51,494 bases of DNA from Seonamhaeicola sediminis. GTDB lineage: Bacteria > Bacteroidota > Bacteroidia > Flavobacteriales > Flavobacteriaceae. This document shows positions 1 to 51,494 of the stretch, piece by piece (positions within the stretch are counted from its first letter, which is position 1; every line of letters starts with the position of its first letter). Position numbers and translations under genes: made by a program. The notes under the pieces are model-generated. The model saw only the letters and a program-made list of their open reading frames with translations. It was not told where the DNA came from and searched no databases. The stretch is from positions 1 through 51,494 of the forward strand of contig NZ_SMZJ02000013.1 of NCBI RefSeq assembly GCF_004358095.2, in the 5' to 3' direction.

Positions 1-126
1 ATATTTTTCTGAAGCATGATTGACAGATATCTGTCCATTCTGGACTTGATCGATGATCAAAAGCTTTAAGTCGAAACCTACTTTTTTGTAGGAAGTTTTT
101 CGGCAGGGTTGTTTTTTGTCTTTCAT
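1..126 (-). CDS. IS3-family transposase OrfA, N-terminal fragment
   Basis: An open frame of 42 codons runs from an ATG at 126 to the window edge. The basic N-terminus is followed by a segment with residues GFDLKLLIIDQVQNGQIS, then NHASEKY. This fits the first part of the helix-turn-helix DNA-binding domain of IS3-family OrfA proteins, where a basic head precedes an LxxxI..V..G..S..A...Y pattern. The gene is incomplete because the window ends; nothing suggests decay in the visible part. Family assignment rests on pattern recognition of a short fragment. Confidence 0.65.
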   Translation of the reverse strand, partial: MKDKKQPCRKTSYKKVGFDLKLLIIDQVQNGQISVNHASEKY

Positions 127-178
127 TAGGTATAGTGCTAAAAGGTTTAATTTTTAGTCAACCTATTTCAGGAAAGTA
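1..178 (-). mobile_element. IS3-family insertion sequence, 5-prime end (cut by window edge)
   Basis: The left edge holds the start of an insertion sequence read on the minus strand. An orfA-like reading frame begins at 126. A terminal inverted-repeat-like sequence lies at about 156-178 (minus strand TCCTGAAATAGGTTGAC). The right end of the window carries the matching motif with one internal difference (TCCTAAAATAGGTTGAC) beside an orfB C-terminus, so the two motifs behave as the two ends of one IS type. The outermost base of the repeat and any target duplication cannot be fixed here. Confidence 0.75.
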
Positions 179-194
179 CGATTTCTCAAATTAC

Positions 195-325
195 ACACAA
201 CGGTCTCGGCTATGATTTCGTTGTGGAATCAGCCGCAGGATTATTCCGCTGTGAAATCAGCCATTGATTAATACTTATTTTTTGGTGTGGTACTAAACCA
301 CAATGAATTATAGCCATTGTTAGCC
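195..325 (-). repeat. attC-like imperfect palindrome downstream of the DUF6090 gene
   Basis: Read on the minus strand, this starts with GGCTAAC (325-319), then GGCTAT (315-310). After a long loop it has ATAGCC (213-208) and GTTGTGT (201-195). The inner boxes are exact inverted repeats and the outer ones share AAC/GTT. The GGCTAAC box is the exact complement of GTTAGCC, which stands just before the neighbouring gene at 1125-1119. That relation between a cassette start and its 3-prime recombination site is what integron attC sites show. Spacers are unequal (3 and 6 nt) and no integrase is in the window. Confidence 0.4.
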
Positions 326-333
326 TTTCGTTT

Positions 334-1095
334 TTATTTATTCAATTCAGATTCAATAAGCTTTATCGTCTCTTCCATATCTCTTTTTATCGGTTCATAA
401 CAAAAGTAATTAGCACCTACTGATGTGTTTTGAAAAAAGAACAAGCCATTAAAAAACCTTAATGATGTAAAGAGTTCTTTATTGTTTCTTTTTTCAAAGA
501 TTGATTCCCAATTAAATTCCCATCCCATACTTGATAAGTACCGTTTCAGATTTCCCTGATTCCTAAAATGCTCCATTATTTCGAGCCTGGAAATATTTAT
601 TTCATTTTCTTGATGCCTAATTTCATCTAAAGAGCTTTCAAATGTGGAAAACTTTCTCTTTAATATCTCATTTTGTATTAATTTTAAATTGCCAGAACTA
701 ATAATTTCTGTATGTACTCCTTTGCTCGGTTTGTAGTTTACTTCATCTGAAAATGTATTAAAGAAATATTTCATTACAGTTTTTTCAGAAATTGTATCCA
801 GAACATTTTGTTGAAATACTTCAATCAATTTATTTGAACTTGCGATTATTCGATAGTTTAGGTCAATAGTTTCGTTCAACTTAGTTAAATTGATTTCGTA
901 TTCTGCTTTGAGTGCTTTCAGATAAGTTCTTTCAATCGACCTTTCATGTTTATAGATATTTTGATTATTGATTTGCAGTGCAATTAATATTCCAATTACA
1001 ACAAGAACGATTTCACCAACAGCATAAAGTAAATATTTACTGAATTTACTTTCAGATAGTAATTTTTGTCGAATTTTTCGAAAGAATTTTATCAT
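334..1095 (-). CDS. DUF6090 family membrane protein
   Basis: A 253-residue protein. A short basic head (FFRKIRQKLL) precedes one strong hydrophobic segment at about residues 23-41 (LLYAVGEIVLVVIGILIAL), followed by QINN. This N-terminal signature is typical of the DUF6090 family, which is widespread in Bacteroidetes and has no assigned function. The remainder is a mainly helical, charged soluble domain, so the protein is probably anchored once in the inner membrane. It stands alone between GTTAGCC motifs (1119-1125 and 319-325) and beside an attC-like palindrome, so it may be a gene cassette. Function unknown. Confidence 0.8.
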   Translation of the reverse strand: MIKFFRKIRQKLLSESKFSKYLLYAVGEIVLVVIGILIALQINNQNIYKHERSIERTYLKALKAEYEINLTKLNETIDLNYRIIASSNKLIEVFQQNVLDTISEKTVMKYFFNTFSDEVNYKPSKGVHTEIISSGNLKLIQNEILKRKFSTFESSLDEIRHQENEINISRLEIMEHFRNQGNLKRYLSSMGWEFNWESIFEKRNNKELFTSLRFFNGLFFFQNTSVGANYFCYEPIKRDMEETIKLIESELNK

Positions 1096-1127
1096 TGGCT
1101 TTGCTTTGTTCTAATGAAGGCTAACTC

Positions 1128-1215
1128 GTTATATACTAACCAAATGTTGGTTTATCAGGGTGTATTTTCACGGATAAACAAATGTTTGCATTTGGTTTAT
1201 TAAGGCTAATATAAC
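1128..1215. repeat. Long imperfect inverted repeat
   Basis: Outer arms GTTATAT (1128-1134) and ATATAAC (1209-1215) enclose AACCAAATG (1138-1146) and CATTTGGTT (1190-1198). A further nested pairing (TTTATC...GATAAA) lies inside. The whole could fold as one long, bulged cruciform or RNA hairpin. The box order (GTT first, AAC last) is the reverse of an attC site, so it is not listed as one. The rest of 1216-1376 shows no gene. Confidence 0.5.
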
Positions 1216-1293
1216 ATTTTTTGTAATTAAATTCGTATTTAAATATTTTATATGGTGATGGGTTTTGGTGGTGGGTTTTTGCATAAAAATGTA

Positions 1294-1301
1294 TACATTT
1301 G
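1294..1301 (+). promoter_or_regulatory. Promoter -7 box for tRNA-Ala
   Basis: TACATTTG matches the Bacteroidetes -7 consensus TAnnTTTG and lies about 75 bp before the tRNA. No good -33 TTTG at the usual distance is visible, so this is a half-supported promoter. Confidence 0.4.
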
Positions 1302-1376
1302 CATCCAAATGCAGCATGGCCTAAAGTATTCTTAAATGGCTGTAAGGCGTTGTAAACACTGTGTATAAAGACAAAA

Positions 1377-1450
1377 GGGGATGTAGCTCAGTTGGCTAGA
1401 GCGCTTGACTGGCAGTCAAGAGGTCGTCGGTTCGAGCCCGATCTTCTCCA
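1377..1450 (+). tRNA. tRNA-Ala (anticodon GGC)
   Basis: A full cloverleaf can be drawn: acceptor GGGGATG/CTTCTCC, D-stem GCTC/GAGC, anticodon stem CTTGA/TCAAG with loop CTGGCAG (anticodon GGC), T-stem GTCGG/CCGAT with loop TTCGAGC, and discriminator A. The G3-U70 wobble, the main alanine identity element, is present. Position 6-67 is a U-U mismatch in the acceptor stem. CCA is not encoded. It decodes GCC and GCU codons. Confidence 0.95.
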
Positions 1451-1453
1451 CAT

Positions 1454-1498
1454 AAAAAAGCTTTCCTTCAATAAATAATTGTAACGGAAAGCTTTTTT
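1454..1498. terminator. Bidirectional intrinsic terminator (tRNA-Ala / glyS)
   Basis: Arms of 13 nt (1454-1466 and 1486-1498) pair perfectly around GCTTTCC/GGAAAGC, with A- and T-tracts on the outside. It can end the tRNA transcript on the plus strand and glyS on the minus strand. Confidence 0.85.
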
Positions 1499-1542
1499 AT
1501 TTGATTGTGTTACCTCAATTAAAAATAAAAGGCAGGAATTTA

Positions 1543-3084
1543 TTACATCTTCATTAACCAGGAACGCACATCTACTTCTTTTTTGATAATCTCTCTTAAA
1601 TCATCAATATTAACTCGCTCTTGCTCCATAGTATCTCTATAGCGAATAGTAACTGTATTATCTTGTAAAGTATCATGATCTACAGTTATACAGAATGGTG
1701 TACCATTAGCATCCTGTCTTCTGTAACGTCTACCCACCGCATCCTTTTCATCATAAATCACATTAAAATCCCATTTCAATTCATCAACTATCTTTCTGGC
1801 TATTTCAGGTAATCCATCCTTTTTTACCAATGGTAATATAGCTGCCTTGACCGGAGCCAATACACTTGGTAATTTTAACACCGTCCTTGTAGTACCATTT
1901 TCTAATGCTTCTTCTTGTAATGAATTAGAGAACACAGCCAAAAACATTCTATCTAAACCAATTGATGTCTCTAGTACATAAGGCACATAACTTTTGTTTT
2001 CTTCAGGATCAAAATATTGCAGCTTTTTACCTGAGTATTTTTCGTGCTGGCTTAAATCGAAATCGGTTCTGGAATGAATCCCTTCTAGTTCTTTAAAACC
2101 GAATGGAAATTTAAACTCGATATCGGCTGCCGCATCTGCATAATGTGCTAATTTTTCATGATCATGGAAACGGTATAAATCTTCACCCATGCCTAATGAC
2201 AAATGCCATTTTAATCGGGTTTCTTTCCAGTGTTCATACCATTCTTTTTGAGTACCTGGTTTAATAAAAAACTGCATTTCCATTTGTTCAAACTCACGCA
2301 TTCTAAATATAAATTGTCTTGCAACAATTTCATTTCTAAAAGCTTTACCTGTTTGGGCAATCCCGAAAGGTATTTTTAATCGGCTTGTTTTTTGAACGTT
2401 TAAGAAGTTAACAAAAATACCTTGAGCGGTTTCCGGCCGTAAGTACAAGTCCATAGCACTATCGGCCGAAGCACCTAGTTTGGTATCGAACATTAAGTTG
2501 AATTGCTTTACGTCTGTCCAGTTTTTAGAACCAGTTAATGGGTCTGCAATTTCTAATTCTTCAATAAGAGCTTTAACATCGGCTAAATCTTCGTTCTCTA
2601 ATGATTTTCCCATACGCGATAAGGTCTCGTCAATTTTCTTTTGATACCCTAAAACGCGTCCGTTAGTTGATATAAATTCCTCTTTATTGAAAGCATCCCC
2701 AAAGCGTTTCTCTGCCTTAGCTACTTCTTTATCTATTTTAGCTTCTATTTTAGCACAATAGTCTTCAATTAAAACATCTGCTCTATAACGCTTCTTAGAA
2801 TCTTTATTATCAATTAAAGGATCGTTAAAAGCATCTACATGTCCGGACGCCTTCCAAGTGGTTGGGTGCATAAAAATAGCAGCATCAATACCTACTATAT
2901 TTTCATGCATTTGCACCATGGCTTTCCACCAATAGTCACGTATATTTTTCTTTAACTCTGCGCCATTTTGCGCATAGTCATAAACTGCACTTAAACCATC
3001 ATAAATTTCGCTACTTTGAAACACATATCCGTATTCCTTTGCATGCGAAATAACCTTCTTGAATTTATCGTCTTGATTTGCCAT
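1543..3084 (-). CDS. glyS: Glycine--tRNA ligase (single-chain class II type)
   Basis: A 513-residue enzyme that charges tRNA-Gly with glycine in the cytoplasm. It is the homodimeric, eukaryote/archaea-like form rather than the alpha2-beta2 form. Visible signatures: LRPETAQG at 215-222, class II motif 2 FRNE at 249-252, motif 3 GLDR at 376-379, and a C-terminal anticodon-binding domain from about 405 to 513 with VGRRYRRQD near 450-458. Length is normal. It is a single gene, divergent from comF, ending in the shared terminator with the tRNA gene. Confidence 0.97.
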   Translation of the reverse strand: MANQDDKFKKVISHAKEYGYVFQSSEIYDGLSAVYDYAQNGAELKKNIRDYWWKAMVQMHENIVGIDAAIFMHPTTWKASGHVDAFNDPLIDNKDSKKRYRADVLIEDYCAKIEAKIDKEVAKAEKRFGDAFNKEEFISTNGRVLGYQKKIDETLSRMGKSLENEDLADVKALIEELEIADPLTGSKNWTDVKQFNLMFDTKLGASADSAMDLYLRPETAQGIFVNFLNVQKTSRLKIPFGIAQTGKAFRNEIVARQFIFRMREFEQMEMQFFIKPGTQKEWYEHWKETRLKWHLSLGMGEDLYRFHDHEKLAHYADAAADIEFKFPFGFKELEGIHSRTDFDLSQHEKYSGKKLQYFDPEENKSYVPYVLETSIGLDRMFLAVFSNSLQEEALENGTTRTVLKLPSVLAPVKAAILPLVKKDGLPEIARKIVDELKWDFNVIYDEKDAVGRRYRRQDANGTPFCITVDHDTLQDNTVTIRYRDTMEQERVNIDDLREIIKKEVDVRSWLMKM

Positions 3085-3190
3085 AGGTGCAAAAATATAA
3101 AACCCCCTGAAACTAAAAGCTGTATGCTATAAAAATTAAATCAAAATTCATATATTTTCATCTAAGTTTACCTTATCTATAATATCAAAT

Positions 3191-3871
3191 ATGTTCAAAC
3201 CCTTAATAAATCTATTTTTCCCAAAAGTATGCTATGCTTGTCTGAATTTATTAAATGACAATGAGGATACTATTTGCGTTAGTTGTAGACATGATTTACC
3301 AGTAACCAATTTTCATTTTGATAATGACCAGAGTATAATAAAAGTACTTTACGGACGTGCCAATATTGAACAAGGAACTGCTCTTTTTAGGTTTGAAAAG
3401 CAGGGGCTAGTACAAAAACTAATTCACGGTTTAAAATATAAGGGTTATGAGCATATAGGCTTTACTCTTGGAAACTGGCTTGGAGGTGAATTGAGAAACA
3501 TTGCAACTTATCAAAATATTGATGTGGTTATTCCTGTGCCTCTACATAAAAATAAATTACGCAAGCGCGGGTACAATCAAGTGGCTAAATTTGGCAAACA
3601 AATTGCGTTAGCTTTAAATGCAGACTATCTAGATAACGTTTTGGTTAAAATTACTAACACCAAATCTCAAACAAAAAAAACAAGATTAGCACGTTGGAAA
3701 GAAAGCAATGAACTCTTTGCTCTAAAAAACCTAGATATAATAGAAAACAAACACATTTTATTGGTTGATGATATAATAACAACAGGCGCAACCATGGAGG
3801 CTTGTGCATTGGTGCTAAACCAAGCAAATAACATTAAAATAAGTGTTGCTACTATGGCAATAGTGCCTTAA
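3191..3871 (+). CDS. comF: ComF family protein (phosphoribosyltransferase-like)
   Basis: A 226-residue cytoplasmic protein of the ComF/GntX family. The N-terminus has two zinc-finger-like Cys pairs (C14/C17 and C29/C32). The C-terminus carries the PRPP-binding loop of type I phosphoribosyltransferases, visible as LLVDDIITTGAT near 190-201. Homologues take part in uptake of transforming DNA in naturally competent bacteria, but many ComF genes occur where competence is unknown, so the role here is open. It is 50 bp upstream of the Ig-like lipoprotein gene on the same strand and probably co-transcribed. Confidence 0.9.
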   Translation: MFKPLINLFFPKVCYACLNLLNDNEDTICVSCRHDLPVTNFHFDNDQSIIKVLYGRANIEQGTALFRFEKQGLVQKLIHGLKYKGYEHIGFTLGNWLGGELRNIATYQNIDVVIPVPLHKNKLRKRGYNQVAKFGKQIALALNADYLDNVLVKITNTKSQTKKTRLARWKESNELFALKNLDIIENKHILLVDDIITTGATMEACALVLNQANNIKISVATMAIVP

Positions 3872-3925
3872 ATTGCTCGTTATATTTCTAAATTTATGTA
3901 GGTTTGTGCAAAACTAAAATTGGTA

Positions 3926-5545
3926 ATGGCTAAAAAGCTTTCAAAATCTATTTCAATACTTTTTTTATGTCTTGCATTTATTAATTGTGCAAACAAAGGT
4001 ACTCCTGAAGGTGGACCAAAAGATGAAGATCCACCAGAAATTGTTAAAGAATTTCCAGAGAATTATTCCACTAATTTTAATGCTAAAGAAATTGAGATAA
4101 ATTTTAACGAGTTTATAAAAATAAAAGACCTTCAAAAGCAGCTCATTATTTCTCCTCCTATGGAATACCAACCCGAAGTAAAGCCTGTAAGCGGAGCCAG
4201 TAAAAAGATTACCATTAAAATCATAGATACACTCCAACCAAACACAACTTACGCCTTTAATTTTGGGAATAGTATTACAGATAATAACGAAGGAAACCCA
4301 TACCCATATTACAGGTATGTGTTTTCTACTGGGAGTTACATAGATTCTTTAACCGTAAAAGGAAATATTATAGACGCATACAACAAAAAACCTGAAACCT
4401 TTGTTAACGTGGCTTTGTATGAAGTAGATTCTACTTTTACAGATTCTGTAGTTTATAAAAAAGTTCCAAAATATATCACCAATACACTGGACAGTTTAAC
4501 AACGTTTTCTATTGAAAACATAAAAGCTGGCAAGTATATGCTTATGGCTTTAAAAGATAACAATGGAGACAATAAATTTCAGCAAAAAACCGATCAAATA
4601 GCTTTTCATAAAGCGTTTATTACTGTTCCAACAGATTCGCTCTATACCTTAAAATTATTCCGAGAAGAGTTAGATTTCAAAGCGGTTAAACCTAAAATGG
4701 AATCGGGCGAAAAAATAACTTTTGGTTATGAAGGTGATTATAAAAATATGAAAATAGATGTTCTATCTGAAGTACCCGAAGATTTCGCCTACCGAATTAT
4801 AAAAAATGAAACTACTGATACATTATATTATTGGTACAAGCCGAAGTTGGAAGTTGATTCATTAATTTTCAAAATATCAAATATTGGTTACGAAAAAGAA
4901 TATACGGCTCGCATTAGACCTCAAGAAAGAGATTCATTGACTTTTAAAGCTATTAATTCTGGAAATATTGGGCTTCTAGAGTCGTTTAAAATAACAGCAT
5001 CCACCCCAATAGTTTCGTTAGATACATCAAAGGTTACCCTAATGGATAGAGATTCTGCCAATGTTGAATTTAAAACTAAATTTGATACCATAAACAACAC
5101 TTATGTTTTCGACTTTAAAAAAAGCTATGAAAACAAGTATGATTTTAACATAAAACCTGAAGCTTTTACTGACTTTTATGAGACTGTAAATACAGACACC
5201 CTTCAGTATTCTGTGAGGACTAAAAAAGAAGCTGATTATGGTTTTGCGCGTTTAACCCTAGTTGGAGCCAAGTACCCAGTAATTATCCAGTTAACAGACA
5301 GTAAAGGAGCGGTTAAATATGAAAAATATTCTTCTCAGCCAGAACAAATAGATTTTCTAGATTTAACCCCTGGTAAGTATGATATTAGAGTAATTCATGA
5401 CGCCAATGGTAATAAAAAGTATGATACTGGAAATTATCTAAAGAAAATACAGCCCGAAAACGTTAGCCATTTTATTTTTGATAATGACGAGCAAGTACGC
5501 GCTAATTGGGGACTTATTCAAACGCTTAACTTTCTTTCAGAGTAA
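3926..5545 (+). CDS. Ig-like domain lipoprotein (SbsA Ig-like / Big_5 type)
   Basis: About 539 residues from the ATG at 3926; a TTG two codons earlier is possible but less likely. A signal peptide ends in a lipobox with Cys (FINC), followed by ANKGTPEGGPKDEDPP, a head found in many Bacteroidetes lipoproteins of this type. The first domain (about 38-115) looks like a bacterial Ig-like domain (SbsA Ig-like). The rest is beta-rich, with a late repeat-like motif (KYDIRVIHDANGNKKYDTG) echoing an earlier KYMLMALKDNNGDNKF. Probably an envelope lipoprotein; no known function. Its last 20 nt overlap the 3-prime end of the convergent omega-amidase gene. Confidence 0.85.
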   Translation: MAKKLSKSISILFLCLAFINCANKGTPEGGPKDEDPPEIVKEFPENYSTNFNAKEIEINFNEFIKIKDLQKQLIISPPMEYQPEVKPVSGASKKITIKIIDTLQPNTTYAFNFGNSITDNNEGNPYPYYRYVFSTGSYIDSLTVKGNIIDAYNKKPETFVNVALYEVDSTFTDSVVYKKVPKYITNTLDSLTTFSIENIKAGKYMLMALKDNNGDNKFQQKTDQIAFHKAFITVPTDSLYTLKLFREELDFKAVKPKMESGEKITFGYEGDYKNMKIDVLSEVPEDFAYRIIKNETTDTLYYWYKPKLEVDSLIFKISNIGYEKEYTARIRPQERDSLTFKAINSGNIGLLESFKITASTPIVSLDTSKVTLMDRDSANVEFKTKFDTINNTYVFDFKKSYENKYDFNIKPEAFTDFYETVNTDTLQYSVRTKKEADYGFARLTLVGAKYPVIIQLTDSKGAVKYEKYSSQPEQIDFLDLTPGKYDIRVIHDANGNKKYDTGNYLKKIQPENVSHFIFDNDEQVRANWGLIQTLNFLSE

Positions 5546-6311
5546 ACTCATCTTGGTCTTCTAAAAACTTTAAAGCACTGCGGTATTTTTTTATATGTTG
5601 CTTGTGTAATATCACTGTTTCTGTTTGCTGCTTGTTTGGTTTTATTGTAGATATTTCCTGCCCTAGAACATCATAGACTGCCGAATGTCCTGAATATTCT
5701 ATGTCCATACCATCCATACCAACTCGGTTCACACCTATACAGTAACTCATGTTTTCAATGGCACGTGCTTTCAAGAGAGCATCCCAAGCAGATACCCTAG
5801 GTTTTGGCCAGTTGGCAACATAAAGTAAAATATCATAATTATCAGTGTTTCTAGCCCAAACAGGAAATCGCAAATCATAACAAACTAAAGGGCAAATCTT
5901 CCAGCCTTTATAATCAACAATAACCCTTTCTGTACCGCTAGCATACACTTTGTGTTCACCAGCTAATGTAAACGTATGCCTTTTATCATAGTAACTTATA
6001 CTACCTGATGAATCTATAAAAAACAATCTATTATAAAAATTTTGGTTTTCAGAAATCACAATACTGCCAACAACTGCCGTTTTGTATTTGAAAGCTATTT
6101 GCTTCATCCATTCAACAGTATCACCTTGCATAGTTTCAGCAACATTTTTAGCATTCATAGTGAAACCAGTAGTGAACATTTCAGGAAGTACAATTAAATC
6201 GACATTTTCTGAAATTGATTCTATTTTTTCATCAAAATTGATTCTATTTTGTTTTGGGTTCTCCCAAACCAAATCAGATTGTATTAAGGTTACCTTTAAT
6301 TGTTCTTTCAT
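5526..6311 (-). CDS. yafV: Omega-amidase YafV-type carbon-nitrogen hydrolase
   Basis: A 261-residue nitrilase-superfamily amidohydrolase. The catalytic triad is visible: Glu44 in LPEMFTTGF, Lys110 in YDKRHTF and Cys144 in CYDLRFP. YafV/Nit2 enzymes hydrolyse alpha-ketoglutaramate and related omega-amides to alpha-ketoglutarate and ammonia. The gene starts 2 nt after the stop of the methionine aminotransferase gene. This supports a joint pathway: the transaminase uses glutamine to re-aminate the keto acid of methionine, and the amidase removes the by-product. The 3-prime end overlaps the opposing lipoprotein gene by 20 nt. Confidence 0.92.
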   Translation of the reverse strand: MKEQLKVTLIQSDLVWENPKQNRINFDEKIESISENVDLIVLPEMFTTGFTMNAKNVAETMQGDTVEWMKQIAFKYKTAVVGSIVISENQNFYNRLFFIDSSGSISYYDKRHTFTLAGEHKVYASGTERVIVDYKGWKICPLVCYDLRFPVWARNTDNYDILLYVANWPKPRVSAWDALLKARAIENMSYCIGVNRVGMDGMDIEYSGHSAVYDVLGQEISTIKPNKQQTETVILHKQHIKKYRSALKFLEDQDEFTLKES

Positions 6312-6313
6312 GT

Positions 6314-7459
6314 TTAAATAGCATTTAAAATATCTGCTGCCCGCTTTAAAGTGTCATCTTTTTTAGCAAAGCAAAAACGAAGCACTTTATCATTAAAACC
6401 ATCAGCATTAAAAACTGATAAAGGTATGGAGGCTATTTGCTTTTCAATGGTCCATCGTTTTGCCAAATCCACATCGTATTCATCAGTGATTTCAGAATAA
6501 TCCAACAACTGAAAATAGGTGCCTTTGGCTGGAGTAAATTTAAATCTAGACTCTTTGATTAAATCCAAAAAGTAATCTCGTCTTTCCTGATAGAATTTTG
6601 ACAACCCCATATAATGCTCTGGATTTTGCATATAATCTGCTATCCCTTTTTGGGTAGGATGATGAATTCCAAACACACTATACTGATGCACCTTCACAAA
6701 CTCATTCATAAGATATTTAGGTGCACAACAATAGCCAATTCGCCAACCTGTATTATGAAACGTTTTGCAAAATGAAGCTACAACAAATGTTCTTAATTTT
6801 AAGTCTGGAAACAAACAGGCGCTTTGATGCCCCAATTCATCAAAAATCATATGTTCATAAACCTCATCACTCAACACAATAATATTTGTTCCTTGTGTAA
6901 GTGCTTCTAAATTCTGCATATCTTCTTTTGAGAAAACTGAACCTGTAGGGTTGTGTGGTGAATTAATGATAATCATCTTAGTTTTATCATTAATTTTAAT
7001 ATCAACGTCATTCCAATTCACCTTAAAATTATTAGAAGCTTTTAGTTGAACAGGAATTACTTTACCTCCGTTGAGTTCAACCATGGGTTGGTAACTATCA
7101 TAAGCCGGCTGAAAAATAATGACTTCATCTCCTCTATTTATAAATGTTGTAATAGTGGTAGATATGGCTTGAGTTGCTCCTGCGGTTATGGTAATTTCAT
7201 TCTCAGGATGATAGGTGGTTCCATATAGAGTGTCAAATTTTTTGGCAATGGTATCTTTTAATTCTAAAAGACCTCGCATAGGCGCATAGTGATTGTAACC
7301 CGAATTCATTGCCTTAATTACAAGATTAATCAACTTTTTATCACTTTCAAAATCTGGAAACCCTTGGGATAAATTAACGGCATTATGCTCTTTGGCCAAA
7401 GCACTCATGACCGTGAAAATGGTAGTCCCTACATGAGGTAATTTAGAATTGTACTGCAT
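6314..7459 (-). CDS. ybdL: Methionine aminotransferase (YbdL-like, PLP-dependent class I)
   Basis: A 381-residue fold-type I aminotransferase. Visible features: NLSQGFPDF near 29-37, NSPHNPTG at 166-173, and the PLP lysine at about 232 in SFCKTFHNTGWRIGY. This head and motif set matches the YbdL/glutamine transaminase K branch, which prefers methionine, glutamine and aromatic amino acids. Directly followed by an omega-amidase gene, it probably completes methionine salvage with glutamine as donor. ahcY, upstream on the same strand, belongs to the same methyl-cycle area but has its own terminator between. Confidence 0.92.
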   Translation of the reverse strand: MQYNSKLPHVGTTIFTVMSALAKEHNAVNLSQGFPDFESDKKLINLVIKAMNSGYNHYAPMRGLLELKDTIAKKFDTLYGTTYHPENEITITAGATQAISTTITTFINRGDEVIIFQPAYDSYQPMVELNGGKVIPVQLKASNNFKVNWNDVDIKINDKTKMIIINSPHNPTGSVFSKEDMQNLEALTQGTNIIVLSDEVYEHMIFDELGHQSACLFPDLKLRTFVVASFCKTFHNTGWRIGYCCAPKYLMNEFVKVHQYSVFGIHHPTQKGIADYMQNPEHYMGLSKFYQERRDYFLDLIKESRFKFTPAKGTYFQLLDYSEITDEYDVDLAKRWTIEKQIASIPLSVFNADGFNDKVLRFCFAKKDDTLKRAADILNAI

Positions 7460-7540
7460 TAAGTAAAGATAAGATTAATCTGAAACACCTAATACTTTTA
7501 ATAAATTTTGCTTGTAATAAGTAAGCCTTTTTCCGTTATA

Positions 7541-7573
7541 AAAAAATCCCAAGCAGTCTTGCTTGGGATTTTA
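7541..7573 (-). terminator. Intrinsic terminator of ahcY
   Basis: Stem AATCCCAAGC/GCTTGGGATT with a 6-nt loop and a run of T on the minus strand, 33 bp after the ahcY stop. It also has A/T tracts on the other side. Confidence 0.85.
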
Positions 7574-7605
7574 TTCAAAATTCTAAAAATCTATCAACTC
7601 TAGAT

Positions 7606-8922
7606 TTAATATCTATAATGTTCTGGTTTAAAAGGTCCTTCAACAGTAACGCCAATGTATTTTGCTTGATCATCTCGTAATTCTGTTAGTTCAACACCAA
7701 TTTTTTCTAAATGTAATTTCGCTACTTTTTCATCAAGGTGTTTTGGCAACATATAAACATTGTTTTCGTAAGCTTCAGAATTATTCCAAAGCTCAATTTG
7801 CGCCAAGGTTTGGTTAGTAAATGAGTTGCTCATTACAAAACTTGGATGACCTGTAGCACAACCTAAGTTTACCAAACGTCCTTCGGCAAGTATGATAATA
7901 TCTTTACCATCAATAGTATATTTATCAACTTGGGGTTTGATGGTATTTTTGGTATGACCATGATTTTTGTTTAACCAAGCCATATCAATCTCATTATCAA
8001 AATGCCCAATATTACAAACTATAGTTTTGTCTTTCATAGCTTGGAAATGCTCAGCACGTACAATGTCTTTATTTCCTGTTGTTGTAATTACAATATCTGA
8101 ATTACCTACTACGGTTTCCAGTTTTTTAACCTCAAAACCATCCATAGCAGCTTGTAATGCGCAAATAGGATCTATTTCGGTAACAGTTACAATACTACCA
8201 GCACCTTTAAAAGAAGCAGCCGTTCCTTTGCCAACATCGCCATAACCACATACTACTACGCGTTTTCCAGCTAACATGATATCGGTTGCACGACGTACTG
8301 CATCAACAGCACTTTCCTTACAGCCGTATTTATTATCGAATTTAGATTTTGTTACAGAGTCGTTTACATTAATGGCAGGCATTGGCAATGTACCATTTTT
8401 TACGCGCTCATACAATCTGTGAACACCAGTTGTGGTTTCTTCACTCAACCCTTTGATACCAGAAACCAACTCAGGGTATTTGTCTAAAACCATGTTGGTT
8501 AAATCTCCGCCATCATCAAGAATCATATTCAATGGTTTTCTGTCTTCACCAAAAAACAGGGTTTGTTCAATACACCAATCAAATTCCTGCTCATTCATAT
8601 CTTTCCATGCATAAACGGCAGTTCCAGCAGCAGCAATTGCAGCAGCAGCTTGGTCTTGCGTAGAGAAAATGTTACAAGAACTCCAAGTAACTTCTGCTCC
8701 TAAAGCCTGTAGGGTTTCAATTAAAACAGCAGTTTGTATGGTCATGTGTAAACATCCTGCAATACGTGCTCCTTTTAGTGGTTGAGAATCTTTGTATTCT
8801 TCGCGTAAGCTCATAAGCCCGGGCATTTCAGCTTCAGCTAATTCAATTTCTTTTCTTCCCCAAGCAGCTAAAGAAATATCTTTAACCTTATTAGGAATGT
8901 AAGCAACTGTTTTTGTACTCAT
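7606..8922 (-). CDS. ahcY: Adenosylhomocysteinase
   Basis: A 438-residue cytoplasmic enzyme that splits S-adenosylhomocysteine into homocysteine and adenosine, regenerating the methyl cycle. The NAD-binding glycine loop CGYGDVGKG is at 225-233. The substrate-domain motif [18 protein letters not shown] is near 73-90, and the conserved C-terminal end is KPEHYRY. Length is typical. It is a single gene with its own promoter (TATCTTTG box on the minus strand at 8957-8964) and terminator. Confidence 0.98.
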
Positions 8923-8927
8923 ATTGT

Positions 8928-8935
8928 TATATTTG
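8928..8935 (+). promoter_or_regulatory. Promoter -7 box for the phosphopantetheinyl transferase operon
   Basis: TATATTTG matches TAnnTTTG, 52 bp before the ATG at 8988. It overlaps the divergent ahcY control region; the -33 element is not clear. Confidence 0.4.
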
Positions 8936-8956
8936 TGGGTCTTAAATTTTAGACTG

Positions 8957-8964
8957 CAAAGATA
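8957..8964 (-). promoter_or_regulatory. Promoter -7 box for ahcY
   Basis: On the minus strand TATCTTTG followed by CAG matches TAnnTTTG, about 34 bp before the ahcY ATG. Confidence 0.5.
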
Positions 8965-8987
8965 ACCAATAACTTTCAGAAAAGTAA

Positions 8988-9614
8988 ATGCCTCTTTATA
9001 AAACCATTACACCAAATTCACAAACTTGTGTTAAAATCTGGAAGATTTCTGAATCTTATAAAGACTTAATGAAACCACTTGCCCTAACTAAAGCTAGTTT
9101 GGAACGTGTTGAGGACATGAAAAGTGAAATACACCAACGTGGGTTTTTAAGTGTACGCCATTTACTTAGAGAGTTTGGTTATCAAGACGCCGATTTATAT
9201 TATGATGATTTTGGCAAACCACATTTAAAGGATGGGAAGCATATTTCTATTACACATTCTTTTAACTTTTCGGCTGTCATTGTAAGTGATTTAATTGTAG
9301 GAATTGATATTGAAAAACAACGAGACAAAATCAAAATAATAGCTTATAAGTTTATTGATTATGAGAATGATTACTTAGATGAAGGTGCAACAGACTACAT
9401 AAGAAAACTAACCATTCTTTGGTGCATAAAAGAATCGTTATACAAACTTTTTGTAACACCAGGGTTAAGTTTTAAAAATCATTGTTTTGCCATTCCCTTC
9501 AATATTGAAGACCAAGAAACCATAGCTTGGATAGATTATAAAAGTAAAAAGTGCCGTTATATTATCAAATTCTTAGAGTTTGAAGGCTTTTCATGTGCTT
9601 ACGCTATTGCTTAA
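8988..9614 (+). CDS. 4-prime-phosphopantetheinyl transferase superfamily protein
   Basis: A 208-residue enzyme expected to transfer phosphopantetheine from CoA to a carrier-protein serine. The family motifs are visible: GIDIE at 105-109 (Mg binding) and WCIKESLYK at 145-153, plus SITHS near 87-91. Length is near the Sfp/AcpT type rather than the 120-residue AcpS type. The stop codon is immediately followed by the ATG of the next gene, and seven genes run on this strand with almost no gaps. The carrier protein is not identified, since no ACP, NRPS or PKS gene is nearby. Confidence 0.88.
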
Positions 9615-10337
9615 ATGGGTGTTTATCAAAATATACTAACATCAATTTTAAAAGGCGAAAACCTGTTGGCTGTTTTAATTGACCCAGATAAAGCCATGCT
9701 TAAAAATATTGCCGGTTTTATGCTAAAGATAAACCAATCTAAAACTACACATATTTTTGTGGGTGGTAGCACCGTTAATGGTAATGCTACGGATGTTTTG
9801 GTGAAAGAAGTAAAAAAGCACACCAATCTTCCTATTATTATATTTCCAGGGGATGTAAATCAAATAACTGATGAAGCCGATGCGCTTTTATTTTTATCAC
9901 TCATTTCTGGTAGAAATCCAGAGTATTTAATAGGTAAGCATGTTGACTCTATTTCAAAATTAAGGGAAACACAACTTGAAGTAATTTCAACAGGATATAT
10001 ATTGATAAATGGTGGAAAACAAACCGCTGTAGAGCGTGAGACAAATACCAAGCCTTTGTCTGTAAACCATATTCAAGAGGTTATAGATACTGCAAAAGCT
10101 GGTGAGCTTTTAGGAATGAAGCTAATGTATTTAGAAGCGGGCAGTGGTGCTGTAAACTCAGCTTCAAACAATATAATAAAGGCAATAAAAAATGAGTTAA
10201 ACATCCCGCTAATTGTAGGAGGAGGCATGCGAACTATGGAACAAATTAGCAACGCATATAAAAGTGGTGCTAATATGGTGGTTATAGGAACCGTACTAGA
10301 GGAAGATGAAGCGTTTTTGGATAGTTTGCATAAATAA
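9615..10337 (+). CDS. Geranylgeranylglyceryl phosphate synthase-like (GGGPS/PcrB family)
   Basis: A 240-residue TIM-barrel protein. Recognisable features: LAVLIDPDKA near 18-27, HIFVGGST near 46-53, a central FPGDVNQIT, YLEAGSGA near 172-179, and the phosphate-binding end LIVGGGMRT...NMVVIGT. The family joins a polyprenyl diphosphate to glycerol-1-phosphate, making archaeal-type ether precursors; Bacteroidetes carry a distinct bacterial group. The gene starts directly after the phosphopantetheinyl transferase stop codon. Substrate chain length cannot be read from sequence here. Confidence 0.9.
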   Translation: MGVYQNILTSILKGENLLAVLIDPDKAMLKNIAGFMLKINQSKTTHIFVGGSTVNGNATDVLVKEVKKHTNLPIIIFPGDVNQITDEADALLFLSLISGRNPEYLIGKHVDSISKLRETQLEVISTGYILINGGKQTAVERETNTKPLSVNHIQEVIDTAKAGELLGMKLMYLEAGSGAVNSASNNIIKAIKNELNIPLIVGGGMRTMEQISNAYKSGANMVVIGTVLEEDEAFLDSLHK

Positions 10338-10387
10338 ATTGTTAGGCTGGATTTATCTCAAAATCAAAATACTTAAACAGTAGTAAT

Positions 10388-10648
10388 ATGAAAATATCAG
10401 TTGAATTGACGTTAACACCATTACAGAATGACTTCGAACCTGCAATCATTCATTTTATAAAAAAGTTGAGAGCATCTAACATAAAAGTTTTAGAAAATCC
10501 TTTAAGCACACAGGTATATGGTGATTATGATGAAGTGATGGATATTCTAAACTCAGAGATTAAAGAAGTTTTTCAACTTATAGACAAAGGCTTACTATAT
10601 ATGAAGATTGTAAAATCTGACAGACAGGATTATGAACCCCATTTTTGA
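10388..10648 (+). CDS. YkoF/MTH1187-type thiamine-binding protein
   Basis: An 86-residue protein with the small ferredoxin-like fold pattern of the thiamine/HMP-binding YkoF and MTH1187 families: beta-strand start ISVELTLTPL, a helix, LENPLSTQVYGDYDEV in the middle, and a short C-terminal strand. The last 17 nt overlap the PnuC-type transporter gene, which links it to vitamin uptake. With a TPP riboswitch-controlled receptor downstream, a role as cytoplasmic thiamine or HMP binder/sensor is likely. The exact ligand is inference. Confidence 0.8.
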   Translation: MKISVELTLTPLQNDFEPAIIHFIKKLRASNIKVLENPLSTQVYGDYDEVMDILNSEIKEVFQLIDKGLLYMKIVKSDRQDYEPHF

Positions 10649-11264
10649 TTTTTTATTCGGACAATACACCAGTTATGAAACCGTAGATATTATTTTAGAA
10701 ATCACCGCAATTATTTTTGGGTTTTTGTCGGTTTGGTATTCAAAACAAAACATGGTATTAGTGTTCCCTACGGGTATGATAAGTACCGTTATCTTTGTTT
10801 ATCTTCTTTTTAAATGGGAGTTGTTAGGTGATATGATGATAAATGGATACTACTTTATTATGAGTGCTTACGGGTGGTATATTTGGACTAGAAAAGTTGA
10901 CGACACTCATGTTACACCTATTTCTAGTACAACCCAAAAAGAAAAGTTTGTAAGTGTTTTTATCTTATTAGGAACACTAGTATTCGTTTTTTTAGTCTAC
11001 AATACATTTGATAAATGGACAGGTTGGGTGGCTTATATCGATACTGTAACTACGGCAATATTCTTTGTTGGTATGTGGCTCATGGCAAGAAGAAAAATTG
11101 AAAATTGGATATACTGGATTATTGGTGATATTATTTCGGTTCCATTATATTTTTATAAAGGCTTTACATTTACGAGCCTTCAGTATTTGGGCTTTACAAT
11201 TATAGCTATATTTGGATATTTAGCATGGAAAAAAACCTTAAACAACAACCTGCAAACTGTATAA
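10632..11264 (+). CDS. pnuC: PnuC/PnuT family vitamin transporter
   Basis: A 210-residue inner-membrane protein with about seven hydrophobic segments. Visible are PnuC motifs such as GWYIWTRK near 91-98 and WIYWIIGDIISVPLYFYKG near 159-177. PnuC proteins move nicotinamide riboside; the PnuT branch moves thiamine. Here it overlaps a thiamine-binding protein gene and a kinase gene, and the next control element downstream is a TPP riboswitch, so PnuT (thiamine) is the better reading. These facilitators rely on phosphorylation to trap the substrate, which fits the overlapping kinase. Confidence 0.88.
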   Translation: MNPIFDFLFGQYTSYETVDIILEITAIIFGFLSVWYSKQNMVLVFPTGMISTVIFVYLLFKWELLGDMMINGYYFIMSAYGWYIWTRKVDDTHVTPISSTTQKEKFVSVFILLGTLVFVFLVYNTFDKWTGWVAYIDTVTTAIFFVGMWLMARRKIENWIYWIIGDIISVPLYFYKGFTFTSLQYLGFTIIAIFGYLAWKKTLNNNLQTV

Positions 11265-11794
11265 AAGTAGTTTTGTTTGGTCCAGAATCTACTGGAAAAA
11301 CAACATTATCTAGACAATTGGCTAGACATTACAATTCGGTTTGGGTGCCAGAATATGCTAGGGAGTATCTTCAAAACAAATGGAATAACCAACGTAAAAC
11401 TTGTGAACCAGATGATTTACTACCAATTGCTGAAGGGCAAATGCATCTTGAAAATGAGTTAGCCCAAAAAACGGATACTGTTTTGATATGCGATACAGAT
11501 TTGTTAGAAACCAAAGTATATTCGGAAACTTACTATGTGGGAAGTTGTGATCCAACTTTAGAAAAATATGCTATAGAAAATACTTACGATTTATATTTTT
11601 TAACCTATATTGACGTGCCTTGGAAAGCTGATGACTTAAGGGATAAACCAACCGAAAGAGAAATGATGTTTGAAGCCTTTAAAAATGAATTAATTAAACA
11701 AAAAAGGCCTTTTGTTTTGCTAAAAGGAAATAAAAAAGAACGCTTACAGAAAGCTGTAATACATATTGACGAGTTATTAAAAAGTAAAAAATAA
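11225..11794 (+). CDS. NadR-like AAA ATPase/kinase
   Basis: A 189-residue P-loop protein with Walker A GPESTGKTT at 19-27, VPEYAREYL near 44-52, and a Walker B-like strand VLICDTDLLET near 88-98. This is the ribosylnicotinamide-kinase-like domain of NadR without the adenylyltransferase part. It overlaps the transporter gene by 40 nt. In a PnuC setting it could phosphorylate nicotinamide riboside. In this thiamine-oriented cluster it could instead phosphorylate thiamine or HMP; that substrate is inference. The stop overlaps the next start by one base (TAATG). Confidence 0.85.
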   Translation: MEKNLKQQPANCIKVVLFGPESTGKTTLSRQLARHYNSVWVPEYAREYLQNKWNNQRKTCEPDDLLPIAEGQMHLENELAQKTDTVLICDTDLLETKVYSETYYVGSCDPTLEKYAIENTYDLYFLTYIDVPWKADDLRDKPTEREMMFEAFKNELIKQKRPFVLLKGNKKERLQKAVIHIDELLKSKK

Positions 11795-13344
11795 TGTTCT
11801 CGGAAAAAGACATTGATCAAATACACAACAAAGGTATTACTGTTGACCAAGTAAATTTGCAAGTTCAGCGTTTAAAAAACGGGGTTTCATATTCTAAATT
11901 ATTGGCTGCAGCTACAATTGGTAAGGGTATAGAAAGATTTACCGAAAAAGAAATTGAAGATTATATTCAGTTTTATGAGGGTAAGCAAGATAGTTCGTCT
12001 ATAGTAAAGTTTGTTCCAGCTTCAGGTGCTGCTACTAGAATGTTTAAATTCTTATTTCAGTTTTTAAAAAAGTTTAATCCAGAGAAAGAAACTATAAATC
12101 AGTTTACAGATAGACAAAGCAATGATTTGGTAAAAACTTTTTTTTCAAATTTAGAAGCATTTCCATTTTATTCAGAGGTTATTAGGGCATTACAAAAGCA
12201 TGAGCCTAATTTTGATTATATGTCGCATGATGAGACCTGTAAGGTATTTGTAAAGGCCATGTTAGATGACAATGCTTTAAATTATAGTTTTTTCCCAAAG
12301 GGGCTGCTCCCATTTCATAAATATGATGATGAAGTGGTTTCTGCTTTTAGAGAGCATTTGTTAGAAGCTACCATATATGCTAGTTCTAAAAACACAGCAA
12401 ACCTTCATTTTACAGTTTCGGGCAATCATCACAAATATTTTGAGTCTGAGTTTGAAAGTGTAAATAAAGGATTAACAGAAGAAACGGGAGTTCAATTTAA
12501 AGTATCTTATTCATATCAGAAAGAAGCAACTGAAACCGTTGCGCTTAACTCTGATAATACAATCTATAGAAAAGAAGATGGGTCCATTCTATTTAGGCCC
12601 GCAGGACATGGTGCGCTTTTAGAGAATTTAAACGATTTAGATCATGATTTAATCTTTATTAAAAATATAGATAATATAGCAGTTGCTCATAAAAATATTG
12701 CTATTTCTGAATATAAAAAACTCCTTGCGGGAGTGCTACTAAATATTCAAGAAAAGGTATTTGCATATTTGAATAAGCTAGATAAGAATGACTGTGATGA
12801 TGAGGATTATAAGATAATGGCTCTGTTTTTAATTCATAGGCTTAATGTTGTTGTAACACCAGAATTTGATGATTTTAGTTCTGAAAAAAAAGCAGCCTAT
12901 CTGAAGAAAATACTTAATAGACCTATTAGGGTTTGTGGGATGGTTAAAAACGAAGGACAACCTGGTGGTGGTCCATTTTGGGTGAAAGGAAAAGATGGTA
13001 ATATTTCACTTCAAATAGTTGAGTTTGCTCAAATAAACTTCAGTAACAAAGAGCAACAAGGTATTGTTTATAAAGCTACCCACTTTAACCCAACAGATTT
13101 GGTTTGTGCTGTTAAGAATTATAAAGGTAAAAAGTTTAATCTTAAAAACTACGTGGATTATGATGCGGCCTTTATTACTACAAAAACTCAAAATGGGGTC
13201 AATATAAAGGCATTAGAACTGCCGGGTCTTTGGAATGGTAGTATGGCTGGTTGGATTTCGGTATTTGTAGAGGTGCCATTAGAAACTTTTAATCCAGTAA
13301 AAACAGTCAATGATTTACTGTTGCCTGCGCACCAAGTAGACTAA
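11794..13344 (+). CDS. DUF4301 family protein, nucleotidyltransferase-like
   Basis: A 516-residue protein of the DUF4301 family, common in Bacteroidetes. The N-terminal part holds FVPASGAATRMFKFL near 73-87, resembling the nucleotide-binding GxGxRM loop of sugar-nucleotide pyrophosphorylases. FRPAGHGALLENLNDLD near 265-281, followed by LIFIKNIDN, resembles their sugar/metal-binding part. A UDP-sugar pyrophosphorylase-like GT-A fold is therefore plausible, but no activity is known to me. It is translationally coupled (TAATG) on both sides, to the kinase and to arfB. Confidence 0.85.
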   Translation: MFSEKDIDQIHNKGITVDQVNLQVQRLKNGVSYSKLLAAATIGKGIERFTEKEIEDYIQFYEGKQDSSSIVKFVPASGAATRMFKFLFQFLKKFNPEKETINQFTDRQSNDLVKTFFSNLEAFPFYSEVIRALQKHEPNFDYMSHDETCKVFVKAMLDDNALNYSFFPKGLLPFHKYDDEVVSAFREHLLEATIYASSKNTANLHFTVSGNHHKYFESEFESVNKGLTEETGVQFKVSYSYQKEATETVALNSDNTIYRKEDGSILFRPAGHGALLENLNDLDHDLIFIKNIDNIAVAHKNIAISEYKKLLAGVLLNIQEKVFAYLNKLDKNDCDDEDYKIMALFLIHRLNVVVTPEFDDFSSEKKAAYLKKILNRPIRVCGMVKNEGQPGGGPFWVKGKDGNISLQIVEFAQINFSNKEQQGIVYKATHFNPTDLVCAVKNYKGKKFNLKNYVDYDAAFITTKTQNGVNIKALELPGLWNGSMAGWISVFVEVPLETFNPVKTVNDLLLPAHQVD

Positions 13345-13751
13345 TGTTTAACAAAGAAGCCTTATTAAACGAAGTATCTCTTAAAGCTATAAAAAGTTCT
13401 GGTAGCGGTGGTCAACACGTTAATAAAGTAGCCACAAAAGTTGAATTAAGTTTTAGTATAAATGAAACTTCAGTGCTTTCTGAAGAACAAAAGCAAAAAC
13501 TTTTACAAAAGCTAAAAAAAAGACTAACAAAGGAAGGCGTGCTTATTCTTCAATGCGGTGAAACCAGAAGTCAACTTACAAACAAAACCTTAGTGATTAA
13601 TCGTTTTTTAGAAATAATTAAAAACGCTTTAATAGTTAAGAAAAAACGTATACCTACCAAAACTCCTAAGGCTATCATAAGAAAGCGTTTAAAGGAAAAA
13701 CAAAAACAAGCTAAAAAAAAGGCTAACAGGAGAAAACCAGATATAGATTAA
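13344..13751 (+). CDS. arfB: Alternative ribosome-rescue factor ArfB
   Basis: A 135-residue release-factor-like peptidyl-tRNA hydrolase. It has the catalytic GGQ at 22-24 in SSGSGGQHVNK and a long, strongly basic C-terminal tail (RKRLKEKQKQAKKKANRRK) that enters the empty mRNA channel of stalled ribosomes. Size and layout match ArfB/YaeJ rather than full release factors. It is the last gene of the seven-gene run that begins at 8988, and its start overlaps the DUF4301 stop. Confidence 0.95.
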   Translation: MFNKEALLNEVSLKAIKSSGSGGQHVNKVATKVELSFSINETSVLSEEQKQKLLQKLKKRLTKEGVLILQCGETRSQLTNKTLVINRFLEIIKNALIVKKKRIPTKTPKAIIRKRLKEKQKQAKKKANRRKPDID

Positions 13752-13790
13752 AAAAATTGTAATTATTACGCTTAATTTATAATTCTAGTG

Positions 13791-13798
13791 TACATTTG
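13791..13798 (+). promoter_or_regulatory. Promoter -7 box for the thiamine TonB receptor
   Basis: TACATTTG (TAnnTTTG) followed by CAC lies just upstream of the TPP aptamer, so the transcript would start within or right before the riboswitch. No convincing -33 box. Confidence 0.5.
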
Positions 13799-13810
13799 CA
13801 CTGTTCTCAA

Positions 13811-13881
13811 AAAGGGGTGCCTAAAAGTGGCTGAGATCATACCCATTGAACCTAGAACAGGTAATGCTGTTTAGGAAATCA
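13811..13881 (+). promoter_or_regulatory. TPP riboswitch (THI element)
   Basis: The core of the thiamine pyrophosphate aptamer is clear: GGGGTGCC (13814-13821), GGCTGAGAT (13829-13837), ACCC then TTGAACCT (13841-13853) and ACAGGTAATGC (13857-13867), closed by TTAGGAAA. It lies about 105 bp before the TonB receptor start, so the receptor is expected to be repressed when TPP is plentiful. There is no obvious terminator between aptamer and gene; a small hairpin sits right before the start codon. Confidence 0.95.
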
Positions 13882-13964
13882 TAATACTGTAATGCTTAAC
13901 GTATTTTAGCATCACATTATTTAAAATCAATTTATTAATTTAAAGAATAATTACCTCTTTTTAT

Positions 13965-13986
13965 TCGATTATAACTTTTTAATCGA
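13965..13986 (+). promoter_or_regulatory. Start-codon-proximal hairpin, possible riboswitch expression platform
   Basis: TCGATTA (13965-13971) and TAATCGA (13980-13986) form a perfect 7-bp stem with an 8-nt loop ending one base before the ATG at 13988. It could sequester the ribosome entry site when the upstream TPP aptamer is bound. That link is inference. Confidence 0.45.
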
Positions 13987-13987
13987 C

Positions 13988-16234
13988 ATGAAAAATTTAT
14001 TTCTTTTTTTAACACTTTTAGTGTTATCAGTCAGTGCCAATGCGCAACAAAATCAAATCAAACAAGATTCAACTTCACGAGAAAAACTTGATGAAGTTTT
14101 GGTAAAAGCCGTTAGGGTTGATGCCGATTCACCAATTACACACTCTAATGTAGATAAGGAAGAGTTAGCAAAGCGTAATTTAGGTCAAGATATTCCTATT
14201 TTACTAAATTATTTACCATCTGTTGTAACAACTAGTGATGCTGGGGCAGGAATTGGTTACACAGGAATAAGAGTTAGAGGTATTAGTGGTGCATCAACCA
14301 ACGTAACTATTAATGGAATTCCTTATAACGATGCCGAAAGTTTAGGTACGTTTTGGGTGAATTTACAAGACTTTTCATCGTCTGTAGAAAATTTACAAGT
14401 ACAGCGAGGTGTTGGTTCAACTACTAATGGTGCTGGTGCTTTTGGTGCCAGCGTAAATATTTTAACCGATGCCGTTTCAAAAGAAAGTTCTGGAGAAACC
14501 TCTCATAGTTTTGGTAGTTTTAACACACGGCGTCATAACGTAAAGTTTAGTACGGGTTTATTAAATGACACGTTTGAATTAGCTGGTCGTCTATCTCAAA
14601 TAAAATCAGATGGATATATTGACAGAGCTACCTCCAACTTAAAAAGTTACTTCGTTCAAGGAAGCTATGTAAACAATGGTACTCTCATTAAAGCTGTAGT
14701 TTTTGGGGGACATGAAATAACCTATCAATCTTGGTATGGTTTTAATCCTGTAGATGTAGCTGCTGTTGGAGCAAATCCTGATATAGATGAAAACAGAAGA
14801 TTTAATATTAGTGGTATTCAACTTGATGATAATGGTAACTTTGAAGGGTTTTATGACAATCAAGTGGATGACTATAAACAAGATCATTACCAATTACATT
14901 GGAATCAAAGATGGGATAATAATTGGTCTACCAATCTTGGTTTAAATTATACTAATGGTCGCGGTTTTTTTGAAGAATATGTAGATAACTATTACTATTC
15001 TAATGTATTTTTTGCCTCTGATGCTAGTTTTGACTTTATAGGAAAAGAGCCTATTACAGTGAATGGAGCAACTGTAGATTCTCAGGATTACGTAAGAAGA
15101 CGTTGGTTAGATAACGATTTTTATGTAGCAAACGCCAATGTTAATTATAAAAATGAGCGCGTAAATTTTATTTCTGGTATTTCTTATAGTTCTTACCATG
15201 GTGATCATTTTGGAGAATTAATTTGGGAACAATATGCTGCCAATAATAATTTTGGAGATCGCTATTATGAAGGAGATGGAGATAAGTACGATTTTAGCGC
15301 CTTCTCTAAAATCACGTATAGACTAAATGATAAATTAAGTCTTTATGGTGATGTACAATACCGAGGTATTAATTATGATACCAGCGGTATTAATTCAGAT
15401 TTGGATCTTTTTGAAATAGATAAAAGTTACAGTTTCTTTAATCCTAAAGTTGGATTTAATTATAGTTTAAATACTAATAGTAACTTGTATTTCTCATATG
15501 CCAGAGCAAATAGAGAACCAAGTAGAGGAGATTTTGAAAATAACCCAGATGTAAGACCAGAAAAACTCAACGACTTTGAATTAGGTTGGCGTTATAAAAA
15601 TAAAAACATTGGTTTTAATGCCAATGCATACTACATGGCTTATAATGAGCAGTTAGTAGCAACTGGAGAGTTAGATAATTCTGGAGCACAAATTAGAGAT
15701 AACACTGGTGAAAGTTACAGGTTAGGTTTAGAATTAGAAGCAACACTAACCTTCAATAAGTTTACTGTTCAACCCAATTTTACGTTAAGCTCTAACAAAA
15801 ATAAAGAAACATTCTTTAAGCGAGATGGTGTTTTACAAAACCTTGGAGAAACTAATATTGCATTTTCACCAGATTTTGTTGCAGGAAATGCTTTAACATT
15901 TAATGCGTCAACAAATTTTCAAATTACTTTATTAAGCAAATATGTTGGAGAACAATATATGGGTAATATCGATGCAGAAGGGTCTAAATTAGATAGCTAT
16001 TTCGTAAACGATTTAAATTTTGTTTACGAAATTAAACCTAAAAACATTTTCAAATCTATAGTCTTTACAGCACTTATAAATAATATTCTTAGTGAAGACT
16101 ATATTTCTAACGGCTTCTTTTTTACGTATGATGACGATTTTTCTAATCCAGGGACTATTAGCACAATTGAAGGTGCTGGGTTTTATCCACAGGCCACAAG
16201 AAACTTTTTAGTAGGAGCTACTTTTAAGTTTTAA
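13988..16234 (+). CDS. TonB-dependent receptor, TPP-riboswitch controlled (thiamine uptake)
   Basis: A 748-residue outer-membrane receptor. Signal peptide at about 1-19 (ending SANAQQ), a plug domain at about 45-160 with VRGISGASTNVTINGIPYND and VQRGVGSTTNGAGAFGAS, then a 22-strand beta-barrel ending in a terminal aromatic (FLVGATFKF). Such receptors import large or scarce nutrients using TonB energy. The TPP riboswitch directly upstream points to thiamine or a precursor as substrate. It probably delivers to the PnuC-type transporter encoded at 10632, transcribed separately. No carboxypeptidase-regulatory domain is present. Confidence 0.93.
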   Translation: MKNLFLFLTLLVLSVSANAQQNQIKQDSTSREKLDEVLVKAVRVDADSPITHSNVDKEELAKRNLGQDIPILLNYLPSVVTTSDAGAGIGYTGIRVRGISGASTNVTINGIPYNDAESLGTFWVNLQDFSSSVENLQVQRGVGSTTNGAGAFGASVNILTDAVSKESSGETSHSFGSFNTRRHNVKFSTGLLNDTFELAGRLSQIKSDGYIDRATSNLKSYFVQGSYVNNGTLIKAVVFGGHEITYQSWYGFNPVDVAAVGANPDIDENRRFNISGIQLDDNGNFEGFYDNQVDDYKQDHYQLHWNQRWDNNWSTNLGLNYTNGRGFFEEYVDNYYYSNVFFASDASFDFIGKEPITVNGATVDSQDYVRRRWLDNDFYVANANVNYKNERVNFISGISYSSYHGDHFGELIWEQYAANNNFGDRYYEGDGDKYDFSAFSKITYRLNDKLSLYGDVQYRGINYDTSGINSDLDLFEIDKSYSFFNPKVGFNYSLNTNSNLYFSYARANREPSRGDFENNPDVRPEKLNDFELGWRYKNKNIGFNANAYYMAYNEQLVATGELDNSGAQIRDNTGESYRLGLELEATLTFNKFTVQPNFTLSSNKNKETFFKRDGVLQNLGETNIAFSPDFVAGNALTFNASTNFQITLLSKYVGEQYMGNIDAEGSKLDSYFVNDLNFVYEIKPKNIFKSIVFTALINNILSEDYISNGFFFTYDDDFSNPGTISTIEGAGFYPQATRNFLVGATFKF

Positions 16235-16249
16235 TTAAAAAAGTTAAAT

Positions 16250-16289
16250 AGGTCTTTCAAAAGGTAGTGTATTACTTTTTGAAAGACCT
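16250..16289. terminator. Terminator-like hairpin between convergent genes
   Basis: AGGTCTTTCAAAA and its complement (ending GAAAGACCT) pair over about 13 bp around an ~14-nt loop. It sits between the TonB receptor and the opposing lipoprotein gene and can serve both. U-tracts are short. Confidence 0.65.
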
Positions 16290-16292
16290 CAT

Positions 16293-16721
16293 TTAATTAA
16301 AGATGGTGAGATTATTACCATTTTTTTCAACACGATAAAACTTAAGGGAGCAGCGCAAAGACGAATTCTCAAGAGGCGCTCCAGTTATAAGGCTATATTT
16401 ATTTTGATCTGGGCAACCACAAGTGGCTTCTACTCCTGAGGGTACTAAAGCAGAACACGTACTTGGTACATGGTTAGGATCACTAGCATCCCAAGCAAAA
16501 AAATCAAATCCAGTGCTAACAACAATAACCCCTGCGTTTCCCGCATTAGGTATATAAACCGAATTTGCAGGAAACTGTAACTGGCTATATTGTGGTAAAC
16601 TTAAATTTATAGTTTCATTAACAGCCACATTTAATAAAAACTTACAGTTTTCATCTTCTTCAGAATTTCCACTGCAAGTACTCAATAAACACAAACAAAT
16701 AATACAGTAAATAAATCTCAT
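16293..16721 (-). CDS. Small lipoprotein with Rieske-like C-terminal pattern
   Basis: About 142 residues from the ATG at 16721. A longer frame to 16766 would spoil the signal peptide, so the short start is preferred. A lipobox ends at Cys16 (LLSTC). The body carries FDFFAWDASDPNH, Cys89, CGCPD (101-105), Cys124 and an end like FYRVEKNGNNLTIFN. The spacing recalls the fold of Rieske ferredoxins, where the last part reads P...L..Y.V...G..I. The canonical CxH/CxxH ligands are not both intact, so cluster binding is doubtful. Similar small lipoproteins are common in Flavobacteriaceae. Envelope location likely; function unknown. Confidence 0.6.
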   Translation of the reverse strand: MRFIYCIICLCLLSTCSGNSEEDENCKFLLNVAVNETINLSLPQYSQLQFPANSVYIPNAGNAGVIVVSTGFDFFAWDASDPNHVPSTCSALVPSGVEATCGCPDQNKYSLITGAPLENSSLRCSLKFYRVEKNGNNLTIFN

Positions 16722-16778
16722 ATAATTAAAAAACAACTGGCAATTTACAACAAAAAGTAAACCCACTTAAATATTTTG

Positions 16779-16786
16779 TATATTTG
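16779..16786 (+). promoter_or_regulatory. Promoter -7 box for greA
   Basis: TATATTTG matches TAnnTTTG, about 100 bp before the greA ATG. A small hairpin (GATGCTGAA.. ..TTCAGCATC) follows in the leader at about 16820-16842. Confidence 0.45.
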
Positions 16787-16885
16787 TGATACAATCTTAT
16801 GAAACCAATATTTTATTTAGATGCTGAACATGTTCAGCATCTTTTTAATTAAATAAACCTCACTTAGTGAGTAAACGATGACGTT

Positions 16886-17359
16886 ATGAGTAAAGTATCT
16901 TACTACACAGCAGAAGGATTAAAAAAATTAAGAGATGAGTTAAATCAACTAAAGGATGTTGAGCGTCCAAAAGCATCGCAAGCCATTGCAGAAGCCAGAG
17001 ATAAAGGTGATTTAAGTGAAAATGCAGAGTATGATGCTGCCAAGGAGGCCCAAGGACTGTTAGAAATGAAAATTTCTAAATTAGAAGAAACCCTATCCAA
17101 TGCAAGACTGATAGATGAATCCCAACTTGATACTTCAAAAGTATTGGTTTTGTCTACAGTTAAAATAAAGAACCAAACCAACGGTATGGAAATGAGTTAT
17201 ACATTAGTAGCCGAGAGTGAAGCCGATTTAAAAAGTGGGAAAATTTCAGTAAATTCACCTATAGGTAAGGGTTTGCTTGGAAAATCTGTTGGTGATGTAG
17301 CAGAAATACAAGTACCTAATGGTGTTATGAAGTTTGATATTATTGAAATAACTAGATAA
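16886..17359 (+). CDS. greA: Transcription elongation factor GreA
   Basis: A 157-residue factor that rescues backtracked RNA polymerase by stimulating transcript cleavage. The N-terminal coiled-coil finger has the conserved acidic tip DKGDLSENAEYDAAKEAQ near 41-58. The C-terminal FKBP-like domain includes PIGKGLLGKSVGDVAEIQVP near 132-151. Length is normal. The HIT-protein gene follows after about 12 bp and is probably co-transcribed. Confidence 0.97.
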   Translation: MSKVSYYTAEGLKKLRDELNQLKDVERPKASQAIAEARDKGDLSENAEYDAAKEAQGLLEMKISKLEETLSNARLIDESQLDTSKVLVLSTVKIKNQTNGMEMSYTLVAESEADLKSGKISVNSPIGKGLLGKSVGDVAEIQVPNGVMKFDIIEITR

Positions 17360-17371
17360 TAATATAGGTTG

Positions 17372-17761
17372 ATGGCATCTATTTTTACAAAAATTATTAA
17401 TGGCGATATTCCTTGTTATAAAATTGCTGAAACTGAGGATTTTTTTGCCTTTCTTGATATTAATCCTAATAGTAAAGGGCACACACTTTGTATTCCTAAA
17501 AAGGAAGTTGATAAAATTTTTGATTTAGATGAAACTACTTATATCGGTTTAATGAGTTTCTCTAGAACCATTGCGAAAGCTATTGAAAAAGCCATTCCTT
17601 GTAAACGCGTTGGTGTATCGGTTATTGGTTTAGAAGTACCACACGTACATGTTCATTTAATTCCTTTACATTCCATGGAAGATGCTAGATTTATTCAAAA
17701 AGCCAAAGTATCTTCAGATGAATTTGTAGAAATTGCAGATGCAATAAAATCATATTTATAA
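17372..17761 (+). CDS. HIT family protein (histidine triad nucleotide hydrolase)
   Basis: About 129 residues from the ATG at 17372; a TTG one codon earlier is possible. The histidine triad is HVHVHLIP with H91, H93 and H95, and SKGHTLCIPK lies near 34-43. HIT proteins hydrolyse adenosine phosphoramidates or dinucleoside polyphosphates; the substrate is not evident. It follows greA closely. Its last bases overlap the stop of the opposing zinc-ribbon protein gene by 6 nt. Confidence 0.93.
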   Translation: MASIFTKIINGDIPCYKIAETEDFFAFLDINPNSKGHTLCIPKKEVDKIFDLDETTYIGLMSFSRTIAKAIEKAIPCKRVGVSVIGLEVPHVHVHLIPLHSMEDARFIQKAKVSSDEFVEIADAIKSYL

Positions 17762-18106
17762 ACTAGGGTAGATTGCCAAAAAAGTGATTATCACCATAAG
17801 AAGTATAAACAATAAAATGGCAACCCATGATGCTTTTTTTAAGTATTTTGAAGTCTTTTTAGGCTCTATTGTTTTTTGTTGATATTCAAAAACACGTTCT
17901 ATATCATCAGTCCATTGTACAGGATATATAGTTGTATTACAAACAAGACATTTTAGAGAATGATTGACGTTTGAAGTAATAGACTTATAAAACTTAGTCT
18001 CTACTATTTTTTGATGAAAAGAAAGCTGTAACCCATTATTGTTGTAACATTCTGGGCAGTTATTCTTTAAAGAAACTTGCTTTAAAATGACAAACGACTC
18101 TTTCAT
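17756..18106 (-). CDS. Small zinc-ribbon protein with C-terminal membrane anchor
   Basis: 116 residues. Two Cys pairs, CPEC (17-20) and CLVC (53-56), could bind one zinc ion. A single hydrophobic segment at about 92-112 (ASWVAILLFILLMVIITFLA) ends the protein, so the ribbon would face the cytoplasm as a tail-anchored domain. No known family recognised. It starts 3 nt after the stop of the histidine kinase gene, suggesting a two-gene unit, so it may assist or respond to the kinase; that is inference. Confidence 0.75.
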   Translation of the reverse strand: MKESFVILKQVSLKNNCPECYNNNGLQLSFHQKIVETKFYKSITSNVNHSLKCLVCNTTIYPVQWTDDIERVFEYQQKTIEPKKTSKYLKKASWVAILLFILLMVIITFLAIYPSL

Positions 18107-18109
18107 AAA

Positions 18110-19261
18110 TTAAGCAGTTTTCATACTGATTTGTATAGTTGTGCCTTTATCTTTTTCAGAATGAAGTATCTTTATTTTTCCATTATGAAAATCTTCTATA
18201 ATACGCCTAGTCAGAGATAAACCTAGTCCCCAGCCTCTTTTTTTAGTGGTAAAACCTGGCTCAAAAATTTTATTAAAGTGTTTTTTAGAGATACCTTTAC
18301 CTGTATCAGTTACTTTTACTTTTACATTGTCTTCTAATTGGGCTATTTCTATAGTTATTTTTCCACGCCCTTTCATAGCATCAATAGCATTTTTAACCAA
18401 ATTTTCAATAGTCCAACTATAAAGCTGTTTGTTCATTTCTACTAGAATTGCATTATTTGGGGCAATAAGATTAAATTCTATTGAATTAGAGGCTCTAGCC
18501 TTTAAATAATCATATGAATTAATGGTTTCCTCAACAATATTAGCAATTTCTAAAGTAGGTATAGACCCTATTTTACTAAAGCGTTCAGTAATTATTTTCA
18601 ACCTGTCAACGTCCTTTTCCATTTCGGCAATGTAATCGGGATTTACATTTTCACTTTTTAAAATTTCGGTCCATCCTATTAATGATGATAAAGGGGTACC
18701 AATTTGATGAGCTGTTTCCTTTGCCATACCAGACCACAATTTGTTTTGAGTAGCGTTTTTGTTGCTGCTATAAAAAAAGAATATAACAGCTCCAAAAAGT
18801 ACTACAATAAGTATTAAGGCTAAGGGATAATATTTAAGTTTATTTAGTAAAGGAGAATTGCCATAGTAAATAGTACTATAAAGCTTTCCATCAAACCTAA
18901 CCTCAATTGGTTTGTTTTCATTTTTAAACCTTACAATGAGATTATTTATATATGCTGTATCCTGAATCTTTTTAGGGTTTAAGTTATTGTGGTCTATAGA
19001 GCCATCTCTATTAACCATAATCATTGGGGTGGTTTTATTACTTGTAATAACCTGTAGAGGTAAATCCCCCATGTTTTCGTTTAGATTATTGGTTTTTACC
19101 AAGTCTGATTGAGCAAATGACCAATTTTCCATTTTAACCCTTTCTTCATGCTTAAAATGTTGAAAAAACTCATAGGTTTTCCATAAAATAACAGAAACAA
19201 TAATAAAAGACACAACCACAATGGCCCAACGAAACGTGTTTTGATATTTAGTTAAAATCAT
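18110..19261 (-). CDS. Orphan sensor histidine kinase
   Basis: 383 residues. Transmembrane helices at about 12-27 and 146-165 enclose a short periplasmic sensor region. The phospho-acceptor His185 lies in the H-box AKETAHQIGTPLSSLIGW. The ATPase part shows the N-box ENLVKNAIDAMKG, G1 VTDTGKGIS and G2 GWGLGLSLTRRI. No HAMP domain is obvious between TM2 and the H-box. No response regulator is adjacent, so the partner is unknown. The gene is followed after 3 nt by the small zinc-ribbon membrane protein. Confidence 0.93.
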   Translation of the reverse strand: MILTKYQNTFRWAIVVVSFIIVSVILWKTYEFFQHFKHEERVKMENWSFAQSDLVKTNNLNENMGDLPLQVITSNKTTPMIMVNRDGSIDHNNLNPKKIQDTAYINNLIVRFKNENKPIEVRFDGKLYSTIYYGNSPLLNKLKYYPLALILIVVLFGAVIFFFYSSNKNATQNKLWSGMAKETAHQIGTPLSSLIGWTEILKSENVNPDYIAEMEKDVDRLKIITERFSKIGSIPTLEIANIVEETINSYDYLKARASNSIEFNLIAPNNAILVEMNKQLYSWTIENLVKNAIDAMKGRGKITIEIAQLEDNVKVKVTDTGKGISKKHFNKIFEPGFTTKKRGWGLGLSLTRRIIEDFHNGKIKILHSEKDKGTTIQISMKTA

Positions 19262-19355
19262 TAAAACCTAATTTAACATGTAATATAATGCAAATCTGTT
19301 AATATTATTGTACCGGTTGTTAGTAAATTGGTTTTTAGTTGCCCTTGATATTGGT

Positions 19356-19363
19356 TACATTTG
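19356..19363 (+). promoter_or_regulatory. Promoter -7 box for the flavin reductase gene
   Basis: TACATTTG matches TAnnTTTG, 20 bp before the ATG at 19383, giving a very short leader. Confidence 0.5.
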
Positions 19364-19382
19364 TTGAAACTAAAAGCGTTTC

Positions 19383-20255
19383 ATGGCGTCATTTGAACCA
19401 AAAGAATTGACAACTGGTAAATTGCATAGTTATTTACTAAGTGCTATTGCACCCAGACCAATAGCTTTTGCAAGTACAGTTGATGAAAAAGGAGTCCCAA
19501 ATTTATCGCCTTTTAGTTTTTTTAATGTTTTTAGCTCCAATCCTCCAGTGATGATTTTTTCACCGGCAAGACGGGTTAGAAACAACACTACAAAACACAC
19601 TTTAGAGAATGTTAAGGCAACTAAAGAAGTGGTAATAAATGTGGTGAATTTTAACATAGTGCATCAAATGTCATTAAGTAGTTCAGAGTACCCAAAAGGT
19701 GTCAATGAATTTGATAAAGCAGGTTTAACCATGCTACCGTCTGATTTGGTAAAACCATTTAGAGTGGCAGAATCACCAGTTCAGTTTGAATGTAAAGTAA
19801 ATAGTGTGGTGGCTTTGGCAGAAAAAGGAGGTGCAGGGAATTTGGTAATTTGTGAGGTGCTTAAGTTTCATATTGATGATGATGTTTTAAATGATGATGA
19901 AACTATTGATCAAATCAAATTAGATTTGGTGGCACGAGCAGGTGGAAATTTTTATAGCAGAGCAAAACAAGGTTTTTTTGAAATACCGAAACCCATATCT
20001 GCTTTAGGAATAGGTGTAGATAATATGCCAGAGCATATAAAAAACAGCATGGTTTTAACGGGAAATGATCTGGGTATGTTAGGCAATGTTGAGGTGTTAC
20101 CTACCGATTTAGAGGTAGAAAAGTTTATGAACGAATTAACAAAAAATCATAATACTAAAAAAATAGCCTCACAAAGAGAAAAACACAAGTTAGCGCGTAA
20201 TTATTTAAGCTTTGGTGATGTAGATAGCGCTTGGAAAATATTATTAAGTAAATAA
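19383..20255 (+). CDS. Flavin reductase-like, FMN-binding split-barrel protein
   Basis: A 290-residue protein of the flavoredoxin/flavin reductase family. The N-terminal 200 residues have the split-barrel pattern, with LLSAIAPRPIAFASTVDEKG near 18-37 and NLSPFSFFNVFSSNPP near 40-55, which contact FMN. The C-terminal 90 residues are charged and helical and are a common extension in Bacteroidetes homologues. Physiological partner and substrate cannot be told from the context. DUF3127 follows after 26 bp. Confidence 0.88.
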   Translation: MASFEPKELTTGKLHSYLLSAIAPRPIAFASTVDEKGVPNLSPFSFFNVFSSNPPVMIFSPARRVRNNTTKHTLENVKATKEVVINVVNFNIVHQMSLSSSEYPKGVNEFDKAGLTMLPSDLVKPFRVAESPVQFECKVNSVVALAEKGGAGNLVICEVLKFHIDDDVLNDDETIDQIKLDLVARAGGNFYSRAKQGFFEIPKPISALGIGVDNMPEHIKNSMVLTGNDLGMLGNVEVLPTDLEVEKFMNELTKNHNTKKIASQREKHKLARNYLSFGDVDSAWKILLSK

Positions 20256-20281
20256 GTGTAAATAGATATAAATAGAAATTA

Positions 20282-20659
20282 ATGGAAGTTCAAGGAAGAA
20301 TTAAAGTTATTGGAGAAACTCAAACCTTTGGGGGTAATGGGTTTAGAAAGCGTGAAATAGTTGTAACCACAGAGGAGCAATATCCGCAACATATTATGGT
20401 GGAATTTGTTCAAGACAAGACCGATTTATTGAACAACTATCAAGTAGGTCAACAAGTAAAAATTAACATCAATTTGCGAGGTAGAGAATGGGTGAATCCT
20501 CAAGGAGAAACTAAGTATTTTAATTCTATTCAAGGCTGGCGTATTGAAGCCTTACAACAGGAACCTGCCTCTGGCAATGTACCTCCTGTACCTCCTATGG
20601 ATGCCTTTGAGCCTGCTGGAGAATTAAATGAAGATGAGCACGACGATTTACCGTTCTAA
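20282..20659 (+). CDS. DUF3127 protein (OB-fold, single-strand-binding-like)
   Basis: A 125-residue protein. Its first ~95 residues (start MEVQGRIKVIGETQTFG, then FRKREIVV, then GQQVKININLRGREWVNPQG) form the DUF3127 pattern, an OB-fold resembling small SSB proteins. The acidic tail ends DEHDDLPF, very like the SSB C-terminal tip that recruits partner proteins. A nucleic-acid-binding role is therefore likely but not proven. It lies 26 bp behind the flavin reductase gene. Confidence 0.82.
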   Translation: MEVQGRIKVIGETQTFGGNGFRKREIVVTTEEQYPQHIMVEFVQDKTDLLNNYQVGQQVKININLRGREWVNPQGETKYFNSIQGWRIEALQQEPASGNVPPVPPMDAFEPAGELNEDEHDDLPF

Positions 20660-20735
20660 AAGCATCTTTTAAACGTCTCTTTTAAAAATAAAGATAACTT
20701 TTCGGTTTTAAAATTTAAAGCGTGAAGGATTAGTT

Positions 20736-20763
20736 AAACCTCAACAAAATTTTGTTGAGGTTT
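20736..20763. terminator. Perfect-palindrome terminator
   Basis: A perfect 28-bp palindrome (AAACCTCAACAAAA and its complement) with T-rich sequence after it. It ends the flavin reductase/DUF3127 unit just before the aat promoter. Confidence 0.75.
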
Positions 20764-20765
20764 AT

Positions 20766-20773
20766 TATTTTTG
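20766..20773 (+). promoter_or_regulatory. Promoter -7 box for aat
   Basis: TATTTTTG (TAnnTTTG) followed by CAC, 53 bp before the aat ATG and directly behind the palindromic terminator. Confidence 0.4.
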
Positions 20774-20826
20774 CACAATTATAAGTTTGATTTTTTTTTT
20801 GAAAAGTATCTAAAAGCAATCTTACA

Positions 20827-21456
20827 ATGTATTTCCTAAAAGAGGATTTATGGTTTCCAAATGTAAATGAGGCAACTCCAGAGGGGCTACTGGCAGTAGG
20901 AGGAGATTTATCTGTAGAGCGTTTGTTACTAGCTTATAAGTCTGGTATTTTTCCTTGGTTTGAGTCTGAAGAACCTTTACTTTGGTGGAGCCCAGACCCT
21001 AGGTTTGTATTATTCCCAGAAAAATTGAAGGTATCAAAAAGTATGAAGCAAGTATTGAGAAACTCTGATTTTGAAGTTACTGTTAATAAAGCTTTTAAAG
21101 ATGTGATAAAGGAATGCTCTAAAATAAAACGAGCTGGTCAATTGGGAACTTGGATTACCAATAATATGATTGAAGCGTATACTAAATTGCATGAATTAGG
21201 CTATGCAAAGTCTATTGAAGTTTGGAAAAATAGTGAATTAGTAGGAGGCCTTTACGGAGTAGATGTGAATAATGGTGTATTTTATGGAGAAAGTATGTTT
21301 TCTAAGTTGAGTAATGCTAGTAAGGTTGGTTTTATTAGCTTTATTCAAAATACCAATTACAGACTAATAGATTGTCAGATTTATACAAATCATTTGGGTA
21401 GTCTAGGAGCTCAAGAAATTTCAAGAGCCGAGTTTTTATCGTATTTAAAAGTTTGA
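20827..21456 (+). CDS. aat: Leucyl/phenylalanyl-tRNA--protein transferase
   Basis: A 209-residue N-degron enzyme that adds Leu or Phe from tRNA to proteins with N-terminal Arg or Lys, marking them for ClpS-ClpAP. The conserved blocks are visible: EGLLAVGGDLS near 19-29, SGIFPWF at 39-45 and LWWSPDPR at 52-59. YGESMF and the terminal GSLGAQEISRAEFL are also present. Normal length for the Bacteroidetes form. Convergent with the DUF2490 gene. Confidence 0.96.
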   Translation: MYFLKEDLWFPNVNEATPEGLLAVGGDLSVERLLLAYKSGIFPWFESEEPLLWWSPDPRFVLFPEKLKVSKSMKQVLRNSDFEVTVNKAFKDVIKECSKIKRAGQLGTWITNNMIEAYTKLHELGYAKSIEVWKNSELVGGLYGVDVNNGVFYGESMFSKLSNASKVGFISFIQNTNYRLIDCQIYTNHLGSLGAQEISRAEFLSYLKV

Positions 21457-21474
21457 TTTTGTATTTAGAAACTT

Positions 21475-22158
21475 CTAGAGTTTACAAATAGCTCCAGATA
21501 AAACAAACAAATCATTTCTAGAAATAACATTATAGCCTTCTAACCTGTATTCTAAACCTGTTTGCAGTTTTAATTTTTCACTTATCTGCCAACCAATTTG
21601 TGTTGTAATCCTTTGGTCAAAAAGAGGTTTCGTTAATTTACTAATACTTAACAAAGATTCTGTACTACAAACCAAATAAGGTTCTCCTATGTTTAGTTTT
21701 TCACCATTTAAAGGAAAATCTACAGCAAAACGATAACGTTGCCTAAATGAAGTAAAGTTGTCAAAAATTCGCTGCTCTAGCCTAAATCTGTGTCCGTAAC
21801 GTACGCCTAATTGTTGTTTGGTATAATTAAATTGTTGGGTAAAGCGCCATTCATCACTACCAGTTTCAAACCAATCTCTGTTTCTATAATATATACCAAA
21901 ACTAAGATTGTGAATATAATTTAACTTGAACGTTGAAAAATGATAAAAGTCTAATTGTTGCTGTTTATATGTAAAGGTATCCTCATATAGAAAATATCTA
22001 CTTCTTAAAGCAAAATTCACACTGTAATTTTTAGATACGTTATAGTTTAAAGCTACTGATGATTCTCCCAAAACATTGAAATTATCTTGAGAAAATACAG
22101 TAAAATTCACTAAAAAAATGACTAGATATAGCGTTGACTTAATATAATGCATGCTCAT
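21475..22158 (-). CDS. DUF2490 family outer-membrane beta-barrel protein
   Basis: A 227-residue secreted protein. The start is either of two Met codons (1 or 3). Signal peptide at about 3-24 ends VFSQ. The mature part alternates aromatic and polar residues as in small outer-membrane barrels (for example FALRSRYFLYED and YGHRFRLEQRIF). This is the DUF2490 pattern; the function is unknown. It overlaps the end of the upstream gene by 20 nt, so the two are coupled, and it may form a unit with tag. Confidence 0.8.
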   Translation of the reverse strand: MSMHYIKSTLYLVIFLVNFTVFSQDNFNVLGESSVALNYNVSKNYSVNFALRSRYFLYEDTFTYKQQQLDFYHFSTFKLNYIHNLSFGIYYRNRDWFETGSDEWRFTQQFNYTKQQLGVRYGHRFRLEQRIFDNFTSFRQRYRFAVDFPLNGEKLNIGEPYLVCSTESLLSISKLTKPLFDQRITTQIGWQISEKLKLQTGLEYRLEGYNVISRNDLFVLSGAICKL

Positions 22159-22714
22159 AAGAAGCAGAGGTTACTATTCTTGATTTTTCAAAGGTTCCAT
22201 CTTTATCAAATGTTAATTCACGTAACTGATGATGTTCTTTTGTTTTAATCTCAGCTATAATTTCAAAATGAGTATGTTTATTATTTGGTTTTTTTAAAAT
22301 GTAGTCTAAAAATTGCTTATCAGTTTTTGGAGTAGTATTTATAAATTGTTTTTGAATTTTTATAAACCTAGCCTTTTCAAATTTATCATCGAAATGCTTT
22401 GAAATATTCATTAAAACGGTTTTTGGAATATCCTTTTTTCTAATTACAATTTCTATATCTTCAAGATTACCAATAGTGTCAAATTCCACGCTATAATGTT
22501 GTTTATTATATTTAAATTTAGCTTCAAAACTTTTTTTAGTGCCATCTGTTTCTCTATAGAACTTTAAATACTTTACATTGCTCGAAATAGTATTAAAATA
22601 GTCAAGAGGTATTTCTGGAAATTCATAAGCTTTTATGCGTTCTTCTTTTTCGTTTTTAGTTTGCGAAAAAGAAAAAGAAACAAACACTAAAAAAAATATA
22701 ATACTATACTTCAT
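22139..22714 (-). CDS. Secreted protein of unknown function, PepSY-like pattern
   Basis: About 191 residues from the ATG at 22714; the longer frame to 22744 has a poorer signal peptide. The signal peptide ends FSFSQ. The mature part has two weakly similar segments: KFYRETDGTKKSFEAKF then YSVEFDTIGNLEDIEI, recalling periplasmic PepSY-like folds in which a strand pair ends VEFDxxG. The C-terminus is charged. Function unknown. It overlaps the end of tag by 11 nt and the start of the DUF2490 gene by 20 nt. Confidence 0.65.
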   Translation of the reverse strand: MKYSIIFFLVFVSFSFSQTKNEKEERIKAYEFPEIPLDYFNTISSNVKYLKFYRETDGTKKSFEAKFKYNKQHYSVEFDTIGNLEDIEIVIRKKDIPKTVLMNISKHFDDKFEKARFIKIQKQFINTTPKTDKQFLDYILKKPNNKHTHFEIIAEIKTKEHHQLRELTFDKDGTFEKSRIVTSASYEHALY

Positions 22715-23270
22715 TATATCTAAAACAATTAATTGTATGATCATTTACCATACCTGTAGCTTGCATGTGCGCGTAAACAACTGTGGTACCCACAAATTTA
22801 AACCCACGTTTTTTTAAATCTTCACTAATTGTATCACTTAAAGGAGTATTGGCAGGTATATCACTTAAAAGCCTAAACTTGTTTTTAATGGGTTTTCCAT
22901 TAACAAAACCCCATATATACTTCGCGAAACTACCAAATTCTTTCTGTATTTCAATAAAAGCCTTGGCATTGGTAATGGTTGCGTTTATTTTTAATTTGTT
23001 TCTAATGATTCCAGAGTCTTGTAATAAAGCATCTATTTTATATTGGTTATAAGAGGCTATTTTCTTGTAATTAAAATCATCAAATGCTTTTCTGAAATTC
23101 TCGCGTTTACGTAAAACAGTAATCCAACTTAAACCAGCTTGAAAAGTTTCAAGAATTAAAAATTCAAATAATCTATTATCGTCGTATACTGGAATACCCC
23201 ATTCTTCATCATGATACTTTTCATAAAGTGAATCACCTTTACACCAAGTACATCTATGTTTTTCGCACAT
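22704..23270 (-). CDS. tag: DNA-3-methyladenine glycosylase I
   Basis: A 188-residue base-excision enzyme that removes 3-methyladenine from DNA. Visible features: the zinc-site residues near the N-terminus (RCTWC, then YHDEEWG at 19-25), the catalytic acidic residue region LETFQAGLSW (Glu41), and the C-terminal NDHTINCF with the other zinc ligands. Length matches Tag. It is the first gene of a three-gene overlapping run with a PepSY-like protein and DUF2490. Confidence 0.95.
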   Translation of the reverse strand: MCEKHRCTWCKGDSLYEKYHDEEWGIPVYDDNRLFEFLILETFQAGLSWITVLRKRENFRKAFDDFNYKKIASYNQYKIDALLQDSGIIRNKLKINATITNAKAFIEIQKEFGSFAKYIWGFVNGKPIKNKFRLLSDIPANTPLSDTISEDLKKRGFKFVGTTVVYAHMQATGMVNDHTINCFRYNEV

Positions 23271-23328
23271 ATGTAAGTTTTATTATTGCAGTATGACAAA
23301 TATCATCTTATAGGGAAACCCAAGATAC

Positions 23329-23336
23329 TAAATTTG
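23329..23336 (+). promoter_or_regulatory. Promoter -7 box for the thioredoxin-like gene
   Basis: TAAATTTG matches TAnnTTTG, 23 bp before the ATG at 23360. Confidence 0.45.
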
Positions 23337-23359
23337 TACCGTTATCAAAAGTTAAAACC

Positions 23360-23977
23360 ATGAATACAATTATAAAAAAAGCCTTAGAAAACAGTATGTC
23401 ATATGAGTCCTATCGTAACTTAATGATTCATTTAGTAGAACATGGAGAAACCACTGGTGATGAAAAAAGCAATACACGTATTGATTTTACTAAGTTAAAT
23501 AATAGACGCATGAAGCGTTGGGATAGAACTTTAAAGGTTAGCGAACAGGCTAAAAAACGTTTAATGACTTTTGAAACAGATGTTACATGGTTAGTTATTA
23601 CAGAAAGCTGGTGTGGTGACGCTGCTCACGTACTTCCTGCTTTGAATAAAATAGCAGAGTTGAATCCCAAAATAGCAATGCACATAGTTATTAGAGATGA
23701 TAACAAGGAACTTATGAATATGTTTTTAACCGATGGAAACCAAGCAATTCCTAAACTAATAATGATTGATAACGAAAGTAACGCGGTACTAGACACCTAT
23801 GGTCCTAGACCAAGTGAAGCAACAGGTTATGTGAACAGGTTTAAAGCAGCAAATGGAACTTTAACACCACAGTTTAAGGAAGATTTACAACACTGGTACA
23901 ATAATGATAGAGGTTTAACTATAGTTGAAGATGTTATCGAAATGTTGTGCAGATTTCAACCTAGTTTTTGCCAATAA
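23360..23977 (+). CDS. Thioredoxin-like protein with a single active-site Cys
   Basis: A 205-residue cytoplasmic protein of the thioredoxin-9-like type. The usual CxxC is replaced by C-G-D-A (C85 in TESWCGDAAH), and the cis-proline region AIPKLIMID is kept near 132-140. With one active-site Cys, dithiol oxidoreductase chemistry is unlikely; monothiol or structural roles remain possible. The last 17 nt overlap the 3-prime end of the opposing TonB-like gene. Confidence 0.85.
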   Translation: MNTIIKKALENSMSYESYRNLMIHLVEHGETTGDEKSNTRIDFTKLNNRRMKRWDRTLKVSEQAKKRLMTFETDVTWLVITESWCGDAAHVLPALNKIAELNPKIAMHIVIRDDNKELMNMFLTDGNQAIPKLIMIDNESNAVLDTYGPRPSEATGYVNRFKAANGTLTPQFKEDLQHWYNNDRGLTIVEDVIEMLCRFQPSFCQ

Positions 23978-24683
23978 AATTAAATGTGATAGATCCAATT
24001 TGGGTAGCTTTTGAAGCATCGGCACTAAAAACAGATTCTTTAGCATACTCAATTGCGTGCTCAATTAAACATTCATTCTCAGAATTTGAAGAGGTATTAA
24101 CATAGGCATCAATTACACTGCCATTGGCATTTACAGTAATATTAACTACAATTTTACCACTATTTTCACAGAGGTAAACTGGTATTGGTATGTGTATTTT
24201 GGTTCGTCCTTTTAAAGAAAAACCAATGGTACTTTTGGCATTATTACCTTCTTCCAGCTGCTTCTTTAAAACATCGTTGGCCTTATCAAATTTAGACAAA
24301 ACCTCATTGTCTAATTCATCTTTATGCTCGTTTTTATATTTTTCTTTTAGGCTATTTAATGTTTCATCGCTATTAAAATCGCTAGTTTTTGGCACATAAT
24401 CTTCAGGAGGTGCGATGGTTTTATAAGCTTCAGCAAATTTATTAGCACTTTTATTTTGATTAAAAGCCGTATTAGTTTCTGCTTTAGAATTATTAAGTTT
24501 TTCTAAAGCTTCTATAACTTTTAGTTCTTCTTCGGTCAGTTCCTCTTCTGGTTCAATTTCATAATAGCTTTCTGCAATGCCTTTTTGCTTTTGTTTTAGG
24601 CTTAAACTAAAAACAGACATTAATACAGTTCCCGCTATCAGAAACGTTATAAGTAGGGCTTTATGTTGATCTGAGAGATGCAA
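23961..24683 (-). CDS. TonB-like periplasmic protein with N-terminal anchor
   Basis: 240 residues. A single membrane segment at about 8-27 is followed by a Glu-rich stretch (EIEPEEELTEEEL) and a long, charged helical region. A C-terminal domain at about 155-238 reads IPVYLCENSGKIVVNITVNANGSVIDAYV, the hallmark of the TonB C-terminal fold. It is likely an energy-transducer-like or related periplasm-spanning protein. It lacks the Pro-rich linker of classic TonB. It stands between truB and the thioredoxin gene. Confidence 0.75.
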   Translation of the reverse strand: MHLSDQHKALLITFLIAGTVLMSVFSLSLKQKQKGIAESYYEIEPEEELTEEELKVIEALEKLNNSKAETNTAFNQNKSANKFAEAYKTIAPPEDYVPKTSDFNSDETLNSLKEKYKNEHKDELDNEVLSKFDKANDVLKKQLEEGNNAKSTIGFSLKGRTKIHIPIPVYLCENSGKIVVNITVNANGSVIDAYVNTSSNSENECLIEHAIEYAKESVFSADASKATQIGSITFNFIGKN

Positions 24684-24716
24684 TTTTTGGTAAATGTTTA
24701 CCCAATATACGCAAAT

Positions 24717-25415
24717 TTATGAATTTTGGTCTTTTAGGGAATCAATGAAACCTTGAATAGACACCGCATTTTCAACGTTAAAATCTCCAATTTTTGTTCG
24801 TCTTAATGCAGATAAATGAGCGCCTGAATTTAGTGCTTTCCCAAAATCACTAGCTAAAGAACGTATGTAAGTCCCTTTGCTGCAAACTATTCGAAAATCA
24901 ATATCATGACCCAAAATTTTGGTGATTTCAAATTCTGAAATACGAACCGTCCTTGACTTTATCTCTACATGTTTCCCTTCTCTGGCAAATTCGTATAAAC
25001 GTTTACCATCTTTTTTTAAAGCTGAAAAAATGGGAGGAAATTGCTCAATATCGCCAATAAACTGTTTAGTAGCATCATGAATTAAATCTTCAGTAATATG
25101 CTCGGTTGGGAAATACTGATTAATTTCGGTTTCTAAATCATATGAAGGGGTGGTGCTACCTAAAACAAAAGTGCCCGTATATTCTTTGGTTTGGTTTTGA
25201 TAAATGTTAATCTCTTTAGTTTTTTTCCCTGTACAAATTATTAACAACCCAGTCGCCAAAGGGTCAAGAGTTCCTGCATGACCAACTTTGATTTTTTTAA
25301 TATTGAAAGTTTGTCTAATCTCCCAACGTAACTTATTTACTGCTTGAAAAGAGGTCCATTCAAGAGGTTTATCAATTAACAATACGTGTCCTAATAAAAA
25401 GTCTTCAGCCTTCAT
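24717..25415 (-). CDS. truB: tRNA pseudouridine(55) synthase
   Basis: A 232-residue enzyme that makes pseudouridine at position 55 of the T-loop in most tRNAs. The catalytic Asp is at about 51 in GHAGTLDPLATGLL, KPLEWTSFQAVNKLR is near 16-30, and CSKGTYIRSLASDFG is near 187-201. The C-terminal PUA domain is absent or very short, as in other Bacteroidetes TruB. The gene starts 3 nt after the stop of uppP. Confidence 0.96.
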   Translation of the reverse strand: MKAEDFLLGHVLLIDKPLEWTSFQAVNKLRWEIRQTFNIKKIKVGHAGTLDPLATGLLIICTGKKTKEINIYQNQTKEYTGTFVLGSTTPSYDLETEINQYFPTEHITEDLIHDATKQFIGDIEQFPPIFSALKKDGKRLYEFAREGKHVEIKSRTVRISEFEITKILGHDIDFRIVCSKGTYIRSLASDFGKALNSGAHLSALRRTKIGDFNVENAVSIQGFIDSLKDQNS

Positions 25416-25418
25416 ATT

Positions 25419-26213
25419 CTAATTTGAAAATGAAACCACAACAGCAATAACACCCACAATAACACAGTAAATAGCAAAATAAGACAACTTACTTTTTTTA
25501 ACCAGAGTAATCATCCAAGTACAGGCAAATAAGCCCGAAATAAAAGCCGCAATAAAACCAACAGATAACGCTGTGAAATTCTGGCTTTCCGTAGATATTT
25601 CTCCACTAAAAATATCTTTAGCTATTTTTCCAAAAATTAATGGTACAACCATTAAAAATGAAAATCGAGCTGCTTTGGTTTTATCGTTACCCAAAAGTAC
25701 AGATGTCGAAATAGTAGCTCCAGAACGCGAAATACCTGGCAACATAGCAATAGCTTGAGAAAGTCCTATAAGAAAAGCGTTGTTAAAGCTTACTTTTTTA
25801 TTAGTGTTTTTTGCTTTGTCTGCTAAATATAGCAACACCGCAGTTATAATGAGCATAAAACCAACAAGCATGATGTTCCCATCAAAAAGAGATTCTAGTT
25901 GTTCCTCAAAAAAAACACCGATGATAACTGCAGGTATCATGGATACTACAATTTTTGAAACAAACTGCAAATCTTCATTCCACTTAAATTTTAGGCAACC
26001 TTTTATAATGTCTAATACGTCCTTTCTAAATACTAAAATAGTACTTAGTGCGGTTGCAAAATGAAGTACCACTGTGAAGAGTAATCCACCTTCACCAACA
26101 TTTTCATTTTGAAGAATGACTTTCCCTAATTCCAAATGACCGCTGGAAGAAACAGGTAAAAATTCCGTAAGTCCCTGAATAATACCTAAAATTATTGCGT
26201 CTATAATATCCAT
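25419..26213 (-). CDS. uppP: Undecaprenyl-diphosphatase
   Basis: A 264-residue polytopic membrane enzyme of the BacA/UppP family, which dephosphorylates undecaprenyl diphosphate to recycle the lipid carrier of cell-wall synthesis. Motifs: GLTEFLPVSSSGHL at 14-27 (Glu17, His26) and the second signature PGISRSGATIS near 159-169. About eight membrane helices. Coupled to truB. In related genomes the gene before it is usually DUF3098; here a glycerate kinase gene on the other strand lies between. Confidence 0.96.
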   Translation of the reverse strand: MDIIDAIILGIIQGLTEFLPVSSSGHLELGKVILQNENVGEGGLLFTVVLHFATALSTILVFRKDVLDIIKGCLKFKWNEDLQFVSKIVVSMIPAVIIGVFFEEQLESLFDGNIMLVGFMLIITAVLLYLADKAKNTNKKVSFNNAFLIGLSQAIAMLPGISRSGATISTSVLLGNDKTKAARFSFLMVVPLIFGKIAKDIFSGEISTESQNFTALSVGFIAAFISGLFACTWMITLVKKSKLSYFAIYCVIVGVIAVVVSFSN

Positions 26214-26288
26214 GGCGCAAAAATATTAAAATAGGAATATAATTGTGTATCATAATAGTATTAATGATTAATTAATAATTTTGAAACT

Positions 26289-27413
26289 ATGAAAATAGTA
26301 TTGGCTCCAGATAAGTTCAAAAATTCATTAACAGGATTAGAGTTTTGTTATGCTGTTGAAGAAGGATTAAAATCTGTGCTTCCTGAAGCCGAAATAATAA
26401 AACTACCATTAGCCGATGGAGGTGATGGCACTATTGAAGTAGTGAATTACTATTTGAATGGTAAAGAAATTCAATTATCTGTAAATAGTCCTTTTTTTCA
26501 ACCTATTCAGGCTACTTATTTGTTCTCAGAAAAATCTAAAACGGCTTTTGTTGAAATGGCCGAAGCTTCTGGGGTAAAGTTGCTAAGGCAAGAACAATTT
26601 GATTGCAAAAATGCCACTACATTTGGCACGGGAGAGATGATTGTAGATGCCATTAAAAATGGCGCATCTAAAATAATCTTGGGTATTGGTGGTAGTGCCA
26701 CTAATGATTGTGGCATTGGTATGGCCACCGGTTTAGGTTATAGATTTCTAGATGGAGACGGTAAAGAAGTAAAGCCTATTGGAGCCAATCTTTCTAAAAT
26801 AGAATCTATAGATATTTCTAATGTACATCCCCAACTGTATGAGATAGACTTTCAAGTAGCTTGTGATGTCACCAATACGTTATATGGAGCGCATGGTGCT
26901 GCCTACGTGTACGGGGCTCAAAAGGGAGCTACCAAGGAGGATATAAAAATGTTAGATAAAGGATTAACCGATTTTTCTAAAATAATAGAAGAAGTCTTTC
27001 ATATAAACCCACAATCTCTAAAAGGAGCTGGAGCAGCAGGAGGTATGGGTATAGCTTCAAAAGTATTTCTAAAGGGCCATTTAAAATCAGGAATAGAATT
27101 AATTAAAAACTTGGCCCAATTTGATGAAAAAATTAAGGGTGCTGGTTGGATTATCACTGGAGAAGGCAAATTAGATTCTCAAACATTATCTGGAAAAACC
27201 ATTCAAGGGATTTTAGGTTCTGCGAAAGCGCAAGATGTTAAGGTAGCGGCATTTTGTGGGGCTTTAGATATCTCTAAAGAAGAATTAATTAGTATGGGTA
27301 TAAATTATTCGGCTTCAGTTATAGAAAAAGCTAAGTCTTTAGAAGATGCTATGGGGAACGGTTATAATTATGTAATGCAAATTGCTGAAGAGTTTGCCGC
27401 AAAAATAAAATGA
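26289..27413 (+). CDS. Glycerate kinase (GarK/GlxK family)
   Basis: A 374-residue kinase of the class II glycerate 2-kinase family, giving 2-phosphoglycerate from glycerate. Typical blocks: KIVLAPDKFKNSLTG at 2-16, LPLADGGDGTIEV near 41-53, GASKIILGIGGSATNDCGIGMA near 130-151, and ITGEGKLDSQTLSGK near 289-303. No glyoxylate or tartronate genes are nearby. The gene lies on the plus strand between DUF3098 and uppP, both on the minus strand, and so interrupts an otherwise common gene order. Confidence 0.94.
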   Translation: MKIVLAPDKFKNSLTGLEFCYAVEEGLKSVLPEAEIIKLPLADGGDGTIEVVNYYLNGKEIQLSVNSPFFQPIQATYLFSEKSKTAFVEMAEASGVKLLRQEQFDCKNATTFGTGEMIVDAIKNGASKIILGIGGSATNDCGIGMATGLGYRFLDGDGKEVKPIGANLSKIESIDISNVHPQLYEIDFQVACDVTNTLYGAHGAAYVYGAQKGATKEDIKMLDKGLTDFSKIIEEVFHINPQSLKGAGAAGGMGIASKVFLKGHLKSGIELIKNLAQFDEKIKGAGWIITGEGKLDSQTLSGKTIQGILGSAKAQDVKVAAFCGALDISKEELISMGINYSASVIEKAKSLEDAMGNGYNYVMQIAEEFAAKIK

Positions 27414-27459
27414 TATTGGCAATTGGCTGATTTAGAAGTATGAGAAATTGTATCGAGAA

Positions 27460-27714
27460 CTACTTCTTATCAGGATTCAACAGAATAGCATAAATCTGAA
27501 TGCCAAAACCAATTAGTACCAATGCAGGGGCTAATCGGATGCGTCTCCAATGGAAAATTTCAGGATTAAAAACATTAGGATCATCGCTACCGCCACCAGC
27601 CATCAAAATAAAACCAAGAGCAATACAACCCAAACCAATAAACATCCACTTGTAGTTTTTCTTGCCAAAGATGAATGTTGGTTTAGCGTTTTCTTTTCGT
27701 TTTTTTTCTCCCAT
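27460..27714 (-). CDS. DUF3098 family small membrane protein
   Basis: 84 residues with a basic head (MGEKKRKENAKP) and two hydrophobic helices at about 26-40 and 61-78, separated by GGGSDDPNVFNPEIFHWRRIRLAP. This is the DUF3098 pattern, a small inner-membrane protein regularly found directly after ftsX in Bacteroidetes. It is 73 bp behind ftsX here. A role with FtsX or at division is suggested only by neighbourhood. Confidence 0.88.
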   Translation of the reverse strand: MGEKKRKENAKPTFIFGKKNYKWMFIGLGCIALGFILMAGGGSDDPNVFNPEIFHWRRIRLAPALVLIGFGIQIYAILLNPDKK

Positions 27715-27787
27715 ATTGTCTTGTAGAATTAATGCAAATTAAAGCATTTATTTAAAACTAGAGTGTTAATGCTCTTGTAAATTAAAA

Positions 27788-28666
27788 CTAATAATAAAGT
27801 TCGTCGGTTTTTAAATTTAAAAAGCGCTGTGTAGCAAAATGAGTACTTATCCAAGTAATGACAATACCAAGCGTAAAAACCACAACAAATAAAAGGATAA
27901 CTAAAATAATATTCGCCATTAATTCCAATTCAGGGAAGGTCTGGTTTAAATAGTAAAATACAACTGCCATTCCAATTAAAGCTAGGGTAGCCCCAATGAT
28001 TCCTAAACGAATACTTTTCCAAATAAAGGGTCTGCGTATAAATTGTTTAGTGGCGCCAACCATTTGCATAGTTTTAATAGTGAAGCGCTTAGAGTAAACC
28101 GATAATCTTAACGAGCTATTTATTAATAAAACTGCAATTACGGTAAACAGAGCGCTAATGACTAAAACCCAAAAACTTATTTTTTTAACATTATCATTCA
28201 TAAGATTAACTAGGTCGTTGTCATAACTTACTTCCTCAACAAATTTTTTGTTCATAGCTTCCGTAGTTACTTTTTCAAGGTGTTCCGTAGTAACATAGTC
28301 TGCCTTTAAGTGTACATCAATAGAGTTTTGTAATGGGTTATAGCCTACAAAATCCATAAAATCCTCTCCAGTTTCGGCCTTCATAAATTCGGCCGCTTGT
28401 TCTTTAGAAACAAATTCGGTAGATTTTACATAATCGCTCATAGCTAAACTCTTTTCAAGTTGTTTAACCTCTACTTCCTTTGCCCTTTCTTTAAGGTAAA
28501 TGGTAACCACTACTTGTTCCTTAAAATGGTCAGAGACTTTTTTTGCATTTAAGAGTAACATACCCAACAAGCCCAATAAAAACAATACCAAAGCAATACT
28601 TAAAACAACAGAAAAATAAGAAGAAATAAGTCGGCGTTTTTGCTGTTTTTCGTAATAAGAACTCAT
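27788..28666 (-). CDS. ftsX: Cell-division protein FtsX (permease-type)
   Basis: About 292 residues from the ATG at 28666; the preceding in-frame TTG at 28675 is a weaker choice. Topology: cytoplasmic basic head (KQQKRR), TM1 at about 18-40, a periplasmic domain at about 45-165, and three further TM helices in the FtsX permease domain (KTMQMVGATKQFIRRPFIWKS between TM2 and TM3). FtsEX governs peptidoglycan hydrolases at the septum. The ftsE partner is not in the window, as is usual in Bacteroidetes. Confidence 0.93.
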   Translation of the reverse strand: MSSYYEKQQKRRLISSYFSVVLSIALVLFLLGLLGMLLLNAKKVSDHFKEQVVVTIYLKERAKEVEVKQLEKSLAMSDYVKSTEFVSKEQAAEFMKAETGEDFMDFVGYNPLQNSIDVHLKADYVTTEHLEKVTTEAMNKKFVEEVSYDNDLVNLMNDNVKKISFWVLVISALFTVIAVLLINSSLRLSVYSKRFTIKTMQMVGATKQFIRRPFIWKSIRLGIIGATLALIGMAVVFYYLNQTFPELELMANIILVILLFVVVFTLGIVITWISTHFATQRFLNLKTDELYY

Positions 28667-28762
28667 AAATAACAATTAATGTTGTAAAAATAATAAAGTA
28701 TATGACAAGTCTATTTATATAAACTAAAACATTTTAAAATTGTTGTTTTCACGCTTATAGTT

Positions 28763-29674
28763 TTAACCGCCCTTTGGTTTTTTACTGATAAGGTATACCC
28801 CAATAATGACCAAAAAGCAACTAATGATTTTTACCAAATCAATATCTTTATTATAAATGTTATTATGGAATACCAATGAAAGTATTAGAACAATAATGAA
28901 ACTTACCGCAGGTTGAACATAGCTATAACTCCCAGCCACCGAAGGAGATACTTGCCGCAACCCATAAATATTAAATAAGAAAGTAAAAAAGGTTGTAAAT
29001 ACAATAATATAGGCAATAGCCAAATTTGTATTCATATCAAAAGCACTATAATCTGTATTATAAATAGCCTCTTTTAAGCCAAACGGAATTACAAATAATA
29101 ATCCAAACAGAAAAACCCAACTTATGATAGTAATAAAATGATAGGTACGCATAAGTGGTTTCACAATGACTTGATACAACGAATAAAATAGTACGTTAAT
29201 AAAAATAAAAAGGTTCCCTAAAAAGGAACTATTGTTCTCAGATATTTGTCCATACCAAATTAAGCTAATAGCACCCAAGGCACCAATACTGAGACCCAAT
29301 AGTTTAGCTCCTGTAATCCGTTCTTTTAAAACTACAACACTCATAATAAAGACAACTGTGGGGGCAGAAGTCATGATTATTGAGGTGTCAATAGGCGATG
29401 TTAAATTAAGCCCATGAAAAAAAGATAACTGATTCATGGAGGCTCCAAATAAACCACACAAAGCCAGTTTTAAAAAGTCCTTTTTTGCTACTTTTTCTTT
29501 TATAAAAAACTTGATGACCCAAAAAAGGATGCCAGCACCAACCACCCTAAATATAACCAGTGCATTTGGGTTCACTTTTTCGGGCATGATGTCTTTTGCA
29601 ATAAAATGATTTACTGCATAAATAACATGACCAGCAAATAGCGCCAAATGTGCTTTTATAATATTACTTCGCAA
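28763..29674 (-). CDS. DMT superfamily transporter (EamA domains)
   Basis: 303 residues with about ten membrane helices arranged as two EamA repeats (about 7-140 and 155-295). SAPTVVFIMSVVVLKERITG ends the first repeat, and SYVQPAVSFIIVLILSLVF sits at the matching point of the second. The basic tail ends SKKPKGG. Family members export amino acids or metabolites; the substrate is not predictable from sequence. Single gene, divergent from leuS. Confidence 0.92.
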   Translation of the reverse strand: MRSNIIKAHLALFAGHVIYAVNHFIAKDIMPEKVNPNALVIFRVVGAGILFWVIKFFIKEKVAKKDFLKLALCGLFGASMNQLSFFHGLNLTSPIDTSIIMTSAPTVVFIMSVVVLKERITGAKLLGLSIGALGAISLIWYGQISENNSSFLGNLFIFINVLFYSLYQVIVKPLMRTYHFITIISWVFLFGLLFVIPFGLKEAIYNTDYSAFDMNTNLAIAYIIVFTTFFTFLFNIYGLRQVSPSVAGSYSYVQPAVSFIIVLILSLVFHNNIYNKDIDLVKIISCFLVIIGVYLISKKPKGG

Positions 29675-29787
29675 TGCCTTAGTTTTTATCTAAAAGAATT
29701 TAAAACTCAAAAGTAAACCTATTATTTTACAAATATTTAGTTGCTCCATTTTTTAAGGATTAAACACACTTATTTCTATTTAAAGCT

Positions 29788-29795
29788 TAAATTTG
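29788..29795 (+). promoter_or_regulatory. Promoter -7 box for leuS
   Basis: TAAATTTG followed by CACC matches TAnnTTTG, about 20 bp before the leuS ATG. Confidence 0.55.
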
Positions 29796-29814
29796 CACCC
29801 TGTAAAAAAGACTG

Positions 29815-32800
29815 ATGATGAAATATAATTTCAACGAGATAGAAGCCAAATGGCAAAAATATTGGGCTGAAAACCAAACCTTTAAAGCAGAGAACAATAG
29901 TAACAAACCAAAGTATTATGTGTTAGATATGTTTCCTTACCCAAGTGGAGCAGGATTACATGTGGGGCATCCGCTAGGGTATATTGCGTCTGATATTTAT
30001 GCGCGTTATAAGCGTCATAAGGGCTTTAATGTTTTGCATCCACAAGGGTATGATTCCTTTGGTTTACCAGCAGAACAATACGCTATTCAAACAGGGCAAC
30101 ATCCGGCTGTCACCACCGCTGAAAACATAAAAACGTATCGTAGACAATTAGACCAAATTGGATTTTCTTTCGATTGGTCTCGTGAAGTTAGAACATCAGA
30201 TCCTAAATATTATAAATGGACCCAATGGATTTTCATACAATTGTTTGAATCGTGGTTTAATTACAACACTAATAAGGCCGAAGATATTTCAGAGTTAATC
30301 AAAATATTTGAAACCGAAGGTAATGCAAACATAAATGCTGCTTGTGATGATGGTGTTGAGGTATTTACTGCCAAAGATTGGGATGGGTTTTCTTCTGAAA
30401 AACAACAAAAAATACTGCTTCAATACCGCTTAACTTATTTGGCTGAAACCGAAGTAAACTGGTGTCCGGCTTTAGGAACGGTGTTGGCAAACGATGAAAT
30501 TGTAAATGGTGTTTCAGAACGCGGTGGCCATCCGGTGGTTAGAAAAAAAATGACGCAATGGAGTATGCGTATTTCGGCGTATGCCGAACGTTTGCTTCAA
30601 GGCTTGGATACGATTGATTGGACAGATTCATTAAAAGAAAGTCAACGCAACTGGATTGGAAAATCGGTTGGTGCATCAGCTATTTTTAATGTGAAAGGAC
30701 ATGATGAAACCATCGAGGTTTTTACAACACGCCCCGATACTATTTTCGGCGTGAGTTTTATGACCCTAGCTCCAGAACATGACTTGGTGTCTAAAATCAC
30801 TACAACAGAACAAAAAGCAGACGTAGAGGCCTACATTGAAGCCACGTCTAAACGTAGCGAACGTGATAGAATGTCTGATGTAAAGACTATTTCTGGTGTG
30901 TTTACAGGGGCTTATGCAGAACATCCGTTTACCAAAGAACCCATCCCCATCTGGATTGGAGACTACGTTTTGGCAAGCTATGGAACAGGGGCGGTTATGG
31001 CAGTACCTTGTGGAGACCAACGTGACTATGATTTTGCAAAACATTTTGGTATAGATATCCCCAATATTTTTGAGGGTGTTGATATCTCTGAAGAAGCATT
31101 TGCAGATAAAGAAAAAACCGTTATTGCCAATAGTGATTTCATTAATGGCATGAACTATAAAAAAGCAACCAAACGTGTAATTTATGAGTTAGAGCAAATT
31201 GGGCAAGGTGAAGGAAAAACCAATTACCGTTTGCGTGATGCGGTGTTTAGTCGTCAGCGTTATTGGGGAGAGCCATTCCCTGTGTATTATGTAAATGGCT
31301 TGCCACAAATGATTGAAACGGAACATTTACCAATTGAATTGCCTGAAGTTGAAAAATATTTACCAACCGAAACTGGTGAACCACCATTAGGAAATGCTAC
31401 AAAATGGGCGTGGGATACAACTAAGAATGAAGTTGTTTATAACGACTTGATTGATAATGAAACTGTGTTTCCTTTAGAATTAAATACCATGCCAGGGTGG
31501 GCAGGCAGTAGCCAATATTTTAACCGTTATATGGACCCGCATAATGATGAGGCTATCTTTTCAAAAGAGGCTATTGATTATTGGCAACAGGTAGATTTAT
31601 ATATTGGTGGGAGCGAGCATGCTACAGGCCACCTATTATACTCCCGTTTTTGGCAAAAATTTATGTTTGACAAAGGTTATGTGGGGCATGATGAGTACGC
31701 TAAAAAACTGATTAACCAAGGAATGATTTTGGGGACGAGTGCTTTTGTTAAACAAATAGCTCCAATTGTCGAAATTAAGAAGTTGAATTATAGCACTAGT
31801 GAGTTTTCCCATAAATTTCGATTTATTTTTGTTTCAGCAAAACATTATGAACAAAAAAACTGGTCAATTTTGAGTGAAAAAATAAACAAGCATCTTCTCA
31901 GACCAATTTTTGCAGATATTTTTGAAGATTTAAAAAAGGGAGTAAGAGAATATACTGATGAAGAGTTTGTATTAGAAGATATAAGTTTATTGGTATTTGA
32001 TAATTCTCATGTAGATGTTTCTTGTGTTAATTCTTCGGATGAATTGGATATCAAGGCATTTGAAAAATGGAGAGACCATTATGCGAATTCAATCTTTATA
32101 GGTGAAAATGGAGAAATAATTAAAGATGGTAATGATGTTTTTAAAGTTCGTCGCGATGTAGAAAAAATGTCCAAATCAAAATACAACGTCGTTAATCCAG
32201 ACGATATTGTCGCAGATTATGGTGCAGATAGCTTACGTCTTTACGAAATGTTTTTAGGGCCATTAGAGCAATATAAGCCTTGGAATACCGCTGGTATTAC
32301 AGGAGTGCATTCCTTCTTGAAAAAACTTTGGAAATTGTATTTTGATGATAACGGACTTAAAGTAACCAATGCAGAACCAACAAAAGATAGCTTAAAAACA
32401 CTTCATAAAACCATTAAAAAGGTTGAAGAAGATATTGAGAATTTCTCGTTTAATACATCGGTGTCTACGTTTATGATTGCAGTTAACGAGTTAACGGCTC
32501 AAAAATGTGCTTCAAAAGAAATTTTAGAACCATTACTAGTATTAGTGTCTCCTTACGCGCCACACATTGCAGAAGAATTGTGGAGTGCTTTAGGTAATAC
32601 AGAGTCTATTTCAATAGCACCTTTCCCAGTATTTGATGCAAGTCATTTGGTAGAGAGCAGTAAGAATTACCCAATATCTTTTAACGGTAAAATGCGTTTT
32701 ACTATGGAATTACCATTAGACATGAGTAAAGAGGATATTGAAAAGGCAGTTCTAGACTTTGAAAAAACCAAAGATCAATTACAAGGGCGCACCCCTAAAA

Positions 32801-32844
32801 AAGTAATTGTAGTGCCTGGGAAAATTGTGAATATAGTAGGATAA
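29815..32844 (+). CDS. leuS: Leucine--tRNA ligase with enlarged leucine-specific domain
   Basis: A 1009-residue class I synthetase, larger than the ~860 of E. coli. HIGH motif HVGHPLGY at about 47-54, editing domain at about 280-430 with TTRPDTIFGVSF, and KMSKS at about 784 in VEKMSKSKYNVVNPDD. One extra segment near 150-190 is usual in Bacteroidetes. The part before KMSKS (about 640-780, bases 31735-32155) is long and unusually AT-rich (about 27-30 percent GC against 37-42 percent in the flanks). The frame is open, so the gene appears functional. The start may be either of two adjacent ATGs. Confidence 0.97.
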   Translation: MMKYNFNEIEAKWQKYWAENQTFKAENNSNKPKYYVLDMFPYPSGAGLHVGHPLGYIASDIYARYKRHKGFNVLHPQGYDSFGLPAEQYAIQTGQHPAVTTAENIKTYRRQLDQIGFSFDWSREVRTSDPKYYKWTQWIFIQLFESWFNYNTNKAEDISELIKIFETEGNANINAACDDGVEVFTAKDWDGFSSEKQQKILLQYRLTYLAETEVNWCPALGTVLANDEIVNGVSERGGHPVVRKKMTQWSMRISAYAERLLQGLDTIDWTDSLKESQRNWIGKSVGASAIFNVKGHDETIEVFTTRPDTIFGVSFMTLAPEHDLVSKITTTEQKADVEAYIEATSKRSERDRMSDVKTISGVFTGAYAEHPFTKEPIPIWIGDYVLASYGTGAVMAVPCGDQRDYDFAKHFGIDIPNIFEGVDISEEAFADKEKTVIANSDFINGMNYKKATKRVIYELEQIGQGEGKTNYRLRDAVFSRQRYWGEPFPVYYVNGLPQMIETEHLPIELPEVEKYLPTETGEPPLGNATKWAWDTTKNEVVYNDLIDNETVFPLELNTMPGWAGSSQYFNRYMDPHNDEAIFSKEAIDYWQQVDLYIGGSEHATGHLLYSRFWQKFMFDKGYVGHDEYAKKLINQGMILGTSAFVKQIAPIVEIKKLNYSTSEFSHKFRFIFVSAKHYEQKNWSILSEKINKHLLRPIFADIFEDLKKGVREYTDEEFVLEDISLLVFDNSHVDVSCVNSSDELDIKAFEKWRDHYANSIFIGENGEIIKDGNDVFKVRRDVEKMSKSKYNVVNPDDIVADYGADSLRLYEMFLGPLEQYKPWNTAGITGVHSFLKKLWKLYFDDNGLKVTNAEPTKDSLKTLHKTIKKVEEDIENFSFNTSVSTFMIAVNELTAQKCASKEILEPLLVLVSPYAPHIAEELWSALGNTESISIAPFPVFDASHLVESSKNYPISFNGKMRFTMELPLDMSKEDIEKAVLDFEKTKDQLQGRTPKKVIVVPGKIVNIVG

Positions 32845-32845
32845 C

Positions 32846-32980
32846 GTTACTTCGAGTAATTCCGATAGAATCAGAATTGCATCGAGAAGTTTGTCTTAAA
32901 AAGGTTCTCGATACATCACGCTTTGGCGTGACACTCGAACTTACAATTGGTTGTCATTCCTGCGAAGACAAGAATCCACA
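32846..32980. repeat. Intergenic palindromic repeat elements
   Basis: Between leuS and SemiSWEET lie nested inverted repeats. ACTTCGAG and TCGAGAAGT flank an ATTCCGAT/ATCAGAAT pairing. Then TCGA...TCACGC-TTTG-GCGTGA...TCGA forms a strong hairpin (about 32908-32937). A TGTCATTCCTGCGAAG block follows. Blocks of this kind resemble the dispersed intergenic repeats of flavobacterial genomes. No ORF is present. A related TCGAG/GTGACA block occurs at 34665-34750. Confidence 0.6.
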
Positions 32981-32994
32981 TTAATTAAACTTAT

Positions 32995-33270
32995 ATGGAA
33001 GGCTTTAAAATAGACTACATTGAAATCATAGGTTTAATAGCTGCAGTTTTAACCACCACTGCCTTTTTGCCACAGGTATATAAAACCTGGAAAACTAAAG
33101 ATGTAGAATCTTTTTCACTGCCTATGTTTCTTATCTTTTTTATCGGGATTCTTTTTTGGCTCATCTATGGTGTTTTGGTAAAAAGTATTGCCATGATTTT
33201 AGCAAATTCCATAACCGTCATTTCTTCGTTTTTACTGCTCTACTTCAAGATAAAATACGGCAAACGATAA
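32995..33270 (+). CDS. SemiSWEET sugar transporter
   Basis: A 91-residue three-helix membrane protein of the MtN3/SemiSWEET family; two copies form the transporter. Visible: LTTTAFLPQVYKTWKTKDVESFSLPMF at about 19-45 with the PQ-loop-like Pro-Gln, then two more helices. These proteins allow passive flux of small sugars across the inner membrane. It is isolated between an intergenic repeat and the alanine dehydrogenase promoter; the sugar is unknown. Confidence 0.9.
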   Translation: MEGFKIDYIEIIGLIAAVLTTTAFLPQVYKTWKTKDVESFSLPMFLIFFIGILFWLIYGVLVKSIAMILANSITVISSFLLLYFKIKYGKR

Positions 33271-33416
33271 GAATTTGCTTAAAATTTAATCGTCTACCCA
33301 ATCTTATTTTCTATAAAATAAAGCGCAATAGACCTACCGTAAATGGGTCTGTTTAATCATATCTAAACGAAACGTTAAATTTGATATTAAATATTAAAAT
33401 ATTTGATTTTTATTAA

Positions 33417-33446
33417 ATTGATTACAAAACTTTTATTATAAATTTG
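33417..33446 (+). promoter_or_regulatory. Promoter of ald
   Basis: A -33 ATTG (33417-33420) and a -7 TAAATTTG (33439-33446) stand 18 bp apart, close to the Bacteroidetes consensus, 39 bp before the ald ATG. This is the best complete promoter in the window. Confidence 0.6.
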
Positions 33447-33484
33447 AAACTGTTTTTAAAAAATGACTTTAAAATTATAACAAT

Positions 33485-34585
33485 ATGAAAATTGGTGTTC
33501 CTATTGAAATCAAAAATAACGAGAATCGTGTTGGTATGACACCTTCAGGCGTGTTTGAATTAACTAAAAGAAACCATACTGTTTTTGTGCAAAAGGATGC
33601 CGGTTTTGGTAGCGGTTTTTTTAATCAGGATTATATAAAAGCAGGCGCAACCATACTTGATACTATTGAGGATGTATATGCTGCTGCCGAAATGATTATT
33701 AAAGTTAAGGAACCCATTGAAAAGGAATACACTTTAATAAAATCACACCATACAGTATTTACTTACTTTCATTTTGCTTCAAGCGAAGCTTTAACGAAGG
33801 CTATGATTAAAAGTAAAGCAGTTTGTATTGCATATGAAACTGTAGAGGCTGAAGATGGATCTTTACCCTTGTTAATTCCAATGTCTGAAGTAGCTGGAAG
33901 GATGTCTATTCAACAAGGGGCTAAATACTTAGAAAAACCCATAAAGGGTCGGGGTATTCTTTTAGGCGGCGTGCCTGGGGTGCCACCGGCAAAAGTCTTG
34001 GTTTTAGGAGCTGGCGTTGTTGGATATCAAGCAGCTAAAATGGCTGCTGGTTTAGGTGCTTATGTTATTATAATGGACATTAATATGAAGGCTTTGCGCT
34101 ATGTAAGTGACTCCATGCCCAATAATGTTATCAGTGAATTTTCTAGTGAGTATAATATAAGAAAGCATATAAAAGATGCCGATTTAATTATAGGTGGTGT
34201 ATTGATTAAGGGAGCCAAAGCCCCTAAATTAATAACTAAGGACATGCTAAAAGAGATGCGACCAGGAACAGTTATTGTTGATGTAGCTGTTGACCAAGGA
34301 GGGTGTTTTGAAACTACGCGACCAACAACCCATCAAGAGCCAACCTATATTATTGATGATGTGGTACATTACTCTGTTGCCAATATGCCAGGGGCTGTTC
34401 CTTACACCTCTACTATGGCTTTAACTAACGTAACATTACCATATGTTATAAAATTGGCTAATGAAGGATGGGAAAAAGCTTGCGAAAACAATGCGCCTCT
34501 AGGAAGAGGCTTAAATATTGTAAAAGGAAAAATTGTATATAAAGAAATTGCCGAAGCCTTCGATTTGGAATTTGAAATGGCTTAG
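33485..34585 (+). CDS. ald: Alanine dehydrogenase
   Basis: A 366-residue enzyme interconverting L-alanine and pyruvate with NAD. N-terminal signature IGVPIEIKNNENRVGMTPSG near 3-22 and the NAD-binding glycine loop VLVLGAGVVGYQAAKMAAGLGA near 171-192. YSVANMPGAVPYTST lies near 298-312. Length is slightly under the usual 370. It has its own promoter and terminator. Confidence 0.95.
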   Translation: MKIGVPIEIKNNENRVGMTPSGVFELTKRNHTVFVQKDAGFGSGFFNQDYIKAGATILDTIEDVYAAAEMIIKVKEPIEKEYTLIKSHHTVFTYFHFASSEALTKAMIKSKAVCIAYETVEAEDGSLPLLIPMSEVAGRMSIQQGAKYLEKPIKGRGILLGGVPGVPPAKVLVLGAGVVGYQAAKMAAGLGAYVIIMDINMKALRYVSDSMPNNVISEFSSEYNIRKHIKDADLIIGGVLIKGAKAPKLITKDMLKEMRPGTVIVDVAVDQGGCFETTRPTTHQEPTYIIDDVVHYSVANMPGAVPYTSTMALTNVTLPYVIKLANEGWEKACENNAPLGRGLNIVKGKIVYKEIAEAFDLEFEMA

Positions 34586-34611
34586 GTAGTAGTTGAGTAG
34601 ATTAATAGCTA

Positions 34612-34648
34612 AAAGACTCTGGTAATTTATTTATCAGAGTCTTTTTTT
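34612..34648 (+). terminator. Intrinsic terminator of ald
   Basis: AAAGACTCTG and CAGAGTCTTT pair around a 13-nt AT-rich loop, followed by a run of T. Confidence 0.85.
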
Positions 34649-34664
34649 GTTATAAGAAATTGGG

Positions 34665-34750
34665 GCTGTCTGGACAAACGGGGGTCGAGACCTAAATTAT
34701 GATATCTAATTTTGAAAACCTCTCGACTAAGTTCGAGGTGACAGCGCAGG
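34665..34750. repeat. Intergenic palindromic repeat
   Basis: CTGTC...GGTCGAGA on the left pairs with TCTCGACT...GACAG on the right. CTCGA and TTCGAG also form an inner pairing. It shares TCGAG and GTGACA pieces with the repeat at 32846-32980, suggesting related mobile or processed elements. No ORF. Confidence 0.5.
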
Positions 34751-34867
34751 ATAAACTTCACAAGTTAAAATTTGTTAAATGATTATTTTTTTAATCTGAC
34801 AAAGTTTCAAAAGTTATAACATGGTGCAATTATTGCTATATTTACTTTGTAATTAAAAATTGAAAGT

Positions 34868-35560
34868 ATGATTGGATATTATATACTAATTGGAGGTATA
34901 GCCATAGTAAGTTGGGCGGTGAGTAATACATTAAAACGAAAGTTTGATAAGTATTCAAAAACACCATTACGAAATGGTATGAGTGGTGCAGAAATAGCAC
35001 AAAAAATGCTAACGGACCATGGAATTTATGATGTAGAGGTTATTTCAACCCCCGGAAAATTAACAGACCACTATAACCCAAAGAATAAAACAGTTAACTT
35101 AAGTGAAGCTGTGTATCATCAACGTAATGCTGCAGCGGCAGCAGTAGCTGCACATGAGTGTGGTCATGCTGTGCAACATGCACAAGCTTATAGTTGGTTA
35201 CAAATGCGTTCTACCTTAGTTCCTGTGGTGAGCGTAAGCTCAGGAATGTCACAGTGGTTAATTATTGGAGGTCTAGTTCTAGGTGGAGCTGCCGGATTAG
35301 GTTTAGGCTGGTGGGTTGCCGTAGCTGGATTGGTTATGATGGGGTTTGCAACATTGTTCAGCTTTATCACCCTCCCAGTTGAGTATGATGCTAGTAACAG
35401 AGCATTGGCTTGGTTAAAAAACAAAAACATGGTGTCTCAAGAAGAATATAAAGGTTCTGAAGAGGCACTTAAATGGGCTGCTAGAACGTATTTAGTAGCT
35501 GCCATTGGGGCACTAGCAAACTTGTTATATTGGGCGCTTCAAGTTTTTGGAAGAGATTAA
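34868..35560 (+). CDS. Membrane zinc metallopeptidase (YugP type)
   Basis: 230 residues. The zinc site HECGH is at 96-100, in the middle of a region that packs against membrane helices (N-terminal helix at 3-20, pair at about 130-170, C-terminal helix near 208-225). The DYNP-like segment TDHYNPKNKTVNLSEAVYH precedes the site, as in the neutral zinc metallopeptidase-2 family. Bacillus YugP is a homologue of unknown substrate. Single gene followed by a terminator. Confidence 0.92.
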   Translation: MIGYYILIGGIAIVSWAVSNTLKRKFDKYSKTPLRNGMSGAEIAQKMLTDHGIYDVEVISTPGKLTDHYNPKNKTVNLSEAVYHQRNAAAAAVAAHECGHAVQHAQAYSWLQMRSTLVPVVSVSSGMSQWLIIGGLVLGGAAGLGLGWWVAVAGLVMMGFATLFSFITLPVEYDASNRALAWLKNKNMVSQEEYKGSEEALKWAARTYLVAAIGALANLLYWALQVFGRD

Positions 35561-35581
35561 TTTTTACAAATGATATTACCT

Positions 35582-35610
35582 AAAAAGCTCTGAAGTTTCA
35601 GGGCTTTTTT
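35582..35610 (+). terminator. Intrinsic terminator after the zinc metallopeptidase
   Basis: AAAAAGCTCTGAA and TTCAGGGCTTTTT pair with a G-U; a T-run follows. Confidence 0.85.
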
Positions 35611-35636
35611 GTTTATTTAGGCAACATTTTCATTTT

Positions 35637-37406
35637 ATGAATAATCCATTAGAATATTATAAAAAACACCTTGAAGAGTATCAAGATAAGGCTAAAACTT
35701 GTCTTAGAAGAATGACAACTTTAAGCTTGTTACGCTTGTTGGTTTTTGGATTAACAGTTTTTGGTATTTATCTAAGCTTCAACATTTGGCAGCTCGCAGT
35801 AGCCATAGCAATTGTTGGTGCTGTAGTGTTTGTGAGGTTACTGTCTAGATATACCGATATTAAACAAAAAAAAGCCTTTAACGAGGCACTTGTTAAAATA
35901 AATGAAGACGAACTAAAAATAGTTACTGGTGATTTTCATGATAGAGATAAAGGCTTACAGTTTCAAGACCCTAATCATTTTTACAGTTTAGATATTGATT
36001 TGTTTGGAAGAGGTTCCTTTTTTCAATTTATAAACCGAACCAATATAAAGGAAGGCTCAGAAACATTAGCTAATCTTTTAAAAGCCAATAATATTGAAGA
36101 TATCCCCAGAAGGCAAAAAGCTATAAAAGAACTTTCTGGTAAACCTAAATGGCGCCAACATTATTTAGCTACGGCTAGTTTGGTTCAGATAGAGACACCT
36201 GCCAAAGAGATTGTAAGTTGGTTGAAAAATTACCAAATATTTTTACCAAAAATGATGCAATGGTTGCCTATTGCTTTTACCATTGCCACTATTATTTTAC
36301 TTGGGTTAATTTTAACCAATTTTATAGATATCTCCTTTATTGGATATTGGTTGTTAGTCGGATTAGTCATTACAGGGCGCTATGTTAAAAAGATAAATTT
36401 ATTGTCTATTCATACTGATAAGGTTAAGGATACTTTTAGGCAATATGCCCAATTATTAAAGTTGATTGAAGAAGAGAATTTCTCGTCAGCACTTTTAATA
36501 GAAAAACAGTGTCAAATTAAATCTGAAACTAAAGAAGCTTCCACTATTTTTAAAGAACTTTCTAGAGCCTTAGATGCACTCGATAACAGAAATAATATCA
36601 TAGGTGCTATTTTTGGCAATGGTTATTTTTTAACTGACATTAAAAACAGCTATTGGATAGAGAAATGGATTGAGAATTATGCCGATAAAGTAGAGGATTG
36701 GTTTGAAGTAGTGTCGTTTTTCGATGCTTATAATTCATTAGCAAACTATGCCTATAATCATCCAGAATTTATTTATCCTGAAATTTTGGATAACGATTCA
36801 GTTATCAATGCTAAAAATTTAGGACATCCACTATTAGATAAAACCAAACGTATAGACAGCGATTTAAAAATTGACAACGAACAATTCTTTATAGTTACCG
36901 GCGCTAATATGGCAGGTAAAAGTACTTTTTTAAGAACGGTGTCTCTACATATTGTAATGGCCAATGTAGGGCTGCCAATTTGTACCAAAGAAAGTCAATA
37001 TTCTCCCGTTAAACTAATAACAAGTATGCGAACTACAGATTCTTTAACCGATGATAGTTCGTATTTTTTTTCAGAATTAACACGCCTGAAATTTATAGTA
37101 GATACCATTGCTAAAGAACCTTATTTTATTGTCTTAGATGAAATTTTAAAAGGCACTAATAGCACAGATAAAGCTATAGGTTCTAAGAAATTTGTTGAGA
37201 AGCTAGTAGCATCAAATGCTACAGGTATTATAGCTACGCATGATTTGAGTTTGTGTGAGATTGAAGATGAATTAGAAGATGTAAAGAACTATTATTTTGA
37301 TGCTGAAATTATTAATGACGAACTCCATTTTGATTATAGATTGAAAAAAGGGATTTGCCAAAATATGAATGCATCCTTTCTACTTAAAAAGATGGATATT
37401 GTTTAG
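35637..37406 (+). CDS. Membrane-anchored MutS-like ATPase
   Basis: 589 residues. The C-terminal third is a clear MutS ABC ATPase: Walker A GANMAGKSTF near 423-432, then the MutS-type block SMRTTDSLTDDSSYFFSEL, Walker B FIVLDEILKGTNS near 499-511, and a following ATHDLSL. Unlike repair MutS, the N-terminus lacks the mismatch-reading FxE domain. It carries hydrophobic helices at about 28-48, 50-67 and a pair at about 210-245, so it should sit in the inner membrane. A role outside mismatch repair is likely; no specific function is known to me. The lhgO gene follows 22 bp later. Confidence 0.88.
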   Translation: MNNPLEYYKKHLEEYQDKAKTCLRRMTTLSLLRLLVFGLTVFGIYLSFNIWQLAVAIAIVGAVVFVRLLSRYTDIKQKKAFNEALVKINEDELKIVTGDFHDRDKGLQFQDPNHFYSLDIDLFGRGSFFQFINRTNIKEGSETLANLLKANNIEDIPRRQKAIKELSGKPKWRQHYLATASLVQIETPAKEIVSWLKNYQIFLPKMMQWLPIAFTIATIILLGLILTNFIDISFIGYWLLVGLVITGRYVKKINLLSIHTDKVKDTFRQYAQLLKLIEEENFSSALLIEKQCQIKSETKEASTIFKELSRALDALDNRNNIIGAIFGNGYFLTDIKNSYWIEKWIENYADKVEDWFEVVSFFDAYNSLANYAYNHPEFIYPEILDNDSVINAKNLGHPLLDKTKRIDSDLKIDNEQFFIVTGANMAGKSTFLRTVSLHIVMANVGLPICTKESQYSPVKLITSMRTTDSLTDDSSYFFSELTRLKFIVDTIAKEPYFIVLDEILKGTNSTDKAIGSKKFVEKLVASNATGIIATHDLSLCEIEDELEDVKNYYFDAEIINDELHFDYRLKKGICQNMNASFLLKKMDIV

Positions 37407-37428
37407 TTAATATTGTAAATTTCTTATT

Positions 37429-38652
37429 TTGAAAGAGCAAAAGGTATATAATGTTACAATCGTTGGCGGAGGCATTGTTGGTGTTGCTTCGGCATATAAA
37501 CTGCAGTTAAAATATCCATCCTTAAAAATATTGCTTATTGAAAAAGAAAATGAGTTAGCGGCACACCAAACAGGCAATAATTCTGGAGTCATTCATTCAG
37601 GGTTGTACTATAAACCGGGTTCTGCCAAAGCTAAGAATTGTGTAGACGGTAGACATCAACTGGTGGCCTTTGCAAAAAAACATAAAGTAAAACATGATGT
37701 TTGTGGTAAAGTGGTGGCTGCAGTTGATAAAAGCGAATTGCTTTTTTTAGATAAAATTTTTAATAACGGCTTAGCTAATAATACAGAAGGCATTGAAAAA
37801 ATAAATGGCAACCAATTAAAAGACATTGAGCCCTCTGTTGAAAGTATTGCTGGTATTTGGGTACCTTGTACAGGAATCATAGATTTTAAAGGCGCCACTA
37901 ATACTATGGCAGATTTGTTAAAAGCCAAACAACCAGAGAGTGATATTATTTTAGGTGAAGAAGTTATAGCTTACAAACATGATGGTGAGACAACCAAAGT
38001 CATGACTTCTAAAAATACATATACTACAAAACACATGATTTTTTGCGGTGGCTTACAAGCAGACCGATTAGCAAAAAAAGATAATGTTAGTTTAAAAGAA
38101 CGGGTTGTAAGCTTTAGGGGAGATTATTATAATTTAACTGATGACGCTAAATCTAAGGTAAGAAACTTGATTTACCCTGTACCTAATCCAGCGTTTCCTT
38201 TTTTAGGGGTGCATTTTACTAGAATGGTAAATGGCGATGTAGAATGTGGGCCAAATGCTGTCTTAACTTTTAAGCGGGAAGGTTACGGTAAAACCGATTT
38301 TAATTTTAAAGATACGCTAAATGCTTTATCTTACTCAGGAACCTGGAACTTACTCAAAAATCACACAAGTTTTGCTATTAATGAATACCGAAGAGCCTTT
38401 TCAAAAAGGAGGTTTTTAAAAACCTTACAAAGACTAATTCCGTCTTTAACCATGAATGATATAGAACCCGGAAGAGCAGGTGTTAGAGCCATGTTGTTAA
38501 AAGAAGATGGTTCTATGCAAGACGATTTTAGAATAGAATATAAAGATAAAAGTATTCACGTGCTTAATGCCCCCTCTCCTGCTGCAACTGCTTGTTTAGC
38601 TATTGGAGATAGGATTTGCGAAATGGCTACAAATTATTTTGGTTTAGAGTAA
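37429..38652 (+). CDS. lhgO: L-2-hydroxyglutarate oxidase
   Basis: A 407-residue FAD-dependent enzyme that oxidises L-2-hydroxyglutarate to alpha-ketoglutarate. The Rossmann motif TIVGGGIVGVASAYKL is near 9-24, then NNSGVIHSGLYYKPGSAKA near 50-68, and the C-terminal FAD contact is near 388. The gene appears to start with TTG: no in-frame ATG or GTG lies between the upstream stop and the FAD motif, and the ATG at 37450 is out of frame. It lies closely behind the MutS-like gene. Confidence 0.92.
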   Translation: MKEQKVYNVTIVGGGIVGVASAYKLQLKYPSLKILLIEKENELAAHQTGNNSGVIHSGLYYKPGSAKAKNCVDGRHQLVAFAKKHKVKHDVCGKVVAAVDKSELLFLDKIFNNGLANNTEGIEKINGNQLKDIEPSVESIAGIWVPCTGIIDFKGATNTMADLLKAKQPESDIILGEEVIAYKHDGETTKVMTSKNTYTTKHMIFCGGLQADRLAKKDNVSLKERVVSFRGDYYNLTDDAKSKVRNLIYPVPNPAFPFLGVHFTRMVNGDVECGPNAVLTFKREGYGKTDFNFKDTLNALSYSGTWNLLKNHTSFAINEYRRAFSKRRFLKTLQRLIPSLTMNDIEPGRAGVRAMLLKEDGSMQDDFRIEYKDKSIHVLNAPSPAATACLAIGDRICEMATNYFGLE

Positions 38653-38679
38653 AAATTAACTCTATAGTGATATAAAAAT

Positions 38680-39123
38680 CTATACCTTTTTAATCACATT
38701 GGTAACAATACCCCAAATAACAAAGCTGTTTTCTGATGTTACTTTAATTACAGGATAATCTGGGTTTTCTGGCTGTAGCCAAACTTCATTGTTTTGAACT
38801 TTTAGTCTTTTTACGGTAAACTCACCATCTAAAAAGCATACAGCAATTTTATTGTTTTCAGGTTCAAGGCTTCTATCTATTACCAACAAATCATGATCAT
38901 CCAACCCTGCTCCAATCATAGATTGTCCACTTACACGAGCAAAAAATGTAGCTTCTTTATTTTTAATAAGTTCTCTGTCTAATGACAACCGCTGTTCTTT
39001 AAAATCTTCGGCAGGAGACGGGAATCCTGCTGAAATTCCGGCATCGAAAAATAAAGCTCCAAGTGAGTCGTTTGCGTCCTCGGGCGTAAAAAATGTTAAG
39101 TTTTCAGATTTGTGTAGTATCAT
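38680..39123 (-). CDS. umuD: UmuD-like S24 self-cleaving protease
   Basis: 147 residues of the LexA/UmuD family. A likely cleavage site A32-G33 (SAG) and the Ser-Lys dyad Ser68 (GQSMIGAG) and Lys105 (FTVKRLKV) are intact. The processed form is expected to join UmuC as the accessory subunit of translesion polymerase V. There is no DNA-binding domain, so it is not LexA. It overlaps the end of umuC by 4 nt (ATGA) and is downstream of it, the reverse of the E. coli umuDC order. Confidence 0.93.
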   Translation of the reverse strand: MILHKSENLTFFTPEDANDSLGALFFDAGISAGFPSPAEDFKEQRLSLDRELIKNKEATFFARVSGQSMIGAGLDDHDLLVIDRSLEPENNKIAVCFLDGEFTVKRLKVQNNEVWLQPENPDYPVIKVTSENSFVIWGIVTNVIKKV

Positions 39124-40376
39124 TTTACTTTAATAATATCATTAATGTTTGTAGTATATCTGGGTGATAAGCGTTCTTGTCGCATTTTCCAGGTGCGTTC
39201 TAGGTCTTGATTGGCTATTTTAATTTTATAATCGCCATATTTAGTGTTTAGTTTATCGATAGATTTCATTAAAGGTTGGTGTTTGGGGTTTTCTTTTTCG
39301 AATATATTAAGCTGAAAATTGTCAGTTGGCACCAAACCAGACACTACAACACCTGCTCTTTTATATTTAATGCCCTTTTTGAAAATAGAACTTACTGCTT
39401 TAATAGCCTCATTACCAATAACCAACGATGAATTAGTAGGATATGGTAAATTAACTACGGTACTACCACGGTGTTGTTCTAAATCTTTTTTATGCCTATC
39501 ACTGCTTAGCATCACATAAATAACATAACAGCTTGAGCCTTGTTTGCGTAATTTTTCAGCGCAATTTGAAGCAAAAGTTGAAATGCGTTCTTTTATATAA
39601 TTTAAATCATCATAGGTATAATCAAAACTACGCGTGGTGGCAATAGCCCGTTTGGTTTTTATTTCGTCTAGCTTTAATGTTGGAATACCTTCCAAATCTT
39701 TTTTTAGTTTAAAACCTGTTGTACCAAAGCTTTTTCGTACCCAGGTGTCCGATAGGTTTACAAAATCAATGGCCTTCACGCACCCCCTAGCTTTTAAACG
39801 TTTTTGTAATCCTCTGCCAATACCCCAAACATCTTCCAATTTAATCCATTGTAAAGCTTTCAGGCGCTTTTCTTCAGAATCAATCACATAAACCCCTTTT
39901 GTTTCTTTCGGAAATTTACGTGCTATTTTATTGGCTACTTTACTAAGCGCTTTAGTAGGAGCAATACCAACACAGGTAGGTATCCCAGTCCATTTTAAAA
40001 TACGTTGTCGCATTAGGATTCCGTAGTCATCAAAATTAAGATAATCAAGGCCTTTAAATGCAACAAAAGCTTCATCAATACTATACACTTCAACGTCAGG
40101 TGTGAATTGTTCTAGTATTTTCATCACCCGATTGCTCATATCTCCGTAGAGCGGGTAATTAGAAGAAAGCACATAAATATTGTTTGCCTTACAGAAACTG
40201 TCCCATTTAAAAATAGGTGCTCCCATAGGTAAATTTAGTGCTTTAGCTTCGTCACTTCGTGAGATAACACAGCCGTCGTTATTTGAAAGAATAGCGACAG
40301 GTTTTCCTTGTAAATTAGGGTTAAATACACGTTCGCAAGAAGCATAGAAATTATTACAATCTACTAGTGCAAACAT
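39120..40376 (-). CDS. umuC: DNA polymerase V subunit UmuC (Y-family)
   Basis: A 418-residue error-prone translesion polymerase. The catalytic carboxylates are visible: D6 in FALVDCNNFYASCERVF, and D101/E102 in VYSIDEAFVAF. The helix-hairpin-helix region VWGIGRGLQKRLKARG is near 184-199 and the little-finger domain is C-terminal. Length matches UmuC. The minus-strand promoter has TATCTTTA (40383-40390), almost touching the start, so the leader is very short. No LexA site could be named. Confidence 0.95.
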   Translation of the reverse strand: MFALVDCNNFYASCERVFNPNLQGKPVAILSNNDGCVISRSDEAKALNLPMGAPIFKWDSFCKANNIYVLSSNYPLYGDMSNRVMKILEQFTPDVEVYSIDEAFVAFKGLDYLNFDDYGILMRQRILKWTGIPTCVGIAPTKALSKVANKIARKFPKETKGVYVIDSEEKRLKALQWIKLEDVWGIGRGLQKRLKARGCVKAIDFVNLSDTWVRKSFGTTGFKLKKDLEGIPTLKLDEIKTKRAIATTRSFDYTYDDLNYIKERISTFASNCAEKLRKQGSSCYVIYVMLSSDRHKKDLEQHRGSTVVNLPYPTNSSLVIGNEAIKAVSSIFKKGIKYKRAGVVVSGLVPTDNFQLNIFEKENPKHQPLMKSIDKLNTKYGDYKIKIANQDLERTWKMRQERLSPRYTTNINDIIKVK

Positions 40377-40523
40377 ACCTTGTAAAGATACAAGAAAATG
40401 ATGTGAAAACGAATAGGTTTTCTATTTCATAAAACAACAAACAGATTCTATTAACTAAAACAAACGATGTTTAAAGAAGTTCTGTTAGATTCTAGATTAC
40501 TGATTAAATTGATACATAAACTT

Positions 40524-41846
40524 TTAAAAAGTAACCCCTTCAATAGTTTTAAAATTTAAAATGGCTTTACTATCAGAAAGTAAAGACACGTAATGACAAA
40601 CTGCCAATAATCGGTTGTATAAACTTTCATTATTAAAATCAATCGTTTTTGGCAATCGCTCTAAAATCAGCACATCATAATTAGAAGCTTTTCCTTCAAA
40701 ACTATTATTTACGGCATTGGTGTAAACTCCTAACAGTTTATTAATAATTTGGTAGCCTGCAATTTCTTTATCAATGACTTCTTCTGATTGATAAATTTTA
40801 TCAATGCTAATTTTTATAATGTCTTTAATTTGAGCCTCATATTTACTTTTATCTAACAGCGCACAATCAAAAGTACCGTTTAAAATAGCTTCTTCATTTG
40901 TCATAAAAATATCTACAGATTCATCAATAAGAGTTCCAATAGCTAGGGCTCTCAAATAGCCAATGCGTTCTTGTTTGCTGGATAAATTGTAATAATTTTT
41001 AGGAATAATGGTGTTACGTATAATTTTAGATAAATACTCTAGAGCAAACTCCTCTTCAATAAGTCCGAGGTTAATACCGTCTTCGAAATCTATGATGGTA
41101 TAGCAGATATCATCAGCCGCCTCTACCAAAAAAGTTAAAGGGTGACGTGAATAACTAATATTTGATTTGCTTCGCTGTAAAAGCCCTAAATCTTTGGCTA
41201 CATTGTTAAATAAGTCTTTTTCAGATTGAAAAAAACCGTATTTCTTATCGGCAATATGAGACGATGGTTTTTTAGGTAGTGATTCTTTAGGGTACTTCAT
41301 GAAAGCACCTAAAGTAGCATAACTTAATCTAAGATTCTTTTGGGTTATAATTTTAAATCCGTTAGCGTTACCCTCAAAATCACATAAATCCTGATACTCT
41401 TTATCTGTTAATTGATTTTTGTATTTAGAACCTCCTCCTGTTTTAAAAAATTCGCCAATAGCCTTTTCTCCAGAATGACCAAATGGTGGGTTTCCTATAT
41501 CATGAGCTAAAGCTGCTGCGGCCACAATAGCTCCAAAATCGTTTACTTGATATCCATGCACTTCTTTTAAGTGCGGATATTTTTCTAGTAATTTCTTCCC
41601 TACTTTTCGGCCTAAAGAGCGCCCTACAACACTCACCTCTAAACTATGCGTTAAACGCGTATGCACAAAATCTGTTTGAGAAAGTGGGATGACTTGGGTT
41701 TTATCCTGTAGGCTTCTAAACTCTGTTGAAAAAATAATTCTATCATAATCAACTTCAAAACCTACTCGAGTTTCATCTTGCTCTTTTCGTAACCGTTTAT
41801 TGGTATCGCCAGAGCGTTTTAAGGAGAGTAATTGTTCCCAATTCAT
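40524..41846 (-). CDS. dgt: Deoxyguanosinetriphosphate triphosphohydrolase
   Basis: A 440-residue HD-domain enzyme that hydrolyses dGTP to deoxyguanosine and triphosphate. HD signature residues: TRLTHSLEV near 64-72, AHDIGNPPFGHSGE near 114-127, and a later D in AADDICYTIIDFEDG near 236-250. Size matches the long Bacteroidetes form. Its neighbour is the umuC-umuD pair, also nucleotide/DNA metabolism. The divergent phosphate-locus promoter lies directly upstream. Confidence 0.95.
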   Translation of the reverse strand: MNWEQLLSLKRSGDTNKRLRKEQDETRVGFEVDYDRIIFSTEFRSLQDKTQVIPLSQTDFVHTRLTHSLEVSVVGRSLGRKVGKKLLEKYPHLKEVHGYQVNDFGAIVAAAALAHDIGNPPFGHSGEKAIGEFFKTGGGSKYKNQLTDKEYQDLCDFEGNANGFKIITQKNLRLSYATLGAFMKYPKESLPKKPSSHIADKKYGFFQSEKDLFNNVAKDLGLLQRSKSNISYSRHPLTFLVEAADDICYTIIDFEDGINLGLIEEEFALEYLSKIIRNTIIPKNYYNLSSKQERIGYLRALAIGTLIDESVDIFMTNEEAILNGTFDCALLDKSKYEAQIKDIIKISIDKIYQSEEVIDKEIAGYQIINKLLGVYTNAVNNSFEGKASNYDVLILERLPKTIDFNNESLYNRLLAVCHYVSLLSDSKAILNFKTIEGVTF

Positions 41847-41907
41847 AGTTGTAATTTAAAGCCTTGGCAAGATAAATAAATTCAATAAAACGAAAACCAA
41901 AATTCTC

Positions 41908-41988
41908 TTAACATTAAAGTAACCTAAAAATGAAATAGCATTAACAATTTAGTAACATTAAAAACTGGATTATATCGGTTCTTTGCAG
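41908..41988 (+). promoter_or_regulatory. 11-bp-phased TAAC array and TTCTTTGCAG promoter (candidate PhoB-type)
   Basis: Tetramers TAAC at 41909, 41920, 41942 and 41953, with TGAA at 41931, give five units at exactly 11-bp steps. TTCTTTGCAG begins at 41979, 26 bp after the start of the last unit, and acts as a -7-like element 21 bp before the ATG. 11-bp direct repeats are the known layout of Pho boxes in E. coli and cyanobacteria. Assignment to PhoB is inference. Confidence 0.7.
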
Positions 41989-42008
41989 AAATAATTATCC
42001 GTTTTAAA

Positions 42009-42404
42009 ATGAAACAACTAATAGTATTATTTTTCATCCTTTTTTCAGCAAGCTTGTTTGCCCAAAATACAGGTTTAGTTGTTGGAAAGATATTGGATAA
42101 AGAAATGGATAACACTCCTTTAGCATTTGCAAATGTTTCTGTTAAAGGAAGCTCATTAAAAGCTACTTCTGACTTCTCGGGCATGTTTCTTCTAGAAAAC
42201 TTACAAGACGGAGAATATACCTTGGTTTGTAATTTTCCAGGGTATGAACCTAAGGAGATTAATATTGTAGTTGATTCTGCTGAACCCACCGAAATTAAGT
42301 TAGCTTTAGGTGCTTTTATGTTACCATCTCAAATGGAAACTGCCTCAATTGAGAGCCCTTCTGAAAAGAAAGCGCTTAAGCAAACCACTACTTCCCTAAA
42401 TTAA
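42009..42404 (+). CDS. Stand-alone carboxypeptidase-regulatory-like secreted protein
   Basis: 131 residues. A signal peptide at about 1-19 (SLFAQ) is followed by one CarboxypepD_reg-like beta domain at about 22-98 (VVGKILDKEMDNTPLAFANVSVKG, then SDFSGMFLLENLQDGEYTLVCNFPGY) and a polar tail. It strongly resembles the N-terminal extension of the TonB receptor at 44085 (AGNILDGEYNNEPMAFANVIVKG), yet has no plug or barrel. It has its own phased-repeat promoter and a terminator, so it is not a broken receptor piece read by accident. A partner role for that receptor is plausible. Confidence 0.8.
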   Translation: MKQLIVLFFILFSASLFAQNTGLVVGKILDKEMDNTPLAFANVSVKGSSLKATSDFSGMFLLENLQDGEYTLVCNFPGYEPKEINIVVDSAEPTEIKLALGAFMLPSQMETASIESPSEKKALKQTTTSLN

Positions 42405-42433
42405 GTTTAGTTTTTCCTAAATCAAATCATAGC

Positions 42434-42464
42434 ACTTTTTGGCAGTAACTAGCCAAAAAGTTTC
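42434..42464 (+). terminator. Terminator-like hairpin after the CarboxypepD-like gene
   Basis: ACTTTTTGGC (42434-42443) and GCCAAAAAGT (42452-42461) form a perfect 10-bp stem, followed by TTTC. Confidence 0.65.
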
Positions 42465-42556
42465 TATCCTCTAACTAGATGTTAAAAATTATTCGTTTTA
42501 AGAATATTTTTAATGTTAAGAAATTGTTTAGAACAGATTACATGAACTCTCATTTC

Positions 42557-42637
42557 GTAACGTTAACATAACCCTTTTATTACTGTACTTTAATCTCTAG
42601 ATAACACGGTATTTACATAATGTGCATTTCTTTGCAG
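42557..42637 (+). promoter_or_regulatory. 11-bp-phased TAAC array and TTCTTTGCAG promoter (candidate PhoB-type)
   Basis: TAAC at 42558 and 42569, TTAC at 42580, TAAT at 42591, TAAC at 42602: five units at exact 11-bp steps. TTCTTTGCAG begins at 42628, again exactly 26 bp after the start of the last unit, as at 41908-41988. It drives the lipoprotein and probably the TonB receptor. Confidence 0.7.
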
Positions 42638-42675
42638 CATAAAATTGAAAAAAGAATTATCTAAAATTTAATACA

Positions 42676-44010
42676 ATGAAAAAAATATTTTTAACACTTT
42701 TAGTTGCATCTACTTTAGTATTTACAGGATGTTTTAAAGATGATGACACACCTATTATAATAGAAGAAATTACTATTATAAATGAAGGAGGAGGAAACAC
42801 TCCAACAGGCACACCTGTGGTTGTAAAAGCAGGAGGTATTGCCTTAGATGAAACTTGGACAAGTGATAATATTTACGAATTAGACAGAAGAGTTGTAGTA
42901 CAAGATGGTGTTACTTTAACCATAGAGGCTGGTACTATAATTAAAGGTAGAGCTGGAACTGGATCTTTAGCATCTGCATTGATTGTTGCAAGAGGCGGAA
43001 AAATAAATGCTGTTGGTACAGCGGCAGCTCCAATTATTTTCACTTCTACAAGTGATAATATTGATGCTGGAGAAACTGCAGGTACTAACCTAAACCAAGA
43101 TAACAGAGGTCTTTGGGGCGGTTTAATCATTCTTGGTAATGCGCCTTGTTCTTTAAAAGGAGATTTAGAAGAAGCTCAAATAGAAGGAATACCTGCTGAT
43201 GACACTTTCGGTTTATATGGAGGTAACGATGCTGCTGATAATTCTGGTAGATTAGAATATGTTTCTATTCGTCATGGAGGTGCTTTAATTGGTGAAGGTA
43301 ACGAAATCAATGGTTTAACACTGGGTGGAGTTGGTTCTGGCACCGTTATAAACAACGTTGAAGTTGTTGCCAACGTAGATGATGGTATCGAGTTTTTTGG
43401 TGGAACTGTTAATGCTTCTAACTTATTAGTTTGGGCACAAGGAGATGATGCTATCGATATCGATCAAGCTTACTCTGGTACCATTGATAACGCTGTGGTT
43501 GTTTTAGGCTCAGCTTCAGACCATGCTTTTGAAATTGATGGTCCAGAAGGAAGTACTCCAAACGGAAGTGAAGGTTCATTTACATTAACTAATGCTACTA
43601 TTATTGGTAATGCCGACACAAGTAACGGTGAGTATGCTGACTACAGAAGTAAAGCAAGAGGTACTACTACCAATATTTTTGCCAAAGGTTTTCCAGCAGG
43701 TAAAGATGTAGAGTTAGATAATAATGGTGTATCTCAAAACTTCCTTGATGGATTAATAACTTTTGCTAACTGGCAAATTGTAGGTTTTGATAACAGCATT
43801 TTTGTTGAAAAAGTAGGTTGTGCTCAAAACTGTGATGATACAGATGAAGGTAATGATATTGATGAAGAGAAAATTATCTTAAACCCAGACTTTACTACAA
43901 GAGCAGCAGCATGGGCTACTCAAGTAAACGACGGTGCACAAACTGTGGGTGCAAATACCACAAACCTTAGCTGGACATATGCTAATGCCGCTGGAGGTTT
44001 AGGCTTCTAA
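42676..44010 (+). CDS. Surface/periplasmic lipoprotein with parallel beta-helix-like repeats
   Basis: 444 residues. Lipobox with Cys19 (LVFTGC), an acidic head (FKDDD), then repeats of short strands broken by turns such as GVTLTIEAGTIIKG, RLEYVSIRHGG and NNVEVVANVDDGIEFFGGTVN, typical of right-handed beta-helix folds. The strongly acidic, Gly/Asn-rich character suits an extracellular lipoprotein. It sits directly before a TonB receptor and under the phased-repeat promoter, so it may be the receptor's surface partner, in the place SusD takes beside SusC. It is not SusD-like in sequence. Confidence 0.8.
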   Translation: MKKIFLTLLVASTLVFTGCFKDDDTPIIIEEITIINEGGGNTPTGTPVVVKAGGIALDETWTSDNIYELDRRVVVQDGVTLTIEAGTIIKGRAGTGSLASALIVARGGKINAVGTAAAPIIFTSTSDNIDAGETAGTNLNQDNRGLWGGLIILGNAPCSLKGDLEEAQIEGIPADDTFGLYGGNDAADNSGRLEYVSIRHGGALIGEGNEINGLTLGGVGSGTVINNVEVVANVDDGIEFFGGTVNASNLLVWAQGDDAIDIDQAYSGTIDNAVVVLGSASDHAFEIDGPEGSTPNGSEGSFTLTNATIIGNADTSNGEYADYRSKARGTTTNIFAKGFPAGKDVELDNNGVSQNFLDGLITFANWQIVGFDNSIFVEKVGCAQNCDDTDEGNDIDEEKIILNPDFTTRAAAWATQVNDGAQTVGANTTNLSWTYANAAGGLGF

Positions 44011-44040
44011 TTCAAACAAAAAGAATTTCAATTCAAAAAA

Positions 44041-44071
44041 GTACTTCTGCCTTTTTATTTGGCAGAAGTAC
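44041..44071 (+). other. Intercistronic hairpin between lipoprotein and TonB receptor
   Basis: GTACTTCTGCC (44041-44051) and GGCAGAAGTAC (44061-44071) form a perfect 11-bp stem with a 9-nt loop. No U-run follows, so partial attenuation or mRNA stabilisation/processing is more likely than full termination. Confidence 0.6.
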
Positions 44072-44084
44072 ATAAATAATTTAT

Positions 44085-46919
44085 ATGAAAAATATTTATG
44101 TACTTCTCTTACTATTATTTGGTTCTGTTTTAGCAGCGTCCTCTCAAACTGGAACCCTTGCTGGAAATATCCTTGATGGCGAGTACAACAACGAGCCCAT
44201 GGCCTTTGCCAACGTAATAGTAAAAGGAACAACTATTGGTACAACATCAGATTTTGATGGAAAGTACCAATTAGATTTAGATGCTGGTACTTACACCATT
44301 ATTTTCTCATTTGTAGGTTATCAAACCAAAGAAATTAGTGGGGTAGTTATAAAAAATGGTCAGGTTATAGATTTAGATGTTACCTTAACATCAAACTCAT
44401 TAGATGAAGTTGTTATTACAACCAGCATTAAACGAAACACTGAAAGTGCTGTACTAGACATTCAAAAGAAGTCTGCTACACTTTTAGATGGGTTATCTGC
44501 TCAAAGCATAAAGTCCAGTGGAGCCAGTAATTTAGCTAGTGCTGTAAAAAGCGTTCCCGGAGTTTCTGTTGTTGGTGGCAAATATGTGTACGTTAGAGGT
44601 TTAGGAGACCGCTATACAAAATCTACCTTAAACGGTGTGGATATTCCAGGTTTAGACCCTGATAGAAATACCATACAGATGGATATTTTCCCTACTAATA
44701 TTTTAGATAATATTATAGTGGTAAAATCGGCAGCAGCTGAGTATCCAGCAGATTTTACGGGAGGTGTTGTAGATATTGTTACTAAAGATTTTCCAACAAA
44801 ATTTGAGGCTTCAATTTCCCTAGGAACGGGCTACAACCCCGATATGCATTTTAATGATAACTTTCTTATTGGAACTGGAAGCGATACTGATTTTTGGGGA
44901 TATGATGATGGTACCAGAAACTTACAAATAAATAGATATCAGCCTGTACCTGGAAGATTTGAAAACCGTGGACTTTTAACCTCTTTAACCGGACGTTTTG
45001 ATGGCGAGCTAAGAGCTAAACAGCAAACAAGTAATCCTAATTTTGATTTCGGATTTACGCTAGGTAATCAATTTGAAGTTGGCGATGATAAGTTTGGTTA
45101 TCAAGCTTCATTCTCCTACAAAAACTCAACGACTTTTTACGAAAACCGCGTTGATGGCGCGTTCTCTATAGATGCTAATAATCCGTCTAATACAGAACTT
45201 GTAATAGACAGAATTTCTGAAGGTAGTGAAGGTATTAATAACATATTGCTTAACGGTCTTGTTGGTTTAACCTATAAAAGCCAAAAATCAAAATACAAGG
45301 TTAATGTTTTACACATTCAAAATGGTGAGTCTGCAGGTGGCTTCTTTGACCAACTTATAGCTCAAGGAGGTTCTGGTTCTGGTTCTGGTTTTGAGCCCTT
45401 AACAAAAGATGCTATTACCTATACCGAACGTTCTGTTTCTAATATTTTAGTAAGTGGAAATCATTCTTTTGGAGCTCAAAACGACTGGGATTTTGATTGG
45501 AAATTTTCGCCAACATTTGCTAAAGTTTATGATAAAGACCACAGAGTAACGCCTTTACAAGAGGCTGATAACGGTGAGTTTTTTATATCACCTTCGGCTG
45601 CAACCTTCCCTATTCGTATTTGGAGATGGTTACAAGAAGAAAACTGGGCATCTAAGTTTGATTTTAGTAAAAAGTATGAATTAGGAGGCAGGCCTGCAAA
45701 AGTTAAATTTGGTGGTGGTTATACCTATAAGTTTAGAGACTTTAGTATAGACGATTATACCTTTAACAATAATGGTGCAGAAGTAGTAGATGGTAACCCA
45801 AACAATTTACTTGCACCAGAAAATATTTGGAGTAGAGATAATAGTGTTAATGGTACATTCTTAATTTCTGGAGATATTTTTAACCCAGGTGATGCCTATG
45901 AAGGCGAACAAAATATTGCAGCCACTTATATCTCAAACGAGTTTAATGTTAGCGAAAAACTAAAAGCTATTTTAGGGTTGCGTGCAGAGGTATTCACATC
46001 CTACTATACAGGAAGAAACAATACAACAGGAGATGATTTTCTGAGATTTAAAGTTCTTGATCAGCATGATTTATTTCCATCAGCCAACCTTATTTATGCT
46101 ATAGGAGAAGAATCAAACATAAGAACATCTTACTACAAAACAACCGCACGTCCTTCGTTTAAAGAAGCATCGTTTGTACAGATATTTGACCCTATTACAG
46201 ATAGATTGTTTATTGGAAACATTAACTTGAATCCTACCTATGTTGATAATTTCGATTTAAGGTTTGAGCGCTTTGGTGAAGCAGGACAAATGTTTGCTAT
46301 TAGTGGTTTTTATAAAAAGTTTGAAGACCCAATTGAAAAATCTTTCTTCGCATCAGCGCCTACACAACTTACAGTAGCTAACTTAGGAAGTGCTGATGTG
46401 TACGGTGCAGAAATTGAGTTTAGACAAAATCTTGGTTTCATTACTGATGGCTTAAGAAACCTAAAGTTCTCATTAAATGCCTCTGTAACAGAGTCTGAGT
46501 TAACCATGTCTGAAGGAGAGTTTTTCTCAAGATCTCAAAATGCCAGAACGGGAGAAACTATAGAAAGAAAACGTAACCTACAAGGACAATCGCCTTTCTT
46601 AATCAATACAAGCTTAAACTACACAAATTCTGACCTTGGATTACAAACAGGTTTATTCTTTAACATGCAAGGTAAAACTTTGGAAGTTGTTGGTTTAGGT
46701 GGTGTTCCAGATGTATTTACCTTACCTTTTGAAAGTTTAAACTTTACATTAAACAAGGCTTTTGGAGAAAACAAAAAATCTTCAATAGATATTAAAATAT
46801 CAAATATTTTGGGTGCCGAGGTAGAAAGTGTTTATCAATCCTTTCAAGCAGAGGATAGAATTTTTTCTTTAAGACAACCTGGAACAGAATTCTCTATAGG
46901 TTACTCTTATAAGTTCTAA
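44085..46919 (+). CDS. TonB-dependent receptor with CarboxypepD_reg-like domain (phosphate locus)
   Basis: 944 residues. Signal peptide at about 1-20, CarboxypepD_reg-like domain at about 23-105, plug at about 125-235 (SVVGGKYVYVRGLGDRYTKSTLNGV and TGGVVDIVTKDF), then a large beta-barrel ending in a terminal Phe (FSIGYSYKF). The position between phased-repeat promoters, a surface lipoprotein, a phosphate-porin-like gene and a PiT transporter suggests a phosphate or organophosphate substrate. Sequence alone does not show the substrate. Confidence 0.92.
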   Translation: MKNIYVLLLLLFGSVLAASSQTGTLAGNILDGEYNNEPMAFANVIVKGTTIGTTSDFDGKYQLDLDAGTYTIIFSFVGYQTKEISGVVIKNGQVIDLDVTLTSNSLDEVVITTSIKRNTESAVLDIQKKSATLLDGLSAQSIKSSGASNLASAVKSVPGVSVVGGKYVYVRGLGDRYTKSTLNGVDIPGLDPDRNTIQMDIFPTNILDNIIVVKSAAAEYPADFTGGVVDIVTKDFPTKFEASISLGTGYNPDMHFNDNFLIGTGSDTDFWGYDDGTRNLQINRYQPVPGRFENRGLLTSLTGRFDGELRAKQQTSNPNFDFGFTLGNQFEVGDDKFGYQASFSYKNSTTFYENRVDGAFSIDANNPSNTELVIDRISEGSEGINNILLNGLVGLTYKSQKSKYKVNVLHIQNGESAGGFFDQLIAQGGSGSGSGFEPLTKDAITYTERSVSNILVSGNHSFGAQNDWDFDWKFSPTFAKVYDKDHRVTPLQEADNGEFFISPSAATFPIRIWRWLQEENWASKFDFSKKYELGGRPAKVKFGGGYTYKFRDFSIDDYTFNNNGAEVVDGNPNNLLAPENIWSRDNSVNGTFLISGDIFNPGDAYEGEQNIAATYISNEFNVSEKLKAILGLRAEVFTSYYTGRNNTTGDDFLRFKVLDQHDLFPSANLIYAIGEESNIRTSYYKTTARPSFKEASFVQIFDPITDRLFIGNINLNPTYVDNFDLRFERFGEAGQMFAISGFYKKFEDPIEKSFFASAPTQLTVANLGSADVYGAEIEFRQNLGFITDGLRNLKFSLNASVTESELTMSEGEFFSRSQNARTGETIERKRNLQGQSPFLINTSLNYTNSDLGLQTGLFFNMQGKTLEVVGLGGVPDVFTLPFESLNFTLNKAFGENKKSSIDIKISNILGAEVESVYQSFQAEDRIFSLRQPGTEFSIGYSYKF

Positions 46920-46937
46920 TACTACTAAATTTTAGAT

Positions 46938-46971
46938 AACAAAAAAGCTCCCATTTGGGAGCTTTTTTGTT
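46938..46971. terminator. Strong bidirectional terminator
   Basis: A 15-bp stem (AACAAAAAAGCTCCC and its complement) with loop ATTT and A/T tracts on both sides. It separates the TonB receptor from the opposing small secreted-protein gene. Confidence 0.9.
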
Positions 46972-46988
46972 ATTAAATAAATTTTTAG

Positions 46989-47336
46989 CTATATGGTGTT
47001 CTCTTTATTAGCTTTAGTGACTTTGGTCATTTTAGAATCTACATAATCAACCTCATTGGCTTCACCGTCAACCCAAAACGTCCATTTTCCAACTTTCTTA
47101 CCATTGTCATAGTTTCCTACTGCTAACTTATTTCCTTCCTTATCAAAACTAGTCCAAGTACCATGTAATTTACCTGCTTTATTAAAAGTGCCTTGTTGCT
47201 GAATAGCGCCATCGGCATAAAAATAAGTAGTTTCTATAAGGTCACCTTTTTGCTCATGTGTAACGTTTTTATTTTCTTGAGCAAAAGCCATTAATCCTAT
47301 AAATAAAATTGCGAGTGTTAAGATATATTTTTTCAT
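46989..47336 (-). CDS. Secreted MORN-like/YwqK-like repeat protein
   Basis: 115 residues. Signal peptide ends MAFAQE at about 19-20. The mature part holds short repeats of the type GxxxxxGTFNKAGKLHGTW, then GNKLAVGNYDNGKKVGKWTFW, as in MORN and YwqK-family proteins. These are structural repeats found in many Bacteroidetes secreted proteins; no enzymatic motif is visible. It is divergent from the porin gene. Its promoter (TATATTTG on the minus strand, 47371-47364) abuts a phased TAAC array. Confidence 0.75.
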   Translation of the reverse strand: MKKYILTLAILFIGLMAFAQENKNVTHEQKGDLIETTYFYADGAIQQQGTFNKAGKLHGTWTSFDKEGNKLAVGNYDNGKKVGKWTFWVDGEANEVDYVDSKMTKVTKANKENTI

Positions 47337-47363
47337 AACTGTGGGGTTTTAGTAATTATATAT

Positions 47364-47417
47364 CAAATATACAAATTGCTTAACCTTAAAACAACACTAC
47401 CTTAACATTAACTTAAC
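47364..47417. promoter_or_regulatory. Phased TAAC array beside a minus-strand -7 box
   Basis: TAAC at 47381, CAAC at 47392, TAAC at 47403 and 47414 again step by 11 bp. On the minus strand a TATATTTG -7 box (47371-47364) lies right next to it, before the small secreted-protein gene. The repeats are oriented opposite to that gene, so which transcript they serve is open. Confidence 0.5.
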
Positions 47418-47537
47418 ACTAAAAATGTAATAACTTGATTTTTAATTACTTATAACTATAAAAAACCTAAAAACTTAACATTGGAAATATTAATAATTAA
47501 TTAATATTCACGTTACGTTAAGATTAACTGCAACCTT

Positions 47538-47545
47538 GATATTTG
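47538..47545 (+). promoter_or_regulatory. -7-like box of the candidate small RNA
   Basis: GATATTTG (one mismatch to TAnnTTTG) followed by CC. A TAAC at 47525 and TTAC/TTAA steps at 47513 and 47524 lie just upstream, weaker than the other arrays. Confidence 0.4.
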
Positions 47546-47548
47546 CCA

Positions 47549-47654
47549 TGTCTATTATAGACACCTATCGGTATTTCATATAATTTATTAGTTTTTGTCG
47601 ACTACATTATCATGATTTCTGATGAGGCTGCCTTTTTAAAGGCAGTCTTTTTTC
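47549..47654 (+). ncRNA. Candidate small RNA in the phosphate locus
   Basis: About 105 nt between a -7-like box and a strong terminator, with no credible ORF. The 5-prime end forms TGTCTA-TTA-TAGACA (47549-47563). The 3-prime end is an intrinsic terminator whose stem around GGCTGCC/GGCAGTC (about 47625-47648) ends in seven T. The terminator works only on the plus strand. The nearest plus-strand gene upstream already ends in its own terminator at 46938-46971, so a separate transcript is the simplest reading. Exact start is uncertain. Confidence 0.5.
47625..47653 (+). terminator. Orphan intrinsic terminator
   Basis: A stem of about 10 bp (GGCTGCCTTT with AAAGGCAGTC, one G-U) and a T7 tail, lying in an intergenic region with no plus-strand gene before it. 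See the candidate small RNA. Confidence 0.85.
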
Positions 47655-47662
47655 TTTATAAC

Positions 47663-47710
47663 TTAATCATTTGGAAACATTAAGTTAACATTGGTTTATG
47701 TTCTTTGCAG
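47663..47710 (+). promoter_or_regulatory. Phased repeat promoter of the porin-pit unit
   Basis: TAAT at 47664, AAAC at 47675 and TAAC at 47686 step by 11 bp. TTCTTTGCAG starts at 47701, which is 26 bp after 47675 and 15 bp after 47686. It keeps the same phase as the two upstream promoters, though units are fewer and less exact. Confidence 0.6.
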
Positions 47711-47732
47711 CGACAAAAAACTAATAAATACA

Positions 47733-48962
47733 ATGAAACTTAAAATTACGCTTGTAGCAGTTGCTTTATTTGCTATTACCTTTACATTTGGTCAAGAAAT
47801 TAGTGATACTTCTTTCGGAAAAGGTCTCATAAACTTTACAGCTAAAGACAGTTCTTTTAGCATAAAATTCGCGCCTAGATTTCAAATGCGCTATATCTCC
47901 TCTTGGGACCATGATGGCGATCAATATGGTTCTCCAGAGCATAATTTTATCATAAGACGAGCTCGATTGAAATTTGATGGTTTTGCTTATAGTCCTAAAT
48001 TAAAATACAAAATAGAGTTGGGGCTTTCTAATAGAGACCTTTCAGGTGGAAATCAATTTACTCGTAACACCCCTCGATATATCTTAGATGCTGTATTAAT
48101 GTGGCATTTTGCAAAAAATTGGGAATTATGGGCGGGACAGACTAAATTACCTGGAAACGTAGAACGTGTTATATCTTCAGGTGACCTTCAATTGGTAGAT
48201 CGATCTTTACTTAATAGTCGTTTTACTTTAGATCGGGATATAGGACTTCAACTACGTCATAAGTTTTATTTAGGTAGTGATTTTTTAGTTCGTGAAAAAT
48301 TGGCTCTTTCGCAAGGTGAAGGTAGAAACGTAACCGAAGGTAATGAAGGAGGTTTGCAATATACGGCACGTTTGGAATTATTACCATTCGGGGCATTTCA
48401 ATCTAAAGGTGATTATAAGGGATCTGACTTAAAAAGAGAAGAAAAGCCAAAATTATCATTAACATTTACGTATAACTTTAACGAAAATGCCGTTAGAGAA
48501 AGAGGGTTTGCTGGAAATTATATGTTTAATAATGATGGTAACTCCTTATACGAAACAGACCAAACTACCATTTTCGCAGATGCGATGTTCAAATATAATG
48601 GGTTCTCATTTATGGGAGAATATGCAAAAAGAACAGCAGACCAAGAAGTAGCTACAAACACAGATGGAACTTTAGCAACTGATGAAGATGGAAACCCAAC
48701 TGGAGATATTGTCTTAACAGGTAATGCTTTGAACTTACAAGCAGGATATTTATTTAAAAACAATATTGAAATAGCAGCTAGATATACGGGTTTAGATTAT
48801 GAAGCCGTTACAAATGCGCTTCCGGTAAAACAGTATACTTTAGGTTTAAATAAGTTCATACACGGACACAAGCTAAAAGTGCAGAGTGATATCAGTTACA
48901 CATCTGTAGATGGAAACGACGATAATATTAGGTTTAGATTAGGATTTGATTTCCATTTCTAA
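47733..48962 (+). CDS. Phosphate-selective porin-like outer-membrane protein (OprO/OprP family)
   Basis: About 409 residues from the ATG at 47733. A longer frame to 47691 would place the promoter element inside the coding region and spoil the signal peptide, so it is rejected. The signal peptide ends FTFGQE. The mature part is a 16-strand-type barrel with family features such as KFAPRFQMRYISSWDHDGD, FIIRRARLKFDGFAYSPKLKYK and LWAGQTKLPGNVERVISSGDLQLVDR. It ends in aromatic FDFHF. It is 38 bp before the PiT transporter gene, a natural outer/inner membrane pair for phosphate. Confidence 0.88.
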   Translation: MKLKITLVAVALFAITFTFGQEISDTSFGKGLINFTAKDSSFSIKFAPRFQMRYISSWDHDGDQYGSPEHNFIIRRARLKFDGFAYSPKLKYKIELGLSNRDLSGGNQFTRNTPRYILDAVLMWHFAKNWELWAGQTKLPGNVERVISSGDLQLVDRSLLNSRFTLDRDIGLQLRHKFYLGSDFLVREKLALSQGEGRNVTEGNEGGLQYTARLELLPFGAFQSKGDYKGSDLKREEKPKLSLTFTYNFNENAVRERGFAGNYMFNNDGNSLYETDQTTIFADAMFKYNGFSFMGEYAKRTADQEVATNTDGTLATDEDGNPTGDIVLTGNALNLQAGYLFKNNIEIAARYTGLDYEAVTNALPVKQYTLGLNKFIHGHKLKVQSDISYTSVDGNDDNIRFRLGFDFHF

Positions 48963-49000
48963 AAAATAACGATAACATAACAATATAATCAAGAATAGTC

Positions 49001-51340
49001 ATGATATTTGCAGATATACTACAATTAAACACAATGGATAATATTTATTTGTACATGTTAATTGCCCTAACAATTTTGGCAGTTGCAGATATTGTTGTTG
49101 GCGTTAGTAATGATGCCATTAACTTCTTAAACTCGGCTATTGGTTCTAAAGCACTTTCCTTAAGAACCATCATGATTGTTGCTAGTTTGGGTATTTTTAT
49201 TGGAGCCGTTTATTCAAGTGGACTCATGGAGGTAGCTAGAAAGGGGATTTTTGTTCCAGCACAATTTAGCTTTCATGAAATCATGCTCATTTTTATGACG
49301 GTGATGATTACAGATATTCTTCTCTTAGATTTCTTTAACACACTAGGCCTACCAACCTCTACAACAGTTTCTATTGTATTTAACCTCTTAGGAGCTGCCG
49401 TAATAATGGCTATTATTAAAGTAGGCGCATCAGACACACAAACCTTTGCTGATTTAGGTACTTATATAAATACTAAAAAGGCTATAGAAATTATAAGTGG
49501 TATACTACTCTCTGTAGTTATAGCCTTTAGTATTGGTGCTATTGTGCAGTGGTTTTCTCGTTTAATTTTTACATTTCATTATAATGAAAAAATCAAAAAT
49601 TTTGGAGGCGTTTTTGGTGGTTTAGCACTTACAGCAATCCTTTATTTCATTTTCATGAAAGGACTTAAAGGAACACCGTATTATAGTGATATGAAAGGAA
49701 TAATTGAAGGAAATGAATTATATATCATACTCGGAGGTTTTGCTATTTTCACTTTACTATCTTTTGTTTTTCAAAAAATAACTCAAAAAAGTATTTTACT
49801 AATAGTTATTGCTGTTGGAACTTTTGGTTTAGCCTTGGCTTTTTCTGGGAATGATTTAGTAAATTTTATTGGAGTACCTATGGCTGCATACCATTCTTAT
49901 GAAGCTTGGTCTGTTTCTGGTATTGCCGCTACAGAGTTCACTATGGGCGTTCTTGACAAAAAAATGCCAGCAGAACCATTTTTGTTGTTTATTGCAGGAG
50001 GAATTATGGTTATTACTTTATGGTTCTCGAAAAAAGCAAAAACTGTTGCCGAAACAGAAATTAGTTTATCCCGTCAGAGTGAAACCCACGAAAAGTTTAA
50101 ACCAAACCTACTCTCAAGAAGTATTGTTAAAGGGACCACGGCATTGTCAAATGCATTAACTGCAATCATCCCTAAATCAACTCAAGAAAAAGTAAACGCT
50201 AGTTTCCAGAAGCCAGATTCTACTATAATTACCAAAGATCAAAGTATAGATGCACCTGCTTTTGATATGATTAGAGCATCTGTAAACTTAATGGTTGCTG
50301 GAGTTCTAATTTCTATTGCAACCACTATGAAGTTACCATTGTCAACGACTTATGTAACTTTTATGGTGGCTATGGGAACTTCATTAGCGGATAGGGCTTG
50401 GGGTGCTGAAAGTGCTGTGTACAGAGTTGCCGGTGTACTAAACGTTATAGGAGGATGGTTTTTAACAGCGCTTGGTGCCTTTACTGGAGCAGGTATAGTT
50501 GTATTCTTAATCAATTGGCATCCAGCTGTAATGACTCCCATATTGTTGTTGCTCACAGTTATTTTATTAGTAAGAAATTATCTTTCCCACAAAAGAAAGT
50601 CTTCTCTTTCTAAAGGCGAGGATAGTCTTAAAAGCGCTGAAAGCAGCTCCGTTCAGGGTGTTATCCATGAGAGTGCAACTAATATAGCTAATGTTGTTAA
50701 ACGTGGAAATAAAATTTACTCTAATGCTATTAATGGTTTAGCAAAACAAGACTTATCGTCACTTAAAAAGAACCAAAAACAAATCACAAAATTATCTCTT
50801 GAAGTTGATGAATTAAGAGATAATATCTTCTACTTTATTAAAAATTTAGACGAATCTAGTATTGGCGCAAGTAATTTCTATATTAATATTTTAGGATACT
50901 TGCAGGACATGACACAATCATTGGAGTATATCTCCAAGACAAGTCATAAGCACGTAAATAATAACCATAAAAAACTAAAATTCAACCAAATTAAAGAATT
51001 AAAAGAGGTTGATGAGGCTATTGAACAATTATTTTTTGACATTAAAAATGCTTTTGATTCACGTTCGTTTGAACAAATAGGAAATATAATTAGCAGAGAG
51101 GAAAATGTAGCATCTATTGTATCGGATAAAATTCAAAAACAAGTAGAACGTACACGTAAAGAGGAATCAAGTCCTAAGAATACTACGCTTTATTTTGGAC
51201 TGCTTTTAGAAACTAAAGATTTATTAAAGGCCACCATGAATCTGTTAGAAGAGTATCACAATGCTCATGATGCGTCTGTTGAACCAGCCAAAATACCGGA
51301 TAACACCATTATTTCAACTGAATTATTGGAAGAGGAATGA
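49001..51340 (+). CDS. PiT family inorganic phosphate transporter with C-terminal PhoU-like domain
   Basis: 779 residues. The PiT signature occurs twice: VSNDAINFLNSAIGSKALS near 35-53, and in the second half the variant LAFSGNDLVNFIGVPMAAY near 279-297; GLPTSTTVSIVFNLLGAA and KLPLSTTYVTFMVAMGTS are the matching repeats. About ten to twelve membrane helices occupy residues 15-530. From about 550 to 750 follows a soluble, fully helical domain of PhoU/DUF47 type (VKRGNKIYSNAINGLAKQDL onward), so transporter and regulator-like domain are fused. Start may be M1 or M12. It follows the porin gene by 38 bp. Confidence 0.9.
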   Translation: MIFADILQLNTMDNIYLYMLIALTILAVADIVVGVSNDAINFLNSAIGSKALSLRTIMIVASLGIFIGAVYSSGLMEVARKGIFVPAQFSFHEIMLIFMTVMITDILLLDFFNTLGLPTSTTVSIVFNLLGAAVIMAIIKVGASDTQTFADLGTYINTKKAIEIISGILLSVVIAFSIGAIVQWFSRLIFTFHYNEKIKNFGGVFGGLALTAILYFIFMKGLKGTPYYSDMKGIIEGNELYIILGGFAIFTLLSFVFQKITQKSILLIVIAVGTFGLALAFSGNDLVNFIGVPMAAYHSYEAWSVSGIAATEFTMGVLDKKMPAEPFLLFIAGGIMVITLWFSKKAKTVAETEISLSRQSETHEKFKPNLLSRSIVKGTTALSNALTAIIPKSTQEKVNASFQKPDSTIITKDQSIDAPAFDMIRASVNLMVAGVLISIATTMKLPLSTTYVTFMVAMGTSLADRAWGAESAVYRVAGVLNVIGGWFLTALGAFTGAGIVVFLINWHPAVMTPILLLLTVILLVRNYLSHKRKSSLSKGEDSLKSAESSSVQGVIHESATNIANVVKRGNKIYSNAINGLAKQDLSSLKKNQKQITKLSLEVDELRDNIFYFIKNLDESSIGASNFYINILGYLQDMTQSLEYISKTSHKHVNNNHKKLKFNQIKELKEVDEAIEQLFFDIKNAFDSRSFEQIGNIISREENVASIVSDKIQKQVERTRKEESSPKNTTLYFGLLLETKDLLKATMNLLEEYHNAHDASVEPAKIPDNTIISTELLEEE

Positions 51341-51382
51341 TAATTAATAACCTCATGAGTCGTCCTAAAATAGGTTGACCGA

Positions 51383-51494
51383 TTATTGAATAAAATTAGT
51401 ATTAATATTTGAACCATCAAAAGCTAGCTTTTGATGGTTTTTCTTTGTCCATTTTTTAAGTTTTATGTTCTGCTGTTTATGTGCTTGACTAGGA
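51383..51494 (-). CDS. IS3-family transposase OrfB, C-terminal fragment
   Basis: The last 36 codons of a minus-strand frame, with stop at 51383. It enters as PSQAHKQQNIKLKKW, which fits the end of IS3-family OrfB integrases, where a TPxQA-type motif follows the last part of the DDE domain. The catalytic residues lie beyond the window. Confidence 0.6.
   Translation of the reverse strand, partial: PSQAHKQQNIKLKKWTKKNHQKLAFDGSNINTNFIQ
51412..51439 (+). terminator. Perfect palindromic terminator inside the IS end
   Basis: A perfect 28-bp palindrome (left half AACCATCAAAAGCT) followed by TTTTTCTTT on the plus strand. It can stop transcripts of the porin-pit unit that run into the IS. It overlaps the end of the orfB frame on the other strand. 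Confidence 0.75.

Follow-up and report, generated by a model that had tools for sequence, protein, structure and literature searches.

Phased TAAC arrays upstream of phosphate-type genes: a probable PhoB-dependent Pho box joined to a SigA-type promoter in Bacteroidota

Introduction

Bacteroidota are prominent in phosphorus turnover in marine and rhizosphere settings. In a stretch of 51,494 nucleotides from Seonamhaeicola sediminis (contig NZ_SMZJ02000013.1, hereafter the window), two promoters of one gene cluster each carry a tandem array of TAAC units in 11-bp steps ahead of the 10-mer TTCTTTGCAG. This raises the question of whether the arrays are sites of a phosphate regulator that could define a Pho box for the phylum, or whether another regulator, the shape of AT-rich DNA or common descent accounts for them.

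Results and Discussion

Two promoters in the window share one register

The features of the cluster are collected in Table 1. Re-reading of the sequence confirmed every position of the units and of TTCTTTGCAG in the preliminary description, as well as the identical 26-bp offset from the fifth unit, the last one noted there, to TTCTTTGCAG (41953 to 41979 in promoter A, 42602 to 42628 in promoter B). The 11-bp steps hold too, but five units is an undercount, with a sixth unit, TTAC at 42613, present in array B. The TTTG within TTCTTTGCAG lies at 41982 in promoter A and at 42631 in promoter B, and the ladder of units is placed at -73, -62, -51, -40, -29 and -18 from it. Promoter B (42558-42638) reads TAAC TAAC TTAC TAAT TAAC TTAC along this ladder, with six in-phase units at 11-bp steps, three of them exact TAAC, and 18 bp between the start of unit 6 and TTTG. 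Promoter A (41909-41989) reads TAAC TAAC TGAA TAAC TAAC ACTG in the same register and has four good units; the in-phase tetramer that follows its array at 41964, ACTG, does not count as a unit. By analogy with mapped promoters, transcription would start near 41990 and 42639, respectively.

Table 1. Arrays, promoter elements and genes of the phosphate-type cluster in the window
Feature	Position	Strand	Details
Array A	41909..41956	+	TAAC at 41909, 41920, 41942, 41953; TGAA (degenerate) at 41931; period 11 bp
-7-like element, promoter A, GTTCTTTG	41978..41985	+	consensus TAnnTTTG; box position as described in PMC9723704
CPD, 131-aa CarboxypepD_reg-like domain protein	42009..42404	+	
Array B	42558..42616	+	TAAC 42558, TAAC 42569, TTAC 42580, TAAT 42591, TAAC 42602, TTAC 42613
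-7-like element, promoter B, TTTCTTTG	42627..42634	+	box position as described in PMC9723704
444-aa lipoprotein-like protein	42676..44010	+	likely FII family of F. johnsoniae (Pi-depletion-induced exoprotein, as described in PMC8115612)
944-aa TonB-dependent transporter	44085..46919	+	partner of the lipoprotein
Extra phased array	47381..47417	+	TAAC CAAC TAAC TAAC; about 300 bp 5' of the porin promoter
Third promoter, before the porin	47664..47711	+	TAAT 47664, AAAC 47675, TAAC 47686, TTTGC 47704
Porin_O_P family outer-membrane porin	47733..48962	+	
Weak TAAC units directly 5' of the PiT gene	48966..49000	+	model R1 E=1.8; unconvincing on their own
PiT-type phosphate transporter (PHO4)	49001..51340	+	

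The promoter before the porin gene follows the register of promoters A and B, with TAAT, AAAC and TAAC at -40, -29 and -18 of its TTTG, two of which count as units. No promoter element could be assigned near the extra array at 47381. This array lies in TTAAC-dense intergenic DNA (47340-47540), flanked by a 115-aa MORN-like gene in divergent orientation and by the porin gene. In one related region (L144), arrays face both a similar small gene and PiT.

The signal is the complete architecture

Among the 925 TTTG sites on both strands of the window, only those of promoters A and B have at least four of six units (TAAC, TAAT or TTAC) at the fixed register. In 3 Mb of simulated intergenic-like DNA, in which successive bases follow one another at the frequencies seen in three intergenic stretches of the window, none of 22,745 TTTG sites reaches four units. 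The separate parts behave differently. Allowing one mismatch, TTCTTTGCAG occurs six times in the window against a mean of 6.7 in shuffled DNA and is not enriched; in the whole genome it has 17 exact copies, compared to four for the reversed-pattern control. The 14 copies outside the cluster fall mostly in open frames, 12 in frames of >200 codons and one in a frame of 156, with one lacking a frame of at least 150. It should be mentioned that this test is weak, given that two of the three window copies also lie inside open frames (156 and 431). TTCTTTGCAG had been described as a promoter element. Being unenriched in the window, and with 13 of 14 other copies in open frames by this weak test, it was rejected as an independent element and is better read as the TTTG half of a SigA -7 box without its TA.

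Three exact TAAC at 11-bp steps are found nowhere in the genome; both arrays are degenerate in the middle. Triples of TTAAC at the same spacing, when up to two mismatches are allowed, occur 44 times in the genome, hardly above the 38 of the control. The bare TAAC and TTAAC patterns were thus rejected as regulon finders. The signal is the complete architecture, not its separate parts.

Conservation before lipoprotein and transporter genes

The lipoprotein has a match at E<=1e-20 in 131 of 149 genomes of the family (Flavobacteriaceae). From the best 30 loci, 28 upstream regions of 250 bp were used to count pairs of TAAC by their distance, a test that needs no anchor; L060 and L074 were dropped as their start was not found. 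Pairs are concentrated at lags 11 (24), 33 (23) and 44 (22); all other lags between 4 and 45 give 0-3, and the reverse strand gives 0-1. The exception is lag 22, whose low count of five results from the weak third unit. With the ladder anchored on the best TTTG, 25 of the 28 loci reach 15 of 24 points; the anchor was picked by unit score, so that column conservation is partly by construction. The C at the fourth position is kept in 21-23 of these 25 loci at units 1, 2, 5 and 6.

In more distant Flavobacteriaceae, 19 of 20 transporter regions, taken from genera with a lipoprotein 35-45% identical, hold a ladder of at least 20 of 24 points at -73 to -18 of TTTG. In some of these regions a CPD gene with its own array stands 5' of the transporter gene. 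The architecture kept before TonB-dependent transporter or partner genes is TAAC-TAAC-(weak)-TAAY-TAAC-TTAC-n14-TTTG. A search for the exact pattern TAACn7TAACn18TAAYn7TAACn7TTACn14TTTG in one genome per species across 84,980 GTDB species gave at least 119 matches. Among the 119 matches listed, the next gene is a transporter in 86, the lipoprotein in 25 and CPD in five, that is, a transporter or partner gene in 116; the other three are without assignment.

Two alignments were made. A1 has 20 of the 28 lipoprotein loci, leaving out L053, L057, L061, L065, L075, L077, L078 and L079, in which the array is weak or absent. A2 has 51 sequences: 14 of 30 plcP-like loci (of 16 scoring at least 18.5, our own L271 and the doubtful L295 were excluded), 22 of the 119 exact matches taken at random, and 15 sites from 14 of the 20 distant regions. 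Most sequences of both alignments combine near-perfect units 1-2 and 4-5 with a degenerate unit 3, which gives a superperiod of 33 bp. The lag tests, together with the period scan described below, indicate tandem direct repeats of 11 bp on one strand. The ladders place them at a fixed distance (18 bp from unit 6 to TTTG), where they would reach over the upstream element of the core promoter, itself assigned by analogy with mapped flavobacterial promoters.

The -7 box lacks its TA

Mapped flavobacterial SigA promoters are described as having TAnnTTTG at -12 to -5 (PMC9723704). In the sites found here TTTG is present and the TA is missing, in all 119 of the listed exact matches, in which TTTG was required by the search and the TA place was unconstrained. 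The dinucleotide in that place is TT in 85, GT in 17, CA in 11 and GA in six, so that the A alone is kept in 17. The A has given way to T in 48 of the 51 sequences of A2. Measured from the putative start, units 5 and 6 fall at about -37 and -26, in the region that the -33 box occupies in an ordinary SigA promoter. The missing TA may indicate that the promoter depends on an activator.

Other members of the regulon in the genome and family

The search was extended with two models. R1 is a sequence-only model from 20 lipoprotein promoters, and its best matches in the genome outside the training set are promoter A (4e-6) and a site before the gene of a 282-aa metallophosphoesterase (3e-5). R2, trained without any sequence of this genome, gives E-values of 3.5e-14 for promoter B, 1.3e-6 for promoter A and 0.001 for the porin promoter, and its five best sites in the genome are, in order, those of promoter B, the metallophosphoesterase gene, promoter A, an antisense coding site and the porin. 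Matches that a model placed within coding frames or antisense to them (C12:61167, C23:64411) were taken as false positives.

The 282-aa protein carries PF12850/PF00149 and was taken as PlcP-like because the PlcP of Flavobacterium johnsoniae, Fjoh_4577, has pf12850. Among NCBIfam models it comes closest to UDP-2,3-diacylglucosamine diphosphatase, below cut-off, and the gene is present in 31 of 60 family genomes, fewer than expected of that core enzyme. Upstream of 30 plcP-like loci, pairs of TAAC, TTAC or TAAT at lags 11, 22, 33 and 44 number 54, 45, 42 and 33, compared to 3-19 at other lags, with no lag peak on the reverse strand. A ladder scoring at least 20 with 18 bp to TTTG is found in 12 of the 30 loci, our own among them; 14 of the 30, mostly more distant, score <18.5.

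The period scan covered 390 kb, the window and related DNA in 21 regions, 20 of them fetched around the lipoprotein gene. It gave 30 arrays of period 11, compared to 0-5 for each of nine other periods. Twenty-seven of the 30 stand 5' of a transporter, CPD, lipoprotein, porin, PiT or pstS gene, and four of these arrays are 240-360 bp from the gene. This listing of arrays with their genes replaced a first intergenic background (TAAC lag 11 = 27, others 0-9), which was discarded because the regions are themselves Pho clusters and the mask missed sites. A pstS with the same ladder and 18-bp spacing (L148) was confirmed by TIGR02136. Considering that plcP-like and pstS genes have it too, the common architecture would not be explained by the descent of one promoter.

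In six genomes of one often-sampled genus, possibly Flavobacterium, the best R2 site of each stands before a transporter-like gene (30-38% identity); further matches precede FII-like genes (L345, L352), a Porin_O_P gene (L339) and genes for secreted proteins, and some have no such gene. Upstream of phoX, for which 26 of 30 loci were usable, there is little phasing, with two TAAC pairs at lag 11 and 0-2 at other lags; counting three-variant units in the same 26 loci gives 13 at lag 11 vs 1-8.

Arrays beyond the family

R2 has a match at E<=0.001 in 33 of 119 genomes of the class, 30 of which are outside the family. Among 27 examined of the 34 other-family matches, 24 stand before phosphate-type genes. 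By similarity these are 10 lipoprotein, eight transporter, one plcP-like and one porin gene, the transporter assignments being the softest (27-37% identity in a large family, one on weak evidence). By Pfam there is one each of CarboxypepD/beta-barrel, Porin_O_P, Na/Pi cotransporter and MauG-type peroxidase; the remaining three of the 27 have no gene assignment. Across the phylum, the upstream regions of the 30 best-scoring pstS loci, many of them GC-rich, have nine TAAC pairs at lag 11, five at lag 33 and 0-2 elsewhere, and about five of the 30 loci carry an array (L312, L315, L323 and L303 among those noted, all from other classes). The clearest, L312 and L315 of another class, read TAAC TAAC TAAN TAAC TAAC, which suggests that the array may be older than the split of the families in the class.

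The array is thus common to genes of different functions: TonB-dependent transporter, lipoprotein, plcP-like phosphoesterase, porin, PiT, a pstS and Na/Pi cotransporter. The earlier idea of a general Bacteroidetes Pho box is supported by its occurrence across genera, other families and varied genes for phosphate acquisition or sparing, but does not extend clearly to phoX, which is weak, or to our own phoB, upstream of which no clear array was found. Autoregulation of this phoB through such an array was considered and set aside, with none seen upstream.

Genes of the cluster and their phosphate response

The lipoprotein-like gene adjoins the TonB-dependent transporter gene in all 20 fetched related regions. 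No Pfam or NCBIfam model matches the 444-aa protein, which likely belongs to the FII family; the assignment was made via gene neighbourhood, not by direct comparison with Fjoh_0546. From its genomic context, the transporter-lipoprotein pair is a putative phosphate-scavenging system. The genome has no match for PstS (TIGR02136) or PhoX (PF05787), and the porin, PiT and the transporter-lipoprotein pair seem to be its means of taking up phosphate. Two proteins have an OmpR/PhoB DNA-binding domain at E<=0.001. The first (locus L018) adjoins a PhoR-type kinase and a PF04101 glycosyltransferase; it best matches PhoB models, and the pair is read as PhoB and PhoR (best models PhoB and PnpS/PhoR) with both matches below curated cut-offs. 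The second best matches RprY, also below the curated cut-off. In four of the 20 related regions, phoBR stands divergently beside the transporter-lipoprotein pair. Elsewhere in the window, at 38680-40376, a Peptidase_S24 gene (UmuD/LexA-type) and an IMS-family polymerase gene (UmuC/DinB-type) with DUF4113 are same-strand neighbours.

In F. johnsoniae, a Pi-depletion cluster (PUSIV/PhoBR operon) is described as comprising a glycosyltransferase (pf04101), OprP, PhoR, PhoB, a TonB-dependent transporter and lipoprotein FII (PMC8115612), so that phoBR adjoins the transporter-lipoprotein pair there, as in the four regions above. On the log2 scale given in the text of that report, Pi depletion raises the transporter by 8.0, FII by 9.9 and PlcP by 8.6, and PhoB rises by 3 log2 (PMC8115612). 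phoX is reported among the most strongly induced genes, and a MauG-type peroxidase family is induced as well; for OprP the report describes no rise (PMC8115612). According to the same source, a shortage of phosphate, but not of nitrogen or iron, elicits a response from F. johnsoniae genes of these families (PMC8115612). The proposal that the downstream genes suit a phosphate regulon is in line with this induction of the lipoprotein and transporter families.

Proposed mechanism and alternatives

Considering the array, its register, its conservation, its gene set and the departure of the -7 box, all directly observed, we regard it as highly probable that the arrays form a Pho box that depends on PhoB and is merged with a promoter of the SigA type, serving a Pho regulon of Bacteroidota. 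At low phosphate, the PhoR kinase would phosphorylate PhoB, which would occupy the 11-bp direct repeats (core TAAC) as head-to-tail dimers, two or three of them next to each other on the same helix face. Owing to a -7 box without TA, the promoter would be nearly silent at high phosphate and would become active once RNA polymerase is brought in by the PhoB array, probably by way of region 4 of SigA. E. coli PhoB recruits RNA polymerase through sigma region 4. A more specific proposal has, in our estimate, an even chance of being correct: that Bacteroidota have their own class of phosphate-starvation promoter, a rigid PhoB-dependent platform of six sites, in which pairs 1-2 and 4-5 are spaced by 33 bp, unit 3 is weak, unit 6 is TTAC and the TA-less -7 box follows at a fixed 18 bp, the whole predating the split of the families in the class.

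Several observations count against this reading. Our own phoB lacks a clear array although PhoB is Pi-induced in F. johnsoniae; phoX is weak, 14 of 30 plcP-like loci remain below 18.5 and only about five of 30 pstS loci have an array; and OprP is described as uninduced in F. johnsoniae (PMC8115612).

The same promoters could be served by an array that is read by the RprY-like regulator of the OmpR type, or by both proteins, which we consider improbable. Apart from the PhoB-like protein, only the RprY-like one carries the DNA-binding domain in question in this genome, and OmpR-family proteins as a class read tandem repeats of 10-11 bp. In addition, the TTTAACA motif discussed below (PMC9603813) stems from a Riemerella regulator that may be the orthologue of RprY rather than of PhoB. 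The sites, however, stand on a coherent set of phosphate-type genes and lie beside phoBR in four of 20 regions, and the F. johnsoniae families are reported to answer phosphate, not nitrogen or iron limitation (PMC8115612). A further alternative dispenses with a specific protein, the phased A/T-rich tetramers acting by intrinsic curvature or as an UP-like element. The period is indeed near the helical repeat and the units are AT-rich, but curvature would hardly explain a fourth-base C kept in 21-23 of 25 loci at units 1, 2, 5 and 6, phased pairs almost confined to one strand, a fixed distance to TTTG and a specific gene set, and this explanation appears very improbable.

We give almost no weight to chance, or to the idea that these genes inherited a single AT-rich promoter without a role in phosphate control. 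It is true that the 10-mer TTCTTTGCAG and the bare TTAAC triple are unenriched, that the transporter, CPD and lipoprotein promoters could stem from duplication, and that choosing the TTTG anchor by unit score makes column conservation partly a matter of construction. The lag test is nevertheless free of any anchor, control periods give 0-5 arrays vs 30 at period 11, and a like architecture or phased arrays are found before plcP-like, pstS, porin, PiT and Na/Pi cotransporter genes.

The architecture offers a searchable sequence definition of a phosphate regulon for Bacteroidota. It tags outer-membrane transporter-lipoprotein pairs as Pho genes where expression data are lacking, for example in a genome without a PstS or PhoX match. 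The TA-less -7 box would also predict activator dependence and a tight phosphate switch in flavobacteria.

Comparison with known Pho boxes

The Bacillus subtilis PhoP box consists of TT(A/T/C)ACA repeats, with a half-site and period like those of the array described here. That tandem 11-bp repeats are the known form of PhoB and SphR sites, as noted at the outset, agrees with the boxes described for E. coli (PMC4415409) and cyanobacteria (PMC1906773). The E. coli Pho box is composed of CTGTCAT direct repeats with an 11-bp period (PMC4415409), and its promoter-proximal repeat is given as 10 bp from the -10 element (PMC1906773). The Bacteroidota array resembles it in the 11-bp tandem repeats, the short fixed distance to the promoter, the phosphate genes and the regulator family, with units 5-6 abutting the core promoter. 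In contrast, it has a TAAC half-site, six units with a weak third, and a Bacteroidota -7 box instead of a -10 element. No CTGTCAT-type half-site was seen, in that no TGTCA pair at lags 8-35 occurs in 30 pstS upstream regions of the phylum and the units in A1 and A2 are TAAC, TAAT or TTAC. The cyanobacterial SphR box, CTTAACCT in at least three repeats with 3-bp linkers, has nearly the same half-site, the 11-bp period and the number of repeats in common with the array (PMC1906773). It belongs to another phylum and promoter type, and a six-unit TTTG register is not part of the box as described there (PMC1906773).

Within the phylum, the DAP-seq motif of Riemerella anatipestifer PhoP, TTTAACA, was likened to that of ArcA (PMC9603813). 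It comes from a flavobacterium and a two-component system named after phosphate systems, and it supports the TAAC half-site (PMC9603813), although the Riemerella regulator may be the orthologue of RprY instead of PhoB. However, it is described as a single 7-mer with moxR, dnaG and the Bat operon as targets, with no 11-bp array, promoter register or phosphate gene set in that description (PMC9603813). Deletion of a Riemerella PhoPR-type system is reported to raise pstS about 8-fold (PMC5399024), the opposite of simple activation and a point against the reading proposed here. In Bacteroides fragilis, PhoB binds the pstC promoter directly, as judged by EMSA with 512 bp (PMC3547664); it places PhoB on a pst promoter within the phylum, but is described as EMSA only, with no site defined (PMC3547664). 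Putative Pho boxes near plcP in marine bacteria have been proposed by bioinformatics, as described without a Bacteroidota consensus (PMC4796936). In the literature searched, we found neither an 11-bp array nor such a register nor a Pho-box consensus for Bacteroidota. The Pho box as a kind is thus known; what is new is the array of this phylum, its six-unit register and its off-consensus -7 box.
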